From a virus, in IMG/VR virus record IMGVR_UViG_3300010389_000004, positions 30,082 to 94,081 of that record: a DNA stretch of 64,000 bases, one strand, 5' to 3'. This document shows, piece by piece, positions 1-64,000 of the stretch; within the stretch, counting starts at the first letter, position 1, and the number at the start of each line of letters is the position of its first letter. The notes beneath the pieces are model-generated. The model worked only from the letters and a program-made list of their open reading frames with translations, was not told where the DNA came from and did not search any database. Made by a program: the position numbers and the translations under genes.

Positions 1-3000
1 AGGGAAACCCCTCATACCCATAGAGGCAAACGCTGTAATAAGCCCTGCGGGGCTTTTCTCACCGATCTGCTTGAGGCGTTCGACGGTCTCCTTCTCATTG
101 ACGCGAGCCTCATTACCACTCATGCGGATAAACAACTTATCCAGCCCAGCGGCCATCTCCATAACGGCTTGAACGAGACTCTTGATGTCTGCGTCGTCAG
201 CGTTGGCGTCCGTCAATAGCTCCTTCAAAACCTGGAGAACGTCCGAACTGCCGGAGAAGCCTTGGTGTGTTGAGTAAATCTTCTCCAAAGCCCTGTGTTT
301 GGCGGTGTCAGAGCTAACATCCGCTTTGAGAGTGCCCTCCGCGAAGTCTTCGTCTTTGGTGATCTTGCCGAGTCGTGCAATCTGCTTGAGGGTGGTGAAC
401 GAATTGCCTACCGCCAACCTACCGTCAGTGCTTTGCTTCGCCTTCTCTGCTTTCGCTGCTTCTTCGGCCTTCTTCACGGAGCCGGAGAAATCGTCAAGCT
501 CCAGCTTGGCGTAGGTTACGGACTCACCCATCTTGCGGAGGTGTTGCGCCAAGAAGTCCATCTTGGTATTCACACCCTCTTGCACGTCACGGTTGGCGAC
601 GAGTGTTTCGGTAGATAACCCGAGCTTGGCGGTAAACTTCTCCAGAGCCGCTACAGTTTTCTGTGCGTCCTCAGCGCTCATCCCGAGCATCTGCTCCAGC
701 AGGTTTTTGGCAGACTCGCCACCAGCCTTTGCGTTACGAGCCAGCGCCGTGAGTTCTGCTTTCTTGGCTTCAGCCTCAGCGAGCTTCTTGGCAGTCTCGC
801 TATCCGCGAACGCCAAGTCAGCTTCGCCGGGCATAGCCTTTTGGAGCGCTACGATGAGCGCGTCGATGCGGCTGTCGAAGTTCTGGTTGCTGAGGTTCTG
901 CCCCATGTTGCGGAGCCTGTCGGAGTGCTCCGTCGGAGACATCTTGGTTCTGTTCTCCTTGATGTCCCTGTAATCATTGAACGCCGCGTAGATCTCTTTA
1001 TTCAGAGCCTTCGCGTTCTCCGAGACCTTCTTCAGTTCTTCGCGGGCAGAGTCACTGAGTCCGTTGTCTACGTCGTCAGCCGCTTTGTCCAAAACCTTGA
1101 CGAAAGCCATAGCCTTGTCGGACATGTCGGTGATTACGCGCATGTAATCACCAAGCTCAGCAACCACCTTCGTGGCTTGCTCAAAGTGGTGATCACTGAA
1201 CTCATTCAAGGTCTTCTCAGCGTCTGCCAGTGCCCTCTCGTACTTTGAAGCGTTTTGCAGCGAAGCATCCAACTGGTTGTTGGCCAACCACTCTCGCTCC
1301 GCACGGGCGATCTCCACCTTCTTACGTCGATCGAACAGCGCCTTGTCCGCTTCGGCCTGGGTCTTCTCTTGCGCGAGCTGGGCGGCGAGCTGGTCAGACA
1401 TCTTCTCTTCGGCGTCCAAGCGGGCGTTGTAGGCATCAGCCGCCCGCTTACTTGCTTCCGGTGCAGCCTTCTGTTGGAAGGCTTTACGTTCTTTTCGCGT
1501 GATAGACTCGGGCTTGCCTTTCTTACGAAGCTTCTTCTCCTCTTCCAGTGCTTGGGTGAGTTCCCCCTCCACTTTTTTGAGTTCCCCAGAGCCAGAGGTC
1601 TGCTTTTGCAAAGCCTCTTCATACTCGTTGTACACGGCGCCCAAGTGTACCTGCGCGGCCTCCAACGCCCTCAACCGTTGGGTGAAGGTCTGGTACTTCT
1701 CACGATGGTTGCTGAGAACAGCAAACTGCTTGGCGTATTCCCCCGCAAGCTTCTCTGCCCACTCCTTCAACGGGGCAATCTGGGTCTCTTTGACACTGAC
1801 CTCTTGCCCTTCCTCGCCGTAGGGGTTGTACTTATTGAAAGCGCCTTTCGTGGTAACACCGCTGAGCTTCGAGTACCGAGTCGGGTCGATTGACTTGAGC
1901 AATGAGATGAATTCAGAAACCACACTCTTTCGAGTACCAGCACCTTCCTCACCGGTAAACTCTGAGATGGCCTCTGCCGCAGTCTTCAACAGTGAGGCGG
2001 ACTCTTTCAATCGGAGGTAGGCTTCTTCACTGGCACCCACATAGTTATCGCCGTCTTGAACATCCATCAGCAACTGGTTCATGCTTTGGATCTCTTTGGA
2101 GGTCCTCATCTCCAATCTGCGGATCGCGTTTTGCTTACCCTCCAGGTCGCCCTTACCTTTGTCAGAAGCTTCGAATTTATTTAGATCTTTGCCGAGCACA
2201 CGGTAAAACTTCCGAACGATCTCCACCTGCTCGTTGGCGAGGGTGACTTGCTCCGCTTCGAGCATCTTGCGACGACGGCGGATTTCACGGATTTCCTGCT
2301 GCTTGTTCTTGACGTCCTGCCTTCTCGCGTCGTCATCCTTCTTAGCCTTCTCAGCACGACTGGCCTTCTCTGCCTCAACCTGCTCTTTGGTCATCTGCTT
2401 GAGAATTCGACGCTCATCCCTCTTCTTCTCCTTGGAGAGATTCTTAGCGGACTCCGCCAGTTTCTCATGGTGCTCCTTCAGGGCACGCTCTGCGGTCTCC
2501 AACTCGTGCTTCTTCAGCTCCTCTTCTTTCTTGTACTTCTGGCGGAGAAGGGCTCGCTCTTCCTGGAATTTCTTGATGCGACGCGCTTTATCAACCTCCG
2601 CTTCCGAAGGCCCGCCACCCGCACCCCCCGTGAGGAACTTTTGAATAGCTGAGACCGCTCGGGTAACACCACCAAAACCAGAGCGCAGTTTTTGAACTTG
2701 CTCATCAAGCTTCTCAAACGCCCCACCTAACGGAGTGAGCGTACTGTCCTGCATCTTCTTGATAACCGCCGTGTATTTGTCCACACGAGCAGAGGCGAGC
2801 TTCAGAGCAACATTCAGCTTGTCCAGCGCGTCATTGCCGGCTTTTGAAGCTTCGAGCTGTTCCTTCTCCGCCTTTTCACGCTCTTCGGCGTTCTTGCCTT
2901 GGGCTTTCCCAAAACCTCCGGGAGAAAGGAACCGGAACCCTTTTCGGACCTTATCCAGAATGAAATCGGATACAGCTTTGGCACCGCCCGCCGCTTTCTC

Positions 3001-5601
3001 GCCGGTACTGTCGATGCTCTCTCCGTCATACCCTTTGAGGGATTTTCCTTTTTCCTTCGACCAACGACCCAAGCGGCCGGGGAGCAATGCACCACCTACC
3101 TGCGCGAGCCCCTTCGCCAGACCCTTGGTGCTCTCACGGACACTACCAAAAATCTTGCCCACCTTATTGGCGAGCCCTTGCCCGAGCTTGCCCAGAATCA
3201 TCAGGGAAGTCTCAGTGACTGCCGAGAGGGGTGCGAGAGCGCCGCGGTAGAAGAACTTCACCATCCCGCCCAACGTTTGGAAATACCCACGCACGGCGGT
3301 CTTCATCAGGTTGATGGACGCTTTTGCACTGAAGGGTGAAACCAGGATTGCTCCAACGGTGTTCATCACCGATCGGATAGGCCCAACCACAAACCCTTGC
3401 ATAGCATCGTCGAGGAGCATTCCGAATTCTCGGAAAGAGGTGAGTACGTTTTTGAACTTATCAACGAACTCAGAACCGGCGAGCTTCGCTACCCCGTCCA
3501 TGAACTTGGCAGTGTATTTTCGGATGCGTCGTGCTGCGCCGAGGTAGACGTTCTCAAACAGACTGGCAAACACATCCACCATGTCGGTGAGTTTGGCGTT
3601 TGCTTGGCGCTTGAGCCTTGTCGCCAACCAAGCGAAGAAGGCAACCTCTTTCTTCAAAGCCTTCCACCGCATCTGCATCTGTTCGTAGATGCCGGCAGCC
3701 AAACCAGTTGCGAGGTTCCTTGCACCTTTGATGACAAACGGTGCGGCGACGACACCAGCAATACCGATCGCCGAAGCCCCGCCCGTCCCAAAGATAGACG
3801 CCAGCAGCCCGCCATTAGCAAACGAGTTGCCGGCTGCCAACCCACCGGAGAACGCGGCCGCGATCGCAGACACCGCTCCCGTAATCCCACTGGTGATGGT
3901 TCCGTCGATAATGGAACGGAAGATCATGACGATGGGTGAGTTGTATATGACGGCACCCATCATGTCGAACCCAGACACCACAAACCCAGGCATTGTGGTC
4001 AAGAAGAAGGTCTTGATAGCACCCACCGCGGCAGCCGGTGCTTGTCCCGAAAACAACAGCGCTCCAAGAACACCGCCCGTGATAGGTGCGGCGGGGCCGA
4101 TAACCATCGACATGGTTTTGTAGATGGTCTCAGCGATCGAGCCCATCGACTTCTTGAACTCTCCTGATGACTCCTGCAACCGCTTAGCCGGCTGCGTCGT
4201 CAGGGACATGATGGACTTCATGCGGGCGTTGACTGTGCGCTTCTCTTCCTCGTAGCGCTCCCGCGTCGTTTTCACATTCTCTTCTTCAGTTTCACGCTGC
4301 TCTCTCAGCACAGCCGCCATTTTGGTGCCGCTGCTGATATTCTTCTGCGTGCCGCGGTCAACCAGCTTGAGGTTGCTAGCCATCTCAACCAGGCCAGCCA
4401 CGAGCGATTTGAGTATGCCCTCCAGTTTGACACCCAGGGCGAAGATACCCTGCACCGACTTGTCGAGGTTCTCCAACGAGGTCATGGCGGATTTCAGGCG
4501 AGCGCCCATACCCGCCGAGCCGCGAATCATCTTGGCGATCTCTTTGCCTCTTGTAGCGAGGGCTTCGAGAATCGGCCACATCTGACGCAGAGACTGGAGG
4601 AAGAGCATCGTAGCCGCACGGCCGTCGCCAGCTTGCGCACGGATACGCACGATCGACCTGCGGAGCACGGTGAACAGCGCCTGAATCCCGATGAGACCAG
4701 TCGAGATAAACGACAACATCGGGAACACGAGGCTCCCCAACCCTGTGATAGAGCCGGTCAGTAAGCCTACCCCCGAAACCACCGTCGAGAGGATTGACGC
4801 AGCGTAGTAGAGCTTGGAGATCACAACGTCAGACGTCAAGTTGATCTGCACAAGACCTTTGTTGATGGCCATTACCAGATCTCGAATCTGGCTGACCAGA
4901 CCTCCGATATTACGCTTGAACACAAGCCCGATAATCCCACCAAGGGAGAAGCGCATAGCCCCGAAGATACCGGAGGCTAGTGTGAGCCCCCCGAGCATTG
5001 ATGTCAGCCCGTTGGAGAGCTTGTTCATCATCTCTACGGTGCCGCTCACCTTGTCGGTGATCCCGACGATGTTCTTCCACAAGGCTAAGGTGCCGCCTAG
5101 CAGACCCCCGCCGAGGGCTTTCATAATACCCCCTATGGAGTATTGAATTTCCTCGGTGTGTTCGGAGATATGCCGCACCGTCTCCTGGATGATAAACCCG
5201 AGCCCGAGGATCTTACCCAAGGACGCCGGAGTAAATCGGTCGAGGAAGTCCCCGACCTTCCCGAAGACACGTTCCATACGGCTTTCGGTCTGCGCTGCGC
5301 CATTCTCAAGGTCACGAGCCAACCCTTGCTGGAACTGCTTGCGGACGTTCCCCATCCGCGCATCCAAACTGTCAAAGATGGTTTCAATTACGAAACCTGC
5401 TTTTTTGAATTGGGTGGTGATCTCAGAGATATTGGCGGTCATTGACCGAATCGAGCGGTCAAGGCCGTCATCAAGCTCTACTTTGATGACGGCCTTTTTT
5501 GAGGCGAAGGCGGTGAGTTGTTTGCTGAGGGAGTCGAGCTTTTCGAACACGTTGCCCATGTTCGTCACAAAGTCGATCTGAACCTGTCCAACTGAACTCA
5601 T
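1..5601 (-). CDS. Tail tape measure protein (C-terminus beyond the window)
   Basis: Open frame of 1867 codons from the ATG at 5601, still open at base 1, so the C-terminus is missing. Residues about 1-130 are amphipathic. About 130-850 hold many Gly/Ala-rich hydrophobic stretches and short membrane-like helices. About 950-1800 are long Lys/Glu/Ala-rich coiled-coil. This layout and size, directly after two overlapping tail chaperone frames and the major tail protein, is the classic signature of a tape measure, which sets tail length and is ejected with the DNA. At roughly 1.5 angstrom per residue it implies a tail of at least about 280 nm. No muramidase or peptidase motif is visible in the part seen. 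The call rests on architecture and position. Confidence 0.85.
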   Translation of the reverse strand, partial: MSSVGQVQIDFVTNMGNVFEKLDSLSKQLTAFASKKAVIKVELDDGLDRSIRSMTANISEITTQFKKAGFVIETIFDSLDARMGNVRKQFQQGLARDLENGAAQTESRMERVFGKVGDFLDRFTPASLGKILGLGFIIQETVRHISEHTEEIQYSIGGIMKALGGGLLGGTLALWKNIVGITDKVSGTVEMMNKLSNGLTSMLGGLTLASGIFGAMRFSLGGIIGLVFKRNIGGLVSQIRDLVMAINKGLVQINLTSDVVISKLYYAASILSTVVSGVGLLTGSITGLGSLVFPMLSFISTGLIGIQALFTVLRRSIVRIRAQAGDGRAATMLFLQSLRQMWPILEALATRGKEIAKMIRGSAGMGARLKSAMTSLENLDKSVQGIFALGVKLEGILKSLVAGLVEMASNLKLVDRGTQKNISSGTKMAAVLREQRETEEENVKTTRERYEEEKRTVNARMKSIMSLTTQPAKRLQESSGEFKKSMGSIAETIYKTMSMVIGPAAPITGGVLGALLFSGQAPAAAVGAIKTFFLTTMPGFVVSGFDMMGAVIYNSPIVMIFRSIIDGTITSGITGAVSAIAAAFSGGLAAGNSFANGGLLASIFGTGGASAIGIAGVVAAPFVIKGARNLATGLAAGIYEQMQMRWKALKKEVAFFAWLATRLKRQANAKLTDMVDVFASLFENVYLGAARRIRKYTAKFMDGVAKLAGSEFVDKFKNVLTSFREFGMLLDDAMQGFVVGPIRSVMNTVGAILVSPFSAKASINLMKTAVRGYFQTLGGMVKFFYRGALAPLSAVTETSLMILGKLGQGLANKVGKIFGSVRESTKGLAKGLAQVGGALLPGRLGRWSKEKGKSLKGYDGESIDSTGEKAAGGAKAVSDFILDKVRKGFRFLSPGGFGKAQGKNAEEREKAEKEQLEASKAGNDALDKLNVALKLASARVDKYTAVIKKMQDSTLTPLGGAFEKLDEQVQKLRSGFGGVTRAVSAIQKFLTGGAGGGPSEAEVDKARRIKKFQEERALLRQKYKKEEELKKHELETAERALKEHHEKLAESAKNLSKEKKRDERRILKQMTKEQVEAEKASRAEKAKKDDDARRQDVKNKQQEIREIRRRRKMLEAEQVTLANEQVEIVRKFYRVLGKDLNKFEASDKGKGDLEGKQNAIRRLEMRTSKEIQSMNQLLMDVQDGDNYVGASEEAYLRLKESASLLKTAAEAISEFTGEEGAGTRKSVVSEFISLLKSIDPTRYSKLSGVTTKGAFNKYNPYGEEGQEVSVKETQIAPLKEWAEKLAGEYAKQFAVLSNHREKYQTFTQRLRALEAAQVHLGAVYNEYEEALQKQTSGSGELKKVEGELTQALEEEKKLRKKGKPESITRKERKAFQQKAAPEASKRAADAYNARLDAEEKMSDQLAAQLAQEKTQAEADKALFDRRKKVEIARAEREWLANNQLDASLQNASKYERALADAEKTLNEFSDHHFEQATKVVAELGDYMRVITDMSDKAMAFVKVLDKAADDVDNGLSDSAREELKKVSENAKALNKEIYAAFNDYRDIKENRTKMSPTEHSDRLRNMGQNLSNQNFDSRIDALIVALQKAMPGEADLAFADSETAKKLAEAEAKKAELTALARNAKAGGESAKNLLEQMLGMSAEDAQKTVAALEKFTAKLGLSTETLVANRDVQEGVNTKMDFLAQHLRKMGESVTYAKLELDDFSGSVKKAEEAAKAEKAKQSTDGRLAVGNSFTTLKQIARLGKITKDEDFAEGTLKADVSSDTAKHRALEKIYSTHQGFSGSSDVLQVLKELLTDANADDADIKSLVQAVMEMAAGLDKLFIRMSGNEARVNEKETVERLKQIGEKSPAGLITAFASMGMRGFP

Positions 5602-5615
5602 GCTGTTGACTCCTG

Positions 5616-6766
5616 TCAGGAGGACACCAGGCCCTCCCAATTCTTCTCAATTCGCGCAATCTCCTGCTCAGATAGCTCGGTTGCGCTACGTTCCGCTTCT
5701 TCCCAGGTCTTCCCGCTGACATCCCCGACAGACCAGGGCGAGTCAATCTTCCGACCCGTGAACTTCGCCATCGCTGCATCCAATTTACGCGCCATCTGCA
5801 ACACCTTGACCTGCTTAGCCCGCAGCTTGTCTTCCTCAGCCTGCTGCTTGCGCTCAACGGGACTGGGGTTTTTGCTGGAGAAGAGAAATTCCAGCTCCCG
5901 GTCCATGTCGCTGATGCTGTTGTCCAACGATTCGTTGAACTCCTTGGCGTGTTTGGCGGCCTCTTTGCTTAGAAGTCCTGCCAACGACAAAGAGAGAGCG
6001 CCTTGTAGTCGACGTCCCTCTTCCAGTTTGGATTTTATGCAGAGCATGATGTGAGCTTTGAACTGCCCGAGGGTCATGCTCTCCCGCATTTCTGCTAGTC
6101 CGAAACCGTTTCGGACTAGCAGGTTCTCTCCCGTCAGAACGCTTAGCTCTGATCCGAATCCGTCTTCTTCTTCGCCTTCTTCGGAACTTCCTTGCCCTTC
6201 TCCGCGTCCATCGGCTCGTTCGTCGGCAGCGCCTCCTCGTCCGTCGTCTCCTCGCTCTTCTTCTTCTTCGGAAGCGCCTGAGCGAAAAGTTTTCCCAGGC
6301 TGCCAGACCCCTTGAAGTTGACTTCGTAGACAGCCTTGGCGAGTCCCACAACGTCGTCGATCAAGAGATCGGAACTGTCCGAAGTAAACGCCTTCTCATC
6401 GAGCACAACGTACTCGCCAGCGTCAGTCACCGTGGCCAGAACCAGCGCTCGCGTGAACGCAGATTCTTCCTCGCTGATGAGATCCAGAACGACTTCCGCG
6501 AGGTTGATCGGGTCAAGACCCTCAGACCCCTCGCTGAACTGCTGGAGGACGCCCTGCTCCTTCAGGCGCCCAAGGATCTTCTTGAGATCCTTCGCCACGT
6601 TCATGGCAGTACGATAAGTGTACTCCTGCACCATGACCGAGCGATCGCCGGAAAGTTTGACGACCTGGTTGTTTGCTCCTGCAATCTTGCGCATGAATTT
6701 GCTCCCTACGACCTTCAGATAAAAGTGCGCCCTGCTCAGGGCCACCAGAAGTGAAACCCAAACCAT
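5616..6766 (-). CDS. Tail assembly chaperone G-T fusion made by -1 frameshift
   Basis: The second chaperone frame is open from the TGA at 6398 to its stop at 5616. Its only ATG (6089) lies well inside, and the sequence upstream of that ATG already reads as normal protein (for example the run SVLTGENLLVRNGFGLAEM). It is exactly the -1 frame of the upstream 207-residue gene, and a zero-frame slippery heptamer GGGAAAA lies at 6296-6290. Slippage there would join residues 1-159 to 224 residues of the second frame, giving 383 aa. The T part is helical and charged. This matches the lambda G/GT arrangement just before the tape measure gene, where such fusions coat the tape measure during tail assembly. 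Frame and heptamer are seen; the frameshift itself is inferred. Confidence 0.75.
6094..6120. repeat. Perfect 13-bp inverted repeat inside the chaperone overlap
   Basis: Two 13-base arms (GCTAGTCCGAAAC and its exact complement) flank a single base. It sits 23 bases past the stop of the short chaperone and just before the internal ATG at 6089, about 170 bases downstream of the slippery site. There is no T-tract, so it is a poor intrinsic terminator. It is translated in the fusion frame. Confidence 0.7.
6143..6766 (-). CDS. Tail assembly chaperone, short (G-like) product
   Basis: 207 aa, ending in a Lys/Glu-rich tail. It lies between the major tail protein and the tape measure, the usual place for the abundant chaperone form. 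The ATG at 6766 has GAGGAG 6 bases upstream. A second ATG at 6694 also has a fair site (GGGAG) and would remove an odd hydrophobic N-terminus of 24 residues, so the start is not settled. The slippery heptamer falls at codons 158-159, so most ribosomes would make this product and a minority the fusion. The gene starts just downstream of a strong terminator hairpin (6798-6830), so it is either reached by read-through or has its own promoter. Confidence 0.75.
   Translation of the reverse strand: MVWVSLLVALSRAHFYLKVVGSKFMRKIAGANNQVVKLSGDRSVMVQEYTYRTAMNVAKDLKKILGRLKEQGVLQQFSEGSEGLDPINLAEVVLDLISEEESAFTRALVLATVTDAGEYVVLDEKAFTSDSSDLLIDDVVGLAKAVYEVNFKGSGSLGKLFAQALPKKKKSEETTDEEALPTNEPMDAEKGKEVPKKAKKKTDSDQS
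6290..6296 (-). promoter_or_regulatory. Programmed -1 ribosomal frameshift site GGGAAAA
   Basis: On the minus strand the zero-frame reading is CTG GGA AAA CTT, so the heptamer G GGA AAA has the X XXY YYZ form in the correct register. The shifted tRNAs would re-pair on GGG AAA and the next codon read is ACT at 6290. The -1 frame then stays open to 5616. Lambda uses the related GGGAAAG at the same genetic position. Confidence 0.7.
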
Positions 6767-6797
6767 AGAGTTCTCCTCACAGGGCTGCGCTTATACT

Positions 6798-6830
6798 AGA
6801 AAAGGCTCCCCAATCTGGGGAGCCTTTTCT
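6798..6830. terminator. Bidirectional intrinsic terminator after the major tail gene
   Basis: 14-bp perfect arms with a 5-base loop; the stem has a GC core (GGCTCCCC) flanked by A and T runs, so U-rich ends are present for both strands. It lies 25 bases beyond the stop of the major tail protein gene and would limit read-through into the chaperone and tape measure genes, fitting the very different amounts needed. Confidence 0.88.
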
Positions 6831-6854
6831 CATTACCGACTTCTAGTCCAAAGA

Positions 6855-8069
6855 CTAGATGCAGGCGCCTTGCGGATCCACAAAGGTACCGAAGTGACGC
6901 TTGAGCAGGTGGAACGTGCCCCGTCGACCAAGGCCGTCGGTGAGGATCTTGAAGGTCATCGCGGCCTTCGCAAACGAGGTAGGATCAGCGGTCAGAGCAC
7001 CGTTGATACCCGCGGAGGTGCGGTAGAACTGGTACGCGCACTGCGGGCCAGAAACACTGAGGATCTGGATTTGCAGAGCACCCTCGATCGTCGAACCGTC
7101 TTGCAGCGAGTACGAGCAGGCTTCCCGCTCGAAGCTGTAGTCAATTCGCACCGTCGAACCACTCGGGATCGCACCACCGGCGACGCGAGTGATGGTGGTT
7201 TGGGTAGTAGCCACCGCACCACTAAAGGTGTGAGAGGCACTCGCTGCCATGTCAGCAATCAGCTCAGTGCCGGTAACAGCCAGCGGTGCAGGATTGACAC
7301 CATCGCGGGTGCGGTAGGAGATGTCCAGATCAGCACCGGTCGATTCCGCGAAGAACGGGGAGTTCAGCTCGTTGATCGCAGCGGCGATCGACGCGGCAAG
7401 GTTCGTGGCGTTCGTGGCAGTGGCGCCGTCGTCGAACTCCGTACCGCAGGTCAACGTGTAGATCGTACCGTTCGGGTGAGTCAAGACAAGCGTCTGACCC
7501 GCCGTACAGGTAGCGCCCGCCACAGTGATTTGGGTGACGGCCGAACTCGTGCCCTCGTTCGCAGCAGTGACCGTGTAGTCCGTGGTGAGGTTGTATTCCA
7601 CGTCACCCGTTTCGTTTGTGACGCGGAGGACAGTTGCGCCACGATAGATGATCACACCGTCGAAGATACCCTCACGGGCTTGACTCGCAAAGTTCGTCGC
7701 CGTGGTGCCGGTGAGCGTGACGGTTGCGCCCTCATAGAGGACAACCATGTTGCTGTTACCAGCGGTACGGTTGGTGATGGTTTGCGAGCGGAACAGAAGC
7801 TCCAGGTTACGACGAACGATCTCAGTGAGACCAAGGCCGATTTCACCATTCAGCTTCGTCACCACACGGTGGACGGCGGACTGAATACCCTCGCGGGCAG
7901 AGTCCTTCTCCAAGTAGTCTTCACTGAGGTCGATCGAGAGGTCTTCGATATCACCCAGCTCAAACGGGTTCGTAGCGCCGTCGGGCGTGAACCAAGCGGA
8001 AATCCGCGAAGGCAACATGTAGTTGGTCTTCGAGTGCGGAGAATTCACAGTTTTGGATTGTGCAGGCAT
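6855..8069 (-). CDS. Major tail (tube) protein
   Basis: 404 aa with an AAGGAG site 9 bases before the ATG. The beta-rich, Thr/Gly/Ala-rich sequence and the position after the head-closure and terminator candidates and before the chaperones fit the tail tube subunit. The N- and C-terminal parts read as one domain. The middle (about 130-310) is very rich in Thr, Ala and Asn and looks like an inserted surface domain, as in other large tube proteins. A strong hairpin terminator follows, consistent with a highly expressed gene. Family membership is inferred from context. Confidence 0.72.
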   Translation of the reverse strand: MPAQSKTVNSPHSKTNYMLPSRISAWFTPDGATNPFELGDIEDLSIDLSEDYLEKDSAREGIQSAVHRVVTKLNGEIGLGLTEIVRRNLELLFRSQTITNRTAGNSNMVVLYEGATVTLTGTTATNFASQAREGIFDGVIIYRGATVLRVTNETGDVEYNLTTDYTVTAANEGTSSAVTQITVAGATCTAGQTLVLTHPNGTIYTLTCGTEFDDGATATNATNLAASIAAAINELNSPFFAESTGADLDISYRTRDGVNPAPLAVTGTELIADMAASASHTFSGAVATTQTTITRVAGGAIPSGSTVRIDYSFEREACSYSLQDGSTIEGALQIQILSVSGPQCAYQFYRTSAGINGALTADPTSFAKAAMTFKILTDGLGRRGTFHLLKRHFGTFVDPQGACI

Positions 8070-8090
8070 GTCTGCTACTCCTTCATGTTT

Positions 8091-8708
8091 TCATGCGTTT
8101 CTGGTGTAAAGAACCGCAACTCTGAAAGAGAAGACTGCTCGACCATTTTCCTGGATTTGATCAAGCGAAGGCTCAGTCGATCGGGTGGCCCTATGCACTA
8201 CCACGTCCACAGAATTACTAACCACCGTCTCTTCTGCATCCTCGCTATGTCTGCCCAGGTTATCCCGGGTGATCATCCAGCTTTGGTTCTGGAACAGGCT
8301 CCATAAGCGTAGAGCTGCTGTCTTTGCGAGCTGGGGTGAAGTACCTGACACCGCAATTCGCACGGCTCCCTCCCGTTGAGGATCACTGTGGGAGCCGGAG
8401 AAGGAGTAACTGCTGCCGTCGTCGTAGACACCAACGATTACCCCATAGGTTTCATGCTGGTCGGCATTCACCTCGTCAGTCAAGATGGAAAACAGGTTTT
8501 TACCCAACTCCAAAGAAACGGGGGCGGAGAGGTTCTTGGATTTCGCACCCGGATCTCCAGGACGCTCGATCGGGAAGTAGAGCGCGTTGAGGAACAACGC
8601 CACGCAATCAGAGAGCAACTGCGTCGCCGGCGGCGTCTCGGGGATCACGCTATCCAGCGTAACCCGCAAGGCGTGTATCTGACCTTTGGTAAACCCAGAC
8701 TCTGCCAT
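8091..8708 (-). CDS. Tail terminator/tail completion candidate
   Basis: 205 aa. The ATG at 8708 overlaps the upstream stop as TAATG and has AGGTGG nearby. A GTG three codons earlier is possible but less likely. Mixed alpha/beta with no recognisable motif. Its slot, between the head-closure candidate and the major tail protein, is where siphophages encode the tail terminator that caps the tube. Function is inferred from gene order only. Confidence 0.5.
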   Translation of the reverse strand: MAESGFTKGQIHALRVTLDSVIPETPPATQLLSDCVALFLNALYFPIERPGDPGAKSKNLSAPVSLELGKNLFSILTDEVNADQHETYGVIVGVYDDGSSYSFSGSHSDPQREGAVRIAVSGTSPQLAKTAALRLWSLFQNQSWMITRDNLGRHSEDAEETVVSNSVDVVVHRATRSTEPSLDQIQENGRAVFSFRVAVLYTRNA

Positions 8709-9151
8709 TACTTCCACCTGCTGTACAAGTCGGCGACGGGGCCGGCGTCGGATTCGTCAATATCTGACTGCGGGGCGTTGTCTGAAATGCGGTCGTTGGT
8801 GCGGTTTGCTTTTTGGCTAAGCTTCACCAAGGTGAACTCCTTGGTACTCGCTGCACCAAGGGCGGTCTCCTCAACCTTCTCGTCTTTCACCAGGTAGAAC
8901 TCAGTAGGGCGGTGATTGAAGACCAGCACATCCCCCACACGGACTCGATCTTTCAGCAACCTCGTGTGAAAGATCGCCAGAGCATCGCGCATGTAGTAGG
9001 TGTCCTTATCGGTGTACACCCTGCGGGAGGAATCCTCAAACCAGCAGGGGATACCCACTACAGCCTCTTCCTGCGTCTTCTCAAGATCAGCGAACTGAGA
9101 GGCCGCGACGGTCTTGGCAGGAATGATTCGACGTAGTGAATGGCGGTGCAT
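8708..9151 (-). CDS. Head closure (stopper) protein candidate
   Basis: 147 aa. The N-terminal half resembles phage head-closure proteins: a short beta-barrel-like stretch with GDVLVFNHRPTEFYLV around residues 72-88 and a preceding segment on an Arg-Val-Tyr-rich base. The C-terminus is polar and Asp-rich. It directly precedes the tail terminator candidate, with a one-base TAATG overlap, as expected for proteins that assemble in sequence on the connector. The call is based on order and weak sequence resemblance. Confidence 0.5.
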   Translation of the reverse strand: MHRHSLRRIIPAKTVAASQFADLEKTQEEAVVGIPCWFEDSSRRVYTDKDTYYMRDALAIFHTRLLKDRVRVGDVLVFNHRPTEFYLVKDEKVEETALGAASTKEFTLVKLSQKANRTNDRISDNAPQSDIDESDAGPVADLYSRWK

Positions 9152-9153
9152 AG

Positions 9154-9999
9154 CTACTTCCCAACAATGATTTTACGGAGAGCGCTAACCCCTCCCAAAA
9201 CACCACCTGTGATTGCCGCAGCGACAGCAGCCGGCGCCGCCCCCATACCAATGAGGACAGGCGTGGCAACCAAGGCCATGATCTTCAGGTTGTCAACGAC
9301 GCCGGCAATCCTGATGGTGCCGTTGATTGAGATACGGATGTTCCTGCGAAGCCGGCCCAGGATTTTCAGGTTCTCGGAAACCTTGCGCTCCTGGGTTTGG
9401 AGATTCTGCATTGCTTCCCGCACTGCCTTTTTGCGCATGGCTATATCACGGGCTACCGCCTGCGCTAATTGCTCGATTTTCTGAGCGTAGTCCTCATCAG
9501 ACCCTTTGGTAATTGCGTCGTTGATGATGTCGTCAAGCTCAGAAGTCGCGTCATCCAGACCGTCGTCGAACTTCTTCAGCCCACGCTCCAGCTTGGAGAT
9601 GGTCGAATCGTACTTGCCGAGAACAGCCTCAATCTGCTTCGCGTGCTCGTCGACCACATCGAGCTTCCGTTGCTCAGCCATCGTCAGCTCGCGCTGCTTG
9701 TATGCCCCGCTGGGGTCAACTTCGCTGAGCTTCACAAGACGTCCGTCGTGCCGGACAGTGATTTCCCGCTCCAGCTTGTTCTTCTTGGCATTGCTCCCCT
9801 GGCGGCCTTTCAAGTCCTTTTGGATCTCGCGGTCAGTTGCGTAGAGGATGTCCACATAGTCCTCAACAGCGTCAACCATCTTGTCGCGGGAATCACGCAA
9901 ATCCTCATTGAGTTGCTTCACCATGTCAGCAACGTCAGTGACGGCCTGTGCTTGAGACTCCAGGTCATTCTGGATCTTCTTGATCCGCTCTTTGGACAT
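9154..9999 (-). CDS. Coiled-coil protein with C-terminal hydrophobic segment
   Basis: 281 aa, unrecognised. Residues 1-60 and 120-220 are heptad-rich and highly charged. The last 50 residues are a Gly/Ala/Val-rich hydrophobic stretch long enough for one or two membrane passes, ending in a short basic tail. The layout (coil plus membrane patch) recalls the duplicated pair at 12.1-13.7 kb, though I see no sequence match to them. It sits between the adaptor and head-closure candidates, so it is probably a virion or assembly protein. Confidence 0.75.
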   Translation of the reverse strand: MSKERIKKIQNDLESQAQAVTDVADMVKQLNEDLRDSRDKMVDAVEDYVDILYATDREIQKDLKGRQGSNAKKNKLEREITVRHDGRLVKLSEVDPSGAYKQRELTMAEQRKLDVVDEHAKQIEAVLGKYDSTISKLERGLKKFDDGLDDATSELDDIINDAITKGSDEDYAQKIEQLAQAVARDIAMRKKAVREAMQNLQTQERKVSENLKILGRLRRNIRISINGTIRIAGVVDNLKIMALVATPVLIGMGAAPAAVAAAITGGVLGGVSALRKIIVGK

Positions 10000-10001
10000 G
10001 A

Positions 10002-10835
10002 CTACCTCGGGAAACTACGTCCGGTAACAGCTAGCCACGGTCGCAGAAGTTGTCGTGCCTCAACGCAGATGTTCTGCTGCGTCGCACGCGCGAGGTCAAA
10101 GCTCTCGCTAGACCTCCCGATCTGCACTCCCGTGAGTCCTTGAGCCTGCATGTTCATGCGGCTCTGCCAGTCATTCCCAACCTCCTCTTGGCGCAGTCGG
10201 AACAAGGCTTGCACAACACAGGCTTGCTTGACTTCTGGTGGGATGAGTTCAAGCAGTGAGGCAAATACGTTGTAGGGTTGGTCGCTACCCATCGCTCGTG
10301 GGAACTGGCGCTGCCCATGAGTCCACTCCAGCGCGTAGAACGTCAGTCGAGACCCAATGAACATCTCCGTGTCGATGTCGTCAGAGGCTGTAACCAGCGC
10401 TCGAAGAGATCTGCCGGCGTCAAGGCCTGTGAGTCGTTCCCAGTCCTCCCACTCCATGCGAGTCTGCATGTAGCTCGTGGCGTAAGCCATATCTGCATAC
10501 GGCTCTCGACCGTCGGGCACTGTGGGGGAAAAGCCGGCGCCGAAGGAGAACTGCTCGAACCAGGTGTAGGTATTCCCGCCGAATTGCCCAATGAACTTGA
10601 AGAACCCATGCGTCCCTGGGTAGGACACACCAGCATCCTCGGGGTCAACCAGGTAGTCAGCGATCGAGTATGTATAGCTGTCGTCTTCTAAGGTCTGCGT
10701 AATTCCAGCAGGATAGACAAGCTCGTCCTGCTTTTGCAGCAACGCATTCAACACCTCTACCGTCAACGACGACAGCATCACCCCCTTACCGGTAGTGGGG
10801 TGGTAGAGTTGGGAAGTAACGCTGACGTTCGGCAT
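10002..10835 (-). CDS. Head-tail adaptor (connector) protein candidate
   Basis: 277 aa. The C-terminal half is helical with alternating Leu/Val and Arg and contains a PPEVKQACVVQALFRLRQE segment typical of ring-forming adaptor proteins (SPP1 gp15 / HK97 gp6 type), where a helical bundle docks onto the portal. The N-terminal half is different and may be a phage-specific addition. It ends 2 bases before the coiled-coil gene. Call from order and general resemblance. Confidence 0.5.
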   Translation of the reverse strand: MPNVSVTSQLYHPTTGKGVMLSSLTVEVLNALLQKQDELVYPAGITQTLEDDSYTYSIADYLVDPEDAGVSYPGTHGFFKFIGQFGGNTYTWFEQFSFGAGFSPTVPDGREPYADMAYATSYMQTRMEWEDWERLTGLDAGRSLRALVTASDDIDTEMFIGSRLTFYALEWTHGQRQFPRAMGSDQPYNVFASLLELIPPEVKQACVVQALFRLRQEEVGNDWQSRMNMQAQGLTGVQIGRSSESFDLARATQQNICVEARQLLRPWLAVTGRSFPR

Positions 10836-10846
10836 GGGATCCCTAC

Positions 10847-11563
10847 CTACTCGACTGTTGCGCCCTCAGCGCCGGTTTCCCCAGGCTGGGTCTCCTCAAC
10901 GGGGACACCATCCTCCTCAAGAGTCTCTCCCGATCGAGCCTTGTCTTGTGATGCCAGCGCCTCAACCGGCGTGGGGATCGTGCTGCCAGGGACAAGCCGC
11001 GGGTCGGGGAGACGCGGCGAGTCGGAGATCCACTTGATGAGGCTACTGGTGAGGTCAGAGTCATTAGCGGTCGTGACAACACCGCGCCCGGGATACATCA
11101 ACCCCTTGGTCTCCTCTTTGTCGTCCACCACGACCTGCCCGTCAGAGCGGAGCAGGATAGCACGAGGACCGCGATAGCCGTCCTCAGTGTTGAGTTCCCA
11201 GTCCTTACAGAAGCGGAAATCCGTGGAGAGCGTGGCACCGCAGAGAAGACTGATAGCGGCTTTCGCTGCTTCCTGCCATGAGGTGTACGAGGTCGAGCAA
11301 TGCCCGTCCACGCCCGGCACGTCTTTCAAGATTGACCAGGCGCCGTCCGTGTCAAAAACGTAGGCGTGTTTCATCCGGTCAAACTGGACAGAGAAGCCCA
11401 CGTCGAACTTGCGGTCTGCTTGGGTGGTAGACTCAACCTCTGAGCGAAAATGGACGTGATCCATTACCCAGTACGCTGAGTATTCCTTCCCATCGTTGCC
11501 CTTGATGCTGGCGTACTTGGAAGGAACGTCGACAGGAACCAGGTTATCCGTCAGGAAGCTCAT
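10847..11563 (-). CDS. Unrecognised virion-region protein with acidic C-terminus
   Basis: 238 aa. The first 150 residues look globular (alpha/beta, many aromatic residues). The last 60 are Pro/Glu/Thr-rich and likely disordered. Flanked by the adaptor candidate and a coiled-coil protein within one operon, so probably a neck or head accessory protein; no known motif is visible. Confidence 0.75.
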   Translation of the reverse strand: MSFLTDNLVPVDVPSKYASIKGNDGKEYSAYWVMDHVHFRSEVESTTQADRKFDVGFSVQFDRMKHAYVFDTDGAWSILKDVPGVDGHCSTSYTSWQEAAKAAISLLCGATLSTDFRFCKDWELNTEDGYRGPRAILLRSDGQVVVDDKEETKGLMYPGRGVVTTANDSDLTSSLIKWISDSPRLPDPRLVPGSTIPTPVEALASQDKARSGETLEEDGVPVEETQPGETGAEGATVE

Positions 11564-11566
11564 ACT

Positions 11567-12124
11567 TTACTCCTTCAAGAGAGCGTCGATCTTTTCCGAC
11601 TCCTTGTCGTAAGTTCGCTCCCAACCTTCGATTTCGCGCTTGACGTATGTTACCCGCGCACTGAACTTATCCAAAAGGGAAGTCACCTCTTTCCGTGCTT
11701 CCTCGCCTTTCTTACGCAAGGCTTCTTGCTCGTCGTCGGGAAGATCCTTGACCGAGCGGGTGTCGTACAGCAACAGCTCCTTCCCCCTCATTTTCAGGAA
11801 GGGCTCAGAGAGACGCGCGAATATCCGCTCGATGAGGTTCAGATCGCGCTTGGTGCTGAGTTCCTTGGCTTCGTCTTCCAACCGCTCGTACTGATCAATG
11901 ATCTTGAGCAGAGGCCGGCGCGATGCAAAACGGTTGGGGATATTGCTGTAGAGGTAGTCGGCCGAGACCCTGGCGATCTTCATCCGGTCGGTGAGTTCTT
12001 TTACCTCAATATCCCACGCGTGCTTGGTGGCTGAGTCAGCACGCAGCATACCGCGGAGAGTTTTCAAGTGTCTCTCCGCGGTATTCGCCGCTGCACGGAC
12101 TATCTGTACCTGTCTGGCTGCCAC
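11567..12124 (-). CDS. Coiled-coil protein, unrecognised
   Basis: 185 aa, almost wholly helical and charged, with no hydrophobic segment. GTG start at 12124, preceded by GGGGAG at good spacing; it begins 4 bases after the stop of the upstream paralogue gene. Part of the run of coiled-coil proteins between the capsid and connector genes. Confidence 0.75.
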   Translation of the reverse strand: MAARQVQIVRAAANTAERHLKTLRGMLRADSATKHAWDIEVKELTDRMKIARVSADYLYSNIPNRFASRRPLLKIIDQYERLEDEAKELSTKRDLNLIERIFARLSEPFLKMRGKELLLYDTRSVKDLPDDEQEALRKKGEEARKEVTSLLDKFSARVTYVKREIEGWERTYDKESEKIDALLKE

Positions 12125-12127
12125 CGT

Positions 12128-12913
12128 TTAGTCTCCCCAGTTGATTCTCTTCACTTGCGCGACCAGTTCGGCGTGCAAGGCTTCCGTGCGAGAGAAGGAC
12201 GCATCCAAGAGCTTCTTCTTCTTCTTCTTCTTACCGAGATCTTCAAGCACTCGATCAAGCGCCTTGGCTTCCTTCTCTGCCTCACTCAGCTTGCGCTCTG
12301 CCGCACGGACCTCGGCTTGATCCTCGGGGTCCGCCGCATCCAAAGGGTCTTTGAACTTCCCAGCCACCTCGCTTCGGTGCCAGTCGTGGACCCGCCCAAC
12401 GATCATCCCGCCGACAACGAGTATAGCCCCAAACCCAAGAAACGTTTTCAACCCCACTGAGAAAGCTGCTGCTGCTGTCTTCCCCGCAGCTATGGCCGCT
12501 TTCTCCAACAGCGCAGACGAGACTAAGGTAGTCGCAGCCCCCGCGATCGCCGCGGTGTACAAACCCCAGTGCCGGAGTATGTAGGGCTCCATGTCGGAAA
12601 TCTCTCGGGCGTACTTGGACGCTGACTCAGCTACTGCGGAAAGCTGTGCAGCTTTCGTTTCAGCCCCGCTTGCAGAAGAAGTCTTGGGCAGGTGATCCAA
12701 AATACGATCGGCTTCCTTGCGGACCCTTTCAAACGCGTCAGCCAGGTCATCCACGTTGTAGGACCAAGCCTTCTTAGCTGTCGCGTGATCCAGCTTAGCC
12801 TGCTTGATCGACTGGTCGATCTCGCGCATTTCCTTTTTGGCCTTATTGAAGGCATTGTCAATGTCGTTGAGATCCTTATTCAGATCTCGTTCATCGTAAG
12901 AAAACCAACCCAT
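12128..12913 (-). CDS. Coiled-coil/membrane protein, copy B of a tandem pair
   Basis: 261 aa. Residues 1-37 are almost identical to the neighbouring copy. A coil then runs to about 115, followed by a long Ala/Gly/Val hydrophobic region (about 118-172, probably two membrane helices) and a charged coil. A Lys run near residue 230 comes from a (CTT)n tract longer than in copy A. The Shine-Dalgarno region (AGAAGGAG) is also copied. Function unknown. Position among neck genes suggests a virion or assembly role; a host-membrane role is also possible. Confidence 0.8.
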   Translation of the reverse strand: MGWFSYDERDLNKDLNDIDNAFNKAKKEMREIDQSIKQAKLDHATAKKAWSYNVDDLADAFERVRKEADRILDHLPKTSSASGAETKAAQLSAVAESASKYAREISDMEPYILRHWGLYTAAIAGAATTLVSSALLEKAAIAAGKTAAAAFSVGLKTFLGFGAILVVGGMIVGRVHDWHRSEVAGKFKDPLDAADPEDQAEVRAAERKLSEAEKEAKALDRVLEDLGKKKKKKKLLDASFSRTEALHAELVAQVKRINWGD

Positions 12914-12952
12914 GATTTCTCCTTCTAGGGAGCGTGCGAACTGATGGAGTGT

Positions 12953-13726
12953 TTACTCGTCCCAGTTGGCTTTCTTGGCTTGGGACACCAGAGCGGAGTG
13001 CAGAGACTCCATGCGCGTGAACGCGGCGTCCAAGAGCTTCTTCTTCTTGCCGAGGTCTTCCACCACGCGGTCGAGTTCCTTGGCTTCCTTCTCTGCTTCG
13101 GAGAGCTTCTTCTCAGCCTCGCGGGTTTTCGACTGCTCCAACGGATCGAGAGCTTTCAAAGGGTCTTTGAACTCCTTGGTGACGGTGTTCTTCACCCAGT
13201 CCCAAAAGCGTCCGCCCACCATCGACAGACCAATAGCTACCGGAGCGGCTGCGATCATCGCGCCAGTGCCGATAGCAAGAGCACCCGCAGCCGAAGCCCC
13301 GAGAGCTGCTACGACCTGGCCGACTTGAAGACCCACGGCTACCGAATTCGAAGCACCCGACACTGCGCCGAGTAGCAACGTCCAGTGACGAATGAGGCGA
13401 GGCTCCAATTCAGAAACCTGCTTCGCGTAGTCTTGAGCTGACTTCGCCACCGTCGCCAACTGAGAGGCCTTATCAGCAAGGTCAGACTTGCCGGATTTGT
13501 CCATTTTGCTTTGGATGCGTTCGGCCTCATCCACAACGTCCTTGAAGGCTCTCGCCAAGTCATCCACGTTGTAGGACCAAGCCTTCTTGGAAGAACTCGA
13601 ATTCAGCTTGGCGCCTTTGATCGACTGGTCGATCTCGCGCATTTCCTTTTTGGCCTTATTGAAGGCATTGTCAATGTCGTTGAGGTCCTTATTCAGGTCT
13701 CGTTCATCGTAAGAAAACCAACCCAT
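12953..13726 (-). CDS. Coiled-coil/membrane protein, copy A of a tandem pair
   Basis: 257 aa, same layout as copy B: shared N-terminus (starting MGWFSYDERDLNKDLND), coil, Ala/Gly-rich hydrophobic centre (about 118-170), then a charged C-terminal coil ending in NWDE. The DNA of the first 37 codons plus the ribosome binding site differs from copy B at only about two positions in some 120 bases, while the hydrophobic centres share little. That pattern fits duplication followed by divergence with gene conversion of the 5' end. Function not recognised. Confidence 0.8.
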   Translation of the reverse strand: MGWFSYDERDLNKDLNDIDNAFNKAKKEMREIDQSIKGAKLNSSSSKKAWSYNVDDLARAFKDVVDEAERIQSKMDKSGKSDLADKASQLATVAKSAQDYAKQVSELEPRLIRHWTLLLGAVSGASNSVAVGLQVGQVVAALGASAAGALAIGTGAMIAAAPVAIGLSMVGGRFWDWVKNTVTKEFKDPLKALDPLEQSKTREAEKKLSEAEKEAKELDRVVEDLGKKKKLLDAAFTRMESLHSALVSQAKKANWDE

Positions 13727-13776
13727 GATTTCTCCTTCTTTGGAACTACAGTGGGTCGGTGCCCACGGTGACTACC

Positions 13777-14661
13777 TTATTTACGGACGTCTCCCAGCAA
13801 CTCGTTGAACTTGTCACGCGCCCACTTGTTGAGGGCAACCAAGGCTGCCGATATCTCGGGCGGAGTTCTGTCAGAGGCTAGCTGGTTTTCCTTGCGGAGC
13901 TTCGCAGTGAGTCGCACAGCAGCGCGGACGATCGACTGCGAAGCCTCAATCTTTTCTTTCGTGAAGTCGCCTTTTGGCGATAGGGAATGCACGAACTTGT
14001 CAAACGCCACGAGATAGTTTTCGAAATCAGAGATGTGTGCGTCGAGCGTATCACTGGGGATGTCCTTCGGGAAGTCTGACACCTCCGACAGGAACGCTTC
14101 AAGACGGCTGATATAGGAGGTGAGCTTACCGGAGCCATAGGCGATGCTGTTATTACCGCGAGAGTTGATGATCTTGCTGATCACTGGCTGCGAGGCACCG
14201 AACTTTTGCGCGAGCTGCGCTTGGGTGTATTTACCCGTCTCGTACAACCGAACGATCTGCGCTACCTGCTTATCCGAAAACTTATGGTTCGGGTTATTCT
14301 CGCCGGCAAGAGATCCTGCCGCCCGACGGTCAAGTGCGTTGTCTTGCTTGGTGCCCCACTTCAGATTTCGCAGTGCGTTGTTTCGGCGGTCGTTGTCGAT
14401 ATGCCTGACGTCGTGTGCGTCGCTCGGGCGATCTTGTCCGAAGGCTTTGAGAACAGCGTGGTGGGCTTTGTAGGTTTTGCGCTGACCGTCCACGATCGCC
14501 ACGAAGTAGTGGTATCCGTTCGGGTGAGTTCCCAAACTGATCGGCTTGGGCGTTCCGCTCTTTACCGTGGAACGGATATTGCCGAGGTTGGATGCCTCAT
14601 AGCCTGCGGCATCGGGAATCCCACGCCACTCTTCCTGGGGGGTCTGTTCTTCAGAATCCAT
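13777..14661 (-). CDS. HNH homing endonuclease with NUMOD4 and HTH domains
   Basis: 294 aa. Residues about 10-35 match the NUMOD4 pattern (EEWRGIPDAAGYEASNLGNI). About 65-110 form an HNH motif with HH at 67-68, then VRHIDNDRRNNALRNLKWGT. About 126-165 are an HTH (KYTQAQLAQKFGASQPVISKI) that would recognise the target. The last 100 residues are an extra helical domain I do not recognise. Such genes are free-standing selfish elements that cut homologous phage DNA and spread by repair. It starts by TAATG overlap with the upstream virion gene, so it is translationally coupled. Confidence 0.88.
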   Translation of the reverse strand: MDSEEQTPQEEWRGIPDAAGYEASNLGNIRSTVKSGTPKPISLGTHPNGYHYFVAIVDGQRKTYKAHHAVLKAFGQDRPSDAHDVRHIDNDRRNNALRNLKWGTKQDNALDRRAAGSLAGENNPNHKFSDKQVAQIVRLYETGKYTQAQLAQKFGASQPVISKIINSRGNNSIAYGSGKLTSYISRLEAFLSEVSDFPKDIPSDTLDAHISDFENYLVAFDKFVHSLSPKGDFTKEKIEASQSIVRAAVRLTAKLRKENQLASDRTPPEISAALVALNKWARDKFNELLGDVRK

Positions 14662-15068
14662 TACGCGTCTCCGTCAAACCTCAAGTACCTCTCGACCTCT
14701 AATTCAAACAGAGCTTGGTAGTAGGAGCTGTTCTGTTCAAGCGGAGCGCTCAGATACTTTGCTGCACCAAAAAACCCGAGAGACGGGTGGTTGTAGGGAA
14801 CGTTGTGCTGACGCTCAGCGTATGGCGTGTCATAGACAACCCTGACGATCGACAACGCCTTCGAGATGGTAGGGAGCACTTGAATGCTCGATGAATCTTT
14901 CAGACGTCCGGTGAGGACAGGGACAAAGGCTTGCGAGTCTGATTGAATCCTTCGAGCTACGGCAATTTGAGCGTGGACAACGGCTTTAGCCAGACGGTCT
15001 TTGATACTCTGAATGCTCACGGCATTCCGAATATCCATTGCGACGTAACCAGCCTTGTCCACGCTCAT
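14661..15068 (-). CDS. Minor capsid/neck protein, HK97 gp10-like
   Basis: 135 aa. It contains the hallmark layout of this family: an N-terminal helix, then FVPVLTGRLKDSS, then VVYDTPYAERQHNVPYNHP around residues 78-96, as in minor capsid and tail-completion proteins encoded just after the major capsid protein. These act at the head-tail joint. Followed, with a one-base overlap, by the HNH gene. Confidence 0.7.
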   Translation of the reverse strand: MSVDKAGYVAMDIRNAVSIQSIKDRLAKAVVHAQIAVARRIQSDSQAFVPVLTGRLKDSSSIQVLPTISKALSIVRVVYDTPYAERQHNVPYNHPSLGFFGAAKYLSAPLEQNSSYYQALFELEVERYLRFDGDA

Positions 15069-15077
15069 ACTGTGACC

Positions 15078-15959
15078 CTATTTGCCGGGAACGTACTTGG
15101 CGTACTCGGTCGGGTTGTTGACCTTCAGGTAGGGGAGGTATTCCTCATTCCACCAGGTCGCGTATGCAGGGTCGTTCGTGTCCTGCGTTGGAGGTTTCGG
15201 AGGAATAGCCAGACCCTTGGGGCCGGCCAGATCTTCCTGCTGGAGTGTCGAGTTGGTCGAGGAATTCGCAACCTGATTGGGAGACACGATGTCCGTACCG
15301 AAACCAATGGGAACGCCGCCCACACGGGACGACCCAGGCATGACGCTCTTGGGGACGTTCTCGCGCTCAGCGGTTTGGAGAGTTTCACCAGGCTCAGGGT
15401 CTCGCCACGCGACGAAGCTAAGGCGGACGCGCTCTTCGTCAGTCAGGTACTTGGAGACGAAGACCTTCTTGCCGTCCTTATTGACGTCAACCGTCATCTC
15501 TTCCCGAATCGAAGAAACAGCGTAGCGGTTGAGCTGAGTAATCAGCTTGATCGCCACCGGCACTGGAATTTGCACTGCCGCAAAAGGAACCAGCACGGTG
15601 CGGGTGCGGTTGAATACCACAGACACCACACGGCTGGTGGAAACTTCGATCATCCAGGACTTGATGAAGTCCAGGGCGGCAGAGCGGATAGGCTCTTCCG
15701 TCTCGTCGAGAATCTCCATGAGCACCAAGAGTTTGGGGAGAGGCTCATTCTCCGAAAACGCGCGGCGGCCGTGGTGCTGAAGGAAGTGGTTGTTCCAGCG
15801 GTTGCGGGCAGACGCTTCGATCTTCTGGATTTCCAAGTTCCGGCGGGGCGAGAACTTGTCGTAGTCACTACTCTCCGGGTAAGCGTGTGACAGGGAAGGC
15901 AACCGCGTGTTTTGCGCGGTAGGTATTGAGCCGGGAGGGGGCATCAGTTCTGACGACAT
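15078..15959 (-). CDS. Unrecognised head-region protein
   Basis: 293 aa from the ATG at 15959, which has TAAGGAG at good spacing; upstream in-frame codons run into a terminator hairpin and are not used. The middle is alpha/beta with regular hydrophobic periodicity; the C-terminal 100 residues are Pro/Asn/Ser-rich and probably disordered. It immediately follows the major capsid protein gene but is separated from it by a terminator, so it is made in smaller amounts. Possibly a connector component. Confidence 0.72.
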   Translation of the reverse strand: MSSELMPPPGSIPTAQNTRLPSLSHAYPESSDYDKFSPRRNLEIQKIEASARNRWNNHFLQHHGRRAFSENEPLPKLLVLMEILDETEEPIRSAALDFIKSWMIEVSTSRVVSVVFNRTRTVLVPFAAVQIPVPVAIKLITQLNRYAVSSIREEMTVDVNKDGKKVFVSKYLTDEERVRLSFVAWRDPEPGETLQTAERENVPKSVMPGSSRVGGVPIGFGTDIVSPNQVANSSTNSTLQQEDLAGPKGLAIPPKPPTQDTNDPAYATWWNEEYLPYLKVNNPTEYAKYVPGK

Positions 15960-15976
15960 TCGAATCTCCTTACAAA

Positions 15977-16012
15977 ATGATGAGAGGCAGCCAATTGACT
16001 GCCTCTCATCAT
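15977..16012 (-). terminator. Intrinsic terminator after the major capsid gene
   Basis: Perfect 14-bp arms with an 8-base loop, followed on the minus strand by TTTTGTA. It lies 39 bases past the stop of the major capsid gene and just upstream of the ribosome binding site of the next gene. Confidence 0.85.
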
Positions 16013-16051
16013 CACTTGGCAATTACTGCAAGTCCAGCTACGAATCAGGGA

Positions 16052-17056
16052 TTACGCATCGCTGATGTCTTGCAGAGAAGCGCCGAGGTACGGGTTCTTG
16101 TAGAGCAGGAGGCTGTAGGTCTTCGCCCACATCGCGGTTGCGTCCTGATCGCCCGCATCACGAGGTTCGATCGTGAAGTCCTGGAGAACGTGATACTCCA
16201 GAAGATCAACGTCGATGAAGTCGATGCGGTTGTTCTCGTAGAGAGGAACAGCGGTGATTGCCACGCCCTTGAAGTAGAGCGTGCTGGTACCGCCGTGGTA
16301 GGACGGAGCCTTTTCCGGCTCCCGGTCGGCGGCGTAGTGGAAGGTACGGTCTGCGGAGAGCAGAGCGCCGATCGCACGGTGAACGCCGGGGGAGCAGAAG
16401 ATGTGGGTGATCTTGCCACGACGGATGTCGCGCAATTCGGACATGATGTTCTCAGCCAGCAATTCCGTGAACGGACGGTTCGTGCCGGGCGAGACGGGGT
16501 TCGGACTGACGATCGACTGCCACCAAGTGTAGGTGGAGCGGTTGATACCGGCGTACTCGGTAGCGAGCGTGCCGTCGTCAATTGCCGCTTGAATGCCGAT
16601 CAGGTCAGTGCCGGAGGAGCTGAGCGAGCTGTTGGCGCCATTCAGACCGCCAACACCGTCAGAAAGCATTTGCAGGTTCATGTTGTTTTGAAGCTGCTTC
16701 ACGCCTTGCTCAGTTTCCTCAGCGATGGCGTCAATGATCGCACGCTCAGATTGCGTGACAGCTTGGGCCAGGCCGCTCACGCGCGTCGGAACGCCGTTGA
16801 GCTTCCAGTCCATTGAAGCGGTCATGAACTGATTGCGCAGGTCATTGCGGTTGATGCCGATCGAGCCGTCTTCACGGTAAGAACCGGCCGCGGGGTTGGA
16901 GCTGTACTGGACTTTCCAGCGAACGTCCTTCTCCTTGGTGGCCTTCTTCTTCGGTTCGATCAGACTCATGAACACGGTGTTGCGAGCGAAGGTTCGATAG
17001 AACACCTTTTCGAACTCTTCCTTGACGATCACCGCAGCGTCGTTGAATGAAAACAT
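16052..17056 (-). CDS. Major capsid protein (HK97 fold)
   Basis: 334 aa. Directly follows a scaffold-type gene and is bounded by a hairpin upstream and a strong terminator downstream. The N-terminal helix, the long-extension region around 40-75 (RWKVQYSSNPAAGSYREDG), the spine-helix-like segment around 95-135 and the C-terminal P-loop/A-domain strands (for example ITHIFCSPGVHRAIGAL) fit HK97-type coat proteins. Length is typical. AGAGGG precedes the ATG. The fold assignment is by pattern and context. Confidence 0.8.
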   Translation of the reverse strand: MFSFNDAAVIVKEEFEKVFYRTFARNTVFMSLIEPKKKATKEKDVRWKVQYSSNPAAGSYREDGSIGINRNDLRNQFMTASMDWKLNGVPTRVSGLAQAVTQSERAIIDAIAEETEQGVKQLQNNMNLQMLSDGVGGLNGANSSLSSSGTDLIGIQAAIDDGTLATEYAGINRSTYTWWQSIVSPNPVSPGTNRPFTELLAENIMSELRDIRRGKITHIFCSPGVHRAIGALLSADRTFHYAADREPEKAPSYHGGTSTLYFKGVAITAVPLYENNRIDFIDVDLLEYHVLQDFTIEPRDAGDQDATAMWAKTYSLLLYKNPYLGASLQDISDA

Positions 17057-17118
17057 GTGGAAGTCCCTCTTGGTTTGATGTGGTAGTGCGACACCTCTTT
17101 GGGGACTCCCAAACGAAG

Positions 17119-17152
17119 GTGGGTGATATCAGCTACTGCCGATATCACCCAC
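17119..17152 (-). other. 12-bp hairpin between scaffold and capsid genes
   Basis: Perfect arms (GTGGGTGATATC and complement) around a 10-base loop without a T-tract, preceded by a 6-bp hairpin at 17098-17113. It lies in the 139-base gap before the capsid gene and could be an RNA processing or stability element that raises capsid over scaffold. Confidence 0.6.
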
Positions 17153-17195
17153 GCTAGAACACATCCATGCTTCAGATCAAGCAAAAAGGTTCGTC

Positions 17196-18287
17196 TTAGT
17201 CCGTAGCGATTTTCTGAGAGAGCCTACGCACGACGGCATCCTTGGCGTCTTCGAAAGTCTCCGACTGCTTTTCGGGGATTTTCGGAGCTTCACGCGGCAC
17301 ACTGCCTCGTGTTGACCCCGTGTTTGTAGAGGGCGGCGGGACTTGAGAGCGAGCTTGCTCGATCGCCTTCTGGCGCTCTTCTTCCAGCCGCTTGTTGGTG
17401 GTCTCTTTGAACATTGAGGGGATTTTGGCTTTCATCTTTTCCAGCGCGTTCTTGTACGCGAGGCTGGAATTACCCTCGGAGGACACCTCGTTGTTCACCT
17501 GCTGAAAAGCAATCTGAACCATGTCCTCGTGAATGCCCATCTCTTCAGCGATGTTTCGGAAGGTCGCCCAATTCGCGGTGTATTGAGCTTGCTTCTTCTC
17601 TTTGAGGATCTGTTCCTTCTCAGCCTGAAGACGTTTCGCTGACTCCTGCGCCGCTGCCAGCTTCTGCGCGAGAGTGGCTGCCTCTTCCTGAGCTAGCGCA
17701 GTCTTACGGGCGACACGTTCTGCGATCGCAGCGTGCAACCCCGCGGTATCAAAGGAGCCATCCTCCTTCTTGAACTTCTCGAAGAGCTGGTTGAATTCCT
17801 CAGTCGTAAGGTCAGCTTGCGGGGCGTCGGACTGAAGCTGTTTCGCCGGCGGATCCTCTTGCTTCTCCGGTTCGTCCTGTTTCTCCGGCGGGGTGTCTTC
17901 CTGTTTCGGAGTCTCCTGCTCCTCGGGCTCATCCCAAGGGTCTCGGGGTGCATCAGGCGGAAGATCCTCGGTAGTGACCTTGGGTTTTGACGACTCAGTG
18001 CGGGATTTCACCCGCTCCATGATCTGTGCCATGCGTGAGTTATCGTCGTCGGACAGCTTACGCAGGTAAGTATCGCTCTGACGGCTCTTGTCCTGCTCTT
18101 GCTGAAGTTGAGCTTCATACTCAGCGATCGCGCCTTTGAGATCAAAAGAGCGAGCAGCGATCGTGCCCTCAATCTGACCACGCTCTTTCGCTTCTTCGAG
18201 CTTCTGTTCGTGGTCGATCTTGTCATCAGCTCTTTTGCCGGCAGCCTCAACAGCGCCTGCAAATTCCGAGGACCCATTGGTGTTCAT
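17196..18287 (-). CDS. Capsid scaffolding protein
   Basis: 363 aa, extremely rich in Glu, Lys, Gln and Pro with no globular core: a helical N-terminus, a Pro/Glu-rich linker (about 105-155), a long coiled-coil (about 165-250) and a basic C-terminal region with helices, the part that usually binds coat protein. Placed just before the major capsid gene, as scaffolds are. No protease motif is visible, so a separate protease, or none, may act. AGGAG precedes the ATG. Confidence 0.8.
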   Translation of the reverse strand: MNTNGSSEFAGAVEAAGKRADDKIDHEQKLEEAKERGQIEGTIAARSFDLKGAIAEYEAQLQQEQDKSRQSDTYLRKLSDDDNSRMAQIMERVKSRTESSKPKVTTEDLPPDAPRDPWDEPEEQETPKQEDTPPEKQDEPEKQEDPPAKQLQSDAPQADLTTEEFNQLFEKFKKEDGSFDTAGLHAAIAERVARKTALAQEEAATLAQKLAAAQESAKRLQAEKEQILKEKKQAQYTANWATFRNIAEEMGIHEDMVQIAFQQVNNEVSSEGNSSLAYKNALEKMKAKIPSMFKETTNKRLEEERQKAIEQARSQVPPPSTNTGSTRGSVPREAPKIPEKQSETFEDAKDAVVRRLSQKIATD

Positions 18288-18296
18288 CTGCGTCTC

Positions 18297-19175
18297 CTAC
18301 AACGACGTAATGTGAGGGTTTGGGCGTTTTCTCTTCCGAACCCCGTCACGGCCTATGAAACCCTGGACATCTTCCAAGGTGAGAATCTTCCCGAACTTAC
18401 CATCGTAAGTGTCGGTGTTTTGCTGGAAGCTCCTGTCAATCCCGTGCCTACAGTTCGGGTGAAACAGATTTGGACTCAGCCAGCGCTGCGCAAACATGAA
18501 TGCGTCCGGGGTCATTACCCTGCCTTGACACAAGATGCACGTTTGGGCGGACTCCGGTACTGTACCTGGGTTTGTGATTTTGACCAAGCTCTTTGACCGC
18601 GGTACGTTCTTCGCGTATTCGTCAAAGCGCTTCAGCTCGACGTCAGCCTCTCTCACGAAGTTGGCTGGTAGGGTGCGCGAGAGCATCTTCATCGCGGACA
18701 CCAAGCGCAGACGGTAGAGGCGAGAGTAGTCAGACTGCGTGCGCAGGACAGCCGCCAGCATTCCCTCAGAAGGCTTGGGCTTTACCTGCTTGTTCCCCAA
18801 CAACCAATCCCCGATCCTCTGCATGATCGAGCGGCCTTGTCGATTATGGACGGCTTGATCGTCGATCGAGTTGATTGCAGTGCCGAAGTAGCCGCGCAGA
18901 GACTGATCCCATCGGTTCTTGAATCTGACAGCCAAGGCATCCATCAGAATGCCGGCTTGTTCATTACCGGTGCGGTTGGTTTTCTCCAGGTACCACTGCC
19001 CGAGCCTTGTGATTTCCTCATGCCCGAGCTTGGTGAACTTCTCCTGGAAATCCCTGAGCTTCTTGGAGGACAGCTTGCGCACGTCCTTTTCAACCTGCTG
19101 CTGGTACGAACTCAACTCTCGCACCGCTGAGGCGAAGGAAGCGTTAGTGAAGAATTGGTTCGTGGGAGGTTTCAT
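18297..19175 (-). CDS. Minor head protein, Mu gpF/SPP1 gp7-like
   Basis: 292 aa from the ATG at 19175 (a TTG two codons earlier is possible). Long helices up to about 200, then a Cys/His cluster: CILCQGR near 215 and LFHPNCRHGI near 240. The last is the typical ending of minor head proteins of the Mu F family, which bind a metal and sit near the portal. It lies upstream of the scaffold gene, the expected place. Confidence 0.7.
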   Translation of the reverse strand: MKPPTNQFFTNASFASAVRELSSYQQQVEKDVRKLSSKKLRDFQEKFTKLGHEEITRLGQWYLEKTNRTGNEQAGILMDALAVRFKNRWDQSLRGYFGTAINSIDDQAVHNRQGRSIMQRIGDWLLGNKQVKPKPSEGMLAAVLRTQSDYSRLYRLRLVSAMKMLSRTLPANFVREADVELKRFDEYAKNVPRSKSLVKITNPGTVPESAQTCILCQGRVMTPDAFMFAQRWLSPNLFHPNCRHGIDRSFQQNTDTYDGKFGKILTLEDVQGFIGRDGVRKRKRPNPHITSL

Positions 19176-19207
19176 GGACAACCATCCTACTCACGCACAC
19201 GCGCCAT

Positions 19208-19245
19208 AAAAAACGAAATACCCTGCGCAGGAGCAGGGTATTTCG
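19208..19245 (-). terminator. Intrinsic terminator
   Basis: 12-bp perfect arms (CGAAATACCCTG and complement), 8-base loop, followed on the minus strand by six T. Located between the 188-residue acidic protein gene and the minor head protein gene. Confidence 0.88.
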
Positions 19246-19297
19246 CCGTCGTCGTAGGAAAGAGAGTCACCTTCCTCATGCTACATACGGGTGAGAC

Positions 19298-19864
19298 CTA
19301 GACTTCCGTCCCGTCAGCATCGTCGCCCTCGGGGTCGGAGGGATCCTCGTCTTCAGGGTCGCCGTCATCACCGTCATCGTCGTCTTCGGGATCAGCAGCA
19401 GGTTGGGCAGGCGGCGTGTAGGCGATGGTAGCGGCAGGCGCTTCGAGCGCGGGCGCCACCGGCTGTTCTTCTTCCTCGGATTCGACCAGCAGAGGCAACG
19501 CGATCTTGAAGCCCTCCTTGACGGCAAACTCCAGCAGGCGCTCGCCTTGTTGCAGGATCAAATCCCAGGTGTCGATAGCCGTCTTCACACCCTCGTACTT
19601 GATGATGGTTTCGGCAGCACGAGCTTGGGCGACCAGGCGGCCGTGAATACGGCGGGCGCCGTGGACGTTGCCGGTGGAGAGAGCTTTGGCGATGCTCTCG
19701 CCCTGCTCCTTGAACGTCGACACGAACGGAATCTTGATGTCATTCGACATCGCCGATTCAATTTGGTCGAGCACGTCATTGAGGGCGACTTCGGCTTCAG
19801 CGACCACCTTGTCAGCCAGTGCGTTCACCGCCCCACTCAGGCGGTCTTTGGGGTTACTATCCAT
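19298..19864 (-). CDS. Acidic-tailed virion-region protein
   Basis: 188 aa from the ATG at 19864 (AGGAAAGG upstream). Residues 1-135 are helical and amphipathic. The last 50 are Pro/Ala then almost pure Asp/Glu/Gly, a DNA-mimic-like disordered tail. Its gene is a single transcription unit between two intrinsic terminators. Not recognised; could be a head decoration or DNA-handling protein. Confidence 0.75.
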   Translation of the reverse strand: MDSNPKDRLSGAVNALADKVVAEAEVALNDVLDQIESAMSNDIKIPFVSTFKEQGESIAKALSTGNVHGARRIHGRLVAQARAAETIIKYEGVKTAIDTWDLILQQGERLLEFAVKEGFKIALPLLVESEEEEQPVAPALEAPAATIAYTPPAQPAADPEDDDDGDDGDPEDEDPSDPEGDDADGTEV

Positions 19865-19910
19865 TGATCGGACCTTTCCTGTAGTGGGCAAGCCACCACA
19901 AACAAAAGAA

Positions 19911-19940
19911 AACTGGTTGGAGAGTATTCTCCAACCAGTT
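19911..19940 (-). terminator. Intrinsic terminator after the lipoprotein gene
   Basis: Perfect 12-bp arms (AACTGGTTGGAG and complement) with a 6-base loop, followed on the minus strand by TTCTTTTG. Lies 26 bases past the lipoprotein stop. Confidence 0.85.
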
Positions 19941-19965
19941 TACGCGCAACGCAAGGGTTTCAGCC

Positions 19966-20298
19966 CTACTCGGCGTTAGCGGCTTTCGCGCTTTCCTGCA
20001 ATCGCAGGAGCAGTTCGCGGTGAGCGTCGCGTGTGGACTCGATCGACTTGCGCTCAAGATCCCAATCAGTGACCCAAGCGCCCTCTCCCTGAGAGGCTTG
20101 TTCCAGCCAACTGTCCAAGAGCTTCATGTCTTTAGCAACGACGTTATACGAGGCCACAGCCTCATCCGCCAATTCCTGGTCGATCGGAGTGCTCTCCGCA
20201 CACATGCAGCCCGTCATCGACAGTACCGCGATCATCAAGACCGCACAGAGCAGGGTAGCCAGACTGAAGACAGCCTTGCTACGGGTTTGGATTGCCAT
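19966..20298 (-). CDS. Small lipoprotein, possible o-spanin or exclusion protein
   Basis: 110 aa from the ATG at 20298 (AGGAGAG upstream). Basic N-terminus, hydrophobic core (about 10-26) and a lipobox ending TGC with the Cys at 31, so it should be exported and lipid-modified. The remaining 79 residues are helical and charged. It overlaps the holin gene by 20 bases, so a lysis role (outer-membrane spanin) is plausible; superinfection exclusion is the alternative. Confidence 0.7.
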   Translation of the reverse strand: MAIQTRSKAVFSLATLLCAVLMIAVLSMTGCMCAESTPIDQELADEAVASYNVVAKDMKLLDSWLEQASQGEGAWVTDWDLERKSIESTRDAHRELLLRLQESAKAANAE

Positions 20299-21055
20299 CG
20301 TTCTCTCCTTTTGATGCATCATCCGCGAAAATACGCAGAAACCGGGTTCTAGCTGATTCTGGCGTGTCTACCGGAGCCGTCGGCTTCTTACGACGTGCAT
20401 ACTCCGCTTCCAGTTGCGCGATGAACTCTTTGAGTTCTGCCTTTCCGTATCCCTCAAGGTTTTGGGTAAGCATCGGCTTAGCCTTGTCCTTGGAAATCGT
20501 TAGGGTGTTGCCGGAAACGCGTTTGTCTTTGCTCGTGCGCTTCTGGAATTCATCCACCAAGCCTACCATCAGCCGATCAATCTTTGAGGACGCTACCTGA
20601 TCATTCAGCGAACGTCCCGCGAAAACTCGGTAAATCGTAGGGACCAAAGGAAGGCTCACACCCAGCGCGTTCATGTTTTCAATCAAGCGCATGAACTCAG
20701 TGATTGCGACGTAGGCGTAAAACACCTTCGGGAGAACACGCAGTAAATCGGACGCGTAAGTGGCTTGATGCGCCGCAACCAACACCGTGATGTAGGCAAC
20801 CACTCTACCCAGCGCCGCGAACGGAACCCGGCTAGTGAATAGCCCCTCCTTCAGCGAAACCAGGATCTCCACCGCAATGGAAAGCCCCAGCACAATCAAA
20901 AGACTGTACAGGGGCAGAGGGTCGTCCACTACTACCTGGTCGAGCACGACGATGGGGGATACCACCAAGAGCTTTGAAACGACCCCGAGACCCAAAGCCC
21001 CGAACCCGCTCACCGCCCCGCGATATAGCCCTGTGTCATACACACTGCCTAGCAT
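20279..21055 (-). CDS. Holin, phage_holin_4/TcdE-like
   Basis: 258 aa from the ATG at 21055 (AGAGGG upstream; a GTG seven codons earlier has no spacer). Several hydrophobic segments lie within residues about 20-125. The stretch AITEFMRLIENMNALGVSLP matches the conserved end of the holin_4 family, whose proteins form the inner-membrane pore that starts lysis. Unusually, about 115 polar, basic residues follow, longer than normal holins. No endolysin is found in the window. Confidence 0.65.
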   Translation of the reverse strand: MLGSVYDTGLYRGAVSGFGALGLGVVSKLLVVSPIVVLDQVVVDDPLPLYSLLIVLGLSIAVEILVSLKEGLFTSRVPFAALGRVVAYITVLVAAHQATYASDLLRVLPKVFYAYVAITEFMRLIENMNALGVSLPLVPTIYRVFAGRSLNDQVASSKIDRLMVGLVDEFQKRTSKDKRVSGNTLTISKDKAKPMLTQNLEGYGKAELKEFIAQLEAEYARRKKPTAPVDTPESARTRFLRIFADDASKGENDGNPNP

Positions 21056-21111
21056 CCCTACGCACCCTCTTTCCACCTTGGACCAACGCTCGTGTCAGTA
21101 GCTGCTAGCTC

Positions 21112-23430
21112 TTAGTCATAGCTCCAGTTGTCATTCCAGACCATGTTGAACGTAGCACCGATGAGGTTCAACCACGGGCCGTATTCAAAAGCCGCAGCGT
21201 CGTAATCCTCACCACCCAGCGTCGCAGAGGAGATCGCAATCGTGTTACTCGAAACCTCTTCGTAATTCGAAGGGTCGGTAATCGTGATGGTCCCCAACGT
21301 GACATCCGAATTGGGAGTCAACGAGCGCATCGTGCTGTCCTGGATATCCACCGTGATAACGCCAAGTGCGGAAATCGTGACGTCATCGTCAGTGTCACCT
21401 TGCAGCAAGCCGGCGGTGTAGCCGAGGGTCGCATTCGACAACAGACCAAAGCCGGAAATGGTCATGTCGAGGTCGTCAATGTCGGGCGACAGGATTGCCA
21501 CGTCAAACGTAGCGTCACGCAGCGTGAGCGACCCTGAGAAGTCAGTCGGAGTGCCGACGATGTTCTCGCCCTGAATAGTGGCCCCGCTCAATTCCAGGTC
21601 TGCATCATCCACAGCGCCGATGCCGTCTACGGTGTCGATCGTGATGGTGGCGACGGTAGTTGCGACGTTGCCTACGAAAGCTTTGAGCGACGTGTCCTCA
21701 ATGTCGATTTCCAGATCGCCAGAATTCCACGTCAGCGTGCGCGTGGTTTCTCCAGCCATCGTGCCGGCGACAAGGGTCAGGGTCGAGCCTGCTTCCAGAG
21801 CGTCAAGCCCGCCAATCGTGAGGTGGAAATCATCGAGCGTGATTGACGGGTAGTTGTACTCGTAATTCGCGTCAATGAAGTTCGCAGCGACGGCGCCGCT
21901 GGTGTCTTCCAACGTGGTAGCGCTCCACGCAATAGAGCCATCGCCAGAGCCGGCGAAGTCTTCAAGCGTGTCAAGCTCAATCGTGCAGAGCACCGTGGGG
22001 GTATCCGCAGCGATGGTGCGATCGGCGCTGTCTTGGATGGTGACATCCAAATCCAGCGAGTTCCACGCAGCACTCTCTGAGGAGTCACCTTGCAGCAAGC
22101 CAGCCACGAAATCGACCGTCGCGGAGGTTGCCAAGGTACCAAGACCACCCAGAGTGAAATCCAAACGGTCAATATCAGTCGTGCCACCGATGCTATTCGC
22201 AACCACGTCGATGTACTTGCTATCCGAAGAATTCACACGGAGGTAGATATTCAAACCCGACGCCGGCGGAGTGCTGCCGTCAGTGATGTCCGTGAAGATG
22301 ATCGTGCTGTCAGCCAGGTAAGGCTGGCACTTGATTTCCAGGTTGCGGCCGCGGGTTGCGGCAGAGCCGTCAGCGCCCACAGGCTCAACCCAGATATCCA
22401 AAGCCGAGGCCACGCCACCCAAGTTGTCCAACGTCCAATCATGGAAACGAAGGCCCTCAATGAAGTTCGCGTGGATCTCCAAATCCTTGTCGTTTGCAGC
22501 AGGCTCAAGCCACAGGTGGAAGCCTTCACCAGACACTGCTTCAGAGAGCGTCCAGTTTGCGATATCGAGATCAGGCATCCAACCATGCCCCACCAGCCAA
22601 CCGGCAGTGGTGGTCAGCTCGGGGCGAATCTTGTGAGTCACCAACGTCCACACACGGTTGAGCTGATTCCAAGCAAGCTCACCGCCGCCTTCGATCACAC
22701 CGCCATACAGCTTGTTGAGCGTGCCATTGTAGAGAACAGAGAGGCCTTCGCTCTCAGCCAACCATGAGCGCAGCTCAATGTTTTGAAGCCACGTCGAATC
22801 ACCACGGTAAGCCACGAGGTTGGCCGCCGTGATTCGGTGTTCTGAGGCAGAGGGGTCATTGGTGCCACGCCAGTTGGCTGACTGGTACATGCGCACGACA
22901 GCCACAGCCAGACGAGCATCAAACTCGCTGTTGTAGAGCACCGCGTCAATCGTCGACGGCAGGCCCAGGGTCGCCAGGTAGGACTTGATCGTTGAAGCGC
23001 TCTCACCGTATTGCACGATCTGGTTTTGAAGCTCAACCCAGAAGAGCAACGCCCACTTCGCGTTGTCCGTGTAGGCGCCTTCAAGCAATGAGTCAATGTC
23101 GATCGTGGCAGCATCCGCAGCGATGGTCGCGTGCGGGAAGTCCTCGGTGTCGAGATCGCTGATCGCTTTGATCAAGCCGTAGCGACCCAAAATCGGGAAC
23201 AGCTCTTTCTGCCCCGGAGTCAGGGATTGAAACCCTGCGTAGGTCGTAGCGCCTGGACCCAGCTTGGTCTCCATCAGAGTATTGATGGTAGACCGTGCGG
23301 TCGTCGCGTTTGAAGTCAACTCGGCGCCTTGCTGATACACAGCAAGGAACTCCAGGTAGCGACGTTGTTGAGAACCAGCAAGGCCAGTCAACAGTCGCGT
23401 AGAATTGAGGCCAGTGTCAGGCGTAGCCAT
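21112..23430 (-). CDS. 772-residue repeat protein, fiber- or decoration-like
   Basis: No family recognised. Residues 1-260 are mixed helical. About 260-415 are Trp-rich and beta-like. Three imperfect repeats of about 110-115 residues start near 422, 532 and 651, each beginning with a version of (L/I)GGL, then VAGLLQGD, then a VxIxD(S/T) strand and a TITxD strand. Such beta repeats are common in head fibers and receptor-binding proteins. It lies between portal and holin and has no membrane segment. A head fiber is as likely as a tail adhesin. Confidence 0.75.
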   Translation of the reverse strand: MATPDTGLNSTRLLTGLAGSQQRRYLEFLAVYQQGAELTSNATTARSTINTLMETKLGPGATTYAGFQSLTPGQKELFPILGRYGLIKAISDLDTEDFPHATIAADAATIDIDSLLEGAYTDNAKWALLFWVELQNQIVQYGESASTIKSYLATLGLPSTIDAVLYNSEFDARLAVAVVRMYQSANWRGTNDPSASEHRITAANLVAYRGDSTWLQNIELRSWLAESEGLSVLYNGTLNKLYGGVIEGGGELAWNQLNRVWTLVTHKIRPELTTTAGWLVGHGWMPDLDIANWTLSEAVSGEGFHLWLEPAANDKDLEIHANFIEGLRFHDWTLDNLGGVASALDIWVEPVGADGSAATRGRNLEIKCQPYLADSTIIFTDITDGSTPPASGLNIYLRVNSSDSKYIDVVANSIGGTTDIDRLDFTLGGLGTLATSATVDFVAGLLQGDSSESAAWNSLDLDVTIQDSADRTIAADTPTVLCTIELDTLEDFAGSGDGSIAWSATTLEDTSGAVAANFIDANYEYNYPSITLDDFHLTIGGLDALEAGSTLTLVAGTMAGETTRTLTWNSGDLEIDIEDTSLKAFVGNVATTVATITIDTVDGIGAVDDADLELSGATIQGENIVGTPTDFSGSLTLRDATFDVAILSPDIDDLDMTISGFGLLSNATLGYTAGLLQGDTDDDVTISALGVITVDIQDSTMRSLTPNSDVTLGTITITDPSNYEEVSSNTIAISSATLGGEDYDAAAFEYGPWLNLIGATFNMVWNDNWSYD

Positions 23431-23432
23431 GC

Positions 23433-25430
23433 CTATTCTCCTGTAAATTCATTCGGAACCGCGACTTCGGGGTTTCCGTCCGTTGGTTGAATTCCTTGAA
23501 GGCCGTTTCCGTCCAGGTCATTCTGGGGTACGACTTCGGAACTATCTACGTCTGAAAATTCCATCCCAAAGCCCATGCCGCTCTCAGATACCCCGCGAGC
23601 TTCGTCTTGCTCGATTCGGATGATCTCCTGTTCGGCTTCTTTCTCGCTGAGGTTATCGACCTCGGTGAGCACACGGTGGAGGGACATAGACGCTTTGCCG
23701 TTCAAGCGGTCGATAGCCAACTGCGTGTCTTGAGGCAGCGCGGGGCGCATGTCGATCGACACGTCGCCAAGGCTGAATACCTCCTGCGCAAACAGGTCGG
23801 ACTCGCTAATCCGGGCCAGCATTTCAGGTGTGGCAAGCATGTTGTATTTCGACGGATCCATCTGCTGAGAGGGATCGTCGAGGTACACACCTTCGGGCGC
23901 GAGGTTTGCCACCTTGGTGCCTTGGAAGTATTTCGCAAAGGATTCCAAGGAGACACCAAGCCCGCGGCGTTCGTTTTGGCTCTTCAGTGCGGCCAGACGG
24001 CTCTGCACCTCTTCGGGGAGCTGGTCTTCATTCAGCAGATTTTGTAGGCGAGACTGGAATGCCGACAGATACTCATCCCGAACATTGTGCTCGCCGTAAT
24101 AGTCCAAAGCGGAAAGCACGTTGAACACGATCCGCTGCATCGCACGAACCATAATCGGGCGCTTGGCATTCGCTTTGTTGATTGCAGGAGTCATGCGCAT
24201 CTTGTACGCGACGCCGGACTGCACCTGACCTGCCTCTGCTGAATCTAACAGGAAGCTCGGCAAACCTGACAGCACCGAGAAGAGGTTGAGTAGTTGCTTG
24301 AAGTTCTCGCGGCTGCTCTGCGTGTCAGCGCTAGGTTGCAGGTACTCGGGTTTCTCGGTGTCCGTTGGTCTACGGAACCATACACCATCACGAGGGGATT
24401 CAAAAAACGCCCTGCGGTCAACAGGGTCAATCATCGCCATTGAATCCGGCAGAAGGAGATTCGGTCCTGCGTACTTGTTGAGCAACCCGCCCTCGCGTGA
24501 GGCACGGTCATTCACCAGGTAGTTGATATCCAGAATGTCATCCCAGTCTGAGCGGAACCTGTTGATCGTTACGCGATTAGCGATGATGGTAATTGCGAAA
24601 TCAGAAAGCCCCGTCATCACAACGCGCTTGAGTGCAGGATCCCAATATTCCAAAGGGACGTTCCCGACGATCTTGTCGTCATCGCCAACAGCCCACAGGT
24701 AGTTTTCATACCACCCTTCGAAATGGCGCTCCTCAATGACGTAATAGCGAATCTCAGCTCCGCAGTATCCTTCAAGCGTTTCGGTCTCGGGGATTTCCTC
24801 ACGAGCGATCTGCGTCTTTTTGGCAATGCAATACCACTCGTCCGCTGACCCATCCACGAAGTACACAAACAGGTCTTTGGGCAATACCTGCATGAGATCC
24901 AGACGACCGCGTTGAGGGTCGATGCTGACTTGGACACCCAAGTACCCAAAGACCGATGCCATAACCCGCCACTCACGCACGCGAGCGCCAAGCTGCATTC
25001 GATCATTCAGGAGTTTGTCGAGAGGCTCGATACCGGTGTCAACGGTGCAACCTCCGCCCACGATGAGGTCGGCGTTGACCTCACTCACCAGGTGGATGAG
25101 GTTGTAGGCGTGGTAAACCACCTGGTCATCGTACTTCTGAGATTGGTTCTTATACCACTCAGACTGAAAAGCACCGACGCCCTCCAAGAAGATCTTCTCG
25201 TACTTGGCGAGCTTCTGCTGGCGCCGACGGTCTTCTTCGGTGCGCCAGTACTTCGTAACCTTACCGTCAGGGCCACGAACCACCGTCAGCGGGGACTTCC
25301 CCCGACCCGCTGCCGCCTGTTCCTCAGACGACACGAACACGCCTCGATCGTCCAACTGCGAAATCACGTCGTCCGTCAGGTTGGACTTGCTGATCGCAGT
25401 GCGAAGCGTTTGGTAGAGGGAATTGGGCAT
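23433..25430 (-). CDS. Portal protein
   Basis: 665 aa. Long acidic/basic N-terminus, then the portal-type core: YHAYNLIHLVSEVNADLIVGGG near 105-125, a wing region, the stretch LLNLFSVLSGLPSFLLDSAEAGQVQSGVAYKMR around 380-415 that is typical of SPP1-type portals (the segment before the tunnel), and a helical crown. The portal dodecamer is the DNA entry gate where the terminase docks. It follows two tiny genes and precedes the repeat protein. Length is in the upper normal range. Confidence 0.85.
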   Translation of the reverse strand: MPNSLYQTLRTAISKSNLTDDVISQLDDRGVFVSSEEQAAAGRGKSPLTVVRGPDGKVTKYWRTEEDRRRQQKLAKYEKIFLEGVGAFQSEWYKNQSQKYDDQVVYHAYNLIHLVSEVNADLIVGGGCTVDTGIEPLDKLLNDRMQLGARVREWRVMASVFGYLGVQVSIDPQRGRLDLMQVLPKDLFVYFVDGSADEWYCIAKKTQIAREEIPETETLEGYCGAEIRYYVIEERHFEGWYENYLWAVGDDDKIVGNVPLEYWDPALKRVVMTGLSDFAITIIANRVTINRFRSDWDDILDINYLVNDRASREGGLLNKYAGPNLLLPDSMAMIDPVDRRAFFESPRDGVWFRRPTDTEKPEYLQPSADTQSSRENFKQLLNLFSVLSGLPSFLLDSAEAGQVQSGVAYKMRMTPAINKANAKRPIMVRAMQRIVFNVLSALDYYGEHNVRDEYLSAFQSRLQNLLNEDQLPEEVQSRLAALKSQNERRGLGVSLESFAKYFQGTKVANLAPEGVYLDDPSQQMDPSKYNMLATPEMLARISESDLFAQEVFSLGDVSIDMRPALPQDTQLAIDRLNGKASMSLHRVLTEVDNLSEKEAEQEIIRIEQDEARGVSESGMGFGMEFSDVDSSEVVPQNDLDGNGLQGIQPTDGNPEVAVPNEFTGE

Positions 25431-25444
25431 CTTGACTCTCTCCG

Positions 25445-25606
25445 CTATGGGGTCGCAATCACGACATGGTATTGCAACAAGTTGCTCAGGTATACCATAG
25501 CGGCTACATAGCTACCAGCTCCCGCAGCAGTCAAGGCGGTGCCCAACTTCGTCTCAAGCTCGGCGTCAGTCTCACCGATTTCGAGGTTGGTCACGGTGTA
25601 CGTCAT
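25445..25606 (-). CDS. Small virion-region protein, 53 aa
   Basis: ATG at 25606 with GAGGAG nearby; overlaps the upstream gene stop as ATGA. Sequence starts MTYTVTNLEIGETDAELETK and ends in a hydrophobic stretch. Ends 14 bases before the portal ATG. Not recognised; reported on coupling and ribosome site. Confidence 0.6.
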   Translation of the reverse strand: MTYTVTNLEIGETDAELETKLGTALTAAGAGSYVAAMVYLSNLLQYHVVIATP

Positions 25607-25752
25607 ACCCACTCCTCAGAAATGTAGGGCACAGCTTGCGCGTGCCGGAAGTAAAAGCGCTCTGTCAAGCGCGGGTTGCGGACCATCAGGTCGTTCGTCC
25701 AGAGCAGTGTCGTGTAGGCAGTCTTCGAGACCACATCGGTATACGTTGCCAT
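25603..25752 (-). CDS. Small virion-region protein, 49 aa
   Basis: ATG at 25752 with a near-perfect AGGAGGTG site. It has many aromatic and Arg residues (LLWTNDLMVRNPRLTERFYF) and ends in ATGA overlap with the next gene. Not recognised. Confidence 0.65.
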   Translation of the reverse strand: MATYTDVVSKTAYTTLLWTNDLMVRNPRLTERFYFRHAQAVPYISEEWV

Positions 25753-25822
25753 TGGCACCTCCTGGCTAACAACGTACTCGCTTACTCACCTGTGTCACGC
25801 GAAATCTTACTGACACACCTCA

Positions 25823-26869
25823 TTAGGACAGCGTGGCTGCTGCCGCTTGCAGAGCATCAAAGTAGGCTTGGTACTCAGACCTGTCGTAACCGATGTCAAA
25901 CGAGAAGAAGGCACAGGTTCCGCCGTGCCACTCAACCAGTCCAGAAGCGCTAATGTCTCCATAGATCACATAGGTGATGTTGCTGGAGAAAGCGATGTCG
26001 GCAGTCGAACTGCCGCCGATACGCTCAACCTCATTTCGGTAAACGCGAATTGGAGCATTGCGCGGGGTGATGATGCCGTACCACGAGGCGGTCAATCCAA
26101 GAGGCTCATCCCCGAAGTAGGTGATCCCAGACCAACGGTAGTGATCACCTGCTGATCCTCGCCACAGTCGAATGGCTTGTGTGGCATTATGGTACACACT
26201 CACACCGGACACCGCTTGTCCAGGCGACGACATGTAGGCGAGCGTGCTAATATCGTCAACACCTTCAAGCCAGTCATTGATTGCCTCGTTGGACTCACCC
26301 GCGTGACTTCGTAGCTGCCCAACCCCAACCCCAACACCGAATCGGACCTTCTGGGAATCAAGCATGTACTGCGGGAGTGTTCCGTTGGCGAAACCGGCAA
26401 GGTCGAAATTGGAGTCGTTCACCTTGGTGGCGACGGGCCAGCGAACAATATCGACGTCCTCTTCTTCGTCGATAAATTCGTGGGCAAGATCGAAGGGTGT
26501 CCATGCCAAGCAGGTATCCAACACAAGAGGATTTTTACCTGGAATAGCGACAGCTACTGTCAAGCTCTCGCCAACAGTGATATCGCCGCCAGGTTCCTGA
26601 ATACCGCTTCCTTGTGTCGGGGCATACCGAACGTAAACCGTAGCATCAGCAACGTCCTCAAGCTCGTCTACCCACGTCTCCCCATCTAGTGAAATCTGCC
26701 ATTCAGAATTCGGCACAGAGACCGTTCCTGCTTCTCCGGTAATGTCGAATGACTTCACCGCTGATGGGTAACGCACCGTAGCCACGAAATCACCAAGGTC
26801 ATCAGTGGAGACAGAAGGCCCGCCTCCACCAAGCCAGGCGATATTCAACATGCTGTTTCTGTGAGCCAT
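25823..26869 (-). CDS. Laminin-G/concanavalin-like structural protein
   Basis: 348 aa, beta-rich, with Gly/Trp/Ser spacing. Residues 1-100 look like an Ig-like module. About 100-345 resemble a LamG/concanavalin jelly roll, ending in FFSFDIGYDRSEYQAYFDALQ, a common ending in such phage proteins, which often bind glycans. Probably a head fiber or other surface protein. The call is by fold impression only. Confidence 0.6.
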   Translation of the reverse strand: MAHRNSMLNIAWLGGGGPSVSTDDLGDFVATVRYPSAVKSFDITGEAGTVSVPNSEWQISLDGETWVDELEDVADATVYVRYAPTQGSGIQEPGGDITVGESLTVAVAIPGKNPLVLDTCLAWTPFDLAHEFIDEEEDVDIVRWPVATKVNDSNFDLAGFANGTLPQYMLDSQKVRFGVGVGVGQLRSHAGESNEAINDWLEGVDDISTLAYMSSPGQAVSGVSVYHNATQAIRLWRGSAGDHYRWSGITYFGDEPLGLTASWYGIITPRNAPIRVYRNEVERIGGSSTADIAFSSNITYVIYGDISASGLVEWHGGTCAFFSFDIGYDRSEYQAYFDALQAAAATLS

Positions 26870-26878
26870 CAGGTTCCT

Positions 26879-27430
26879 CTACAGTTTCACGATACCGTAG
26901 CGAGCGTGGTATGCGATCGCCCCGTCAATGTACACAGCGTCCACGTCGATCTGCATCATCTCGTTCTGCGTACCGAACGGGGAGGACGCTGGAGCCACCT
27001 GCCCGTTGGTGAATTTATAGGCGGAGTTGACTGCCATGTTCAGGCTGCCGGGAGTAGCGTTGGTGTTTTTGATGTAGATCGTAAAGCCCTGTCTGCCAGT
27101 AGCAGAAGGTTCGTTGGTAGGGGCGTTGATTGTCAGCGTTCCCACAGACCCAAAATCCGCCACCACGATGAAGTTGTTCCCAAGGCTCAGGTCGATATCC
27201 ACAGAGTCAGTCGCGGAGACCGTCCCCAGATTGACTGCGGATTCAACCGTCGCCGCTGGACTGCCGTTGGGGTTTTCAATGATCGTGTAGACCAATTCCC
27301 CGGCGCTCTTGTTGTAAGCAACCCCCTGGATGATTGGGTCGGTGTAGCTGCTGGCCGACAACGCGGCCGCGATCGCAGCTTCAATATCCGACCCGCTGGT
27401 CAACACAGGGACTCGTAGAATTTCTGCCAT
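26879..27430 (-). CDS. Unrecognised beta-rich virion-region protein
   Basis: 183 aa from the ATG at 27430 (AGGAGAGG upstream). Short helical N-terminus, then regular strands rich in Val, Thr and Asn, as in decoration or fiber proteins. Starts a transcription unit just after a terminator and continues into the LamG-like gene. Confidence 0.72.
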   Translation of the reverse strand: MAEILRVPVLTSGSDIEAAIAAALSASSYTDPIIQGVAYNKSAGELVYTIIENPNGSPAATVESAVNLGTVSATDSVDIDLSLGNNFIVVADFGSVGTLTINAPTNEPSATGRQGFTIYIKNTNATPGSLNMAVNSAYKFTNGQVAPASSPFGTQNEMMQIDVDAVYIDGAIAYHARYGIVKL

Positions 27431-27461
27431 TGTGCCTCTCCTGGAAAACGGCCTACACAAA

Positions 27462-27495
27462 AGATACGAGGGAGAACAGAGTCTCCCTCGTATCT
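27462..27495 (-). terminator. Intrinsic terminator
   Basis: Perfect 14-bp arms (AGATACGAGGGAGA and complement) around a 6-base loop, with TTTTGTG following on the minus strand. Lies 22 bases after the 123-residue gene. Confidence 0.88.
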
Positions 27496-27517
27496 CAGCA
27501 AATGCGGCTCCGCAATT

Positions 27518-27889
27518 CTACTTGGGCATGGGCGGGGCACCCGCTTGGGATGCCGGCGACATGTTCGCGTTGTCGGCGCCTGGGGCACCCCCAGCGGCAG
27601 GCGGGGCGGTCACGCCAGTTTCGATCTCTTGCTTGGCTTCGGCGAGGTTCGTCAAACCAACTTCGATCTTGGCAACGGTCTCCTCAGAAACCGCGGGGTC
27701 GGCTTCAGCAACCTTGTGGGCTTCCAGGCCGGCAGCCTGCGCAACCGTCAAAGCCTCAGTTGCCTTCTTCGCAGATTCCGCATCCGTCGCCGGCGGCTTG
27801 TCAGCAGCGGGTTGGGCAGCGGGTTGACCGGGCTGGGGAACGGTCGGAGGGACCTGCTTCCCGGCACCTTGGGTAGGCGCATCGTTCAT
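27518..27889 (-). CDS. Pro/Ala-rich low-complexity protein
   Basis: 123 aa from the ATG at 27889 (AGGAGAAT upstream). Both ends are Pro/Ala/Gln/Gly-rich and disordered; the middle (about 40-95) is an Ala/Glu/Val helix. Its composition differs from the QQGF repeats of the replication region. Bounded by a terminator downstream and the terminase gene upstream. Not recognised. Confidence 0.7.
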   Translation of the reverse strand: MNDAPTQGAGKQVPPTVPQPGQPAAQPAADKPPATDAESAKKATEALTVAQAAGLEAHKVAEADPAVSEETVAKIEVGLTNLAEAKQEIETGVTAPPAAGGAPGADNANMSPASQAGAPPMPK

Positions 27890-27955
27890 GTGATTCTCCT
27901 GGTTCAAGAATTACGTTGGGCTTCTCCCAAACATACGGTCGGGAAACGACCTCCA

Positions 27956-29878
27956 TCAGCCCATCCTAGCGTTGATGTACGCTTGGTGGAAGTCGTTATC
28001 TGTCTCCTGACGGTTGTGCTCAACCTTGGCGTAGAGTGCTGGGTTTGAACGCACCATCTCTTCCAAAGCGGCTTGTGCGCCAAGACCTCGTGAGACGTTG
28101 AAGGACATTCTCTGTAGAACAGCCAAGCCATCCACAATTGAGTCCACACAGTCATCGTGAGCGCCTGAAGGGAAAGCACACAGCTCGTCGATCGCTGCGT
28201 CAACCGAGGGGTTACGCTGCCCTGGCAGCAGATTGAAGGGCGCTGCCCATTCCCCACGTTCGAAAATGGGAGAAACGCCGAGGGCTCGGGTGGTCTTTGA
28301 ATTGTTCCCGCGCTTCACCTCATACACCGGAGCGTGAAACCCAAGGCGGATGCTCAACTCATTGAGGGAATCAGCCAAGGCTTTTTGGAATGCCACGGAT
28401 TCCACGAGAAAACCCAGGTGATGGAACGCGAATGCTTCCTCAGCGACGCCCTTACCCACCGTACCTGATCCCCAATACGACGCGCCTACTCGATTCGAGT
28501 AATAGACGTAGTGCTTGAACATCAACATCATGATGCCAGCCATCGTGGTTCTGACGCGATCGACATCAAGCAGGTAGTATTTGCGTGTGCGGATTGAATA
28601 GCCCTGGGTGACGATAGCCGTGAAGTCATTATCGGCTTCTTCTGCACGCTTACCTCGTGAACCAGCAGGGTCCAATGAGGTAATGCAGATCAGGTCATCA
28701 GGCAGAACCTCCAGATTGAGGTTATTCATTTCCAGGTGGCGGAGTACGTTATCAGGTAATTCCTCACCCTTGCGCACCCAATACTTGATCCATGCTCGGT
28801 GGACGTATTTCGTTGCGTCATCCACAGGCTCCAGCATGAATTCCTTCTGGAAAGCCCGAGACCCCAAGTCTCTCAATTTCCAGGATAGGTACGGGAGGTA
28901 GTAGATCGGCTGATTGGTCGCTTGCCGGTAAGCGAGTTCGGATTCGGTGAGTGGGTTACGCCATTCATCAATTGGGCGTAGAGGATCCATCGCTCCGTAC
29001 TTTTGCTCCCACAACGGGTTTATGGGCAAGCCTTGCTCAGTGAATCCCTCACACGCTGGTTGCTTCGTCTTGATCCAGTTCGTTGTCCTGCGCTTGTCTT
29101 TCCATAAGCGCATAACCAGATCGTCCTCATGCACGGTCGTACCGATGACGATGATATTGCCCACGCCAAGAGAGGGCACGTTGGATAGCGCTCCCCAGAA
29201 CCAGTCCCATAACGACTCTCTAACCTTCACTGATTTGACGTGCTTGTCCTCAATGATGTCATCCAAGATGAGTAGGTCAGGACGCACGGATACCAGGTTG
29301 TTATAGATCGGCTGACCATACCGGTTCTTGGTGACGTAGCCTGAAGGCAAGTCATCCGGGAAGGACTCGTTGGCACCACGGAGCGCACCACCTGTTGAAG
29401 CTGAGAATACGGCTACCTGGTTGGTGGTTCTCAGGTACTTGTGACGCCAGCCTTGCTTCTTGGCTCCGCCAGTTTCGGTGTCGCCTACCAAGTCTCCGAA
29501 AGCCTTTCGGATTACCTCGTTCTGCTCAAGCTCCATTCGAATCTTGCCAAGGAAGCGCTCAGCGTTTCCTGACGTGCTGGAGATGACGCCGATGTACCGA
29601 CGCTTGCGGTAGCAGACGCACCAGAGCACATACGCAAAAGAGACCACGGTGGATTTGCCGTGATCTCGTGGAACGAGCTTCAGGAGGTGTTTGCCGTTCT
29701 TGAGTGTTTGTAGGTCTTGGATCAACCCCGAGTGAAAGGGTGCGAAGTGCTCTGAGAAGTGACCCGCCAGGAATACCCTACAGAACATCTTGAACGAGCC
29801 AGCACACAGCAAGGTCCACTCTTTGAGAGTGTACTTGGAGAAGTCAACCTTGACCGGATCGAGGACGGCTGGGGACAT
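27956..29878 (-). CDS. terL: Terminase large subunit
   Basis: 640 aa from the ATG at 29878; an ATG 16 codons earlier would fall inside a candidate promoter and has no ribosome site. ATPase: Walker A as PRDHGKS at 70-76 and Walker B as LLILDD at 202-207, then VIGTTVHEDD (coupling motif). Nuclease: SLDPAGS around 402, a second acidic cluster in the YYLLDVDR strand, and GAHDDCVDS near the end, matching the RNase H-like fold. It pumps DNA into proheads through the portal. No small subunit lies next to it; an HTH protein at 43.2 kb is a candidate. Confidence 0.93.
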   Translation of the reverse strand: MSPAVLDPVKVDFSKYTLKEWTLLCAGSFKMFCRVFLAGHFSEHFAPFHSGLIQDLQTLKNGKHLLKLVPRDHGKSTVVSFAYVLWCVCYRKRRYIGVISSTSGNAERFLGKIRMELEQNEVIRKAFGDLVGDTETGGAKKQGWRHKYLRTTNQVAVFSASTGGALRGANESFPDDLPSGYVTKNRYGQPIYNNLVSVRPDLLILDDIIEDKHVKSVKVRESLWDWFWGALSNVPSLGVGNIIVIGTTVHEDDLVMRLWKDKRRTTNWIKTKQPACEGFTEQGLPINPLWEQKYGAMDPLRPIDEWRNPLTESELAYRQATNQPIYYLPYLSWKLRDLGSRAFQKEFMLEPVDDATKYVHRAWIKYWVRKGEELPDNVLRHLEMNNLNLEVLPDDLICITSLDPAGSRGKRAEEADNDFTAIVTQGYSIRTRKYYLLDVDRVRTTMAGIMMLMFKHYVYYSNRVGASYWGSGTVGKGVAEEAFAFHHLGFLVESVAFQKALADSLNELSIRLGFHAPVYEVKRGNNSKTTRALGVSPIFERGEWAAPFNLLPGQRNPSVDAAIDELCAFPSGAHDDCVDSIVDGLAVLQRMSFNVSRGLGAQAALEEMVRSNPALYAKVEHNRQETDNDFHQAYINARMG

Positions 29879-29912
29879 ACTGCTTTTCTCTACGACGACA
29901 ACAGAGACCGAA

Positions 29913-29942
29913 TAGAGTGCCGTCATAGTGCGGGTGTGTCAA
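29913..29942 (-). promoter_or_regulatory. Candidate sigma70-type promoter for terL
   Basis: A perfect TTGACA lies at 29942-29937 on the minus strand, directly after a terminator-like hairpin. The -10 is poor (CACTCT or CTCTAT depending on spacing). The predicted start near 29905 would leave a short leader to the ATG at 29878. Only the -35 is convincing. Confidence 0.3.
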
Positions 29943-29944
29943 AT

Positions 29945-30236
29945 GAGAAAGCCCGGACCGGGCGAGGAGATCCGGGCTTCTCGATGCAGGCTCGCGCAGG
30001 GAAGAGCTGCAAGCCTGCTTGGTGCAGGAGACACGGGCAACGTCTCCTGTTTGGGTCTCCCCTCCCACCACAGATGGGAGACCCGTCTGCTCGTCTCGGG
30101 GCTAGGAGACGAGCAAGGTGAGGGTGGTAGAGTGTTGGGGGCTACCACCCTTGTGAGACTGCCTGCCTTTCCCCGTGCGGGCAGTCTCGTGTCGGCATTC
30201 TCCACAGGGATGCGAAACCTGCGTGCTCCTGCCGAC
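29945..30236. ncRNA. Tandem hairpin array, candidate structured RNA or DNA site
   Basis: The 572-base gap between terL and the next gene holds no convincing reading frame. It contains one imperfect hairpin (29945-29982, 12 paired bases) and six back-to-back perfect-stem hairpins: 30025-30049 (8 bp), 30053-30084 (9 bp), 30088-30115 (10 bp), 30121-30151 (10 bp), 30155-30188 (9 bp) and 30191-30236 (7 bp), with only 2-6 bases between them. Four stems carry GAGAC/GTCTC. Options are a large phage non-coding RNA, a packaging (pac/cos) site next to terL, or a transcription control region. Strand of action is unknown. Confidence 0.5.
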
Positions 30237-30410
30237 AAAATAAGGAGCGGGTGAGTGGCTGATGAGGTGCAGATGACCACCCACCCTGAACCCCGTGGTG
30301 ACTCCTCATGACGGTCTGTGTGTGCGTTCCACACCATGAGAAGTTGTACCTACACAGTACGAGGGTCTGAGGGTAAGTTACGTTTACTGAGTTCCTCATG
30401 CAATAGGAAA

Positions 30411-30433
30411 AGCCGTCCATGGGCAGGACGGCT
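30411..30433 (-). terminator. Intrinsic terminator ending the early operon
   Basis: Perfect 8-bp GC-rich arms (AGCCGTCC and complement), 7-base loop, then TTTTCC on the minus strand. Lies 18 bases past the stop of the 31-codon frame. Confidence 0.75.
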
Positions 30434-30450
30434 CTCACTACGGGCTGTAA

Positions 30451-30546
30451 CTACGAGTTGAGTGCAGCGATGACCTGGACAGCGTTGGGTGGAACACTCG
30501 GTCTTTCTCGCCCATTATCGTAGCCAGGCTCCTGAGGGTTGCTCAA
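30451..30546 (-). CDS. Possible 31-residue peptide, TTG start
   Basis: The TTG at 30546 overlaps the upstream stop as TTGA; 31 codons to a TAG at 30451, ending PSVPPNAVQVIAALNS. Polar, Pro-rich start and helical end. Support is the coupling and its place just before a terminator. No strong ribosome site, so tentative. Confidence 0.35.
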   Translation of the reverse strand: MSNPQEPGYDNGRERPSVPPNAVQVIAALNS

Positions 30547-30734
30547 TACTCGAACTCGCCCACCCACTTCCTACGCAACAGCGCCTCACGCGTTGACTGA
30601 TGCATCAGCTTTACCAGGGCATCATCTTGTCGCTCGGCTTCCTCATACCACTCCCCTATCGAGTAGAATTCTGGCTGGTCGGAGTCTTCAGGCAGCAGCC
30701 AGGCGAACACTGAAGCTGTTGCGTCGTAGCCCAC
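30543..30734 (-). CDS. Small protein, 63 aa, GTG start
   Basis: GTG at 30734 with GGGAG about 9 bases upstream, 4 bases after the previous stop. Acidic, Trp/Glu-rich sequence (FYSIGEWYEEAERQDDALVK). Not recognised; one of a chain of tiny coupled genes. Confidence 0.6.
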   Translation of the reverse strand: MGYDATASVFAWLLPEDSDQPEFYSIGEWYEEAERQDDALVKLMHQSTREALLRRKWVGEFEY

Positions 30735-30738
30735 GAAT

Positions 30739-30888
30739 TCATTCTCCCAGGTTATTGACCTTTTCCAGGGCGTTCAGCAGAGAGTCGTATACCGGCGCCC
30801 ACTTCTCGCGCTCCTCGGCGCCTTTGTTCATGATTGCGTCTACTGACCCAATCAGCTTGGTGATTTCTCTGGCGATATCATCTGACAT
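30739..30888 (-). CDS. Small helical protein, 49 aa
   Basis: ATG at 30888 inside the end of the upstream gene, GAGG 10 bases before it. Charged helical sequence starting MSDDIAREITKLIGSVDAIM. Overlaps its neighbour by 11 bases. Not recognised. Confidence 0.6.
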   Translation of the reverse strand: MSDDIAREITKLIGSVDAIMNKGAEEREKWAPVYDSLLNALEKVNNLGE

Positions 30889-31315
30889 TGAGTGCGTCCT
30901 CGATCAACTCAATCAGAGGGAGGTGGATTTGAATGCCATGCGCTCTGTATTCGACCCCCGAGTGTTTACCCAGTACCTGCGCTGAAGCACACCAGACCTC
31001 TTGGGGGTCTGTATCGTTTGGAGATTTGATAAGGCGACGCACAAACTCCAGCTTGAGAGAAAAGAGCTTACCGATACTCGCTAGCCTCAGCAGCATGTCA
31101 TAACAGAGTATGGCATAAGCGACTTCAGGAGGACACGACGCGAAAATCCCTATACCCTCTTCTCCTTTTCCCTCACCACGACGGTCTGCTACCAAGGCTT
31201 CGCCGAATCCCCAGAGGATCCCCATATTGCCGGCGCCGCCCCCAAACTCGGGCAAATCCCACTCCAGTTTCGTGTACAGGTCGGTGATGTCCGCCAGGGC
31301 TTGTTTGAAATCCAC
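30878..31315 (-). CDS. Unrecognised protein, 145 aa, GTG start
   Basis: GTG at 31315 just after the upstream stop. The N-terminus (ADITDLYTKLEWDLPEFG) and the later PPEVAYAILCYDMLLRLA resemble positions in the neighbouring 165-residue protein (RDIKSFYEEHNREQPDYG and DDAAIALFTFDLMNWAF), so the two may be diverged paralogues. Soluble, mixed alpha/beta. Confidence 0.65.
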   Translation of the reverse strand: MDFKQALADITDLYTKLEWDLPEFGGGAGNMGILWGFGEALVADRRGEGKGEEGIGIFASCPPEVAYAILCYDMLLRLASIGKLFSLKLEFVRRLIKSPNDTDPQEVWCASAQVLGKHSGVEYRAHGIQIHLPLIELIEDALNVR

Positions 31316-31317
31316 AG

Positions 31318-31572
31318 CTATTCCATTTCATGCAAGAGATCTACTGACCGGAGGAGTTTGGTCTTCAGGAGGTCAGGTAGGTTTTTGTGCTCCGCCGATT
31401 CCTGACAACCAGCCTTCTCCAACGTATCCAACATATCGAGAAACGTGGAGAGCTTTTCTGGGTAAGGTAATACCAACACGCCTGTTTTGCGAGCCTTCCT
31501 GACCCGCTCGATCATGTCCGATAGGGAGATGATATCGCCTGGTCTTCCACCTCTACCTTTGGGCATCGTCAT
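31318..31572 (-). CDS. Small helical protein, 84 aa
   Basis: ATG at 31572, or at 31566 where GGGG has better spacing. Basic N-terminus (MPKGRGGRPGD), then amphipathic helices. Overlaps the upstream gene by 20 bases. Could bind nucleic acid through the basic end; not recognised. Confidence 0.65.
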   Translation of the reverse strand: MTMPKGRGGRPGDIISLSDMIERVRKARKTGVLVLPYPEKLSTFLDMLDTLEKAGCQESAEHKNLPDLLKTKLLRSVDLLHEME

Positions 31573-32050
31573 TACCCCAAGCTTTTATTTCTGGAGTCCC
31601 CTCAGAAACGTCCACTGAGAGAAAGACGCGATGGTCTTCTCGCATTCGACAGGTGTATTGTCTGATTACGGACATGTACGCTCGGTGGGGGTATTCGCCA
31701 GAAATGTTGTAGCTCCCCATGTCCTCTACTGCGTTATCGTAGAAATACACTTTGCCCACCAGTGCTTCCCTGTTTGGGAGTTCTTTATTGATGACGATAT
31801 GCCCGCACTTCAGCGTATGGACTACTTCAAAAGCCCAATTCATCAGGTCAAACGTGAAGAGTGCGATAGCAGCGTCATCAGAAATACCTTGTGGTTGTCC
31901 GTCGTTCCCGACAGTCGCGTGAAACCTTCCCCAGAAGAAGTAAGCGGGCAAAGAAGACTTGACCGGGCTCGTCTTGCCATAATCAGGCTGCTCACGGTTA
32001 TGCTCTTCGTAGAAGCTCTTGATATCTCGTAGTTCTTGTCCGTGGTTCAT
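31553..32050 (-). CDS. Unrecognised protein, 165 aa
   Basis: ATG at 32050 overlaps the upstream stop as ATGA, which fixes the start over longer GTG options. Mixed alpha/beta with many aromatic residues; possible paralogue of the 145-residue protein downstream (shared order of an N-terminal DI..FY helix, a WGRF/WGFG strand and an AIALF/AYAIL helix). Confidence 0.68.
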   Translation of the reverse strand: MNHGQELRDIKSFYEEHNREQPDYGKTSPVKSSLPAYFFWGRFHATVGNDGQPQGISDDAAIALFTFDLMNWAFEVVHTLKCGHIVINKELPNREALVGKVYFYDNAVEDMGSYNISGEYPHRAYMSVIRQYTCRMREDHRVFLSVDVSEGTPEIKAWGNDDAQR

Positions 32051-32226
32051 AGGTCGTTCAGATCCTCCGCTACTTCCCACAGCTCAGTACCCACGATCCG
32101 CGCTTCCCAGGTTCCCACACTACCTGCGGGGTATGTCCACTGACGGTCTACGCATTTCACGGACACCTCTACACCCAAGACGTCTGACAGCAGAGCAGCG
32201 GCTTCTTCGTCAAAGTAACTGGTCAT
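32047..32226 (-). CDS. Small acidic protein, 59 aa
   Basis: ATG at 32226 with GGAG 11 bases upstream, ending in ATGA overlap with the 165-residue gene. Sequence begins MTSYFDEEAAALLSDVLGVE. Acidic, with two Trp near the end. Not recognised. Confidence 0.65.
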   Translation of the reverse strand: MTSYFDEEAAALLSDVLGVEVSVKCVDRQWTYPAGSVGTWEARIVGTELWEVAEDLNDL

Positions 32227-32276
32227 ACTACAGGGACTCCTCTGGCTGCTGCTCCTCGGGGTTATCCCGGAGGTAT

Positions 32277-32414
32277 TCAGCGTAGGGTCTTAGGTCTTAG
32301 GTCCTTCCTCCAGGTGTCTGGCTTGGTGATGTAGGTTTCCTTGATACCAAGTCTCTTGGCTTCCCTCACCAGATACCTGCACATCTCATCCCACTTCTCT
32401 GCTTTCACGTCCAT
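32277..32414 (-). pseudogene. Small gene truncated by a 7-bp tandem duplication
   Basis: ATG at 32414 (AGGAG 6 bases upstream; another ATG one codon earlier). It now reads 45 codons to a TGA at 32277, ending RKDLRPKTLR. Seven bases are repeated in tandem at 32287-32293 and 32294-32300. Removing one copy restores the frame to continue RPYAEYLRDNPEEQQPEESL and stop at a TAG at 32228, one base before the next gene's ATG at 32226. The intact product would be about 59 residues. It is a recent frameshift, an assembly error, or a functional shortening. Confidence 0.6.
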
Positions 32415-32443
32415 CATTTACTCCTGCTGGTGTTCGTAGGGTG

Positions 32444-32638
32444 TCACACACCGCCGCGTTTGCGTTTCTTACGCCTGGAAATCAGGCGGGCCATTTCTCG
32501 ACGAATCTCTCGATTAGAGGTAGTTGATTTGTAGCCATGCGGGGTTGCTACCCTGAGATGCCCACCGCGCCTTTTGCGGATGTTTTCAATGGCTTCTGAG
32601 CGTAGTTGCGCGTGGTCAATACCGTCACCCTGACTCAT
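32444..32638 (-). CDS. Small basic protein, 64 aa
   Basis: ATG at 32638 with AAGGAAAAGAG upstream; overlaps the upstream gene end by 14 bases. About a quarter Arg/Lys, with a C-terminal run ISRRKKRKRGG, so nucleic-acid binding is likely. Residues 30-50 (TPHGYKSTTSNREIRREMA) may form a small helix pair. Not recognised. Confidence 0.68.
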   Translation of the reverse strand: MSQGDGIDHAQLRSEAIENIRKRRGGHLRVATPHGYKSTTSNREIRREMARLISRRKKRKRGGV

Positions 32639-32927
32639 TCTCTTTTCCTTCCTTGAGTTTGTGGTACAGGTCTTCGCCTTTTTGCGTTAGCTCCCAATGT
32701 TTGGACTCACCAGGTCTCATGGCGTTGACGTCCCAAACATACCCTAGCCTGTCCAGAGCATGACAATGCCTCGTGACAAGAGATCGTCGGGCGGAATCAG
32801 CACGCACCCCTGCGGGGCGCCCACCACGAGGCCACATTGCCCTAGCCAGGTCAATCGTGTATTTGCGCCCGTCGCCGATCGCCAATAGCAGCTTTTCTTT
32901 GAAGGGCGTGAGCGGAACGGTGGTCAT
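32625..32927 (-). CDS. Winged-helix-like DNA-binding protein candidate
   Basis: 100 aa. Helices around 10-30 (IDLARAMWP) and 45-62 (RRSLVTRHCHALDRLGYVW) followed by HWELTQKGEDLYHKL have the layout of a small winged-helix repressor (recognition helix, then wing, then C-terminal helix). No partner is visible. It overlaps both neighbours by a few bases. Confidence 0.55.
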   Translation of the reverse strand: MTTVPLTPFKEKLLLAIGDGRKYTIDLARAMWPRGGRPAGVRADSARRSLVTRHCHALDRLGYVWDVNAMRPGESKHWELTQKGEDLYHKLKEGKENESG

Positions 32928-33511
32928 TCGGCTTCCTCGTTTTCAAGATCCGCCTTCGCTTTGGTAATCAAGCGATCCATGTGCTTATCAAGCGTACCGT
33001 CGAATACCTTTTGGAAGGCAGCAACCCCTCTCGCAACTGCGTCAGAATCTTCCCCCGAAAGCTCCTGCACCCACTTCTTCAAGTCCTCGGCGAGAGGCTT
33101 GTTCTCCGTTAGACAGGCGTAGGCCAAAATAGCCGCCCGAGCCGCAGCGTCCTTCTCCGGCTTCAGTACAAAGTAGCTGTCTTCCGCCGGCGTGCCGTCT
33201 TGCTTGGTGATGTCGTACTTCTGGTAGAGGCCGCGAGGTGCTTGGTGAATCTCCAGTCGGTCTGGGTCATCGTCTTCAGCCCACCGCACGAACTCAACCA
33301 ATAGGCAGTTGCACTGGCAGTCCTCAAGCTCGGCCGCTTCTCTTTCCAAGCGGTCGCGCAAATGGTTCTCGACGAGCTTCGCGGTGTTGCTCCCACAGTA
33401 CGACGTCCCGTTACCCCAGAAAGCCAGCCGTTCTGGATCCGCGGCCATCCCCTCGGAGATGTCCATCTTCATGTTCAAGGACACCTTCACGATTGCTTTT
33501 CGGATCTTCAT
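32924..33511 (-). CDS. Unrecognised protein, 195 aa
   Basis: ATGA overlap with the downstream gene. N-terminal strand (IRKAIVKVSLNMKMD), a Cys pair (CQCNC near 75), then a helical half rich in Ala/Lys/Asp. Soluble. No family recognised. Confidence 0.72.
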   Translation of the reverse strand: MKIRKAIVKVSLNMKMDISEGMAADPERLAFWGNGTSYCGSNTAKLVENHLRDRLEREAAELEDCQCNCLLVEFVRWAEDDDPDRLEIHQAPRGLYQKYDITKQDGTPAEDSYFVLKPEKDAAARAAILAYACLTENKPLAEDLKKWVQELSGEDSDAVARGVAAFQKVFDGTLDKHMDRLITKAKADLENEEAE

Positions 33512-33765
33512 ACCTCACCCTTCTCGTCGCCTTCGTCGTCCAGTTCCACGGTGTTACCCAACATAGTCTCCGCAATGAGATCACAGGCGAAGGTAGCAGC
33601 CCCCAAACACTCGTAGGGAGAACCACCCTTCAACACCGAAGAGGCGTACCGCTCGTGCTTACTGAATATCACCGCAAGCACAAAGGAGCTAATGAGCTTA
33701 CGACGCCCCAGCTCTTGAGCGATCTGTTCCAAAGTTGCTTCACCCAGGGGCGTATCCATCTCCAT
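33508..33765 (-). CDS. Small helical protein, 85 aa
   Basis: ATG at 33765 (a second at 33759). Central hydrophobic helix (ISSFVLAVIFSKHERYA) and an acidic end. ATGA overlap with the 195-residue gene. Not recognised. Confidence 0.68.
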   Translation of the reverse strand: MEMDTPLGEATLEQIAQELGRRKLISSFVLAVIFSKHERYASSVLKGGSPYECLGAATFACDLIAETMLGNTVELDDEGDEKGEV

Positions 33766-33773
33766 GTCAGTCC

Positions 33774-34205
33774 TTACTCTTTATCAAAACCAAAGAACGC
33801 CCGAAGCCTGGCCAAACACGCCGTCCAAGCAGCCCCGTCGAGCTTATGGATAGCGTCATAGAGGACACGGGTTTCGGGGTGGTCAAAGCTCCGGTGAATT
33901 CCGACACCTAGTTGGCTCTTCATCAGCTTCAGAAAAGCTTCGAGCTTTGACACCTTCTCGTTGAGCTTCCTGAACTCCTCAGCCGCCTGACACCTCTTGA
34001 GAGACACCGTTTCTGGCGGGAGTTCGTGGGCGATGACCTCTCCGTCCACTCGGGATGAATACCAGGTCGAAAGCTCGCGTTGTTGCGCTACCCACTTTGC
34101 CGCAGCGTCTTGGGAGACGAACCCCGACACCGTGAGTCCGTCCTTATAGACCACACTCCATGTGCCTTGCTCAGTCTGGCAGCAGGCGTATTCCGCGTTC
34201 GGCAT
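33774..34205 (-). CDS. Unrecognised protein, 143 aa
   Basis: First 60 residues read as a small beta domain (TWSVVYKDGLTVSGFVSQDAAAKWV), followed by a helical coil (about 68-100) and a short C-terminal helix. Overlaps the upstream gene end by 35 bases. Confidence 0.7.
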   Translation of the reverse strand: MPNAEYACCQTEQGTWSVVYKDGLTVSGFVSQDAAAKWVAQQRELSTWYSSRVDGEVIAHELPPETVSLKRCQAAEEFRKLNEKVSKLEAFLKLMKSQLGVGIHRSFDHPETRVLYDAIHKLDGAAWTACLARLRAFFGFDKE

Positions 34206-34572
34206 CGGTTATCCTTTCGCCCCCTAAGAGCACGAATCGGTAGGAGAGTAAAAACAGATTGTTCTGATAAGCGAGCGTACCAATAGCCTTCAGCAGGCAC
34301 TCCGCAATGCCTTCCCACACCGTGTGTTTGGTTTTCCGGTCAAGCAGCTTTGTGTTACGTTCTTCAACCGCCACCTCAACCGGCTTGTTTGGGAGAAAGG
34401 CGAGAAGCATGGGGACTTCCGAAATGAAGTTCACCTCATGCACCAAATACCCACGCTCCGGGTGACGGATTCGTTGCTCGTTCACCACGGCGCCTACCTC
34501 TTCCCCAGCGACAATGAAGAACTGTGTCCCCGTCGCTGGAACAAAAGGTAGGTCTCGTAACACGTCCCGCAT
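34171..34572 (-). CDS. Unrecognised protein, 133 aa
   Basis: Alpha/beta, with strands rich in Val/Phe, and ends in a basic helix. Starts right after the 361-residue gene. No motif recognised. Confidence 0.7.
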   Translation of the reverse strand: MRDVLRDLPFVPATGTQFFIVAGEEVGAVVNEQRIRHPERGYLVHEVNFISEVPMLLAFLPNKPVEVAVEERNTKLLDRKTKHTVWEGIAECLLKAIGTLAYQNNLFLLSYRFVLLGGERITDAERGIRLLPD

Positions 34573-34574
34573 AG

Positions 34575-35660
34575 CTATGCCTTGTTGCTGCCGGCGATCG
34601 CCTTGGTGATCGCGTCAACCGCCGAGAAGCCGTGCGCGAGAGGCACACCAACACCCGTCACCACCTGGTGCGTTGCTCCGTTACCCCAGTTACCTGTCGG
34701 ATGTTGTCGCACCTTCCACCCGAAGGAGTGAATGAGCGTCTCCAGGTTCGGCAACAAGAGTCGGACGGCCGCGTAATCAGAAACTCGCGAAGACTCTTCA
34801 TGCGCACCGCCACCACCGCCTACATACTCGTGGTTGTAGGCGGTGGCCATAGGCTCATCGGACTCAACGTCCCAAGCTATCCAACTCTCGACCCAACCAA
34901 CTGGAGTAACCACACGCTCATAGCAGCGCGGGTACCTGAAGGACACCGACTTGAGCCTCTCCACCGCCGTCGGGAGCGACACTTCCTTCGGTTGCTCGGG
35001 GCACGGGTTTTTGGCATGAATCGCAATCTCTGCTTCCAGCTCTTTCCGCAACTCAGCAACGTCGTGAAACTCCTTGCTGTGGATCTCGCTCGCTACCTCC
35101 ACCGCTCCCTCAAAACCGACAAGCGTTGAGCGAGCTTCGGATATCTCCGTCGCAGGCACCTTGCGCAGCTTCGGGAACGCCGCCTTCGTAGCAGCCCAGA
35201 TACCCATAGCTTCGACGGTCAGTTCGTAAACAGGACGCTTGAACAGATCCTTGCGGAACAAGCGTAAGTCGTGCTCCCAGACCAAAACGGGCGCTACAGG
35301 TGGCGCGTCTTCCTCAGCGTCTGGTACGTCCGTGACAGCAGTAGCGATGAACATGGAGTGCCCGCGACTATCACAAGCATCGGCTACTTTCCCCAAACCC
35401 TCCTGGTAGGTTGGGAGGAGATCTACCATGCGCTCCTTGATTCGATCAAGTAGTCCAGCCTCACCCTCGTGCTTGCAGAAATGAAGTGACAGCGCGTGCG
35501 CCGTGACCCAAGAGAGTATGGGGCACTTACTGGTACCAAACCCCGAAACCTCAAAGAGCTGCCGCACGGTGTACGAGGCAAGACCGTCTTTGGCTCCTTC
35601 TGCTTTGCTCTCAATCTCCAACACAGCGTTACCAACCGAGAAGTACTTCTTCTTACCCAT
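34575..35660 (-). CDS. Unrecognised protein, 361 aa
   Basis: ATG at 35660 with GGAGAG upstream; earlier in-frame codons lie in the preceding gene. Mixed alpha/beta. A glycine run (EYVGGGGGAHEE, near 290) looks like a flexible loop. Conserved-looking Trp/Tyr/Cys spread, no membrane part. Ends two bases before the next gene. Function not recognised. Confidence 0.72.
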   Translation of the reverse strand: MGKKKYFSVGNAVLEIESKAEGAKDGLASYTVRQLFEVSGFGTSKCPILSWVTAHALSLHFCKHEGEAGLLDRIKERMVDLLPTYQEGLGKVADACDSRGHSMFIATAVTDVPDAEEDAPPVAPVLVWEHDLRLFRKDLFKRPVYELTVEAMGIWAATKAAFPKLRKVPATEISEARSTLVGFEGAVEVASEIHSKEFHDVAELRKELEAEIAIHAKNPCPEQPKEVSLPTAVERLKSVSFRYPRCYERVVTPVGWVESWIAWDVESDEPMATAYNHEYVGGGGGAHEESSRVSDYAAVRLLLPNLETLIHSFGWKVRQHPTGNWGNGATHQVVTGVGVPLAHGFSAVDAITKAIAGSNKA

Positions 35661-35671
35661 TCTGCTCTCCG

Positions 35672-36118
35672 TTACTCCCGCACATACTTGCGGTAAAGTG
35701 TACTCAGCCCTCGCCATACCCCGACGACCAGACCGTACATATCCCAAAACTCATGGGGCGTAAACCCCAGGTGAGTAGTTAGCTGATCCACATCCCAGGA
35801 GTCTGCCCTGGTCTGCAAAATACGCAACAACCTCAGCACTGCAAAAAGCCCCGAGGGGCTTTCCACGAATACCTGGCAGTAGCTCGCTCGGTAGTGGTAC
35901 TCAAGCACCTCTAGGCGAACCCCTCGAAACCGGTTAGCGGTCTCATCGCCGTGTTTGTACCCGGTTGTGTTTGGGGAGAAGAGCAACAGGGACTGCCCGT
36001 CTGGTACCTTCTTGCCCTCATAGGCAAGCACGCACCGCTTACTCTCCCCGTGGTAGATATCTCGACGAGGTAGGCCGACCTGCACAAAGTGCTCTACTAG
36101 TTCGTCAAGCGTGTGCAA
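35672..36118 (-). CDS. Unrecognised protein, 148 aa, TTG start
   Basis: No ATG near the start; TTG at 36118 has GAGGTG 6 bases before it, overlapping the end of the methyltransferase gene, so the TTG is likely real and would keep expression low. The C-terminal half is helical with a WDMYGLVVGVWRGL stretch. Not recognised. Confidence 0.62.
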   Translation of the reverse strand: MHTLDELVEHFVQVGLPRRDIYHGESKRCVLAYEGKKVPDGQSLLLFSPNTTGYKHGDETANRFRGVRLEVLEYHYRASYCQVFVESPSGLFAVLRLLRILQTRADSWDVDQLTTHLGFTPHEFWDMYGLVVGVWRGLSTLYRKYVRE

Positions 36119-36121
36119 GCT

Positions 36122-36667
36122 CTACACCTCATTACCCCAAGCGTCCCAACCCGGACGGTGCTTTCGTGCGAACAGCTCGACATACGGCCCTGGAGAACAG
36201 CGCTCGATTACCTCGTAGAACTCTTCGGGTTTCTCGGAGTGTCGGGTCTTCGGAGCTAACACCAGGTTAGCTTGTGTTCTCGCACCTTCGGTGAGTTTAC
36301 CAAGACCTTGTGACCCCACCAGAACTATTTCAGAGGCTTGCCGAAACCACCACCCAAGCCCTCTGGGATCTACTAACCCCGCCTTGGTGGTCTTCCCCCA
36401 AACCAACATCCCTCGGTATTTGAACCCCCACGCACTCAGTACCTCCAAACCATCCGTCAGTAGTGCGTTGGGAACCCACACAAACGCTACTGAGTCTTGA
36501 GCAACCACCTCTTGCACAGGAAGGCGGCAGATATCCTCCACGGTCAACGTGGGGTAATGGAAAAGGCGCCCATGTTCTGGAGCGCCTTTTCCTGTCCTAC
36601 GACGAAACCGCCAAGGAGGGTCTGCCAGGAGAGTTTGGTACTCCCCTGCTTTTGGGAGGTCTAGCAC
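36122..36667 (-). CDS. Adenine-N6 DNA methyltransferase, MT-A70 type
   Basis: 181 aa, GTG start at 36667. Catalytic DPPW at 16-19 (ADPPWRF), then a Rossmann-like set of strands (DSVAFVWVP, GMLVWGK, YVELFARK) and the HSEKP segment near 145 typical of the MT-A70 family. It transfers methyl from S-adenosylmethionine to adenine; in phages this often protects DNA from host restriction. No cognate endonuclease is seen. It follows an HTH gene with a 7-base overlap. Confidence 0.82.
   Translation of the reverse strand: MLDLPKAGEYQTLLADPPWRFRRRTGKGAPEHGRLFHYPTLTVEDICRLPVQEVVAQDSVAFVWVPNALLTDGLEVLSAWGFKYRGMLVWGKTTKAGLVDPRGLGWWFRQASEIVLVGSQGLGKLTEGARTQANLVLAPKTRHSEKPEEFYEVIERCSPGPYVELFARKHRPGWDAWGNEV
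36559..36592 (-). other. Terminator-like hairpin inside the methyltransferase gene
   Basis: 11-bp perfect arms (GGAAAAGGCGC and complement) with a 12-base loop, at codons about 26-37. The T run lies within the 3' arm rather than after it, so termination would be partial at best; possible attenuator. Confidence 0.45.
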
Positions 36668-37317
36668 GGCGCCGCCAGGATCTTGGCGAGCTTCGCACGA
36701 GAGTACCCGTAGGTATTACGAATCTCTTCTTGCGTCTTCTTCTTCGCCTCACGCTGCACCTTGCGGCACTGCGTCTTTGACTCAGGCGGTTCACGAAGGC
36801 CGGCACGGATCAATTCGACCACGGCGGAGTGAACAGAGATCCCGAACTTCTCCGCCATATACACTGCCGAAGGAAGCCCTTTCGCTTTCGCATGTGCGAC
36901 AAACTTCTTGCGCACGGATTCGGACAGGCCGGGGTTCAACGAGACTTTTGGGTCCAGGCCTGCGAGAGCTTTTGCCTCACTCACGTCAACCTTGGCTTCA
37001 GCGGCCGCACTCGTCAGGCTCGCTCCGCCTTTGTAGAGCTTCTTGAATTGGCTCTCTCGCGCTTTGCGGTCCTTGTCCGTCAGCGAGCGGCCAGCAACCC
37101 AATGCACGCGCAGCGGGGCAGGGAGTCGATCGGCGGGAATCATCTCGCGGATCTCCTTCAATCGTTTACCTACCGTCGTGGAGGACAGATCAACTTCATC
37201 ACCGATCTCTGCTGTTGACTTGAGGTGCTTCATGCGCAACCACCCAATAGTAACCAAGCGCTTCTCGCCACCCAGGGCTTCGATAAGCTCCTCCTTGGTC
37301 TCAATCACCTTACTCAT
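36661..37317 (-). CDS. HTH DNA-binding protein, possible regulator
   Basis: 218 aa from the ATG at 37317. At least two HTH-like stretches: about 33-55 (STAEIGDEVDLSSTTVGKRLK) and about 150-175 (MAEKFGISVHSAVVELIRAG). The C-terminus is very basic with a third possible one (YGYSRAKLAKIL). Its ribosome site is buried in a leader hairpin (37323-37361), suggesting translational control. Overlaps the methyltransferase gene by 7 bases, so the two are probably co-regulated. Confidence 0.7.
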   Translation of the reverse strand: MSKVIETKEELIEALGGEKRLVTIGWLRMKHLKSTAEIGDEVDLSSTTVGKRLKEIREMIPADRLPAPLRVHWVAGRSLTDKDRKARESQFKKLYKGGASLTSAAAEAKVDVSEAKALAGLDPKVSLNPGLSESVRKKFVAHAKAKGLPSAVYMAEKFGISVHSAVVELIRAGLREPPESKTQCRKVQREAKKKTQEEIRNTYGYSRAKLAKILAAPC

Positions 37318-37322
37318 AGAAA

Positions 37323-37361
37323 CTACTCCTGAGAACATTTGACGGGTGTTCCCAGGAGTAG
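37323..37361 (-). promoter_or_regulatory. Leader hairpin that buries a ribosome binding site
   Basis: Outer arms CTACTCCTG/CAGGAGTAG (9 bp) and inner arms GAACA/TGTTC form one long stem-loop. On the minus strand the 3' arm contains CAGGAG, the ribosome site of the HTH gene, so folding would block translation. A T-run (TTTTTT) lies just before it. Confidence 0.6.
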
Positions 37362-37391
37362 ACAAAAAACTCAGTGAGTCCGCAAGGGCTT

Positions 37392-37775
37392 CTATTCGAC
37401 TTTCAACCCTCGGTCGGCTTGACCGGTAGCACGCTTGTGGAGCTTCATCACGGTCTTGGAAACCATATCACCGAGCGACAGGCCTAGCGTGTCCAGCAAC
37501 ACCATGAAGTACCAGAAGAAGTCGCCAAGCTCTTCTTCGAGCGCGGCACGCAGAACCTCAAGGTCTTGGTACTTCGGGTCGCCACGCATCCACTTCCCGA
37601 TGAGATCAGCTACCTCGCCCATCTCGCCAGACATCTTCACGCACAGGTAGGGAAGGTGCCCCTCACTGCCAAGAAACTTCTCGGTCTTCTCATCTGACGG
37701 GAACACCGCCGTCTTCTTGAACTCCTGAGCGATCGCTCCGCCCTGTTGGTTCAAAACGTCATACTGCAAGGTCAT
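37392..37775 (-). CDS. MazG-like nucleotide pyrophosphohydrolase
   Basis: 127 aa from the ATG at 37775 (GGAGG upstream). All-alpha with the metal-binding pattern EMGE, then EEELGD about 30 residues on, inside the ELGDFFWYFMVLLDTLGL helix. This family hydrolyses NTPs to NMPs. Phage MazG may tune nucleotide pools or alarmone signals for replication; it is common in cyanophages. Overlaps the upstream gene by 17 bases. Confidence 0.8.
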   Translation of the reverse strand: MTLQYDVLNQQGGAIAQEFKKTAVFPSDEKTEKFLGSEGHLPYLCVKMSGEMGEVADLIGKWMRGDPKYQDLEVLRAALEEELGDFFWYFMVLLDTLGLSLGDMVSKTVMKLHKRATGQADRGLKVE

Positions 37776-38403
37776 CAAAACCTCCAAGATCTCCTTCGAC
37801 TTCGCGAAGGAACTCGCCTAGTCGCTCTTGCAACTCCACAAGAGCATCGGAATCAAGTACCACGCCGGAGCTACCCGACCTGAACACTTCTTTGCCTTCG
37901 TAGGTGATCGTGGAAACCACAGGCGGACAGTCATTCCACCAAGCGATCGTCCCGATGCTCCTCGGGAAGTGCTTCTTGAATCGTGCGCGTAGCTTTGGCC
38001 ACGAGGTTTGGCCACCTACTGTTCGGAAGTGGGTAGGGTGACACACCTGCTGATTCATGAGTTCAACCAGAGCATCAAACAAGGCCCTGAAGAACAGCAT
38101 CCGGCTTTCGTTTGGAGCGCTTGTGGACATCATAGCGTGCAGATTGGAAAAGCACTTGACGTTACCAGCCTCAACCCCGCAATACCGGTTACTGACTGAC
38201 AGCATGGAGACTTCGACCTTCACCAAACTGCCGACCACCATAGACTCGCTATCTTCACTCCACTCCACCCCATCAATGACTTTCGCTCGGGACTGGATCC
38301 CCCCTTCCCTCGTCTTCACCACCAGGCTCAACCCAGGATCTGCGAACACATCCTCATTGAAGCACATCGAAATGAACTGCTTGGTGTACTCCTTGTTACC
38401 CAC
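37759..38403 (-). CDS. Unrecognised protein, 214 aa, GTG start
   Basis: GTG at 38403 with GGGAG 8 bases upstream. Alpha/beta, with a helical centre (MLFFRALFDALVELMNQQ) and an acidic helical end. Soluble; no family seen. Confidence 0.7.
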   Translation of the reverse strand: MGNKEYTKQFISMCFNEDVFADPGLSLVVKTREGGIQSRAKVIDGVEWSEDSESMVVGSLVKVEVSMLSVSNRYCGVEAGNVKCFSNLHAMMSTSAPNESRMLFFRALFDALVELMNQQVCHPTHFRTVGGQTSWPKLRARFKKHFPRSIGTIAWWNDCPPVVSTITYEGKEVFRSGSSGVVLDSDALVELQERLGEFLREVEGDLGGFDDLAV

Positions 38404-38407
38404 GCTC

Positions 38408-38734
38408 CTACTCCCATTTCTCCGTCAGTGGTACATCCACCGCCCACTCGATGTAGCTCTTATGCGTAGGGGACTCGATCCAAACACACACCCTGCCCAC
38501 CATGACAAGCACCCAAACGGGTGAGAAGGTGAGGATACATACTAAAGGCAGCGACACAAACAAAGAAGGCCACGCACATGGTGGCCTCCCCAAAAGGACT
38601 CGTCTTGCCAGGTCTATGAGGAACATGAAGAAAGACCCGCACCCAAAGAAGAAATTCAGCAGTTCGATAATCGCCCCGCAGACGATGGTCATCCAAAACA
38701 AGTTGACCACCACGTCACTGAGATAGGAGGTCAC
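38408..38734 (-). CDS. Small membrane protein, 108 aa
   Basis: GTG at 38734 overlaps the upstream stop as GTGA. Two long hydrophobic regions (about 8-44 and 57-84) with a basic loop between them (DLARRVLLGRPP), so two to three passes. Partner of the 56-residue membrane protein upstream. Could act on the host envelope or in lysis timing; not recognised. Confidence 0.7.
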   Translation of the reverse strand: MTSYLSDVVVNLFWMTIVCGAIIELLNFFFGCGSFFMFLIDLARRVLLGRPPCAWPSLFVSLPLVCILTFSPVWVLVMVGRVCVWIESPTHKSYIEWAVDVPLTEKWE

Positions 38735-38901
38735 TTCTTCTTCTCTTCATCAAAGAAGTAGCCAAGCATCAAGAGAACCGCCATAGCCCCGAAGAGCATC
38801 AAACCCCACGCGGTCCAATCCGGCAATGCTCCTTCGTGGATCAGGTAGGCAAACACCAGCATCCACATACCTGTAAGCAGGCACACAGGAATCGTCTTCA
38901 T
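38731..38901 (-). CDS. Small membrane protein, 56 aa
   Basis: ATG at 38901 with AGGAG 6 bases upstream. Two hydrophobic helices (about 5-20 and 30-48) and a charged tail DEEKKK. Ends in GTGA overlap with the 108-residue membrane protein gene, so the two are made together. Confidence 0.7.
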   Translation of the reverse strand: MKTIPVCLLTGMWMLVFAYLIHEGALPDWTAWGLMLFGAMAVLLMLGYFFDEEKKK

Positions 38902-38910
38902 CACATCTCC

Positions 38911-39390
38911 TTATCTGAGACCAGCCAGGTAGAACCTACGGCACAGGCTCAACCGAACTGAATCGGGATTCTTGAATTTCGACACCAACTGGTCGGGGAA
39001 AATCAACATCAAGGCGTCCAACGAAGTGCCGACGGCGGAAGACACCATTTGAAAACCGTCCTGAGTTTTGAACATCTCCAGGCAGTCTTCTTCGGAAGGC
39101 AGCCCTTCGAGCCCCATACCTTCCGCTACCAGGACATCGCGGAATTGATTAGAGATTTCACCCAGCACATGCTCGATGTCGTCTTTGAAGGACTCCAGCG
39201 TAGTCCCCTCTACGAAGTCCGCGTCCTCCAAAAAGGTGTAGCCTGTGTTCTTCGCTATCCACAGACCCACACTGTATCGCCCGTATTTTGAAACCAGCTC
39301 ACCCAAGGACTGCATAGCAAGAGACACGCGCTTGCGCGTCTTTTGCTGCTTACCGCCCTTACTCTTCCTCTGTTTGTTGTTCTTGCTCAT
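38911..39390 (-). CDS. Unrecognised protein, 159 aa
   Basis: ATG at 39390 inside the end of the upstream gene (32-base overlap), GGAAGAG upstream. Lys-rich disordered N-terminus (about 20 residues), then an acidic helical domain and a short basic end. Not recognised. Confidence 0.7.
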   Translation of the reverse strand: MSKNNKQRKSKGGKQQKTRKRVSLAMQSLGELVSKYGRYSVGLWIAKNTGYTFLEDADFVEGTTLESFKDDIEHVLGEISNQFRDVLVAEGMGLEGLPSEEDCLEMFKTQDGFQMVSSAVGTSLDALMLIFPDQLVSKFKNPDSVRLSLCRRFYLAGLR

Positions 39391-40108
39391 CTTGCTCTTC
39401 CACGAGGGAACCGTCATAACGAAGGGTGTGCTGGTACTTGTACACCTGGTACGTCGATCGACGAGACCCGTTCTCTTTCACCCAGTCTCGTGCTTCAGCG
39501 GGGCCGGCAAAAGTTTTCGGACTGGTATAGAAAACCTTATCGCCGTTCTCGTTCCGTTTCTGGAGCCACAGGAGGGTGGGCTCACTCACCTCACTCTTAC
39601 CTGCGACAGGGGCATGGACAAACCCTTGGCGGCCTCGACACAACATATCAAACAGGCTGCGGGAGAATTCAAATTCCCCCTCCGAGGAGAAAAACTCAGA
39701 GGTAACGTCCTCTACAGGGACTCCCTCAAATTCCGCGTATTCCCCTCCCAACAGCTTGGGTTTGATTTCCTCGTAGTCGTCTACCGTAATCCCAAGGTAC
39801 ACCTCGTGCCCCAGGGCTTTTCGGGCAGCGTAATCTTGTTGGGAAATGCTGACGTAAACCCGAGCATGGGCTTTGGTCTTCACTGCCGGCAGGTACTCGC
39901 TCAGGAGATCTCTCCAGGACGCGTCGCTCTCGCCCACAAGGACGGGGTTTTCCGCTACTGGGATAAGCGCGTCTTCTTCTTCAACGAACCCAATCCCGCC
40001 CGAGCTTTCAATTTCAAGCAGAAGCCACGTCTCGCGGCGGTTATCCATAACCAGGTTGCCGTCTTCATCTTGAGTCATCACCCCGCGAACGCTCGGTACT
40101 TTGGCCAT
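39359..40108 (-). CDS. Unrecognised acidic protein, 249 aa
   Basis: Alpha/beta body with a Gln/Glu-only C-terminal tail (EEQDEQEQQTEEE). No enzyme motif seen. It follows the co-chaperonin gene after a 58-base gap. Confidence 0.7.
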   Translation of the reverse strand: MAKVPSVRGVMTQDEDGNLVMDNRRETWLLLEIESSGGIGFVEEEDALIPVAENPVLVGESDASWRDLLSEYLPAVKTKAHARVYVSISQQDYAARKALGHEVYLGITVDDYEEIKPKLLGGEYAEFEGVPVEDVTSEFFSSEGEFEFSRSLFDMLCRGRQGFVHAPVAGKSEVSEPTLLWLQKRNENGDKVFYTSPKTFAGPAEARDWVKENGSRRSTYQVYKYQHTLRYDGSLVEEQDEQEQQTEEE

Positions 40109-40166
40109 TTCCGTCTCCTTACCAACTACCTTACAACACCCTTGATCGAGTCAAGCACCTGCCTGA

Positions 40167-40556
40167 CTAGGCATTTACCACAGCGACAACATACCGGCTA
40201 TTGATCAAAACCTCGTGTCGGTCATCTGAAAGCCGGAAGAACTTGTCCTGCCCCTCGTGCTGCTTGTACAGGACGATATCCCCTGGGGAAATACCTTCGA
40301 CGTCACTCGCCACTTTGTGGATCTTGCCAATCCCCAGAGCGCTCGTCCGATTCTCCTCCCCCACAATCTGAAGCAACCTCGACGCGACTCCCTTTTCTCG
40401 GAGGATCCGCACGAGCCCGTTCATCGGCTTGAGGTTGATAGGCCAGTCGCTTGTCGCATCATGGAACTCAGGAATACCTTGGACACGAACTCCAACAACC
40501 CCGGGGTTGCTGTTACTGACTCGTGAGGGACGGGCACCTTTGTACTTTGCCTGCAT
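40167..40556 (-). CDS. GroES-like co-chaperonin
   Basis: 129 aa from the ATG at 40556 (AAGGAGAAG upstream). After a 40-residue extension the sequence follows GroES: INLKPMNGLVRILRE (GroES start), GIGKIHKVAS (turn), ISPGDIVLYKQHEGQ (core strand) and HEVLINSRYVVAVVNA (C-terminal strands). The mobile-loop region that contacts GroEL is shortened and not Gly-rich in the usual way. As in T4 gp31, it may replace host GroES to fold the capsid protein. No GroEL gene is in the window. Confidence 0.7.
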   Translation of the reverse strand: MQAKYKGARPSRVSNSNPGVVGVRVQGIPEFHDATSDWPINLKPMNGLVRILREKGVASRLLQIVGEENRTSALGIGKIHKVASDVEGISPGDIVLYKQHEGQDKFFRLSDDRHEVLINSRYVVAVVNA

Positions 40557-40582
40557 ATGGTCTTCTCCTTCGGCGAAACAAA

Positions 40583-40610
40583 ACGAGGGACGCATAGTAG
40601 CGTCCCTCGT
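40583..40610 (-). terminator. Intrinsic terminator
   Basis: Perfect 11-bp arms (ACGAGGGACGC and complement), 6-base loop, then TTTTGTTTCG on the minus strand. Lies after the 100-residue gene, just before the ribosome site of the co-chaperonin. Confidence 0.85.
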
Positions 40611-40638
40611 ACTCAGTAGCAACTGCTCTGTGGACTCA

Positions 40639-40941
40639 CTAGAAGTCCAAGATAGCGAAATAGCCCTCCAGGACTGGCAGCATTTCCTCAAGCAGGTGCA
40701 GATTCTTCTTGTCGCCCGCCAGGGCAACCAACTCTGCGGCCGTGGTCGGCAAGGCCACACCGCCGACGGTCAGCGCGGCGATCGCCGGCTTGTGTGTCGA
40801 GGTCCAGGAGCCGGAAGAGGCATCGTTGCCTTTGGCTTCGATTCGCTGGAGCAGCACTTCGTAGGAAGCACCGACAGTCCGCATGATCTTCTGGGGATGG
40901 CCCGACACGGTTGCTGCCGGGGTGATAGCGCTTGCTGGCAT
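40639..40941 (-). CDS. Unrecognised protein, 100 aa
   Basis: GAGGAG 8 bases before the ATG. Ala/Thr-rich disordered N-terminus, then a helical domain (about 25-98) with a Leu-rich end. Single gene between a leader of about 85 bases and a strong terminator, suggesting high expression. Confidence 0.72.
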   Translation of the reverse strand: MPASAITPAATVSGHPQKIMRTVGASYEVLLQRIEAKGNDASSGSWTSTHKPAIAALTVGGVALPTTAAELVALAGDKKNLHLLEEMLPVLEGYFAILDF

Positions 40942-41027
40942 ATCTCATTCTCCTCAATTGGTCTTCTTCAAGAACGCGAACCCCGACAGTGGGATTTCGC
41001 AACAGCTTTCCAGGGCCGCCCGTACTT

Positions 41028-41408
41028 CTAGGAAGCGCCGGCAGCTTCCATCGACTCGTTGACGTAAGGGTCGGCGTCAGCGTTTTTTGCCCCACCCTTG
41101 TCACGCTCGCGGAGAGCCTTACTCAAGGCTGCATCCGCACGCGACTTGATTTCGTCTTCGCGGAGGTCAGGGTACGCCTCACGGAGACTTTGCATCGTGG
41201 CGGTCATGAACGCCTCAGTGAAGCTTTCAAGCTCTTGGACCTCAAGCTCCGTGCTGACGCGATCCAGCTCAGGCGAGTTTGAGGTAGCATCCACGGCCTT
41301 CGCCACTGCTGGGTCTTGGGTCGCACCCACCTTACCAGCAGGGTCCTCCTGCGTGAGGACTTCGGCCTCAGACCCTTGGTTCGGGTCGGGAGTGACGTTG
41401 ATCTGCAT
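41028..41408 (-). CDS. Acidic helical protein, 126 aa
   Basis: AAGGAG upstream of the ATG. Disordered N-terminal 50 residues, then a helix-rich segment (about 55-105) with high Glu/Arg/Ala. Begins right after the nucleoside-kinase-like gene. Not recognised. Confidence 0.7.
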   Translation of the reverse strand: MQINVTPDPNQGSEAEVLTQEDPAGKVGATQDPAVAKAVDATSNSPELDRVSTELEVQELESFTEAFMTATMQSLREAYPDLREDEIKSRADAALSKALRERDKGGAKNADADPYVNESMEAAGAS

Positions 41409-41409
41409 G

Positions 41410-42018
41410 TCAGGACTCCTTCAAGATTCGGATAAACGCTTCTGCAAGTGAAGCGGGTGAATTGTCATCTCGCAACCAATGTACGACTGGCAAAATACCC
41501 CCGCTAGCAAAAAAGTGTATCATCCCGAGGAGGCGGCGGTGCATCATCACCGCATCCTGCCACTCTGGACCCCAAGCCTTCTGGTGGTAGGTTTCTCCAA
41601 TCAGACTGTAGTCTGTCAGAAGAAACGGGTCATACACATTCACCAAGGCACTCAACTTATCGACGTCAATCTTGAAGTCAGCCGGTTTCGCTGGATGAAA
41701 GAGCGCATAAGCGTAGGTCATCGCCGCAGGGCACTCTGAAACCACAAACCCCGCCCCCAACTTTGAGGCCGCTTGCAGCGCGTCAACTTCTGCGGCCAAC
41801 TGGGTAGCAAGTATCTCGCGCTGGATCGAGAAATCCGACGCCCACTTCGACACGGCGTCGTCTCCCAAGTCACGTAACACCTTCGTTGCGGTCTCCTCAA
41901 CAAAGTGGACAACCTCACCGTACTGTCGCAGACGATCCGCGATAGCGACAGCCAGTGTGCTCTTACCCGAGGAAGGACCACCAAACACACCGATGATTTT
42001 ATTTCCGCTACGCTTCAT
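41410..42018 (-). CDS. P-loop nucleoside kinase-like ATPase (NadR/AAA_28 type)
   Basis: 202 aa. Walker A GGPSSGKST at 13-21 after strand NKIIGVF; VHFVEETATKVL (about 37-49) and FVVSECP (Walker B-like, about 91-97) fit the NadR-type kinase/AAA_28 family, which phosphorylates nicotinamide riboside or related nucleosides and is common in large phages. LRDD near the end may be the lid. Overlaps the upstream gene by 11 bases. Confidence 0.72.
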   Translation of the reverse strand: MKRSGNKIIGVFGGPSSGKSTLAVAIADRLRQYGEVVHFVEETATKVLRDLGDDAVSKWASDFSIQREILATQLAAEVDALQAASKLGAGFVVSECPAAMTYAYALFHPAKPADFKIDVDKLSALVNVYDPFLLTDYSLIGETYHQKAWGPEWQDAVMMHRRLLGMIHFFASGGILPVVHWLRDDNSPASLAEAFIRILKES

Positions 42019-42394
42019 CTACGTCTTGCTCCACCTGGTCTTCACGCACCAGTATTTGATCTCGCGTAACGGATTTACCACTACGCGTTTGTTTCACCCA
42101 ATACCCTACCGTGGCCAATGAGCACACCCTAAGCTTTTCACCCGGCCGGATGATTACCTGCGTCGTGGCTATTTCAGATACAGCCCTCACAAACACAGGT
42201 ATTCGCTGCGGGCTATTCACATACCTCCCTGCGTCTGGCATGACGAAACCACACAGGAACTCCTCGCCTCTTTGTCGCAGCACGGGGCAGGCGCCACACT
42301 CTTCAAAAGGCAACCCCTCAGAATCGTCAAACGCCTTGAGTATGGTGAACTCAGGCCTATTGCACTGGCGGACTCTCTTGGGGCGCGGCGCCAT
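42008..42394 (-). CDS. Unrecognised Cys-containing protein, 128 aa
   Basis: The ATG at 42394 overlaps the upstream stop as TGATG, better than the GTG one codon earlier. Cys cluster ECGACPV with FLCGF 15 residues later, perhaps a metal site, followed by beta strands (TTQVIIRPGEKLRVCS). Basic start, acidic end. Confidence 0.68.
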   Translation of the reverse strand: MAPRPKRVRQCNRPEFTILKAFDDSEGLPFEECGACPVLRQRGEEFLCGFVMPDAGRYVNSPQRIPVFVRAVSEIATTQVIIRPGEKLRVCSLATVGYWVKQTRSGKSVTRDQILVREDQVEQDVDEA

Positions 42395-42663
42395 CACACT
42401 CCTATCGGGTCATCCCTACCATCCACGAAATACTCTCCGCCTTCCTCAGTCACGTCCGTCACCTTCCAGCGGCAGACGTCGTAGCTAGCCCCTACTTGGA
42501 ATTTTGGATTGCTCGTGGCAATTACCCGCACGACGAGGGTGTTTTGCTTTACCCCCTGGACACGAAACAAAACCGCCCGCCCCTTACCCCAACGCTCGGG
42601 TTCCGGGCGCAGGTCAGGGCGGGCTGGTGTAATCGCTACCAGGTCTCCAGGGTTGTACTTCAT
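42394..42663 (-). CDS. SH3/KOW-like small protein, 89 aa
   Basis: ATG at 42663 with AGGGTG upstream. Begins MKYNPGDLVAITPARPDL and continues as five or six short strands, like small SH3-barrel proteins. Coupled to both neighbours. No partner known. Confidence 0.6.
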   Translation of the reverse strand: MKYNPGDLVAITPARPDLRPEPERWGKGRAVLFRVQGVKQNTLVVRVIATSNPKFQVGASYDVCRWKVTDVTEEGGEYFVDGRDDPIGV

Positions 42664-42666
42664 CAA

Positions 42667-43200
42667 TCACCCTTGCTGCTGATTCAAAGCCTTGTACACA
42701 TCATTTACGGTCGTACCACGATTTGCCAAGTCCTGGATCTGCTGAGGCTGGTAGCCAATACTCTGAAGCCACTGGATGTTTTCCTGTCCGTAGAAAACTA
42801 CGGGGTCAACAGGAGGTTTGTTGGCGTCGCTAGCCACGACCATGATGGTCTCCCCACCCAAGGGATCCTCCGGCGGCGGCTTGAGGCGTGCCCTCGCGTC
42901 TTGGATGACGTTCCTGAATTCACTCTCAGTGGCGAAGTACACTCTGCGGCGGCGAGCGACGGGCTTCCCTGACGTCGCATCATGCATACCGGAGAATGGT
43001 TTGAATTGGGCTACGGGATTCGCTTGGGGGAGGTCGTCGAACGTGTAACTGCCCTCCATCCGTAGCACTTTGAAGTATTGCTCTAAGTTCGACTTGAGCC
43101 ACTGCATCAACCCTTCTGGGTCACTTGAGCCGAGGTATTGCAGGTGTACTTGAAACTCATACCCCACTGCCTCTTGCTCAAAATCAGATTCTTCGATCAT
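42667..43200 (-). CDS. Unrecognised protein, 177 aa
   Basis: Acidic N-terminus, alpha/beta centre and a C-terminal helical part (IQDLANRGTTVNDVYKAL) that resembles a small UBA- or HTH-like bundle. Not recognised. Confidence 0.7.
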   Translation of the reverse strand: MIEESDFEQEAVGYEFQVHLQYLGSSDPEGLMQWLKSNLEQYFKVLRMEGSYTFDDLPQANPVAQFKPFSGMHDATSGKPVARRRRVYFATESEFRNVIQDARARLKPPPEDPLGGETIMVVASDANKPPVDPVVFYGQENIQWLQSIGYQPQQIQDLANRGTTVNDVYKALNQQQG

Positions 43201-43211
43201 CCCTATTTCTC

Positions 43212-43871
43212 CTAACCGGCCCTTTCGCCTTTTGTCGCGTCCGGGGTCGGACGTCTGCTTGCCTCAGCCTGGATTTCAGATATCTGCCCCGGCGGTAGAG
43301 GTGCGTCAAGTAGCGACTCAGCTACTTGCAACGCTGCCATCAATCTCTCCCTGTCTCCAGGATCGGAGATCTCTCTAACCGAACTCTCCATCGGGCCGCG
43401 AGAACTGGTAGTAGCAAAAGCCGAAGCTACCTCGTTCACAGACTGCAACAGCTCCGTAACCCCAGATTGTGAAATCAATTCGCTTATACCCTGTAGTGCT
43501 CTCAAGAATCCTTGGAGATCACGATCGCTAACGGCCTGCCCATACGCCTTGTTAGCGTTCTCCCACTCAAGGGCTTCTCGAAGAGTTTGGGCTCTACTCA
43601 GCAACCCACTGAGTAGCGTAGAGTAGACGTCAACCTGCACCGCCCGCAGATGGTTTACTGCGGCTACGGGGGCTTCCGCCTCAGCCCGCTCTCGTTTCTC
43701 CTTGATCTCCGTCCACTTTGCGTTTCTCGCGTGGTACTCCAGAGTGTGGTAGGAGACCTCAAACAAACGAGCTACCTGGCGCAATCCGAGTTTGGGCTGC
43801 GCCAGGTAGGTGTTCTTCACAAGGTGTTGTTCTTCTTCACTCAAGGTGGAGAATTTTCGTTCTTCAGCCAC
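43212..43871 (-). CDS. HTH protein, possible small terminase
   Basis: 219 aa, GTG start at 43871 with GAGG upstream. HTH at about 22-50 (LAQPKLGLRQVARLFEVSYH) followed by NAKWTEIKEKRERAEAEAP, a pattern seen at the start of many phage small terminases, then a long helical oligomerisation-like region and a disordered tail. TerL lies 13 kb away, so the role is uncertain; it could equally be a transcription regulator. Confidence 0.5.
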   Translation of the reverse strand: MAEERKFSTLSEEEQHLVKNTYLAQPKLGLRQVARLFEVSYHTLEYHARNAKWTEIKEKRERAEAEAPVAAVNHLRAVQVDVYSTLLSGLLSRAQTLREALEWENANKAYGQAVSDRDLQGFLRALQGISELISQSGVTELLQSVNEVASAFATTSSRGPMESSVREISDPGDRERLMAALQVAESLLDAPLPPGQISEIQAEASRRPTPDATKGERAG

Positions 43872-43923
43872 AGTAGCCTCACCAAATCACGCCATGAAAC
43901 TCCCCACCTACCTTACCTCAACC

Positions 43924-45342
43924 TTACTGGTATTGGTTCGTGAAGTTCGGTTGCGCGGGTGGGGAAGGTGGCATTCCCTGCTGCATCGGCGGTTGCTGTG
44001 AGGGGGCAGGCGGCTGTTGAGCAGGCGGGGGTGCGAATCCTTGCTGCTGAGCAGGAGCTTGCTGCACAGGCGCAGCGGGCGGCTGCGCAGGCTGCTGCTG
44101 CATCGGCGGTTGCTGAGCAGGCGGAGCAGACGGAGCAGACGGAGCAGACGGCACCCCTTGTTGCTGCATCGGCGGTTGCTGAGCAGGAGCTTGCTGCTGA
44201 GCAGGAGCTTGCTGCTGAGCAGGAGCTTGCTGCTGAGCGGGCGGCATCCCCTGCTGTTGCATCGAGGGCTGAGCAGGCGGGGGTGCAAACCCTTGTTGCT
44301 GCATTGGTGCCTGTTGCTGCACTGGTGCCTGTTGCGCAGGCAGTTGAGCCGGAGCAGCCGGAGCAGGGATGCCAGCGCTGTTGTCCTGCGGTGGCAGCGA
44401 GTAGCTGGTTGCCATACCGAACGCACGGTCGATCGAAGCCCGCACCTTATCCAATGCTTCTTGCGTCTCTTCCGGCGTAGCGCGTTGAATCACCTCGGAC
44501 CAGTCGGGGATGCTTTGGAGGATATCCCAAATTGACTGTGAGGCAAACAACCCGCCTTGGTCAAGCACCATCGGGTAGCCCTGACCCGCACGGTACTCAG
44601 GGAGATACGGCGGAGCAAAGACGGGGCCGCCATTCGAGTAGGTGGTGCCAAAGTCCTTACCGGACTTCGTGATGCTCACCGCGAAACCTTCGAAGGGGTG
44701 GAATGGCAGAAGCTGCGAACCGTCAGACCTGCGGGCCATTTGGTTCTGGAACATCGGCCGTACCCATTGCGCATTGAACTGCTTGTAGGAGATCATCACA
44801 ACGTGCGGCTTTTGCGCGTCCTCGGTATAGATGCCGGAGCCATCCACTCCCAGAGGGAGCACCATGAGGAATGCCCGATACCGCGAGTCAAGCGCACTGA
44901 CCAACGCAGCTTCCCGCGGGGGCAGACTGGTACGCTTGGTGTACCGGAGCTTGCCTTGAGCAGGGTCTTCCAGGAACTCATCAATGTAGTCCCGACCCAA
45001 AGGTTGCTCAAAACCCGGAACCGCGGGGTTCGCGTAGAGCGGTGAGAGCACCACCCGATTTCCAAAGGCTGACACCCCCTTCGCAGGGCCTTCGCTTGGT
45101 CCACCCGGAACGTACACCTTCTCAGTCGCCAACACCGTAAGTCCGATGTCAACCAACTGATCCGGTGTCGGAGCGCCTTCAGCCCACGCCTTGCAGAAGG
45201 CTTGCGCACCAGCCTTCGAAGGGAGAATACGGAGGTGATTATCCCCGCTCTCAAAAGTCATTCGAGGGAGCGCAAGTCCCTCGATCCCACCGCCGGAAGA
45301 CCGTTCTTCCTCTGCGCGGTTGATGTCGTCAATGTAACCCAT
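43924..45342 (-). CDS. gp32-like single-stranded DNA-binding protein candidate with Q/P-rich tail
   Basis: 472 aa. Residues 25-310 resemble gp32-type cores of large phages: GDNHLRILPSKAG at the start, RYRAFLMVLPLG and KPHVVMISYKQFNAQW as central strands, HPFEGFAVSITKSGKDFGTTYS, then an acidic helix pair. The last 140 residues are low-complexity: copies of QQQGFAPPPAQ, QQQAPAQ and QQPPMQQ, ending NFTNQYQ without an acidic tip. The same repeat occurs at the N-terminus of the 478-residue protein beyond the polymerase gene. Such tails recruit replication proteins or drive condensation. The DNA-binding call is by resemblance and context. Confidence 0.55.
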   Translation of the reverse strand: MGYIDDINRAEEERSSGGGIEGLALPRMTFESGDNHLRILPSKAGAQAFCKAWAEGAPTPDQLVDIGLTVLATEKVYVPGGPSEGPAKGVSAFGNRVVLSPLYANPAVPGFEQPLGRDYIDEFLEDPAQGKLRYTKRTSLPPREAALVSALDSRYRAFLMVLPLGVDGSGIYTEDAQKPHVVMISYKQFNAQWVRPMFQNQMARRSDGSQLLPFHPFEGFAVSITKSGKDFGTTYSNGGPVFAPPYLPEYRAGQGYPMVLDQGGLFASQSIWDILQSIPDWSEVIQRATPEETQEALDKVRASIDRAFGMATSYSLPPQDNSAGIPAPAAPAQLPAQQAPVQQQAPMQQQGFAPPPAQPSMQQQGMPPAQQQAPAQQQAPAQQQAPAQQPPMQQQGVPSAPSAPSAPPAQQPPMQQQPAQPPAAPVQQAPAQQQGFAPPPAQQPPAPSQQPPMQQGMPPSPPAQPNFTNQYQ

Positions 45343-45350
45343 TGTCTCTC

Positions 45351-45770
45351 CTACTGAACACGACGTGAGGCTATTTCCGCCTCATGAACTTGCTTGATTT
45401 TGTTTCGCAGGGATATCAAGCAGAATCCCTTCAATAGCTCGATGCCATCCGAAACCAAGGACACCATCTGAGCGTGCGAGGAGTACCTGACGTCTGCCTC
45501 CATCCATATGGAGCAGTGCTTCTCGCTCAACTTGCCTCGCGGGTGGTTGCGTGAGTCTTCCCAGTACTCACTGTACAACACAGCCCTTACTCGGGCTAAG
45601 TCGATTCGCAAAAAACTCAACACCCACACCATCTTCGCAAGGAGCTTCGTCCCTGACTCGTACCGCTCTTCAAGCCCATGCACCTGGGTCAAGTTCAAGT
45701 ACGGGTGGAGGTCAAAAACCTCATGGGTTAGCCCGCCTGTTGAGTCCTTGTATTGTACCGCGATCAGCAT
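45351..45770 (-). CDS. Unrecognised protein, 139 aa
   Basis: Overlaps the end of the polymerase gene by 7 bases. Alpha/beta with a helical centre (LAKMVWVLSFLRIDLARVRA) and a basic end. Sits between polymerase and the single-stranded DNA-binding candidate, so likely replication-linked. Confidence 0.7.
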   Translation of the reverse strand: MLIAVQYKDSTGGLTHEVFDLHPYLNLTQVHGLEERYESGTKLLAKMVWVLSFLRIDLARVRAVLYSEYWEDSRNHPRGKLSEKHCSIWMEADVRYSSHAQMVSLVSDGIELLKGFCLISLRNKIKQVHEAEIASRRVQ

Positions 45771-48700
45771 GACACCCTCACTGTTCGGAGATGGTTAGCG
45801 AGCAGTTGAAAACGAGGGTCGCTTTCACACCCACTCCGCCAGTAAGCGTCTGGCGAATAACCTGACCCAATCACCGGGATAAGGTCGCTGGGGCAGTGTT
45901 CCCAACCTGCTGGAATATCCGCAATCGGGTCTGCGAACTCAACCATCTGCCCCCAGGTCGGGCCGCCTTCCGAATCCGCCACAATAGGGACTGGTGAGTT
46001 CTTGATAAACCGGAAAGGCATGTTCTCCATCAGATACTTTGTCGCCGGCACGACGATGGGCGCCTCTCCAGGAAACACATCCAGCACCAAACTATCGTGT
46101 ACCGATGCAGACACTCGCGTTTTGAACCCACAGTGTGCCAACCACTGATTCAAAGTAAACCAGCACCAGGTATTCAGGTCTGACCCTGTGCCTTGAACGA
46201 TGGAGTTTACCCCCTGCCTCTCAGCCTTTGTCCGCGTGTACGCATCCAGAGCGTGAATCTCGGGGATGTGCCTGTGGCGACCAGTCAGCGTGCAAACATA
46301 CCCTCGCGTCTGGAGGTCATGGACGACCTGTTGTTTGAATCCCATATACTCAGGCATTCGGTCGTACATCTTATTCAGCTTCTCACGAGCAGATTCTACC
46401 GACGCTTCCTCATCATAGATCTCTCGCTCGACGTACCCGTTCAACCCTCGGTCGAAAGCAGTGACCCTGCGGGATACCAGAGGGAACCCTTCCTGCTTCA
46501 TCTTGTTGGCCAGGCCTCTCGCACCCTGTCCGTAGATAGGACCAAACCAGAACTGTTTCGCCAATGAGCGTAGCAGCTTCCCGTTTGCCAACGCTTCTTC
46601 AGGACTACACCGGAAAAGCTCACAAGCCAAGTCCAAGTGGAGATCAGCGCCTTCTTGGTACCTCTTGGTAATCCACTGCACTTCAGCAGCAATACCGAAC
46701 ACACGGATTTCAAGCTGCGAGAAGTCAATCTGGTAGACCAAACCTCGCTGACCCTCATCCAAAACAAACAGCTCAAAATGCCGGGCCATCCACGCGTTGC
46801 CTTCCGCCTTCGGTACTGGCCCCCAGGGGGTGTCGTAAAACTCTGCGCCAGGTGAGTACCTTGAGTTGAACATCTTCTTCAACCCTTTAGCGCCCTCACC
46901 TCGGGTTTTGATTAGCTGCACGGGAGGATCAACAGCCGACTTACGTCCAGTTACCGTACCCTCCCCCTTATCTTTGCTGGCGTAGCCTGAATCAAACCCT
47001 GTGATGATGAACGAGGGGTGCATCAAGTTATCCGCCCGCAGATAGCCGTTCCGTGTTACACCTTTCGGGGTTTTGTAGAAACCCTGCACGAAGGGAGTGC
47101 AATACGTTGAGAAGAGCTTGGAATAGTCTCGGAACGCGATGATCTGTTCGATCACAGGGTGCGCTTCTTTGTGTTCTTCCAGCACCTCTACATCAGTCGC
47201 CAGGTTGCCTGTCTTGGTGCGCTTTGCCGTGCCCTCTGGGATCCCACAGAACTCCTTACCGTACAAGAACCTTTGGAGCTGATCAGGGCTTCCCAAGTTC
47301 AACTCAATGCATTTGTCGGCCTTAGCCGATTTCATCACGGGAGCGTAGTTTGTGGTGAACGCTCGCTTCTTCACGAACGTGTACGCCTTCGCAGCACGGT
47401 ACCCAGACTTGGTGCCGGTGATGACTTTGCGGTTCGACATGACCTGCCAAGCCACTTGATCTGCCGGCGTCACCTTCAGTGATTTTCCGACTTTCTCCAC
47501 CTGCCCTAAAGAGCGAGCACCGCTCTTGAAACTTTGGTAGGTCTCGTAAACCATCCCCTTGCTCTCATCACCCTCACAAGCAACAACGAAAACACTGCCT
47601 TGTGCTTCATTCTCATGAGCCATGACCTGACGCCACCGCTCCAAGATCTCAGCGTTCTGGAAAGCTTCCTTCGCAGCGTCTCTCTTGCTCCCGAACTCTT
47701 GGTACAGCTTATTTCGGTGCTCTACGTTCAAAGACATCCCGTGGAGCTGGGTCGTAATTACCGACCTGATATCGGGCATTGTGAATTCATGGAAATAGGT
47801 GAGTAGGTTTTCCTTTGCTAGGCGCTCTTCAAGAACATCCCACAACACCCGAGTCGCGTCCGCATCAGCGCAGGCGTACATCCCGAGAACGTCGAGAGGA
47901 ACACCAAGCTCAAAGTCCTTAGCACCTCCTGGGAACGCTGACTGGAGTTGGTCGTCGTAGAAGCCGAGGTCAGTGTACAACTCTGCCAAGCGCTTCAGCT
48001 TGTGAGGAGTATTCTCATCAACAAGCCCGTGAGCCATTTGCGTGTCAAACTCCAACGCCTCAACAGACACCCCAAGCTTTTGAGGGAAGTACGTCGCATC
48101 AAACGGGGAGTTATGCGCAACCTTGGGGACCGGCGAGGTGATCACTTTGCGAATCGCATCGGCCATCTTGTCCCGCTGCGGTTGGGTGTAGCCACTATCC
48201 TTATGATCCAACACAAAGAACCAAGCGTAACGCTCACCGCCAGCGATTACTCCAAACGACACCCCGAGGATTTTGGACAAGGGGTGGTAAGGATCCAAGG
48301 CGAGTTCGCCAGGTGCCGTTTCAATATCGAAAGCAAGTCGCTCTTGCTGCACCAAGTACTCAGCGATCTGCTCCGCCCTCGCAGGGTCCTGGACTATCTC
48401 GTAGTTTCGGTGTGCAAAGTCGGTAAATGCTTGGTACGTCCCCTCATACAACTTCTTGATTTTCCGAATATCGTGCAGCACTTCCTCCAGCAGAGCTGGG
48501 TCTCTTTCAAGAACGTGTTGCACCGAGTGCGTGAGCATCACAGGAGTCGACGAAATCGGAGCACTCGTGTTAGCGCCGCGTGCAGGAGTCGGAACTTCCG
48601 AACACCAACGCACCACCCCTCTCGACTTGTGTGGCATCCCTAAGCTCTTCCACACAGCAGTATTCTCCGCACCACCAAAACCGAGAATAAACCCAGGCTT

Positions 48701-49045
48701 ATACTTCAAGATCTCCAAGCTCAGGAAATTGGAGCAGGCTCTGGTGGTTACGGCGCCGGGCTTCCCGGAAGATTTGGAACAGCGGACTGCGTAAACGTAC
48801 CTAACCTTTTGAGAAAGCTCTTGTGGAGACCAGGCCATCGCTTTTTGGATTACCTGGTTGATGCCATTGATCTCGTTCTGGTAGGGCTGACCCTCGTATG
48901 AGGGAGCCCCCAACACCACCAAGATTTGCGGAGTCTCGGAGCCAAAGGAACTCACTTGCGTGGTTGCTCTCGCGGAGACGTTACACGCCCCACACTTCTG
49001 GCACACCTGCGCGGCCGATACTGCTGCTGTAAGCTCGTCTAACAT
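45764..49045 (-). CDS. Family A DNA polymerase with N-terminal UDG-like domain
   Basis: 1093 aa from the ATG at 49045 (GGGAG upstream). Residues 1-210 resemble a family 4/5 uracil-DNA glycosylase: CQKCGAC (Cys 15, 18, 21), a GAPSYEGQPY loop, then two Cys about 17 apart (RCSKSS...RACSNF), fitting a 4Fe-4S cluster. Next a 3'-5' exonuclease: LAFDIET, VAHNSPFDATYF and YACADADA. Then polymerase: motif A QIDFSQLEIR, motif B LAKQFWFGPIYGQGARGLANK, motif C as VHDS instead of the usual HDE. It is the replicative enzyme. Whether the UDG part cuts uracil or only binds is unknown. Confidence 0.92.
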   Translation of the reverse strand: MLDELTAAVSAAQVCQKCGACNVSARATTQVSSFGSETPQILVVLGAPSYEGQPYQNEINGINQVIQKAMAWSPQELSQKVRYVYAVRCSKSSGKPGAVTTRACSNFLSLEILKYKPGFILGFGGAENTAVWKSLGMPHKSRGVVRWCSEVPTPARGANTSAPISSTPVMLTHSVQHVLERDPALLEEVLHDIRKIKKLYEGTYQAFTDFAHRNYEIVQDPARAEQIAEYLVQQERLAFDIETAPGELALDPYHPLSKILGVSFGVIAGGERYAWFFVLDHKDSGYTQPQRDKMADAIRKVITSPVPKVAHNSPFDATYFPQKLGVSVEALEFDTQMAHGLVDENTPHKLKRLAELYTDLGFYDDQLQSAFPGGAKDFELGVPLDVLGMYACADADATRVLWDVLEERLAKENLLTYFHEFTMPDIRSVITTQLHGMSLNVEHRNKLYQEFGSKRDAAKEAFQNAEILERWRQVMAHENEAQGSVFVVACEGDESKGMVYETYQSFKSGARSLGQVEKVGKSLKVTPADQVAWQVMSNRKVITGTKSGYRAAKAYTFVKKRAFTTNYAPVMKSAKADKCIELNLGSPDQLQRFLYGKEFCGIPEGTAKRTKTGNLATDVEVLEEHKEAHPVIEQIIAFRDYSKLFSTYCTPFVQGFYKTPKGVTRNGYLRADNLMHPSFIITGFDSGYASKDKGEGTVTGRKSAVDPPVQLIKTRGEGAKGLKKMFNSRYSPGAEFYDTPWGPVPKAEGNAWMARHFELFVLDEGQRGLVYQIDFSQLEIRVFGIAAEVQWITKRYQEGADLHLDLACELFRCSPEEALANGKLLRSLAKQFWFGPIYGQGARGLANKMKQEGFPLVSRRVTAFDRGLNGYVEREIYDEEASVESAREKLNKMYDRMPEYMGFKQQVVHDLQTRGYVCTLTGRHRHIPEIHALDAYTRTKAERQGVNSIVQGTGSDLNTWCWFTLNQWLAHCGFKTRVSASVHDSLVLDVFPGEAPIVVPATKYLMENMPFRFIKNSPVPIVADSEGGPTWGQMVEFADPIADIPAGWEHCPSDLIPVIGSGYSPDAYWRSGCESDPRFQLLANHLRTVRVSC

Positions 49046-49092
49046 GTTGCTCCCTTCACTAGCTACTGAGTACCGCAGCGTAACGCAACGGA

Positions 49093-49128
49093 AGAAGCGG
49101 CGCAAAGGAAAACCCTTACGCCGCTTCT
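49093..49128 (-). other. Hairpin in the leader of the polymerase gene
   Basis: 10-bp perfect arms (AGAAGCGGCG and complement) with a 16-base loop, 48 bases before the polymerase ATG and 24 bases after the previous stop. No good T-tract; perhaps a partial terminator or an RNA stability element. Confidence 0.5.
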
Positions 49129-49152
49129 CTACTGCCTACGAGCTAGGCGTAC

Positions 49153-50589
49153 CTAGCTATAGTATTTCACCAGACCCTTGTGGGGGCCGGAGACGTACTT
49201 GATGGCTTTGTAGCCGGACGCGAGCCACTCTTGGCGGGTGGCTTCATCCGTGACGTTCGTGAGTTCGTCATCCAGGACGTAATCACCCTCACGGAACGAT
49301 GCTGGCTTCTTGCCACGACGTCCGGGATACCAGACTCCTGGCAGCTCTTCGTCGAAGCCGCCGTACTCGTCCACCTGGTGTCCCAAGCCCACGAAGTGGT
49401 CAGTCCCCAGTGAGCCTTCATCAGCCTCAGACTTCTTCTCGGGCTTCTTCGGCTTTTCTGCGGATGAGGCGGCCTTCGTCGCCATCACCTCAGCCCGCTT
49501 CATCGAGCGCTCAGGGCTTTTTGCTGAGCCGGAACGAAGTGCCTGCACCGCGATCTCGATCAGGTCGGACGTTGCGTTCATGAGTCGCGTAGCTGCCTTG
49601 ACCAATGGGTGGTCAGCAGCACCTTCAGGCTCATCAAACATGTCCGCCGGCGAGAAGGGCAACGAGCCTCCCGACTCCGTGCTCCCTGCCACCACTGCTG
49701 GCTCGGTGTAGACCTGCTGTTGCGGTTGTTGCGGTTGTTGCGGTTGCTGTGGTTGTTGGAGCTGCTCCTTGGGCGGGAGATCAGGAACACCCGCCTTGCC
49801 TGCAACTTGGTCAGCATCCGTCAGCGGGATGTGCTCAGGCCAAAACTGCTGGTACAGACGACTCGCTGACTTCTTCCCGTCGCTGAGAACTTTCGGAATC
49901 TCTCCCTTGTCCTCCAAGGTACAGAGCATCCCCTTCAACGACCCAACAACTTCCTTCGGGCGCTTGCTGCCGTTGCGGATCAGAGCATTCCGAAGCTTGG
50001 TTTCTGACGCCTGGCCCTTGTGAACCAAAACCGAAAGCAGCGCCTCACACTGAACAGATGACTCCGCGTCGTCCGGGAACATCAGATCGCCGGGGACGTG
50101 CTCCTTCGAGCGTGCTCGGGTTTCCCACAACTTCGCCCACTCTTCGGAACCAGGCGCGTGCTGCTGTTGCGGTTGTTGCGGTTGTTGCGGTTGTTGCGGT
50201 TGCTGAGCAGGTGCTTCAGCTTGCTGTTGCGCAGGTGCTTCCTGAGCAGGCGGGGGTGCAAACCCCTGTTGTTGAGCAGGAGGGGGTGCAAACCCTGGTT
50301 GCTGCGTTGATGTTTGTTGCGCAGGTGGGGGTGCAAACCCCTGTTGCTGCATCGGTGCTTCAGATTGCTGTTGTTGAGCAGGAGGGGGTGCGAACCCTTG
50401 CTGCTGAGCAGGGGGCGGTGCAAAACCCTGCTGCTGAGCAGGAGGTGCAAACCCTTGCTGTGGGTGTTGCTGCTGTTGTTGAGCAGGCGGCGCAAACCCC
50501 TGCTGTTGAGCAGGGGCAGCACCATACGGTGAAGCAACCTGCTGAGTATACGGGTTCGGCATTGATCCCGCTTGACTTTGCTCGTCCAT
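49153..50589 (-). CDS. Q/P/F-repeat protein next to DNA polymerase
   Basis: 478 aa. Residues 20-145 are low complexity: about seven copies of QQGFAPP(P)AQQ and two QQPQQP runs. About 150-245 look folded (helical, winged-helix-like: ALLSVLVHKGQASETKLRNALI). A second QQPQQP run lies near 280. The end (about 400-478) is a small alpha/beta domain finishing GPHKGLVKYYS. No enzyme motif. Placement beside the polymerase and the shared repeat with the single-stranded DNA-binding candidate suggest a replication partner. AAAGGA precedes the ATG. Confidence 0.78.
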   Translation of the reverse strand: MDEQSQAGSMPNPYTQQVASPYGAAPAQQQGFAPPAQQQQQHPQQGFAPPAQQQGFAPPPAQQQGFAPPPAQQQQSEAPMQQQGFAPPPAQQTSTQQPGFAPPPAQQQGFAPPPAQEAPAQQQAEAPAQQPQQPQQPQQPQQQHAPGSEEWAKLWETRARSKEHVPGDLMFPDDAESSVQCEALLSVLVHKGQASETKLRNALIRNGSKRPKEVVGSLKGMLCTLEDKGEIPKVLSDGKKSASRLYQQFWPEHIPLTDADQVAGKAGVPDLPPKEQLQQPQQPQQPQQPQQQVYTEPAVVAGSTESGGSLPFSPADMFDEPEGAADHPLVKAATRLMNATSDLIEIAVQALRSGSAKSPERSMKRAEVMATKAASSAEKPKKPEKKSEADEGSLGTDHFVGLGHQVDEYGGFDEELPGVWYPGRRGKKPASFREGDYVLDDELTNVTDEATRQEWLASGYKAIKYVSGPHKGLVKYYS

Positions 50590-50619
50590 GTGTTTCCTTT
50601 CCTAGACGACGTGGCTGAG

Positions 50620-51066
50620 CTACACCCAGCCTTTTGAGATACCCGTAGCCGAGGCGCAAAACAATGCTCCCCACCCGGCTACTACGATGTTTCCCTCTGC
50701 CTCCTTCAATTGGCGGAGGGCGACCTCAAAAAGCAAATACGATGGGACACCCAACGCTTTTGCATGTGCGACGTGCTTCGTGAACTGAGAGAGGTGCTGC
50801 TTAGCGGCAATACCTTTTCCCAGAGAAAACGAGAGAACGGGTTTTGGAGAATACTCGCCCTGTTCAAGACCTTCCAGGTGTTCTGGAGTGATCGCCAGAC
50901 TCGCCTTCAGCACACCCAACACCACGTCGCTTTTCCGTACTCCAGCCTCGACAAACATATCGTGCTGGAGATACTCCTGAAACCACTCAGAAGCCGGCGT
51001 CAATTCCCCTGTCTGCTTATCAGCAGCGAGGCTATACGTTTTCTTGCTGCTTTTGAGGGCTGGCAT
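50620..51066 (-). CDS. Unrecognised protein, 148 aa
   Basis: ATG at 51066 lies inside the end of the upstream gene (35-base overlap); GGGAAGAAG upstream. Basic N-terminus, helical centre, and a hydrophobic Gly/Ala-rich end (NIVVAGWGALFCASATGI) that could be a membrane or buried helix. Not recognised. Confidence 0.7.
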   Translation of the reverse strand: MPALKSSKKTYSLAADKQTGELTPASEWFQEYLQHDMFVEAGVRKSDVVLGVLKASLAITPEHLEGLEQGEYSPKPVLSFSLGKGIAAKQHLSQFTKHVAHAKALGVPSYLLFEVALRQLKEAEGNIVVAGWGALFCASATGISKGWV

Positions 51067-52297
51067 ACTTCTTCCCTATTTCGATGTCCGCACGAAGCGT
51101 TTCAATAACCTCAGTGACGGCTTTAGTGAACCCGTACCGACTGAGTTTGCCTTCTTCGATACTATCTTCGAATGTGCTCCTCGCAAGCTGTCCTGCGTCA
51201 ACGTCGGGGTCTTTGTCGATCGCCACACTCACATTGCCGTCCACCCCGAACAGGCTGTCCATATCCAGCACCGCTACGCGAACTCCTCTTCGAAACTCGG
51301 GGTAAGCCACACCACCTTGAATGGTAATCAACCCCGCCAAAGTTTCCTCAGCCATGATCTTGTCGACGATCTCCCTGAGTCTGGTGAATTCAGGAATCTC
51401 TGCCAAACGCGAAAGCGACACCCACCGGCTACAGTTTTCGATCGAGAGAACAACTTCAGGGCCGGTAGAGAAATTCCGCACGGACACTTGCGCCCCGATT
51501 TTGAGGTACTCTCTGCCCTGCCTCCTATCAAACCAATGCGTCCTCCTGAAGAAGCCGGTACCGGATGGGCGCAGAGCGTAAGGGTCAAAGCGATCTTTGA
51601 AGAAGTCCCACACAGCGTATCCGGCAAGCGGCTGTCCTCGGCGCGGGGTCTCCCTGATGAGTGTGGGGACTCCCCACAAACTGTTCAGCTCGTCATCCGC
51701 TCGTGTAAACCACTGCTCCCCTCGTCTCTCGTAAAACGGGCAGCTTACCGCCCGCTCAACAACAGCACACGGAAGATGGAACACCGAAAACCGCACGGCG
51801 CCGAACTTCGCCGAGAAGTAGTGGGTGTGCAACTCGGGGAGACTGCTCACTGTACCGAGAGTGGGGAAAAGGTTATCCAACACCTTTCGATCCGTGACGC
51901 CCGATATGGCGTGTACCTTGCGTAGTAAGGCAAGCCCCCCTATTGCGGGGTATTCGCCGTGTTCCCCTTGTTTTGGCAACTCCGGCGAGTAAATGGGTAT
52001 ACACCCGTCCGTCGAGAGAGCAGCGTTATAGACCGAACTTGCCAGCTTTCGGTATGGATGACCCCTATTTACCAAAATGAGCGTTGGGTCGTCCTCACCG
52101 AGAGTGATACGGCAGGCGATCGGAATCAGGTCGTTAGCCCGCTTTTTGTTGTCCAAAAGATTCTTCGGGTAACGGGGGTAGATATAGTCCCCGCTACGAC
52201 TCAGCGTTCTGCTGATCTTGGGAAGCTCGCTTTCCGAGTAGCTGTAAAAGCAGGACTTTGCCCAAGCGTCCAGGAGCTTCTTATTACTCCACACCAT
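51032..52297 (-). CDS. Unrecognised protein, 421 aa
   Basis: ATG at 52297 with GGAG upstream; it overlaps the previous gene's stop. Mixed alpha/beta, with many Arg/Tyr/Phe and several Cys. An acidic strand VAVLDMDSLFGVDGNVSVAIDKDPDVDAG near 355-385 has metal-site-like Asp spacing, but I cannot link it to a family. Ends in a Lys/Gln tail. Likely part of the replication transcript. Confidence 0.72.
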   Translation of the reverse strand: MVWSNKKLLDAWAKSCFYSYSESELPKISRTLSRSGDYIYPRYPKNLLDNKKRANDLIPIACRITLGEDDPTLILVNRGHPYRKLASSVYNAALSTDGCIPIYSPELPKQGEHGEYPAIGGLALLRKVHAISGVTDRKVLDNLFPTLGTVSSLPELHTHYFSAKFGAVRFSVFHLPCAVVERAVSCPFYERRGEQWFTRADDELNSLWGVPTLIRETPRRGQPLAGYAVWDFFKDRFDPYALRPSGTGFFRRTHWFDRRQGREYLKIGAQVSVRNFSTGPEVVLSIENCSRWVSLSRLAEIPEFTRLREIVDKIMAEETLAGLITIQGGVAYPEFRRGVRVAVLDMDSLFGVDGNVSVAIDKDPDVDAGQLARSTFEDSIEEGKLSRYGFTKAVTEVIETLRADIEIGKKYASPQKQQENV

Positions 52298-52442
52298 TGT
52301 GTTTTCTCCATTCTTCCAACACTGCGGCTTTCGCCGCTTCTTTCGTTTCCGCACCGCAGCTCACATGATTTCCTGGAGCGTCGATCACTGCGAAATACCC
52401 TCCCAACGGGAAAGGCGTAACCTTTACGCGAGGTTCCCTCAT
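52284..52442 (-). CDS. Small protein, 52 aa
   Basis: ATG at 52442 overlaps the upstream stop as ATGA. Short beta hairpin (YFAVIDAPGNHVSCG) plus a C-terminal helix (EAAKAAVLEEWRKHN). Overlaps the next gene by 14 bases. The layout resembles small double-stranded RNA-binding-like folds, but this is weak. Confidence 0.6.
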   Translation of the reverse strand: MREPRVKVTPFPLGGYFAVIDAPGNHVSCGAETKEAAKAAVLEEWRKHNGVE

Positions 52443-52873
52443 GCTCCTATCCCCAACCGCTTCGCTTCTCGGAAAGCCACGGTGTATTTGGTGTTGTGCC
52501 ACGCATTACGAATAGTTTCTCGACAGAACTCAGCGTGGTTTCTGTAGTCCCACTCCATCACCGCATCGTGGGCAGCTTCAACTACGTCCAAGTGCTTTCG
52601 AAGGTTGTGGAACTCCTTCACCATCGCCGCAAGCTCTAGGTACGCCTTGCGAAGCAGGTCGAAAACATCGGTGGGGCGCATAAGATTCTCATTGAGCGAG
52701 CTAGTGAACGTCAGTCGTTTACCGGCGTAGTTCACGGTGAGGTTCATGCTCAGCCCCGCCACAACGCTCTCGTACAGGTCCTTGTTGAATCGACCCACCA
52801 TAGCCGCACCAAAGATTTCAAGATCCCAAACATCGTCCCGATGTCGGAATATGGTTTTCGTTTCGAAATTCAT
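52439..52873 (-). CDS. Unrecognised protein, 144 aa
   Basis: N-terminal beta part (about 1-60), then helices rich in Ala/His/Arg. ATGA overlaps on both sides show coupling. Not recognised. Confidence 0.7.
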   Translation of the reverse strand: MNFETKTIFRHRDDVWDLEIFGAAMVGRFNKDLYESVVAGLSMNLTVNYAGKRLTFTSSLNENLMRPTDVFDLLRKAYLELAAMVKEFHNLRKHLDVVEAAHDAVMEWDYRNHAEFCRETIRNAWHNTKYTVAFREAKRLGIGA

Positions 52874-53148
52874 TGCACCCGCTTTGCTTCTTGTTGGTCA
52901 ATCCAGTCCATAACTTGACGGACAGTGGGTTTCCGCCAATTGATGATCTGTCCCGTGTCAATGTCGATGTCGAAGATGACATACTCACCGTAATGTTCTC
53001 CAGGCATAAACGCCGGGACAGGCCCGTCCTCTTGTTCGGCGATAACCTGTTTGTCAGAACCAATGAGATGCACGTTGAGGGTGCTCCCCACTTTCGCGTA
53101 AACCATCAACGTCTTTGCTTCGACGTGTTTTTGAATAGGCAATTCCAT
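52870..53148 (-). CDS. Unrecognised protein, 92 aa
   Basis: Small beta-rich domain (MVYAKVGSTLNVHLIGSDKQ, then YVIFDIDIDTGQIINW) with a C-terminal helix. ATGA overlap with the next gene. Not recognised. Confidence 0.7.
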   Translation of the reverse strand: MELPIQKHVEAKTLMVYAKVGSTLNVHLIGSDKQVIAEQEDGPVPAFMPGEHYGEYVIFDIDIDTGQIINWRKPTVRQVMDWIDQQEAKRVQ

Positions 53149-53150
53149 AA

Positions 53151-54242
53151 CTATACTACCTCCTGCTCTTCTTCCTCTTCCTCAAGAACCGCCACGATCT
53201 CGTAGCCCTTGCCGAAGTAATCAGCGATCACTTCCTGCACATCCTCAGCGCAGTCCGGGTCCTTATCCCGCTCACACCCGAAATCGTATATCTCGTTGAG
53301 GTATTCCTCTTCGTCCACCTCTTCCCCGCTCTCCGTCACTTCGCGGAGGGTAATACGGTGGACATCCCCGTTCGCCCACTGAGTAACCGTCTTCATCAGG
53401 TTCTCAGCAGACTTTTCCATCTCCTCATGAGTCTGCATTCGGGTTTCGCCAGTCTCCTTGTCCTGAACTTCCCACGGCGAAAGCACCAAATACCCGACCA
53501 TGCCAGAACCCCACTGGCACACTTTGGTGTCCCCAAGATAGAACCTAGATAGCCCGTGCTGATACAGCGACACCTCGCTGAAGAACTTCACCTTCCGAAG
53601 CTTCCACCCGCGTTGGTAGTATTCCTGCCATTTCTCCCGACGCTCATCAGGGCAGTGATACTCGCACAAATGGTTGAATATCTCGCTCTCGATATCGCCA
53701 TCGCTGAGGTCTGAGGGGTAGAACTCTTCTTGGTAACAGGAGATATCCCTGTACTCGTACTCTACCTCATCGTTCTCATCGCACGACTCGGATACTTCAT
53801 CTCCCACAAGGTGGGGCGGCAGCATCAACTCATCGTACTTGGGAGGAAATGGAAGAAACCGTTCGGTACAGTACCGGTCGACCATTGCATTCGTAACGCG
53901 CTCTTTTGCCTCTTGGTAGCGCAGCAACGAGCGGACTCTCGATGGCAGGGTGCGCCGGACATCGTGAGCGAGTTCGTAGTATTTCTCCACTTCCTCCCAG
54001 GTCTGCTTGAGGTGTTTTCGAGAAAACCCGATCGGATTTCCCGGAACCCCGAACTCTGCTTCGGTAGGTTCTCCCTGGAAGCACGGCCAATTCGACATCG
54101 GCCCTCGTGAGTCGCCGTAGATGTCCAAGTTGTCTTCCATGCCTTCGAATGGGTGAAGATCCCCACAAATCTCGTCATGGTCGACTTCAACAATCAAACG
54201 GTTTCCGTTCTTCAACAGAAACCTGTGTTTCGCAAGAGTCAT
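53151..54242 (-). CDS. Unrecognised acidic protein, 363 aa
   Basis: Rich in Glu, Asp, Tyr and Cys, ending in an all-Glu stretch (VLEEEEEEQEVV). Helical part about 75-140, acidic linker about 150-190. Five or more Cys without clear pairing. One of several strongly acidic proteins in this region. Not recognised. Confidence 0.72.
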   Translation of the reverse strand: MTLAKHRFLLKNGNRLIVEVDHDEICGDLHPFEGMEDNLDIYGDSRGPMSNWPCFQGEPTEAEFGVPGNPIGFSRKHLKQTWEEVEKYYELAHDVRRTLPSRVRSLLRYQEAKERVTNAMVDRYCTERFLPFPPKYDELMLPPHLVGDEVSESCDENDEVEYEYRDISCYQEEFYPSDLSDGDIESEIFNHLCEYHCPDERREKWQEYYQRGWKLRKVKFFSEVSLYQHGLSRFYLGDTKVCQWGSGMVGYLVLSPWEVQDKETGETRMQTHEEMEKSAENLMKTVTQWANGDVHRITLREVTESGEEVDEEEYLNEIYDFGCERDKDPDCAEDVQEVIADYFGKGYEIVAVLEEEEEEQEVV

Positions 54243-54273
54243 ATAACTATCTCCTGTTTTCGTTCAGAACTGT

Positions 54274-56157
54274 TTATTCAACGTCGACGTTGAATTCAAA
54301 CGTGCCGCCAACCGCTCGAACCGTCTGCTTCTCAATGACCTCCACTCGCTCGCCATCCCACACATGCGATGAGTCGCGGGAGTACACGAACTCCTTGAGA
54401 TTAGAGACCTTGTGAGCAAGGATGGTTTTCTCCTTGCGGTCCATGAGCACAAACCACCGAGACCCTTCGAGACGCCCAAGGAAAACCGAGTGTCGCTCGC
54501 CATCCCAGCAATCATCAATCTTCCAGTCGTAGTTTGATCTAGCTCCTGTGAGCGTTCGCAGGTACTGACCAAACACATTCGACGGGTAAGCATCGTCGCC
54601 CAGCACGAAGTCAAAGCGCGTAGATTCGATCAGGTAGTGGTACAGGTTCACCCTGCTGCTGTCATCGAGGGCGTGGTCGTGGCGATCAAGCAAGTTCAGG
54701 AAGGATTGGTCTTCAAGACGGTCGTCGCACTCACTATCCAGAAACCCTAAGACCTCGTGCAAGTAGTCATCGTCGAACTCAGTAACGTTCTCAAACATCT
54801 CGCCAGGGTGTACAAAGTAAAACTCGGCGCAGTCGGTCCGGTCTTCTTCGCAATACAGGCACTCGCCTTCGTAAACACACCACTGCCATGAATCCAGAAA
54901 ACCACCACGCACACCAATGAGTTTCTCCAGAGGAATGCAAGTAGGTGTCCCATCCTGCCAAATAACAATACCTTTCACCTGATGCACCAGCCTCGGATAC
55001 CCCAAGTCCTCTTTCTTCACCCAGATTTGGACAGTGTTTTGGGAATACCCGCTATCGTAGAGCTTCACCAACCCCATATCCTGAAGCTCTTCCAAAGGGT
55101 ACGACTGCTCGGAGTTCGACCAACTGGAGTAATTCATGTACCACTGGGTCTTCCGGTTGAGTCGCGGGAGGGTGTCCAATTCAGGATCAACCCGAACCCC
55201 GTCAATAACCGGCACTCCTACTTTGCTCAACCGGAGTAAACGGAGCTGGGTTTTGGTCAGCTCTTGCCCAACAGGGAGGCTATATAAGTACCCGCTGATA
55301 GCCGAAGCTACCGTGTTGGAATACGCTTGAGACCCTTTCTCCGCCAGGTGCATACGATCGGGGAGACGGAGAGCAAGCTCTTCCTCAGTGAACACACCGA
55401 GCACCCACATATAGGCGTCGTACCCCCAGAACTCTGTCGGGTAAGCCTGCTCATTGACAACAGCCCCATAACGAAGCTTGTCAGTGTAGTTGACCTCGTC
55501 ATAGGTCTTCAGGTCAGAGTCGTCCACATCGTCAACAACAAGCCCAGACTTGGCATAGAACACTCGAAATTCCCGCCCTTTGTGAGTGAAGGTGTCCACC
55601 GGCTTGTGCTTCGGGAGTCCGTTCACACCCAAGGCGAAGCGCAAGGTCTCAACAAAATTCTTTTCTCGACCATGCCTAAGACTCAGCTCCTGGGGCGTCT
55701 CCAGAGCACGCTGCACCTCTTCCAGTTTCTCTTCTCGAAGGTGGTAGTCCAGCGTCACACATTCCGACAGCGTAGGCGTATCAAAGACCTCAAGGATCTT
55801 GAAATTCTCCAAATCCACATCCACACGTTTTCCGGCAGAGTAGACCGACACCTTGCTGGCAAGGATTCTGGCAGCCCAAAACCCCATACCTGCTGGCGTC
55901 TCCTTTTCCAGATCCCAGTTGTTGCGGCCAATAGCCATAACCGCGTCCCAATCCTCCTGGGTGAACTCACGACCGTTATAGGACACCAGAAGCCCATTCT
56001 CAGGCGTCACTTCTGCGGTGAGTTCGGTTGCCCCAGCCCGACGAGCGTTGTGGACGATTTCCCACAAAGCGCTCTCAACACTGTCAGAAAAGAAGCGTGA
56101 GTAGGACTTCAGAAGTCCCTGCACGTCTACCGTCACATTTCGGTTTTTGATTTCCAT
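54274..56157 (-). CDS. GHKL (Hsp90/MutL-type) ATPase-like protein
   Basis: 627 aa. The N-terminus fits a Bergerat ATP fold: N-box EIVHNARRAGATE with E33 and N37, G1-like YNGREF at 60-65, and a G2-like PAGMGFWAA at 88-96 before strand KVSVYSAG. The usual Asp of G1 (DxGxG) is replaced by Tyr-Asn, so ATP use may be altered. The other 500 residues are unrecognised and include a Cys pair CLYCEEDRTDC near 430. T4 rIIA also carries a GHKL domain, but I see no specific match. Possible roles are chaperone, DNA remodelling or anti-defence. Confidence 0.6.
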   Translation of the reverse strand: MEIKNRNVTVDVQGLLKSYSRFFSDSVESALWEIVHNARRAGATELTAEVTPENGLLVSYNGREFTQEDWDAVMAIGRNNWDLEKETPAGMGFWAARILASKVSVYSAGKRVDVDLENFKILEVFDTPTLSECVTLDYHLREEKLEEVQRALETPQELSLRHGREKNFVETLRFALGVNGLPKHKPVDTFTHKGREFRVFYAKSGLVVDDVDDSDLKTYDEVNYTDKLRYGAVVNEQAYPTEFWGYDAYMWVLGVFTEEELALRLPDRMHLAEKGSQAYSNTVASAISGYLYSLPVGQELTKTQLRLLRLSKVGVPVIDGVRVDPELDTLPRLNRKTQWYMNYSSWSNSEQSYPLEELQDMGLVKLYDSGYSQNTVQIWVKKEDLGYPRLVHQVKGIVIWQDGTPTCIPLEKLIGVRGGFLDSWQWCVYEGECLYCEEDRTDCAEFYFVHPGEMFENVTEFDDDYLHEVLGFLDSECDDRLEDQSFLNLLDRHDHALDDSSRVNLYHYLIESTRFDFVLGDDAYPSNVFGQYLRTLTGARSNYDWKIDDCWDGERHSVFLGRLEGSRWFVLMDRKEKTILAHKVSNLKEFVYSRDSSHVWDGERVEVIEKQTVRAVGGTFEFNVDVE

Positions 56158-56203
56158 CGTTTTACCTCACTGGTTTGTTTGATTGATCGAGTTGTCCGTA
56201 CTC

Positions 56204-56668
56204 TTAGCGCTCACCTTTCAGGTACACATCCGCTACGGGTTCGTTTTGGTCGACGTGGCTGTACTCCAGCGCATCGTCCAAATTCTCACCTTTCCCATCC
56301 AACGCGAAAGCTCGGGCCTGCTCCTCACTGACAGCCTCTACCTCACGCTTCTGAATGTGGATCTCCCGAAGCTCGACGATGTAGGTTTGCACCTCAAGAG
56401 CCTCAAGCTGCTGGATGATTTCATCGGCGTAAGCCAAAGACTCGTCAATATCCATCGGCTCTTCGTCAACAGGGACGCTGATACTCACCGTGATATCCTC
56501 ATCACCGAGCATCTGCACCCTGCCAAAATCCACGACGCCCCAACGCTGGTTATCAGAAGAATAGACGCAATACACGTCGAGGCTTTGCGCCTCATTGTCG
56601 ACTGACTCGCGCTCCACGAACTTGGCGATTTCAGACGCAAGCTCTTTTCGTTGAATGTTCACCTTCAT
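56204..56668 (-). CDS. Unrecognised acidic protein, 154 aa
   Basis: ATG at 56668 (GAGG 7 bases upstream). A helical N-terminus, a beta middle (VYCVYSSDNQRWGVVDFG), then acidic helices. Directly upstream of the GHKL gene in the same operon, so the two may act together. Confidence 0.7.
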   Translation of the reverse strand: MKVNIQRKELASEIAKFVERESVDNEAQSLDVYCVYSSDNQRWGVVDFGRVQMLGDEDITVSISVPVDEEPMDIDESLAYADEIIQQLEALEVQTYIVELREIHIQKREVEAVSEEQARAFALDGKGENLDDALEYSHVDQNEPVADVYLKGER

Positions 56669-56716
56669 GGTGTCCCTCACTGTTTGAAAGAAAACCCAGC
56701 CTGGTGGCTGGGTGAA

Positions 56717-57664
56717 TTACTCTTCTTCGTCCTGCTTTTCCCGTGGGTACTCATCCTCGGGCAGGTCATGTGACCCATAGTCGGTGTGGAAGAACTCCTG
56801 CTTGTCATCCATGTGCTCGTACATCCAAAGTCCGACACCTTGACCTTGGCAGTCCATGACGAAGAGGTGTCCGAATTGCTCAGGCGTCAGATCGGATTCA
56901 TACCCATGCTTGATGTAGTAACTGGAAAACAGCTTCCACATCGACCCGTACTTTTCACAAGCCTTGTTGTACAGACGTTCGGCTTCCTTGACCGCCCCTT
57001 CGGGAATGTCCTCTGGGAGACGCTCCATGATCTCACCAGGCGTTGTGTGTCCGAACTCCTCTTCCCAATCCGCAAACGCCGTGGCGAACAGCGTCTTGGT
57101 CATGCTTTCCAACACAATCTGGCAGAACTGCTCGTAGCCGATGTACTTATCATCGACAGGACTCATGCTGAGGACTGCCGCAGCACGCCCGACATCGCAA
57201 TACCACCGCTCATCTCCGATGTCGTCTTCCCACTCCTGTTTCCCACGGTTAGCCAGAGCATACTCCAGCTTTTCACGGGCAGCTTCTTGAGCGAGGTCAA
57301 AGTCCACCGGCACTTCAGGGTTGTCAGAATGCGCCCACTCCTCGCCGTCGTAGTGAACCCACACGCCGTCGGTGGTGAGGCTCCCACATTCCGACAAGCG
57401 GAGTTCTTTTGGTGGGCGCCGTCCGTTGTCCTGAAGCTCTTCACGGTACGGACTCCTGAACACTCGACCCACATGGCGCATATGAGTGAGTGCCTGCTCA
57501 AGCTCGTCAACAGCGTTGGTGATTTTGTCTTTGACCGTCCCAAGATCAGTATGCTCAGGCATCTGAGCTACGTCACTCACGTCAGTGAGCGCACCAGATA
57601 CCATATCAAAAGCCTTCGACAGCTCATGAATATCCGAGCTGTAGAGATAGTCTCCTCGCGTCAT
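56717..57664 (-). CDS. Unrecognised acidic protein, 315 aa
   Basis: ATG at 57664 (GGAG upstream), 4 bases after the previous stop. Helical N-terminus (about 1-80), Trp/Asp-rich body and acidic C-terminus (YPREKQDEEE). Not recognised. Confidence 0.72.
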   Translation of the reverse strand: MTRGDYLYSSDIHELSKAFDMVSGALTDVSDVAQMPEHTDLGTVKDKITNAVDELEQALTHMRHVGRVFRSPYREELQDNGRRPPKELRLSECGSLTTDGVWVHYDGEEWAHSDNPEVPVDFDLAQEAAREKLEYALANRGKQEWEDDIGDERWYCDVGRAAAVLSMSPVDDKYIGYEQFCQIVLESMTKTLFATAFADWEEEFGHTTPGEIMERLPEDIPEGAVKEAERLYNKACEKYGSMWKLFSSYYIKHGYESDLTPEQFGHLFVMDCQGQGVGLWMYEHMDDKQEFFHTDYGSHDLPEDEYPREKQDEEE

Positions 57665-57668
57665 AGCT

Positions 57669-58199
57669 CTACTCCTTTGCGTCCATGATGTGACCACCGA
57701 CCACGGCGTTCACTGCCTGAGTAACCTGCTTGGCAGCAACCTCACCAACTGAAGACAGAGTTGCCTGATGTAGCTCTCCCGTGTCTTCCGAATCAGGAAG
57801 TGCAGCAAGCATGTTCCGTTTTTGGCAACCGATACGGATACGCCCCGTATCGTAAACCGAGAAATCCACCAGACCGTGCGTGCCTTCAAACAGCAGCTCA
57901 GTTTCCGGCAACCGCCCGCCAGGACATCCTTCTTTGTACCAGTCCCTCACGAAGTTCATAAGATTCGTCAAAGTGCCTTTGGAGAAAGCGATGAATTCGT
58001 CCCCTACTTGCTCTCTGATCTTGTTGAGAAGCTCGATCGCCCGAACCGCCCTCTCCGGCGTCGAGTATTCGGCGAAGCACCGCAGAGCGAGTGCGCCCAT
58101 CTCTGAGTAGGAGTCTGTTAGGTGTGTTTTCCCGTCAGGCCAGTCCACCCGAAACGACGGGACCCCTGCTGCGGTACCGATTGTGAATTTGACGTGCAT
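57669..58199 (-). CDS. Unrecognised protein, 176 aa, paralogue of its neighbour
   Basis: Shares a layout with the 161-residue protein upstream: an N-terminal strand pair, a helix with LxKIRE/LRKLAE, then WYKEGCPGGRLPE against WYMEGCPRFAEMPY, and a C-terminal helix. Probably an old tandem duplication. Function not recognised. Confidence 0.7.
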   Translation of the reverse strand: MHVKFTIGTAAGVPSFRVDWPDGKTHLTDSYSEMGALALRCFAEYSTPERAVRAIELLNKIREQVGDEFIAFSKGTLTNLMNFVRDWYKEGCPGGRLPETELLFEGTHGLVDFSVYDTGRIRIGCQKRNMLAALPDSEDTGELHQATLSSVGEVAAKQVTQAVNAVVGGHIMDAKE

Positions 58200-58208
58200 A
58201 CCTTTTCC

Positions 58209-58694
58209 TCATTCTTCCTTGCGAGGCACAAAATCCATCAACGTTTGACTGATTGTGTACATCGCGTAGCGCCGCGACTTCTCATTAGCCGCCACCTGCT
58301 CAGGGTTTGGCAAGAGCCACTCGCCTTTTTCACCCTCAAACCACCAACCCTTGGTGGAATAACACAACTTCGCTTGGTTGTAGTTTTGCAGGGTAAAGTA
58401 AGGCATCTCAGCGAATCGCGGACACCCTTCCATGTACCACAGCCCGATAGCGTTCACCACTGCCTCAGCGACACCTTCTGCGACGCCCTGCCCCTCTTGG
58501 TAATCCAAGTCTTTCGAAAGTTCAGCCACAGTGTGCAAAAACAAAAACGCCGAAGCTCCGTCAATCGGCGGGTACTCTGCGAGCTTCCGCAGAAGTTCGT
58601 AAGGATACCCCTCAAACGCCTTGACTTGCGTTATCCGCAGCAGGGGTTTGGATAGGGTACTCACCCCTACTTCAACTCTGTACGTTGTCGTCAT
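58209..58694 (-). CDS. Unrecognised protein, 161 aa, paralogue of its neighbour
   Basis: See the WYMEGCP motif (near 85-95) shared with the 176-residue protein. Alpha/beta, soluble, Trp-rich middle (KGWWFEGEKGEW). Starts by ATGA overlap with the small basic protein gene. Confidence 0.7.
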   Translation of the reverse strand: MTTTYRVEVGVSTLSKPLLRITQVKAFEGYPYELLRKLAEYPPIDGASAFLFLHTVAELSKDLDYQEGQGVAEGVAEAVVNAIGLWYMEGCPRFAEMPYFTLQNYNQAKLCYSTKGWWFEGEKGEWLLPNPEQVAANEKSRRYAMYTISQTLMDFVPRKEE

Positions 58695-58882
58695 TGACTC
58701 ACCCCAAACTTCCCACGATTGCGTCGCTTAGCACGCTTGCCCACTGCCTTGGAAGCCGCATTGGTGCAAGGCTTCCTGGTGAAGGTATTCCCTGCGTAAC
58801 CTCCACCACCCAAAGCGTTGTTTGGCAGCGTTGCCGTTGCAGCACCCATCGCCATCAACGCACCTATCGTTGCTTTACTCAT
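58691..58882 (-). CDS. Small basic protein, 63 aa
   Basis: A hydrophobic, Gly/Ala/Met-rich N-terminus (MSKATIGALMAMGAATATLP), a Gly run, then a very basic end (KAVGKRAKRRNRGKFG). Could be membrane-active or nucleic-acid binding. ATGA overlap downstream. Not recognised. Confidence 0.62.
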   Translation of the reverse strand: MSKATIGALMAMGAATATLPNNALGGGGYAGNTFTRKPCTNAASKAVGKRAKRRNRGKFGVSQ

Positions 58883-58912
58883 GTTTTCTCCAAACTCAGA
58901 GTTGTTGGATCA

Positions 58913-60013
58913 TCAGGAGGCAGCTTCGAGAGCTTCCTCAAGAGTTGTGTACCAACCCATCGGCCCACCGTGTTTGTCGGACACAACGTGGAACTGCTGA
59001 GGGTCTTCATGTTCCGACAGATACCGTGCGTAAGGGTCGTTCGAGTCGTCTGGGTTCAATTCCTCACGAATCTGCGCGACCGAACAGATGGAGACAAGTT
59101 TGGGGTCACAGCGCTCGGCAATGAAGACAGCGCGTGCCAGTCGTGACCAGTCTTCATCAGGGTATCGGGTACAAGCGTCCATCAGCACACGGTCAACCTC
59201 TGAAAGGAGAATCTTGTGGCAGCCGGCATGAATCAGCGTGTCGTCTTTTACCTTCTCCACTCGATCTACTGTGTAATCGCCGACCGGCCCCAGTGGGAAC
59301 CCGTGGGAGTATTGCATACGCCGTTGCACGACACTCCAAGTGGGGATCTTGAGACTCAGCGTAGTTTCCAAACGAGACCTGCTGTGTATACGCAGGTGTT
59401 CGACTGCGTAGGCGTTTCGCCTGGTGAAAGCGCCGCCTTTCTCACGCCACTCAGCTAAGGCTTCCTGAGCCGTAGCTGAAGCCTCAACAACCACAGGCGT
59501 CTTCATATTCATAAGAAGCACCATCTGCGGGTGAGTACAGTCTTCAGGGATATCGACCCCCAACAAACGCAGTGCTTGCTGGATCAGGTTCAAACGGTCT
59601 GCGTGTTCACACTTCTTGAGCTGGGATCGCGCCCGACTCAATTTCTGAACTCGTTCCCGCGCTTGCTCAAGAAGACGGGGAGTCATCTTCTCGAAATACT
59701 CCTCCCAACTGATCCGCGTGGGGGCATTCACCACATCAGCGATAGGAAGCGCGTCGTAGATAGCCAGGTATCGGTGGCCTTGGTACTTGGTAGCTTCCTT
59801 GAGCAGCCCGATGTGCTTGCCGGTAGTAACACTCCAAAAGTTCTCACAAACCACCAGCACTCTGTGGCCTGCCAAAAAAGTGTGACAAGCAATCGGTTCA
59901 CGGTAGCTGTAAAGCCGTCCATCGACGCAGTGGACACTCCCATGCCCGTTTCCTTCAAATTCGTACTCGTTAGCAAACCGGTGGAACAGGTCCGTGTTGC
60001 TGATCTTTTTCAT
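58913..60013 (-). CDS. Unrecognised protein, 366 aa
   Basis: Alpha/beta. Residues 1-70 carry a VHCVDGRLYSYREPIACH segment, 105-160 are coiled-coil-like, and a C-terminal part has several Cys. No enzyme motif I can name. Starts inside the end of the upstream gene (44-base overlap). Confidence 0.7.
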   Translation of the reverse strand: MKKISNTDLFHRFANEYEFEGNGHGSVHCVDGRLYSYREPIACHTFLAGHRVLVVCENFWSVTTGKHIGLLKEATKYQGHRYLAIYDALPIADVVNAPTRISWEEYFEKMTPRLLEQARERVQKLSRARSQLKKCEHADRLNLIQQALRLLGVDIPEDCTHPQMVLLMNMKTPVVVEASATAQEALAEWREKGGAFTRRNAYAVEHLRIHSRSRLETTLSLKIPTWSVVQRRMQYSHGFPLGPVGDYTVDRVEKVKDDTLIHAGCHKILLSEVDRVLMDACTRYPDEDWSRLARAVFIAERCDPKLVSICSVAQIREELNPDDSNDPYARYLSEHEDPQQFHVVSDKHGGPMGWYTTLEEALEAAS

Positions 60014-60284
60014 GTTCTCTCCTAGTCTGAATGTAGGTTTGGGCAGCTTTCAAACACTGACCCTCAGCCCATGCGTAAGGGCAGGAATCACCAAGGTCTT
60101 CCCAAGGCGGTACGTTGTCTGCCAACTTCAACCAGTCCTCACCGACAAAGACCTCTTCCGTATCAGGAAGACCGTCTTTCGGGTGGTTATTGCCAGTTAG
60201 CCGATCGACCGTGAAATGCGCGTGGTTATCCCCCACGTTCGACGTAATCACGAACTCGCCGATCTGCTCGATGATCTTTTCCAT
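59970..60284 (-). CDS. Unrecognised acidic protein, 104 aa
   Basis: GGGAGA upstream of the ATG. An N-terminal strand pair (EFVITSNVGDNHAHFTVD), then an acidic middle and a helical end. Long overlap with the next gene. Not recognised. Confidence 0.65.
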   Translation of the reverse strand: MEKIIEQIGEFVITSNVGDNHAHFTVDRLTGNNHPKDGLPDTEEVFVGEDWLKLADNVPPWEDLGDSCPYAWAEGQCLKAAQTYIQTRREHEKDQQHGPVPPVC

Positions 60285-60293
60285 GTTGTCTCC

Positions 60294-60722
60294 CTACCTC
60301 ATGGTGCGCAGAGGTAATGACGACAAGAAACGTCGGTCATCCGACCGAAGGCACTCCTTGACAACAACTTTCGCAAGCAAGGCCCAGTCAACCCGCGAGT
60401 CTTGCGCAGCCAACAGCACGGCCTTCCGAAGTGCGTGCTCAGCGTCCAGAAACCCCGCGAGTCTTGCCATGCGGTGGTAAATGACCGAGCAAAACCACGC
60501 CCCACTGTTTGCCTCACGCAGAGACCCGCTCAATTCCTGGTCCTCGTACATGAGCTGCACCATCGCACGGATTCCGGCAGCCAGGGTGATGATGATGCTT
60601 GACTCTTCCAGCGCGGAGCCTCGCACCATGTAGCGTGTGCGGGTCCGTTGAGGACCCTCATCAAAAAACCCAGCGAACAGGCCGCTGAGTTTCTCGGTAC
60701 GTTCTTCGATGGGGGTTTTCAT
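60294..60722 (-). CDS. Unrecognised helical protein, 142 aa
   Basis: Almost all helical, Ala/Leu/Arg-rich, single domain with one Cys near the middle and one near the end. ATGA overlap with the upstream gene. Not recognised. Confidence 0.7.
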   Translation of the reverse strand: MKTPIEERTEKLSGLFAGFFDEGPQRTRTRYMVRGSALEESSIIITLAAGIRAMVQLMYEDQELSGSLREANSGAWFCSVIYHRMARLAGFLDAEHALRKAVLLAAQDSRVDWALLAKVVVKECLRSDDRRFLSSLPLRTMR

Positions 60723-61264
60723 AGGACGTTGATAACTCCCGTGTTGTGGTTCTCATGCATGTACTCGACCAGGACGTGATACGCCAAGTCATTATCACTG
60801 AGGTGGCCGTCGGGGTCATGAGAACGACCGCCGTCCTCAAACAACTCGTCCCACGTCTTCTTATCCACCTTTTCGAATCGGTAGCGCCCTCGGACTCGGC
60901 GCGGCTGGTGCGATTCCGCTTTCTCGTCACCGTCCTCTTTACCACCTACAGGCAGTCGCTCAACATCCGAGCAATTCCAGTAGATAACCCGCTCACCCTC
61001 GCTGACGGCGTGTGTCAGGTCGTCGTACAGCTCCTCACGGGCGTCGTCATCTTCGGGGTATTCCTCAGCGACGTACTCAAGCAGGTAAAGCCCGAAGCAA
61101 GGGGTAAATGAACACAGGTGAACCGCTTCTGTAGCGTCGTACCAGTACACCGAGTAGATCTTCCCTCCGGCTTTCTTCTTGAGGTCTTCGCACCACCCGT
61201 CTTCTTCAAAGACGGCCAGCCAGATGTCCGGTGGACAAGGCTTCTCGTTTTCTTCGGTTTCCAT
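60719..61264 (-). CDS. Unrecognised acidic protein, 181 aa
   Basis: ATG at 61264 with GGAGAG upstream. Rich in Glu/Asp/Tyr, four Cys in the first 70 residues, an acidic linker, and a C-terminal His-containing helix. Not recognised; one of the acidic cluster. Confidence 0.7.
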   Translation of the reverse strand: METEENEKPCPPDIWLAVFEEDGWCEDLKKKAGGKIYSVYWYDATEAVHLCSFTPCFGLYLLEYVAEEYPEDDDAREELYDDLTHAVSEGERVIYWNCSDVERLPVGGKEDGDEKAESHQPRRVRGRYRFEKVDKKTWDELFEDGGRSHDPDGHLSDNDLAYHVLVEYMHENHNTGVINVL

Positions 61265-61275
61265 GTTCTCTCCAA

Positions 61276-61527
61276 TTAGTACAACCACTCGTCAACGTAC
61301 TCATCTTCGTCAAGCTCTACGCTAGTGGGTTCGCCTTGCTCCTCCAAGGCTCTGTACTCACCGAGAAGCTTTGCCCATTTCTGGAAAAGTGAGCGCACCT
61401 TGACGGTGATTTCCTCCTCAACCCGTGTGTACAGGCGGTGCCCGTCAAGGAAGCTGATTTTTCCGTCCTCATCTTCCAGAACTGTCCCGCAACACGAAAT
61501 CGGGAACCAATACTCCACGTTCGACAT
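61276..61527 (-). CDS. Unrecognised acidic protein, 83 aa
   Basis: A small beta start (WFPISCCGTVLEDEDGKISF), one helix, and a Glu/Asp end (VELDEDEYVDEWLY). The acidic surface would suit a DNA-mimic anti-restriction protein, but nothing specific supports that. Confidence 0.68.
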   Translation of the reverse strand: MSNVEYWFPISCCGTVLEDEDGKISFLDGHRLYTRVEEEITVKVRSLFQKWAKLLGEYRALEEQGEPTSVELDEDEYVDEWLY

Positions 61528-61544
61528 TCAAGCTCACCTTTCGC

Positions 61545-61850
61545 TTAGTAACCATCGGGGTCTTCATACCCCTCGCCTCTTTCCAGCACCGTTGAGCTGA
61601 CGAGCACTCTTTGAAGCTCATCCCAGCCTGTGTAGCCATCTCCGAAAGCATCTCCGACGTGGAGATACTCATACTCATCGGTATGTTCCTCCCACCAGTC
61701 GAGCGGGACGTACCCACTGCGGATTTCAAAATCAAAACGAGGGTCATCACTCGGGTACCAATACCGGTAGCCTGCCCCGCTGTCGGAACTCGTGACGCCT
61801 GACAAAACTCCGTCGGCGTACACCATGAAGTAGACCAAAATAGTTTTCAT
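61545..61850 (-). CDS. Unrecognised acidic protein, 101 aa
   Basis: ATG at 61850 with AGGAGAG upstream. Tyr/Trp/Asp-rich, beta-like (YRYWYPSDDPRFDFEIRSGY) with an acidic middle. Not recognised. Confidence 0.7.
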   Translation of the reverse strand: MKTILVYFMVYADGVLSGVTSSDSGAGYRYWYPSDDPRFDFEIRSGYVPLDWWEEHTDEYEYLHVGDAFGDGYTGWDELQRVLVSSTVLERGEGYEDPDGY

Positions 61851-61919
61851 CGTTGCTCTCCTGCTCATCCAAAAACGCCCTCATATCTGGACACTCCCCA
61901 TTGAGTGTACTGGCGACGG

Positions 61920-62201
61920 TTATTGAAGCTGGTCTCGACCGACCTCAGTCAAGTAAACAGATGTGTCAGCGAAGCGTCCAACCATCCCCGCCCTCTCAAG
62001 GGTGAGATATTCAGCCGGAGTAATGTTGACTCCGACCAGCTTGCCTTTCGTGGCGCGGTGCTGGCGGGACACCGACCCTGCCAAATGATTGTCAGACCCT
62101 GCCCGCGTGATGAAGGCGCGAACACCGCCCTCAGCCACGGTGCGGAGAAAACGGGTGCGCTTGACTTTTGCCTTCGCGCTCAAAATGGTTTTTGCTTTCA
62201 T
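61920..62201 (-). CDS. Small basic protein, 93 aa
   Basis: GAGGAAC upstream of the ATG. Very basic first half (KAKVKRTRFLRTV) and a C-terminal part (TPAEYLTLERAGMVGRFADT) like a small winged helix. Nucleic-acid binding is likely. First gene after the 383-base non-coding stretch. Confidence 0.68.
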   Translation of the reverse strand: MKAKTILSAKAKVKRTRFLRTVAEGGVRAFITRAGSDNHLAGSVSRQHRATKGKLVGVNITPAEYLTLERAGMVGRFADTSVYLTEVGRDQLQ

Positions 62202-62431
62202 GACAGTTCCTCACGAAAATCCCCATTCAGCTTACAGACTCCGTGTCCGTAATTACCAGACTGCGCCAACGTGGAGGCATGGGTTATGCAGTCCATAGGC
62301 CGGTATCAAAACCTGATACCAGCCAAGCCTTATTGCAAGGCGAAGAAACCCGTCACGCGCCCAATTAGGAAAATCGGGATCGTGCGGGAGAACGCAGGCA
62401 GAGTAAAAACTAGCCTGCACTTGAAATTGTG

Positions 62432-62470
62432 AAAACTGGCGGCGGAAAAGGCAAAACTGGCGGCGGAAAA
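62432..62470. repeat. 18-base direct repeat, period 21
   Basis: AAAACTGGCGGCGGAAAA occurs twice with three bases between. Period 21 is two helical turns, so two protein copies could bind the same DNA face (iteron-like). Confidence 0.75.
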
Positions 62471-62521
62471 TTGCTGCAAAAGCAGCATGTCTGCTTCAAG
62501 AGCGGCTTACTTTAGAGACTC

Positions 62522-62577
62522 GTCTCTCTTATGACCCATCTCACACTTGAGACAAGGGGGTGGGTCATAAGAGAGAC
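62522..62577 (-). other. 17-bp perfect inverted repeat
   Basis: Arms GTCTCTCTTATGACCCA and exact complement around a 22-base loop. As RNA it forms a long hairpin just after the 16-codon gene; without a T-tract it may be a terminator aided by another factor, or a protein site. Confidence 0.65.
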
Positions 62578-62584
62578 ACCCAGG

Positions 62585-62635
62585 CTACTTCCCACGGCGC
62601 ATAATCGCGCCAACCGCCTTCTGCACCTTGTTCAT
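62585..62635 (-). CDS. 16-residue basic peptide
   Basis: ATG at 62635 overlaps the upstream stop as TAATG and has GGAGG 8 bases upstream; 16 codons to a TAG at 62585. The sequence MNKVQKAVGAIMRRGK is short, cationic and amphipathic. Coupling and ribosome site are the only support. Confidence 0.45.
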   Translation of the reverse strand: MNKVQKAVGAIMRRGK

Positions 62636-63171
62636 TATTGAATCCTCCAGACTCCCTCGCCCCGTATCAGTAGCTCACGGCGTAGCTTGCTGACGTGACG
62701 CTTGGCTTTTCGCGCTGATACTCTCACAAGGGATACGCCCCCTTGCCCTTGTCTTTCCGCTGCGTTGCATAGCTCGCAAGTATTCGCGTAGCCTGCTACT
62801 TCTGCCAGCCACGCTAGCGCCTTTTTACGGCGTTTTCTAGACGCGCTTCCTTCACTGGCGGGAAGGATCGTAACGGAAAAGGTATTTTCGTGAGAATCGC
62901 CCTCAAACCACAGCAGCGACTCGTATCGAAAGTGAACCATGTCCTTACTTGAGACAAGCGGAAAGCTAGTGTCCTCTTTCCCTTCCCAACGCACCGCCGT
63001 TTTTATACCTGTCTGGATTCTGCGCATACGATCGGCGCTCCAGCGGTACACGGGGCGGTTTATAAGTGCAGTAGTTTCCACTTGTACTACTCTCTGCAAG
63101 CGCGCTTTTCTACGCTTTGCGCTTGCACCTTTCCCGCGCGACTTGACAAAGTATCGGCCTTGAGCTTTCAC
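62635..63171 (-). CDS. Basic protein, 178 aa, GTG start
   Basis: GTG at 63171 with AAGGTG upstream. Highly basic, with Arg/Lys runs at both ends and at about 112-118 (SRKRRKK), and a Cys pair CELC near 132 that could bind a metal. Likely a nucleic-acid-binding protein made early. Its gene follows a 40-bp palindrome. Confidence 0.7.
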   Translation of the reverse strand: MKAQGRYFVKSRGKGASAKRRKARLQRVVQVETTALINRPVYRWSADRMRRIQTGIKTAVRWEGKEDTSFPLVSSKDMVHFRYESLLWFEGDSHENTFSVTILPASEGSASRKRRKKALAWLAEVAGYANTCELCNAAERQGQGGVSLVRVSARKAKRHVSKLRRELLIRGEGVWRIQ

Positions 63172-63192
63172 GGTTGCACCTTTCTTGTTTCA

Positions 63193-63232
63193 GGATTATG
63201 AGGCGAGTCTTATAAGACTCGCCTCATAATCC
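63193..63232. repeat. 40-bp perfect palindrome
   Basis: Two 20-base arms meet with no spacer (centre at 63212/63213). In RNA the minimal loop is TTATAA-like; no T-tract follows on the minus strand. It lies between the stop of the 165-residue gene and the GTG of the 178-residue gene. Confidence 0.8.
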
Positions 63233-63241
63233 CTGATCACC

Positions 63242-63739
63242 TTATTTCAGCGATTCCAGCTTTTCAGCTTCCAATTGCGCGACGTAGCCAATTGCACGCT
63301 GATGCTTGAGAACTTGGCTCAAAACCTTGCTGCGATTCTCAGGCTTGACCGTACAAGTCAGCAAGTCAGCACCGCGAAGAGACATCATAGCCTGAACGTC
63401 TCCCTTTTCAGACGTTTCTTGGATTCCCAAGACTCGTCCTTTTGCGACGGGATCACTTGAGATAGCCAGCTCAAACAATGACGCATTGTCTTTACCAGCA
63501 TACTCCAGAGTCTTTCTCAGTGCCAGCGAATCCAAGCTGACTTGTTCGCGGCGTTCTCCCTGCTTGCGGGTCAGCTTTGCAGGCAATCGCTTTTCAGCAG
63601 CGAATTGCATGACCCGATCACGCACTTCTTCCTCAGTCAGCAAAGCTGGATCATCATCACCCCAGTCAAAGACTGGCTTCGGGCCTGCTTCCGCAGTGAT
63701 GCTAGCCTTTACCGTGCTAGCTTTGTTCGTAGTAGTCAT
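63242..63739 (-). CDS. Unrecognised early protein, 165 aa
   Basis: ATG at 63739 with GAGGTG 9 bases upstream. Disordered Thr/Ala N-terminus, acidic segment (DWGDDDPALLTEEEVRD), then a helical domain. First substantial gene after the promoter at the right edge, so expressed very early. Not recognised. Confidence 0.7.
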   Translation of the reverse strand: MTTTNKASTVKASITAEAGPKPVFDWGDDDPALLTEEEVRDRVMQFAAEKRLPAKLTRKQGERREQVSLDSLALRKTLEYAGKDNASLFELAISSDPVAKGRVLGIQETSEKGDVQAMMSLRGADLLTCTVKPENRSKVLSQVLKHQRAIGYVAQLEAEKLESLK

Positions 63740-63769
63740 GATATGCACCTCACGTTGCATGATTCAAAG

Positions 63770-63796
63770 CTGATCACAATCCCATATCGTGATCAG
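63770..63796. promoter_or_regulatory. Operator-like inverted repeat in the first leader
   Basis: 8-bp arms CTGATCAC/GTGATCAG with an 11-base spacer (centre-to-centre about two helical turns), about 30-57 bases before the first ATG. A second hairpin GCACTC/GAGTGC lies at 63805-63820. Could bind a dimeric regulator or fold in the mRNA leader. Confidence 0.45.
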
Positions 63797-63970
63797 AGAT
63801 TAGAGCACTCCTCAGAGTGCGCGAATCTGCGATCACTTGCGAGACAAGTATGCGGCTCTCTTCTCAGACGCTAGGGCAATCTCTCAGTTTTGAGCTATTG
63901 CGCACCTATCGAACGTGCGATTTTCTCGCCGAGCCTAGGGAGCGTGCTACCCGCTTCCCTCATCTTCTGT

Positions 63971-63999
63971 AGTATCGTCTATCCCTTTCCCCCAGTCAA
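63971..63999 (-). promoter_or_regulatory. Sigma70-like early promoter
   Basis: On the minus strand TTGACT (63999-63994), 17 bases, then GATACT (63976-63971): 5 of 6 and 4 of 6 matches to consensus with ideal spacing. The predicted start near 63964 leaves a leader of about 225 bases before the ATG at 63739. Confidence 0.6.
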
Positions 64000-64000
64000 T

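Follow-up and report, generated by a model that had tools for sequence, protein, structure and literature searches.

A hairpin array upstream of terL in a metagenomic phage record as a candidate lineage-specific structured RNA

The intergenic gap upstream of terL

The window analysed here, a stretch of 64,000 nt, comprises bases 30082-94081 of the IMG/VR virus record IMGVR_UViG_3300010389_000004 (94,081 bases). Crude gene calling, based on codon usage and with mechanically assigned gene starts, assigns 86 of 95 genes to the minus strand; a non-coding gap of 616 bp remains at 29927-30542. As an earlier note on this DNA had proposed, the gene adjoining the gap on its downstream side is terL, with which the late structural module begins. 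The region upstream of the gap (30543-63760) encodes an MT-A70/DNA methyltransferase, a MazG-like pyrophosphatase and kinase-like proteins; the gene at 32924-33511 (minus) specifies a product with a sulfatase-modifying-factor domain (phrog_9572, E 1.5e-15). An 18-bp hairpin with a 4-nt loop at 63193-63232, whose perfect stem is the longest in the record, lies in a separate non-coding gap (62202-63241).

Inside the 616-bp gap, between terL and a terminator-like hairpin (T0) that is the likely terminator of the upstream genes, lies an array of hairpins. Bases 30344-29945 of the minus strand, which is the coding strand of terL, are predicted to fold into about ten hairpins in series over some 400 bases (Table 1). 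The codon-usage scores are negative for every open reading frame crossing this region, including one of 132 amino acids at 30337-29939 (minus), which rules out a coding gene over the array in all frames and agrees with the earlier view that the array is non-coding. The array is unique within the 94-kb record and is its most structured spot in a sliding fold scan from which base composition, rather than dinucleotide composition, had been regressed out. Because the record is a linear metagenome contig, the hairpin-rich stretch may contain an assembly error.

Structure and strand of the array

Table 1. Features of the terL upstream gap, listed in the direction of minus-strand reading.
Feature	Positions	Strand	Remarks
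T0	30411-30433	minus	8-bp stem, 7-nt loop, then TTTTCC; absent from the strict terminator scan listing
AT-rich strip	30345-30410	minus	Precedes the array; 44% GC vs 62% in the array; candidate promoter region
Ha	30301-30344	minus	Nested inner hairpin; folds better on the minus strand
Hb	30245-30284	minus	Loop prefers translation starts
H1	30190-30237	minus	Closing stem of 8 bp; 32-nt loop with an inner helix
H2	30155-30188	minus	9 bp; includes GAGAC/GTCTC
H3	30121-30151	minus	Perfect 10-bp stem
H4	30088-30115	minus	Perfect 10-bp stem; includes GTCTC/GAGAC
H5	30053-30084	minus	Perfect 9-bp stem; includes GTCTC/GAGAC
H6	30025-30049	minus	Perfect 8-bp stem; includes GAGAC/GTCTC
H7	29983-30019	minus	CU-rich loop
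H8	29949-29979	minus	Perfect 9-bp stem; with TTTCTCATTT after it, terminator-like on the minus strand only
terL	27956-29926	minus	Large terminase subunit, Mu-type, phrog_38, E 1e-76; start codon uncertain

The earlier note had named six hairpins, H1 to H6, all of which are real and stand 1-5 bases apart. It had described a seventh, H8, as imperfect, when in fact its stem is perfect, and it had missed H7, Hb and Ha, so that the array is larger than was then stated. The 401 bases contain six perfect stems 8 bp or longer, whereas 3000 dinucleotide-shuffled versions of them averaged 0.1 such stems and had two at most. The fold z-scores of 29940-30245 are -7.1 on the minus strand and -6.3 on the plus strand, and that of 29930-30450 is -8.6 on the minus strand. 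The summed energies of the single hairpins, about -185 kcal/mol (minus) vs about -175 kcal/mol (plus), slightly favour the minus strand.

The pentamer pair GAGAC/GTCTC, reported previously as common to four stems, indeed forms both arms of H2, H4, H5 and H6. There are 8 occurrences in the array, whereas 0.88 would be expected in 401 bases; this test, like those for anti-Shine-Dalgarno motifs below, was chosen post hoc after the sequence had been inspected. Across the whole record, counts of 7-9 are reached in only 7 overlapping counting intervals, which we take to be those covering the array; all others contain 5 or fewer. The registers of the motif differ between the stems, and the four hairpins are therefore not simple copies of one unit. 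Short stretches do repeat between hairpins of the array.

The tail after H8 (UUUCUCAUUU) yields a site that is terminator-like when the minus strand is read but not on the plus strand, and at the other end of the array the composition of the AT-rich strip is as expected for a promoter strip. The two are arranged as in a short transcription unit; no sigma-70 promoter or consensus, however, was recognised ahead of the array, the strip included, which counts against such a unit. Further observations count against a minus-strand RNA, namely that the U-tract following the H8 stem is interrupted, that the plus strand folds nearly as well as the minus strand and that no homologue of the array was found.

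The terL junction in related phages

Relatives were sought with a loose degenerate pattern around Walker B, which identified four virus records (G001 to G004) whose TerL is 43-53% identical and whose structural module is syntenic. G003 and G004 probably derive from one phage, as their identity values agree exactly wherever the two records overlap; the number of independent relatives would then be three. The same pattern found no relative in bacterial genomes. Searches with TerL as a single query, a polymerase query, a TerL alignment and a Walker A pattern gave no relative or only distant TerLs below ~32% identity; a polymerase-motif scan found no match, and the major capsid protein had no tblastn match in phage records.

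None of the four relatives carries the hairpin array before terL. Each has instead one terminator-like hairpin directly before the gene, a feature that they thus have in common with the present phage, unlike the array. In G001 this hairpin is preceded by TTGACA-18-TAGAAT, an 11/12 match to a sigma-70 promoter, giving a leader of ~120 nt; in G003 and G004 a weaker promoter candidate lies just after the hairpin. Elsewhere in the relatives only smaller hairpin clusters were found: several strong hairpins in succession at G002:25901-26400 (L132:5900-6400), among them TTACTTATGCCCCTTGAACGTTCAAGGGGCATAAGTAA, and two strong adjacent hairpins just past the homologue of the record's left-end gene in G003 and G004 (L136:8880-9080, L142:15840-16040). 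The genes directly upstream of terL in G001 (L123:3280-4350, minus) and G002 (L124:2938-3660, minus) have a C-terminal part in common (~39% identical), and by position they could encode a small terminase subunit; this part has no clear homologue in the window's record.

Because four syntenic relatives do without it before terL, the array looks lineage-specific, and it lies exactly where synteny ends. These features, together with the short stretches that recur between its hairpins and the unrelated intergenic hairpin clusters that the relatives carry elsewhere, are what would be expected of a functionless by-product of local duplication and inversion at the boundary between a variable region and the conserved late module. 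We consider such an origin unlikely, since about ten similarly sized hairpins with hardly a mismatch suggest that the array is maintained or arose very recently, and phage genomes tend to shed idle DNA.

The same comparison bears on the possibility that the array acts as DNA, either as a packaging (pac) site recognised by terminase, as the earlier note had also suggested, or as some other palindromic protein-binding array. A DNA element would account for the position directly upstream of terL, for the almost equal folding of both strands and for the eightfold recurrence of GAGAC/GTCTC. The differing register of the motif in each stem speaks against it, however, as does the terminator-like end, which is confined to one strand and points to RNA. 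A pac site would be expected to be conserved with its terminase and to lie at the packaged end, and the absence of the array before terL in the four relatives disfavours a packaging function shared with that enzyme. Overall, a DNA element appears quite improbable, while the earlier note's other suggestions, a structured RNA or a regulatory relay, are compatible with the non-coding sequence, the minus-only terminator-like end and the slight preference for the minus strand.

The array as a candidate RNA

No Rfam family reaches its gathering score in the array, neither tRNA nor tmRNA was found in it, and it has no DNA match among phage or plasmid records; within the scope of these searches, the earlier description of the element as undescribed thus holds. 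The best relaxed Rfam match is to ar14 (RF02344), at 30056-29944 on the minus strand, with 32.5 bits against the 58.8 required and an E of 0.00029. The best E values in two equally long, structure-rich controls were 0.0034 and 0.001, so that the match is barely above such controls and little better than what structure by itself yields. No relaxed ar14 match was obtained from the terL leaders of G001 and G004. An ar14 RNA has three hairpins, whose stems are hypervariable, and presents unpaired anti-Shine-Dalgarno motifs in all loops (PMC7143759). This alphaproteobacterial family, which includes NfeR1/Smr14C2 of Sinorhizobium meliloti, resembles the array in its serial hairpins with variable stems and its final terminator hairpin, and two of the array's loops are CU-rich. 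H6 to H8 fit the three-hairpin plan, yet they belong to a string of about ten; CU-rich motifs occur only in the loop of H7 and partly in those of H8 and H4, rather than in all loops.

The resemblance raises the question of whether CU-rich loops of the array block the translation of phage or host mRNAs by pairing with their ribosome-binding sites, in the manner of ar14/NfeR1. Apart from the ar14 match at the 3' end of the array, the hexamer UCUCCU is present three times against 0.10 expected. It is the complement of AGGAGA, the strongest Shine-Dalgarno hexamer of this phage (21 occurrences vs 0.4 in controls at the gene starts of the window, with AGGAGG rare at 2) and the first or among the first in G001-G004 as well. 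The three copies are not independent of the GAGAC/GTCTC recurrence, and one is fully paired, one mostly paired and only one mostly unpaired. A preference for translation starts is seen in two loops, those of H7 and Hb, whereas the other 8 of the 10 loops have no such preference or the opposite one, and a general presentation of anti-Shine-Dalgarno motifs by the loops is therefore unsupported. With the ar14 score well below its cut-off as well, an anti-Shine-Dalgarno riboregulator remains a minority reading, and a very doubtful one. A CsrA-type decoy was rejected upon inspection, GGA being found only in the H1 loop, as was antisense pairing with phage transcripts, for which the longest matches (12 nt) were judged by eye to be no better than expected.

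The array also invites comparison with GOLLD and ROOL, non-coding RNAs of phages and prophages that are large, structured and of unknown function (PMC12286853). It is likewise a large candidate non-coding RNA of a phage. Those RNAs are elaborate, pseudoknotted and covarying and are often found near tRNAs, whereas the array is a plain string of hairpins without a tRNA, and the GOLLD and ROOL covariance models gave no match to it at gathering score or under relaxed conditions.

The late leaders of phages offer a parallel in position. The lambda pR'-tR' region and its 6S RNA constitute a late leader with a terminator before the late genes, and the put sites of HK022 are neighbouring hairpins within the nascent RNA. 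The array resembles the former as a non-coding stretch with a terminator-like hairpin directly before late genes, and the latter in having its hairpins side by side. It differs from both in its many more hairpins and in that neither a promoter nor an antiterminator has been identified for it; a strong sigma-70 promoter is present at this place in the relative G001.

We give about an even chance to the proposal that the array is a lineage-specific structured non-coding RNA of the minus strand, made from its own unit of ~400 nt, that also serves as a leader of the late genes. The fold z-scores and the excess of perfect stems over shuffled sequence argue for a minus-strand RNA, as do the negative codon scores, the terminator-like end on that strand only, the AT-rich strip and the lower minus-strand energies. 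A role as late leader is suggested by the position of the array directly upstream of the syntenic late module, by the terminator-like hairpin before terL in all relatives, and by the promoter and short leader that G001 has at that place.

From these computed features we infer that the array is transcribed and folds in the cell, with a start site, a function and an effect on late expression as follows. Transcription would start in the AT-rich strip, about ten independent hairpins would form in series along the RNA, and most transcripts would end at the terminator-like hairpin 29979-29949. Transcription past the H8 terminator would give terL and late transcripts with hairpins at their 5' ends, since the array would lead the late (structural) genes as well. 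The RNA may act in cis on late expression, through attenuation, pausing or mRNA protection, in trans as a stable RNA, or in both ways. More tentatively, and with a distinctly smaller chance of being right, the array could represent a new class of phage RNA, in which about ten independent hairpins form a late-operon leader that serves as a multivalent binding platform or a relay at the early-late switch.

If it is transcribed, the array would place a compact, multivalent RNA at the switch to the late genes, where the relatives show a single terminator-like hairpin, and it would indicate that a single phage group can acquire such elements. The array marks a group of phages, here represented by metagenome records only, that share a syntenic structural module and allow the junction before terL to be compared between lineages.
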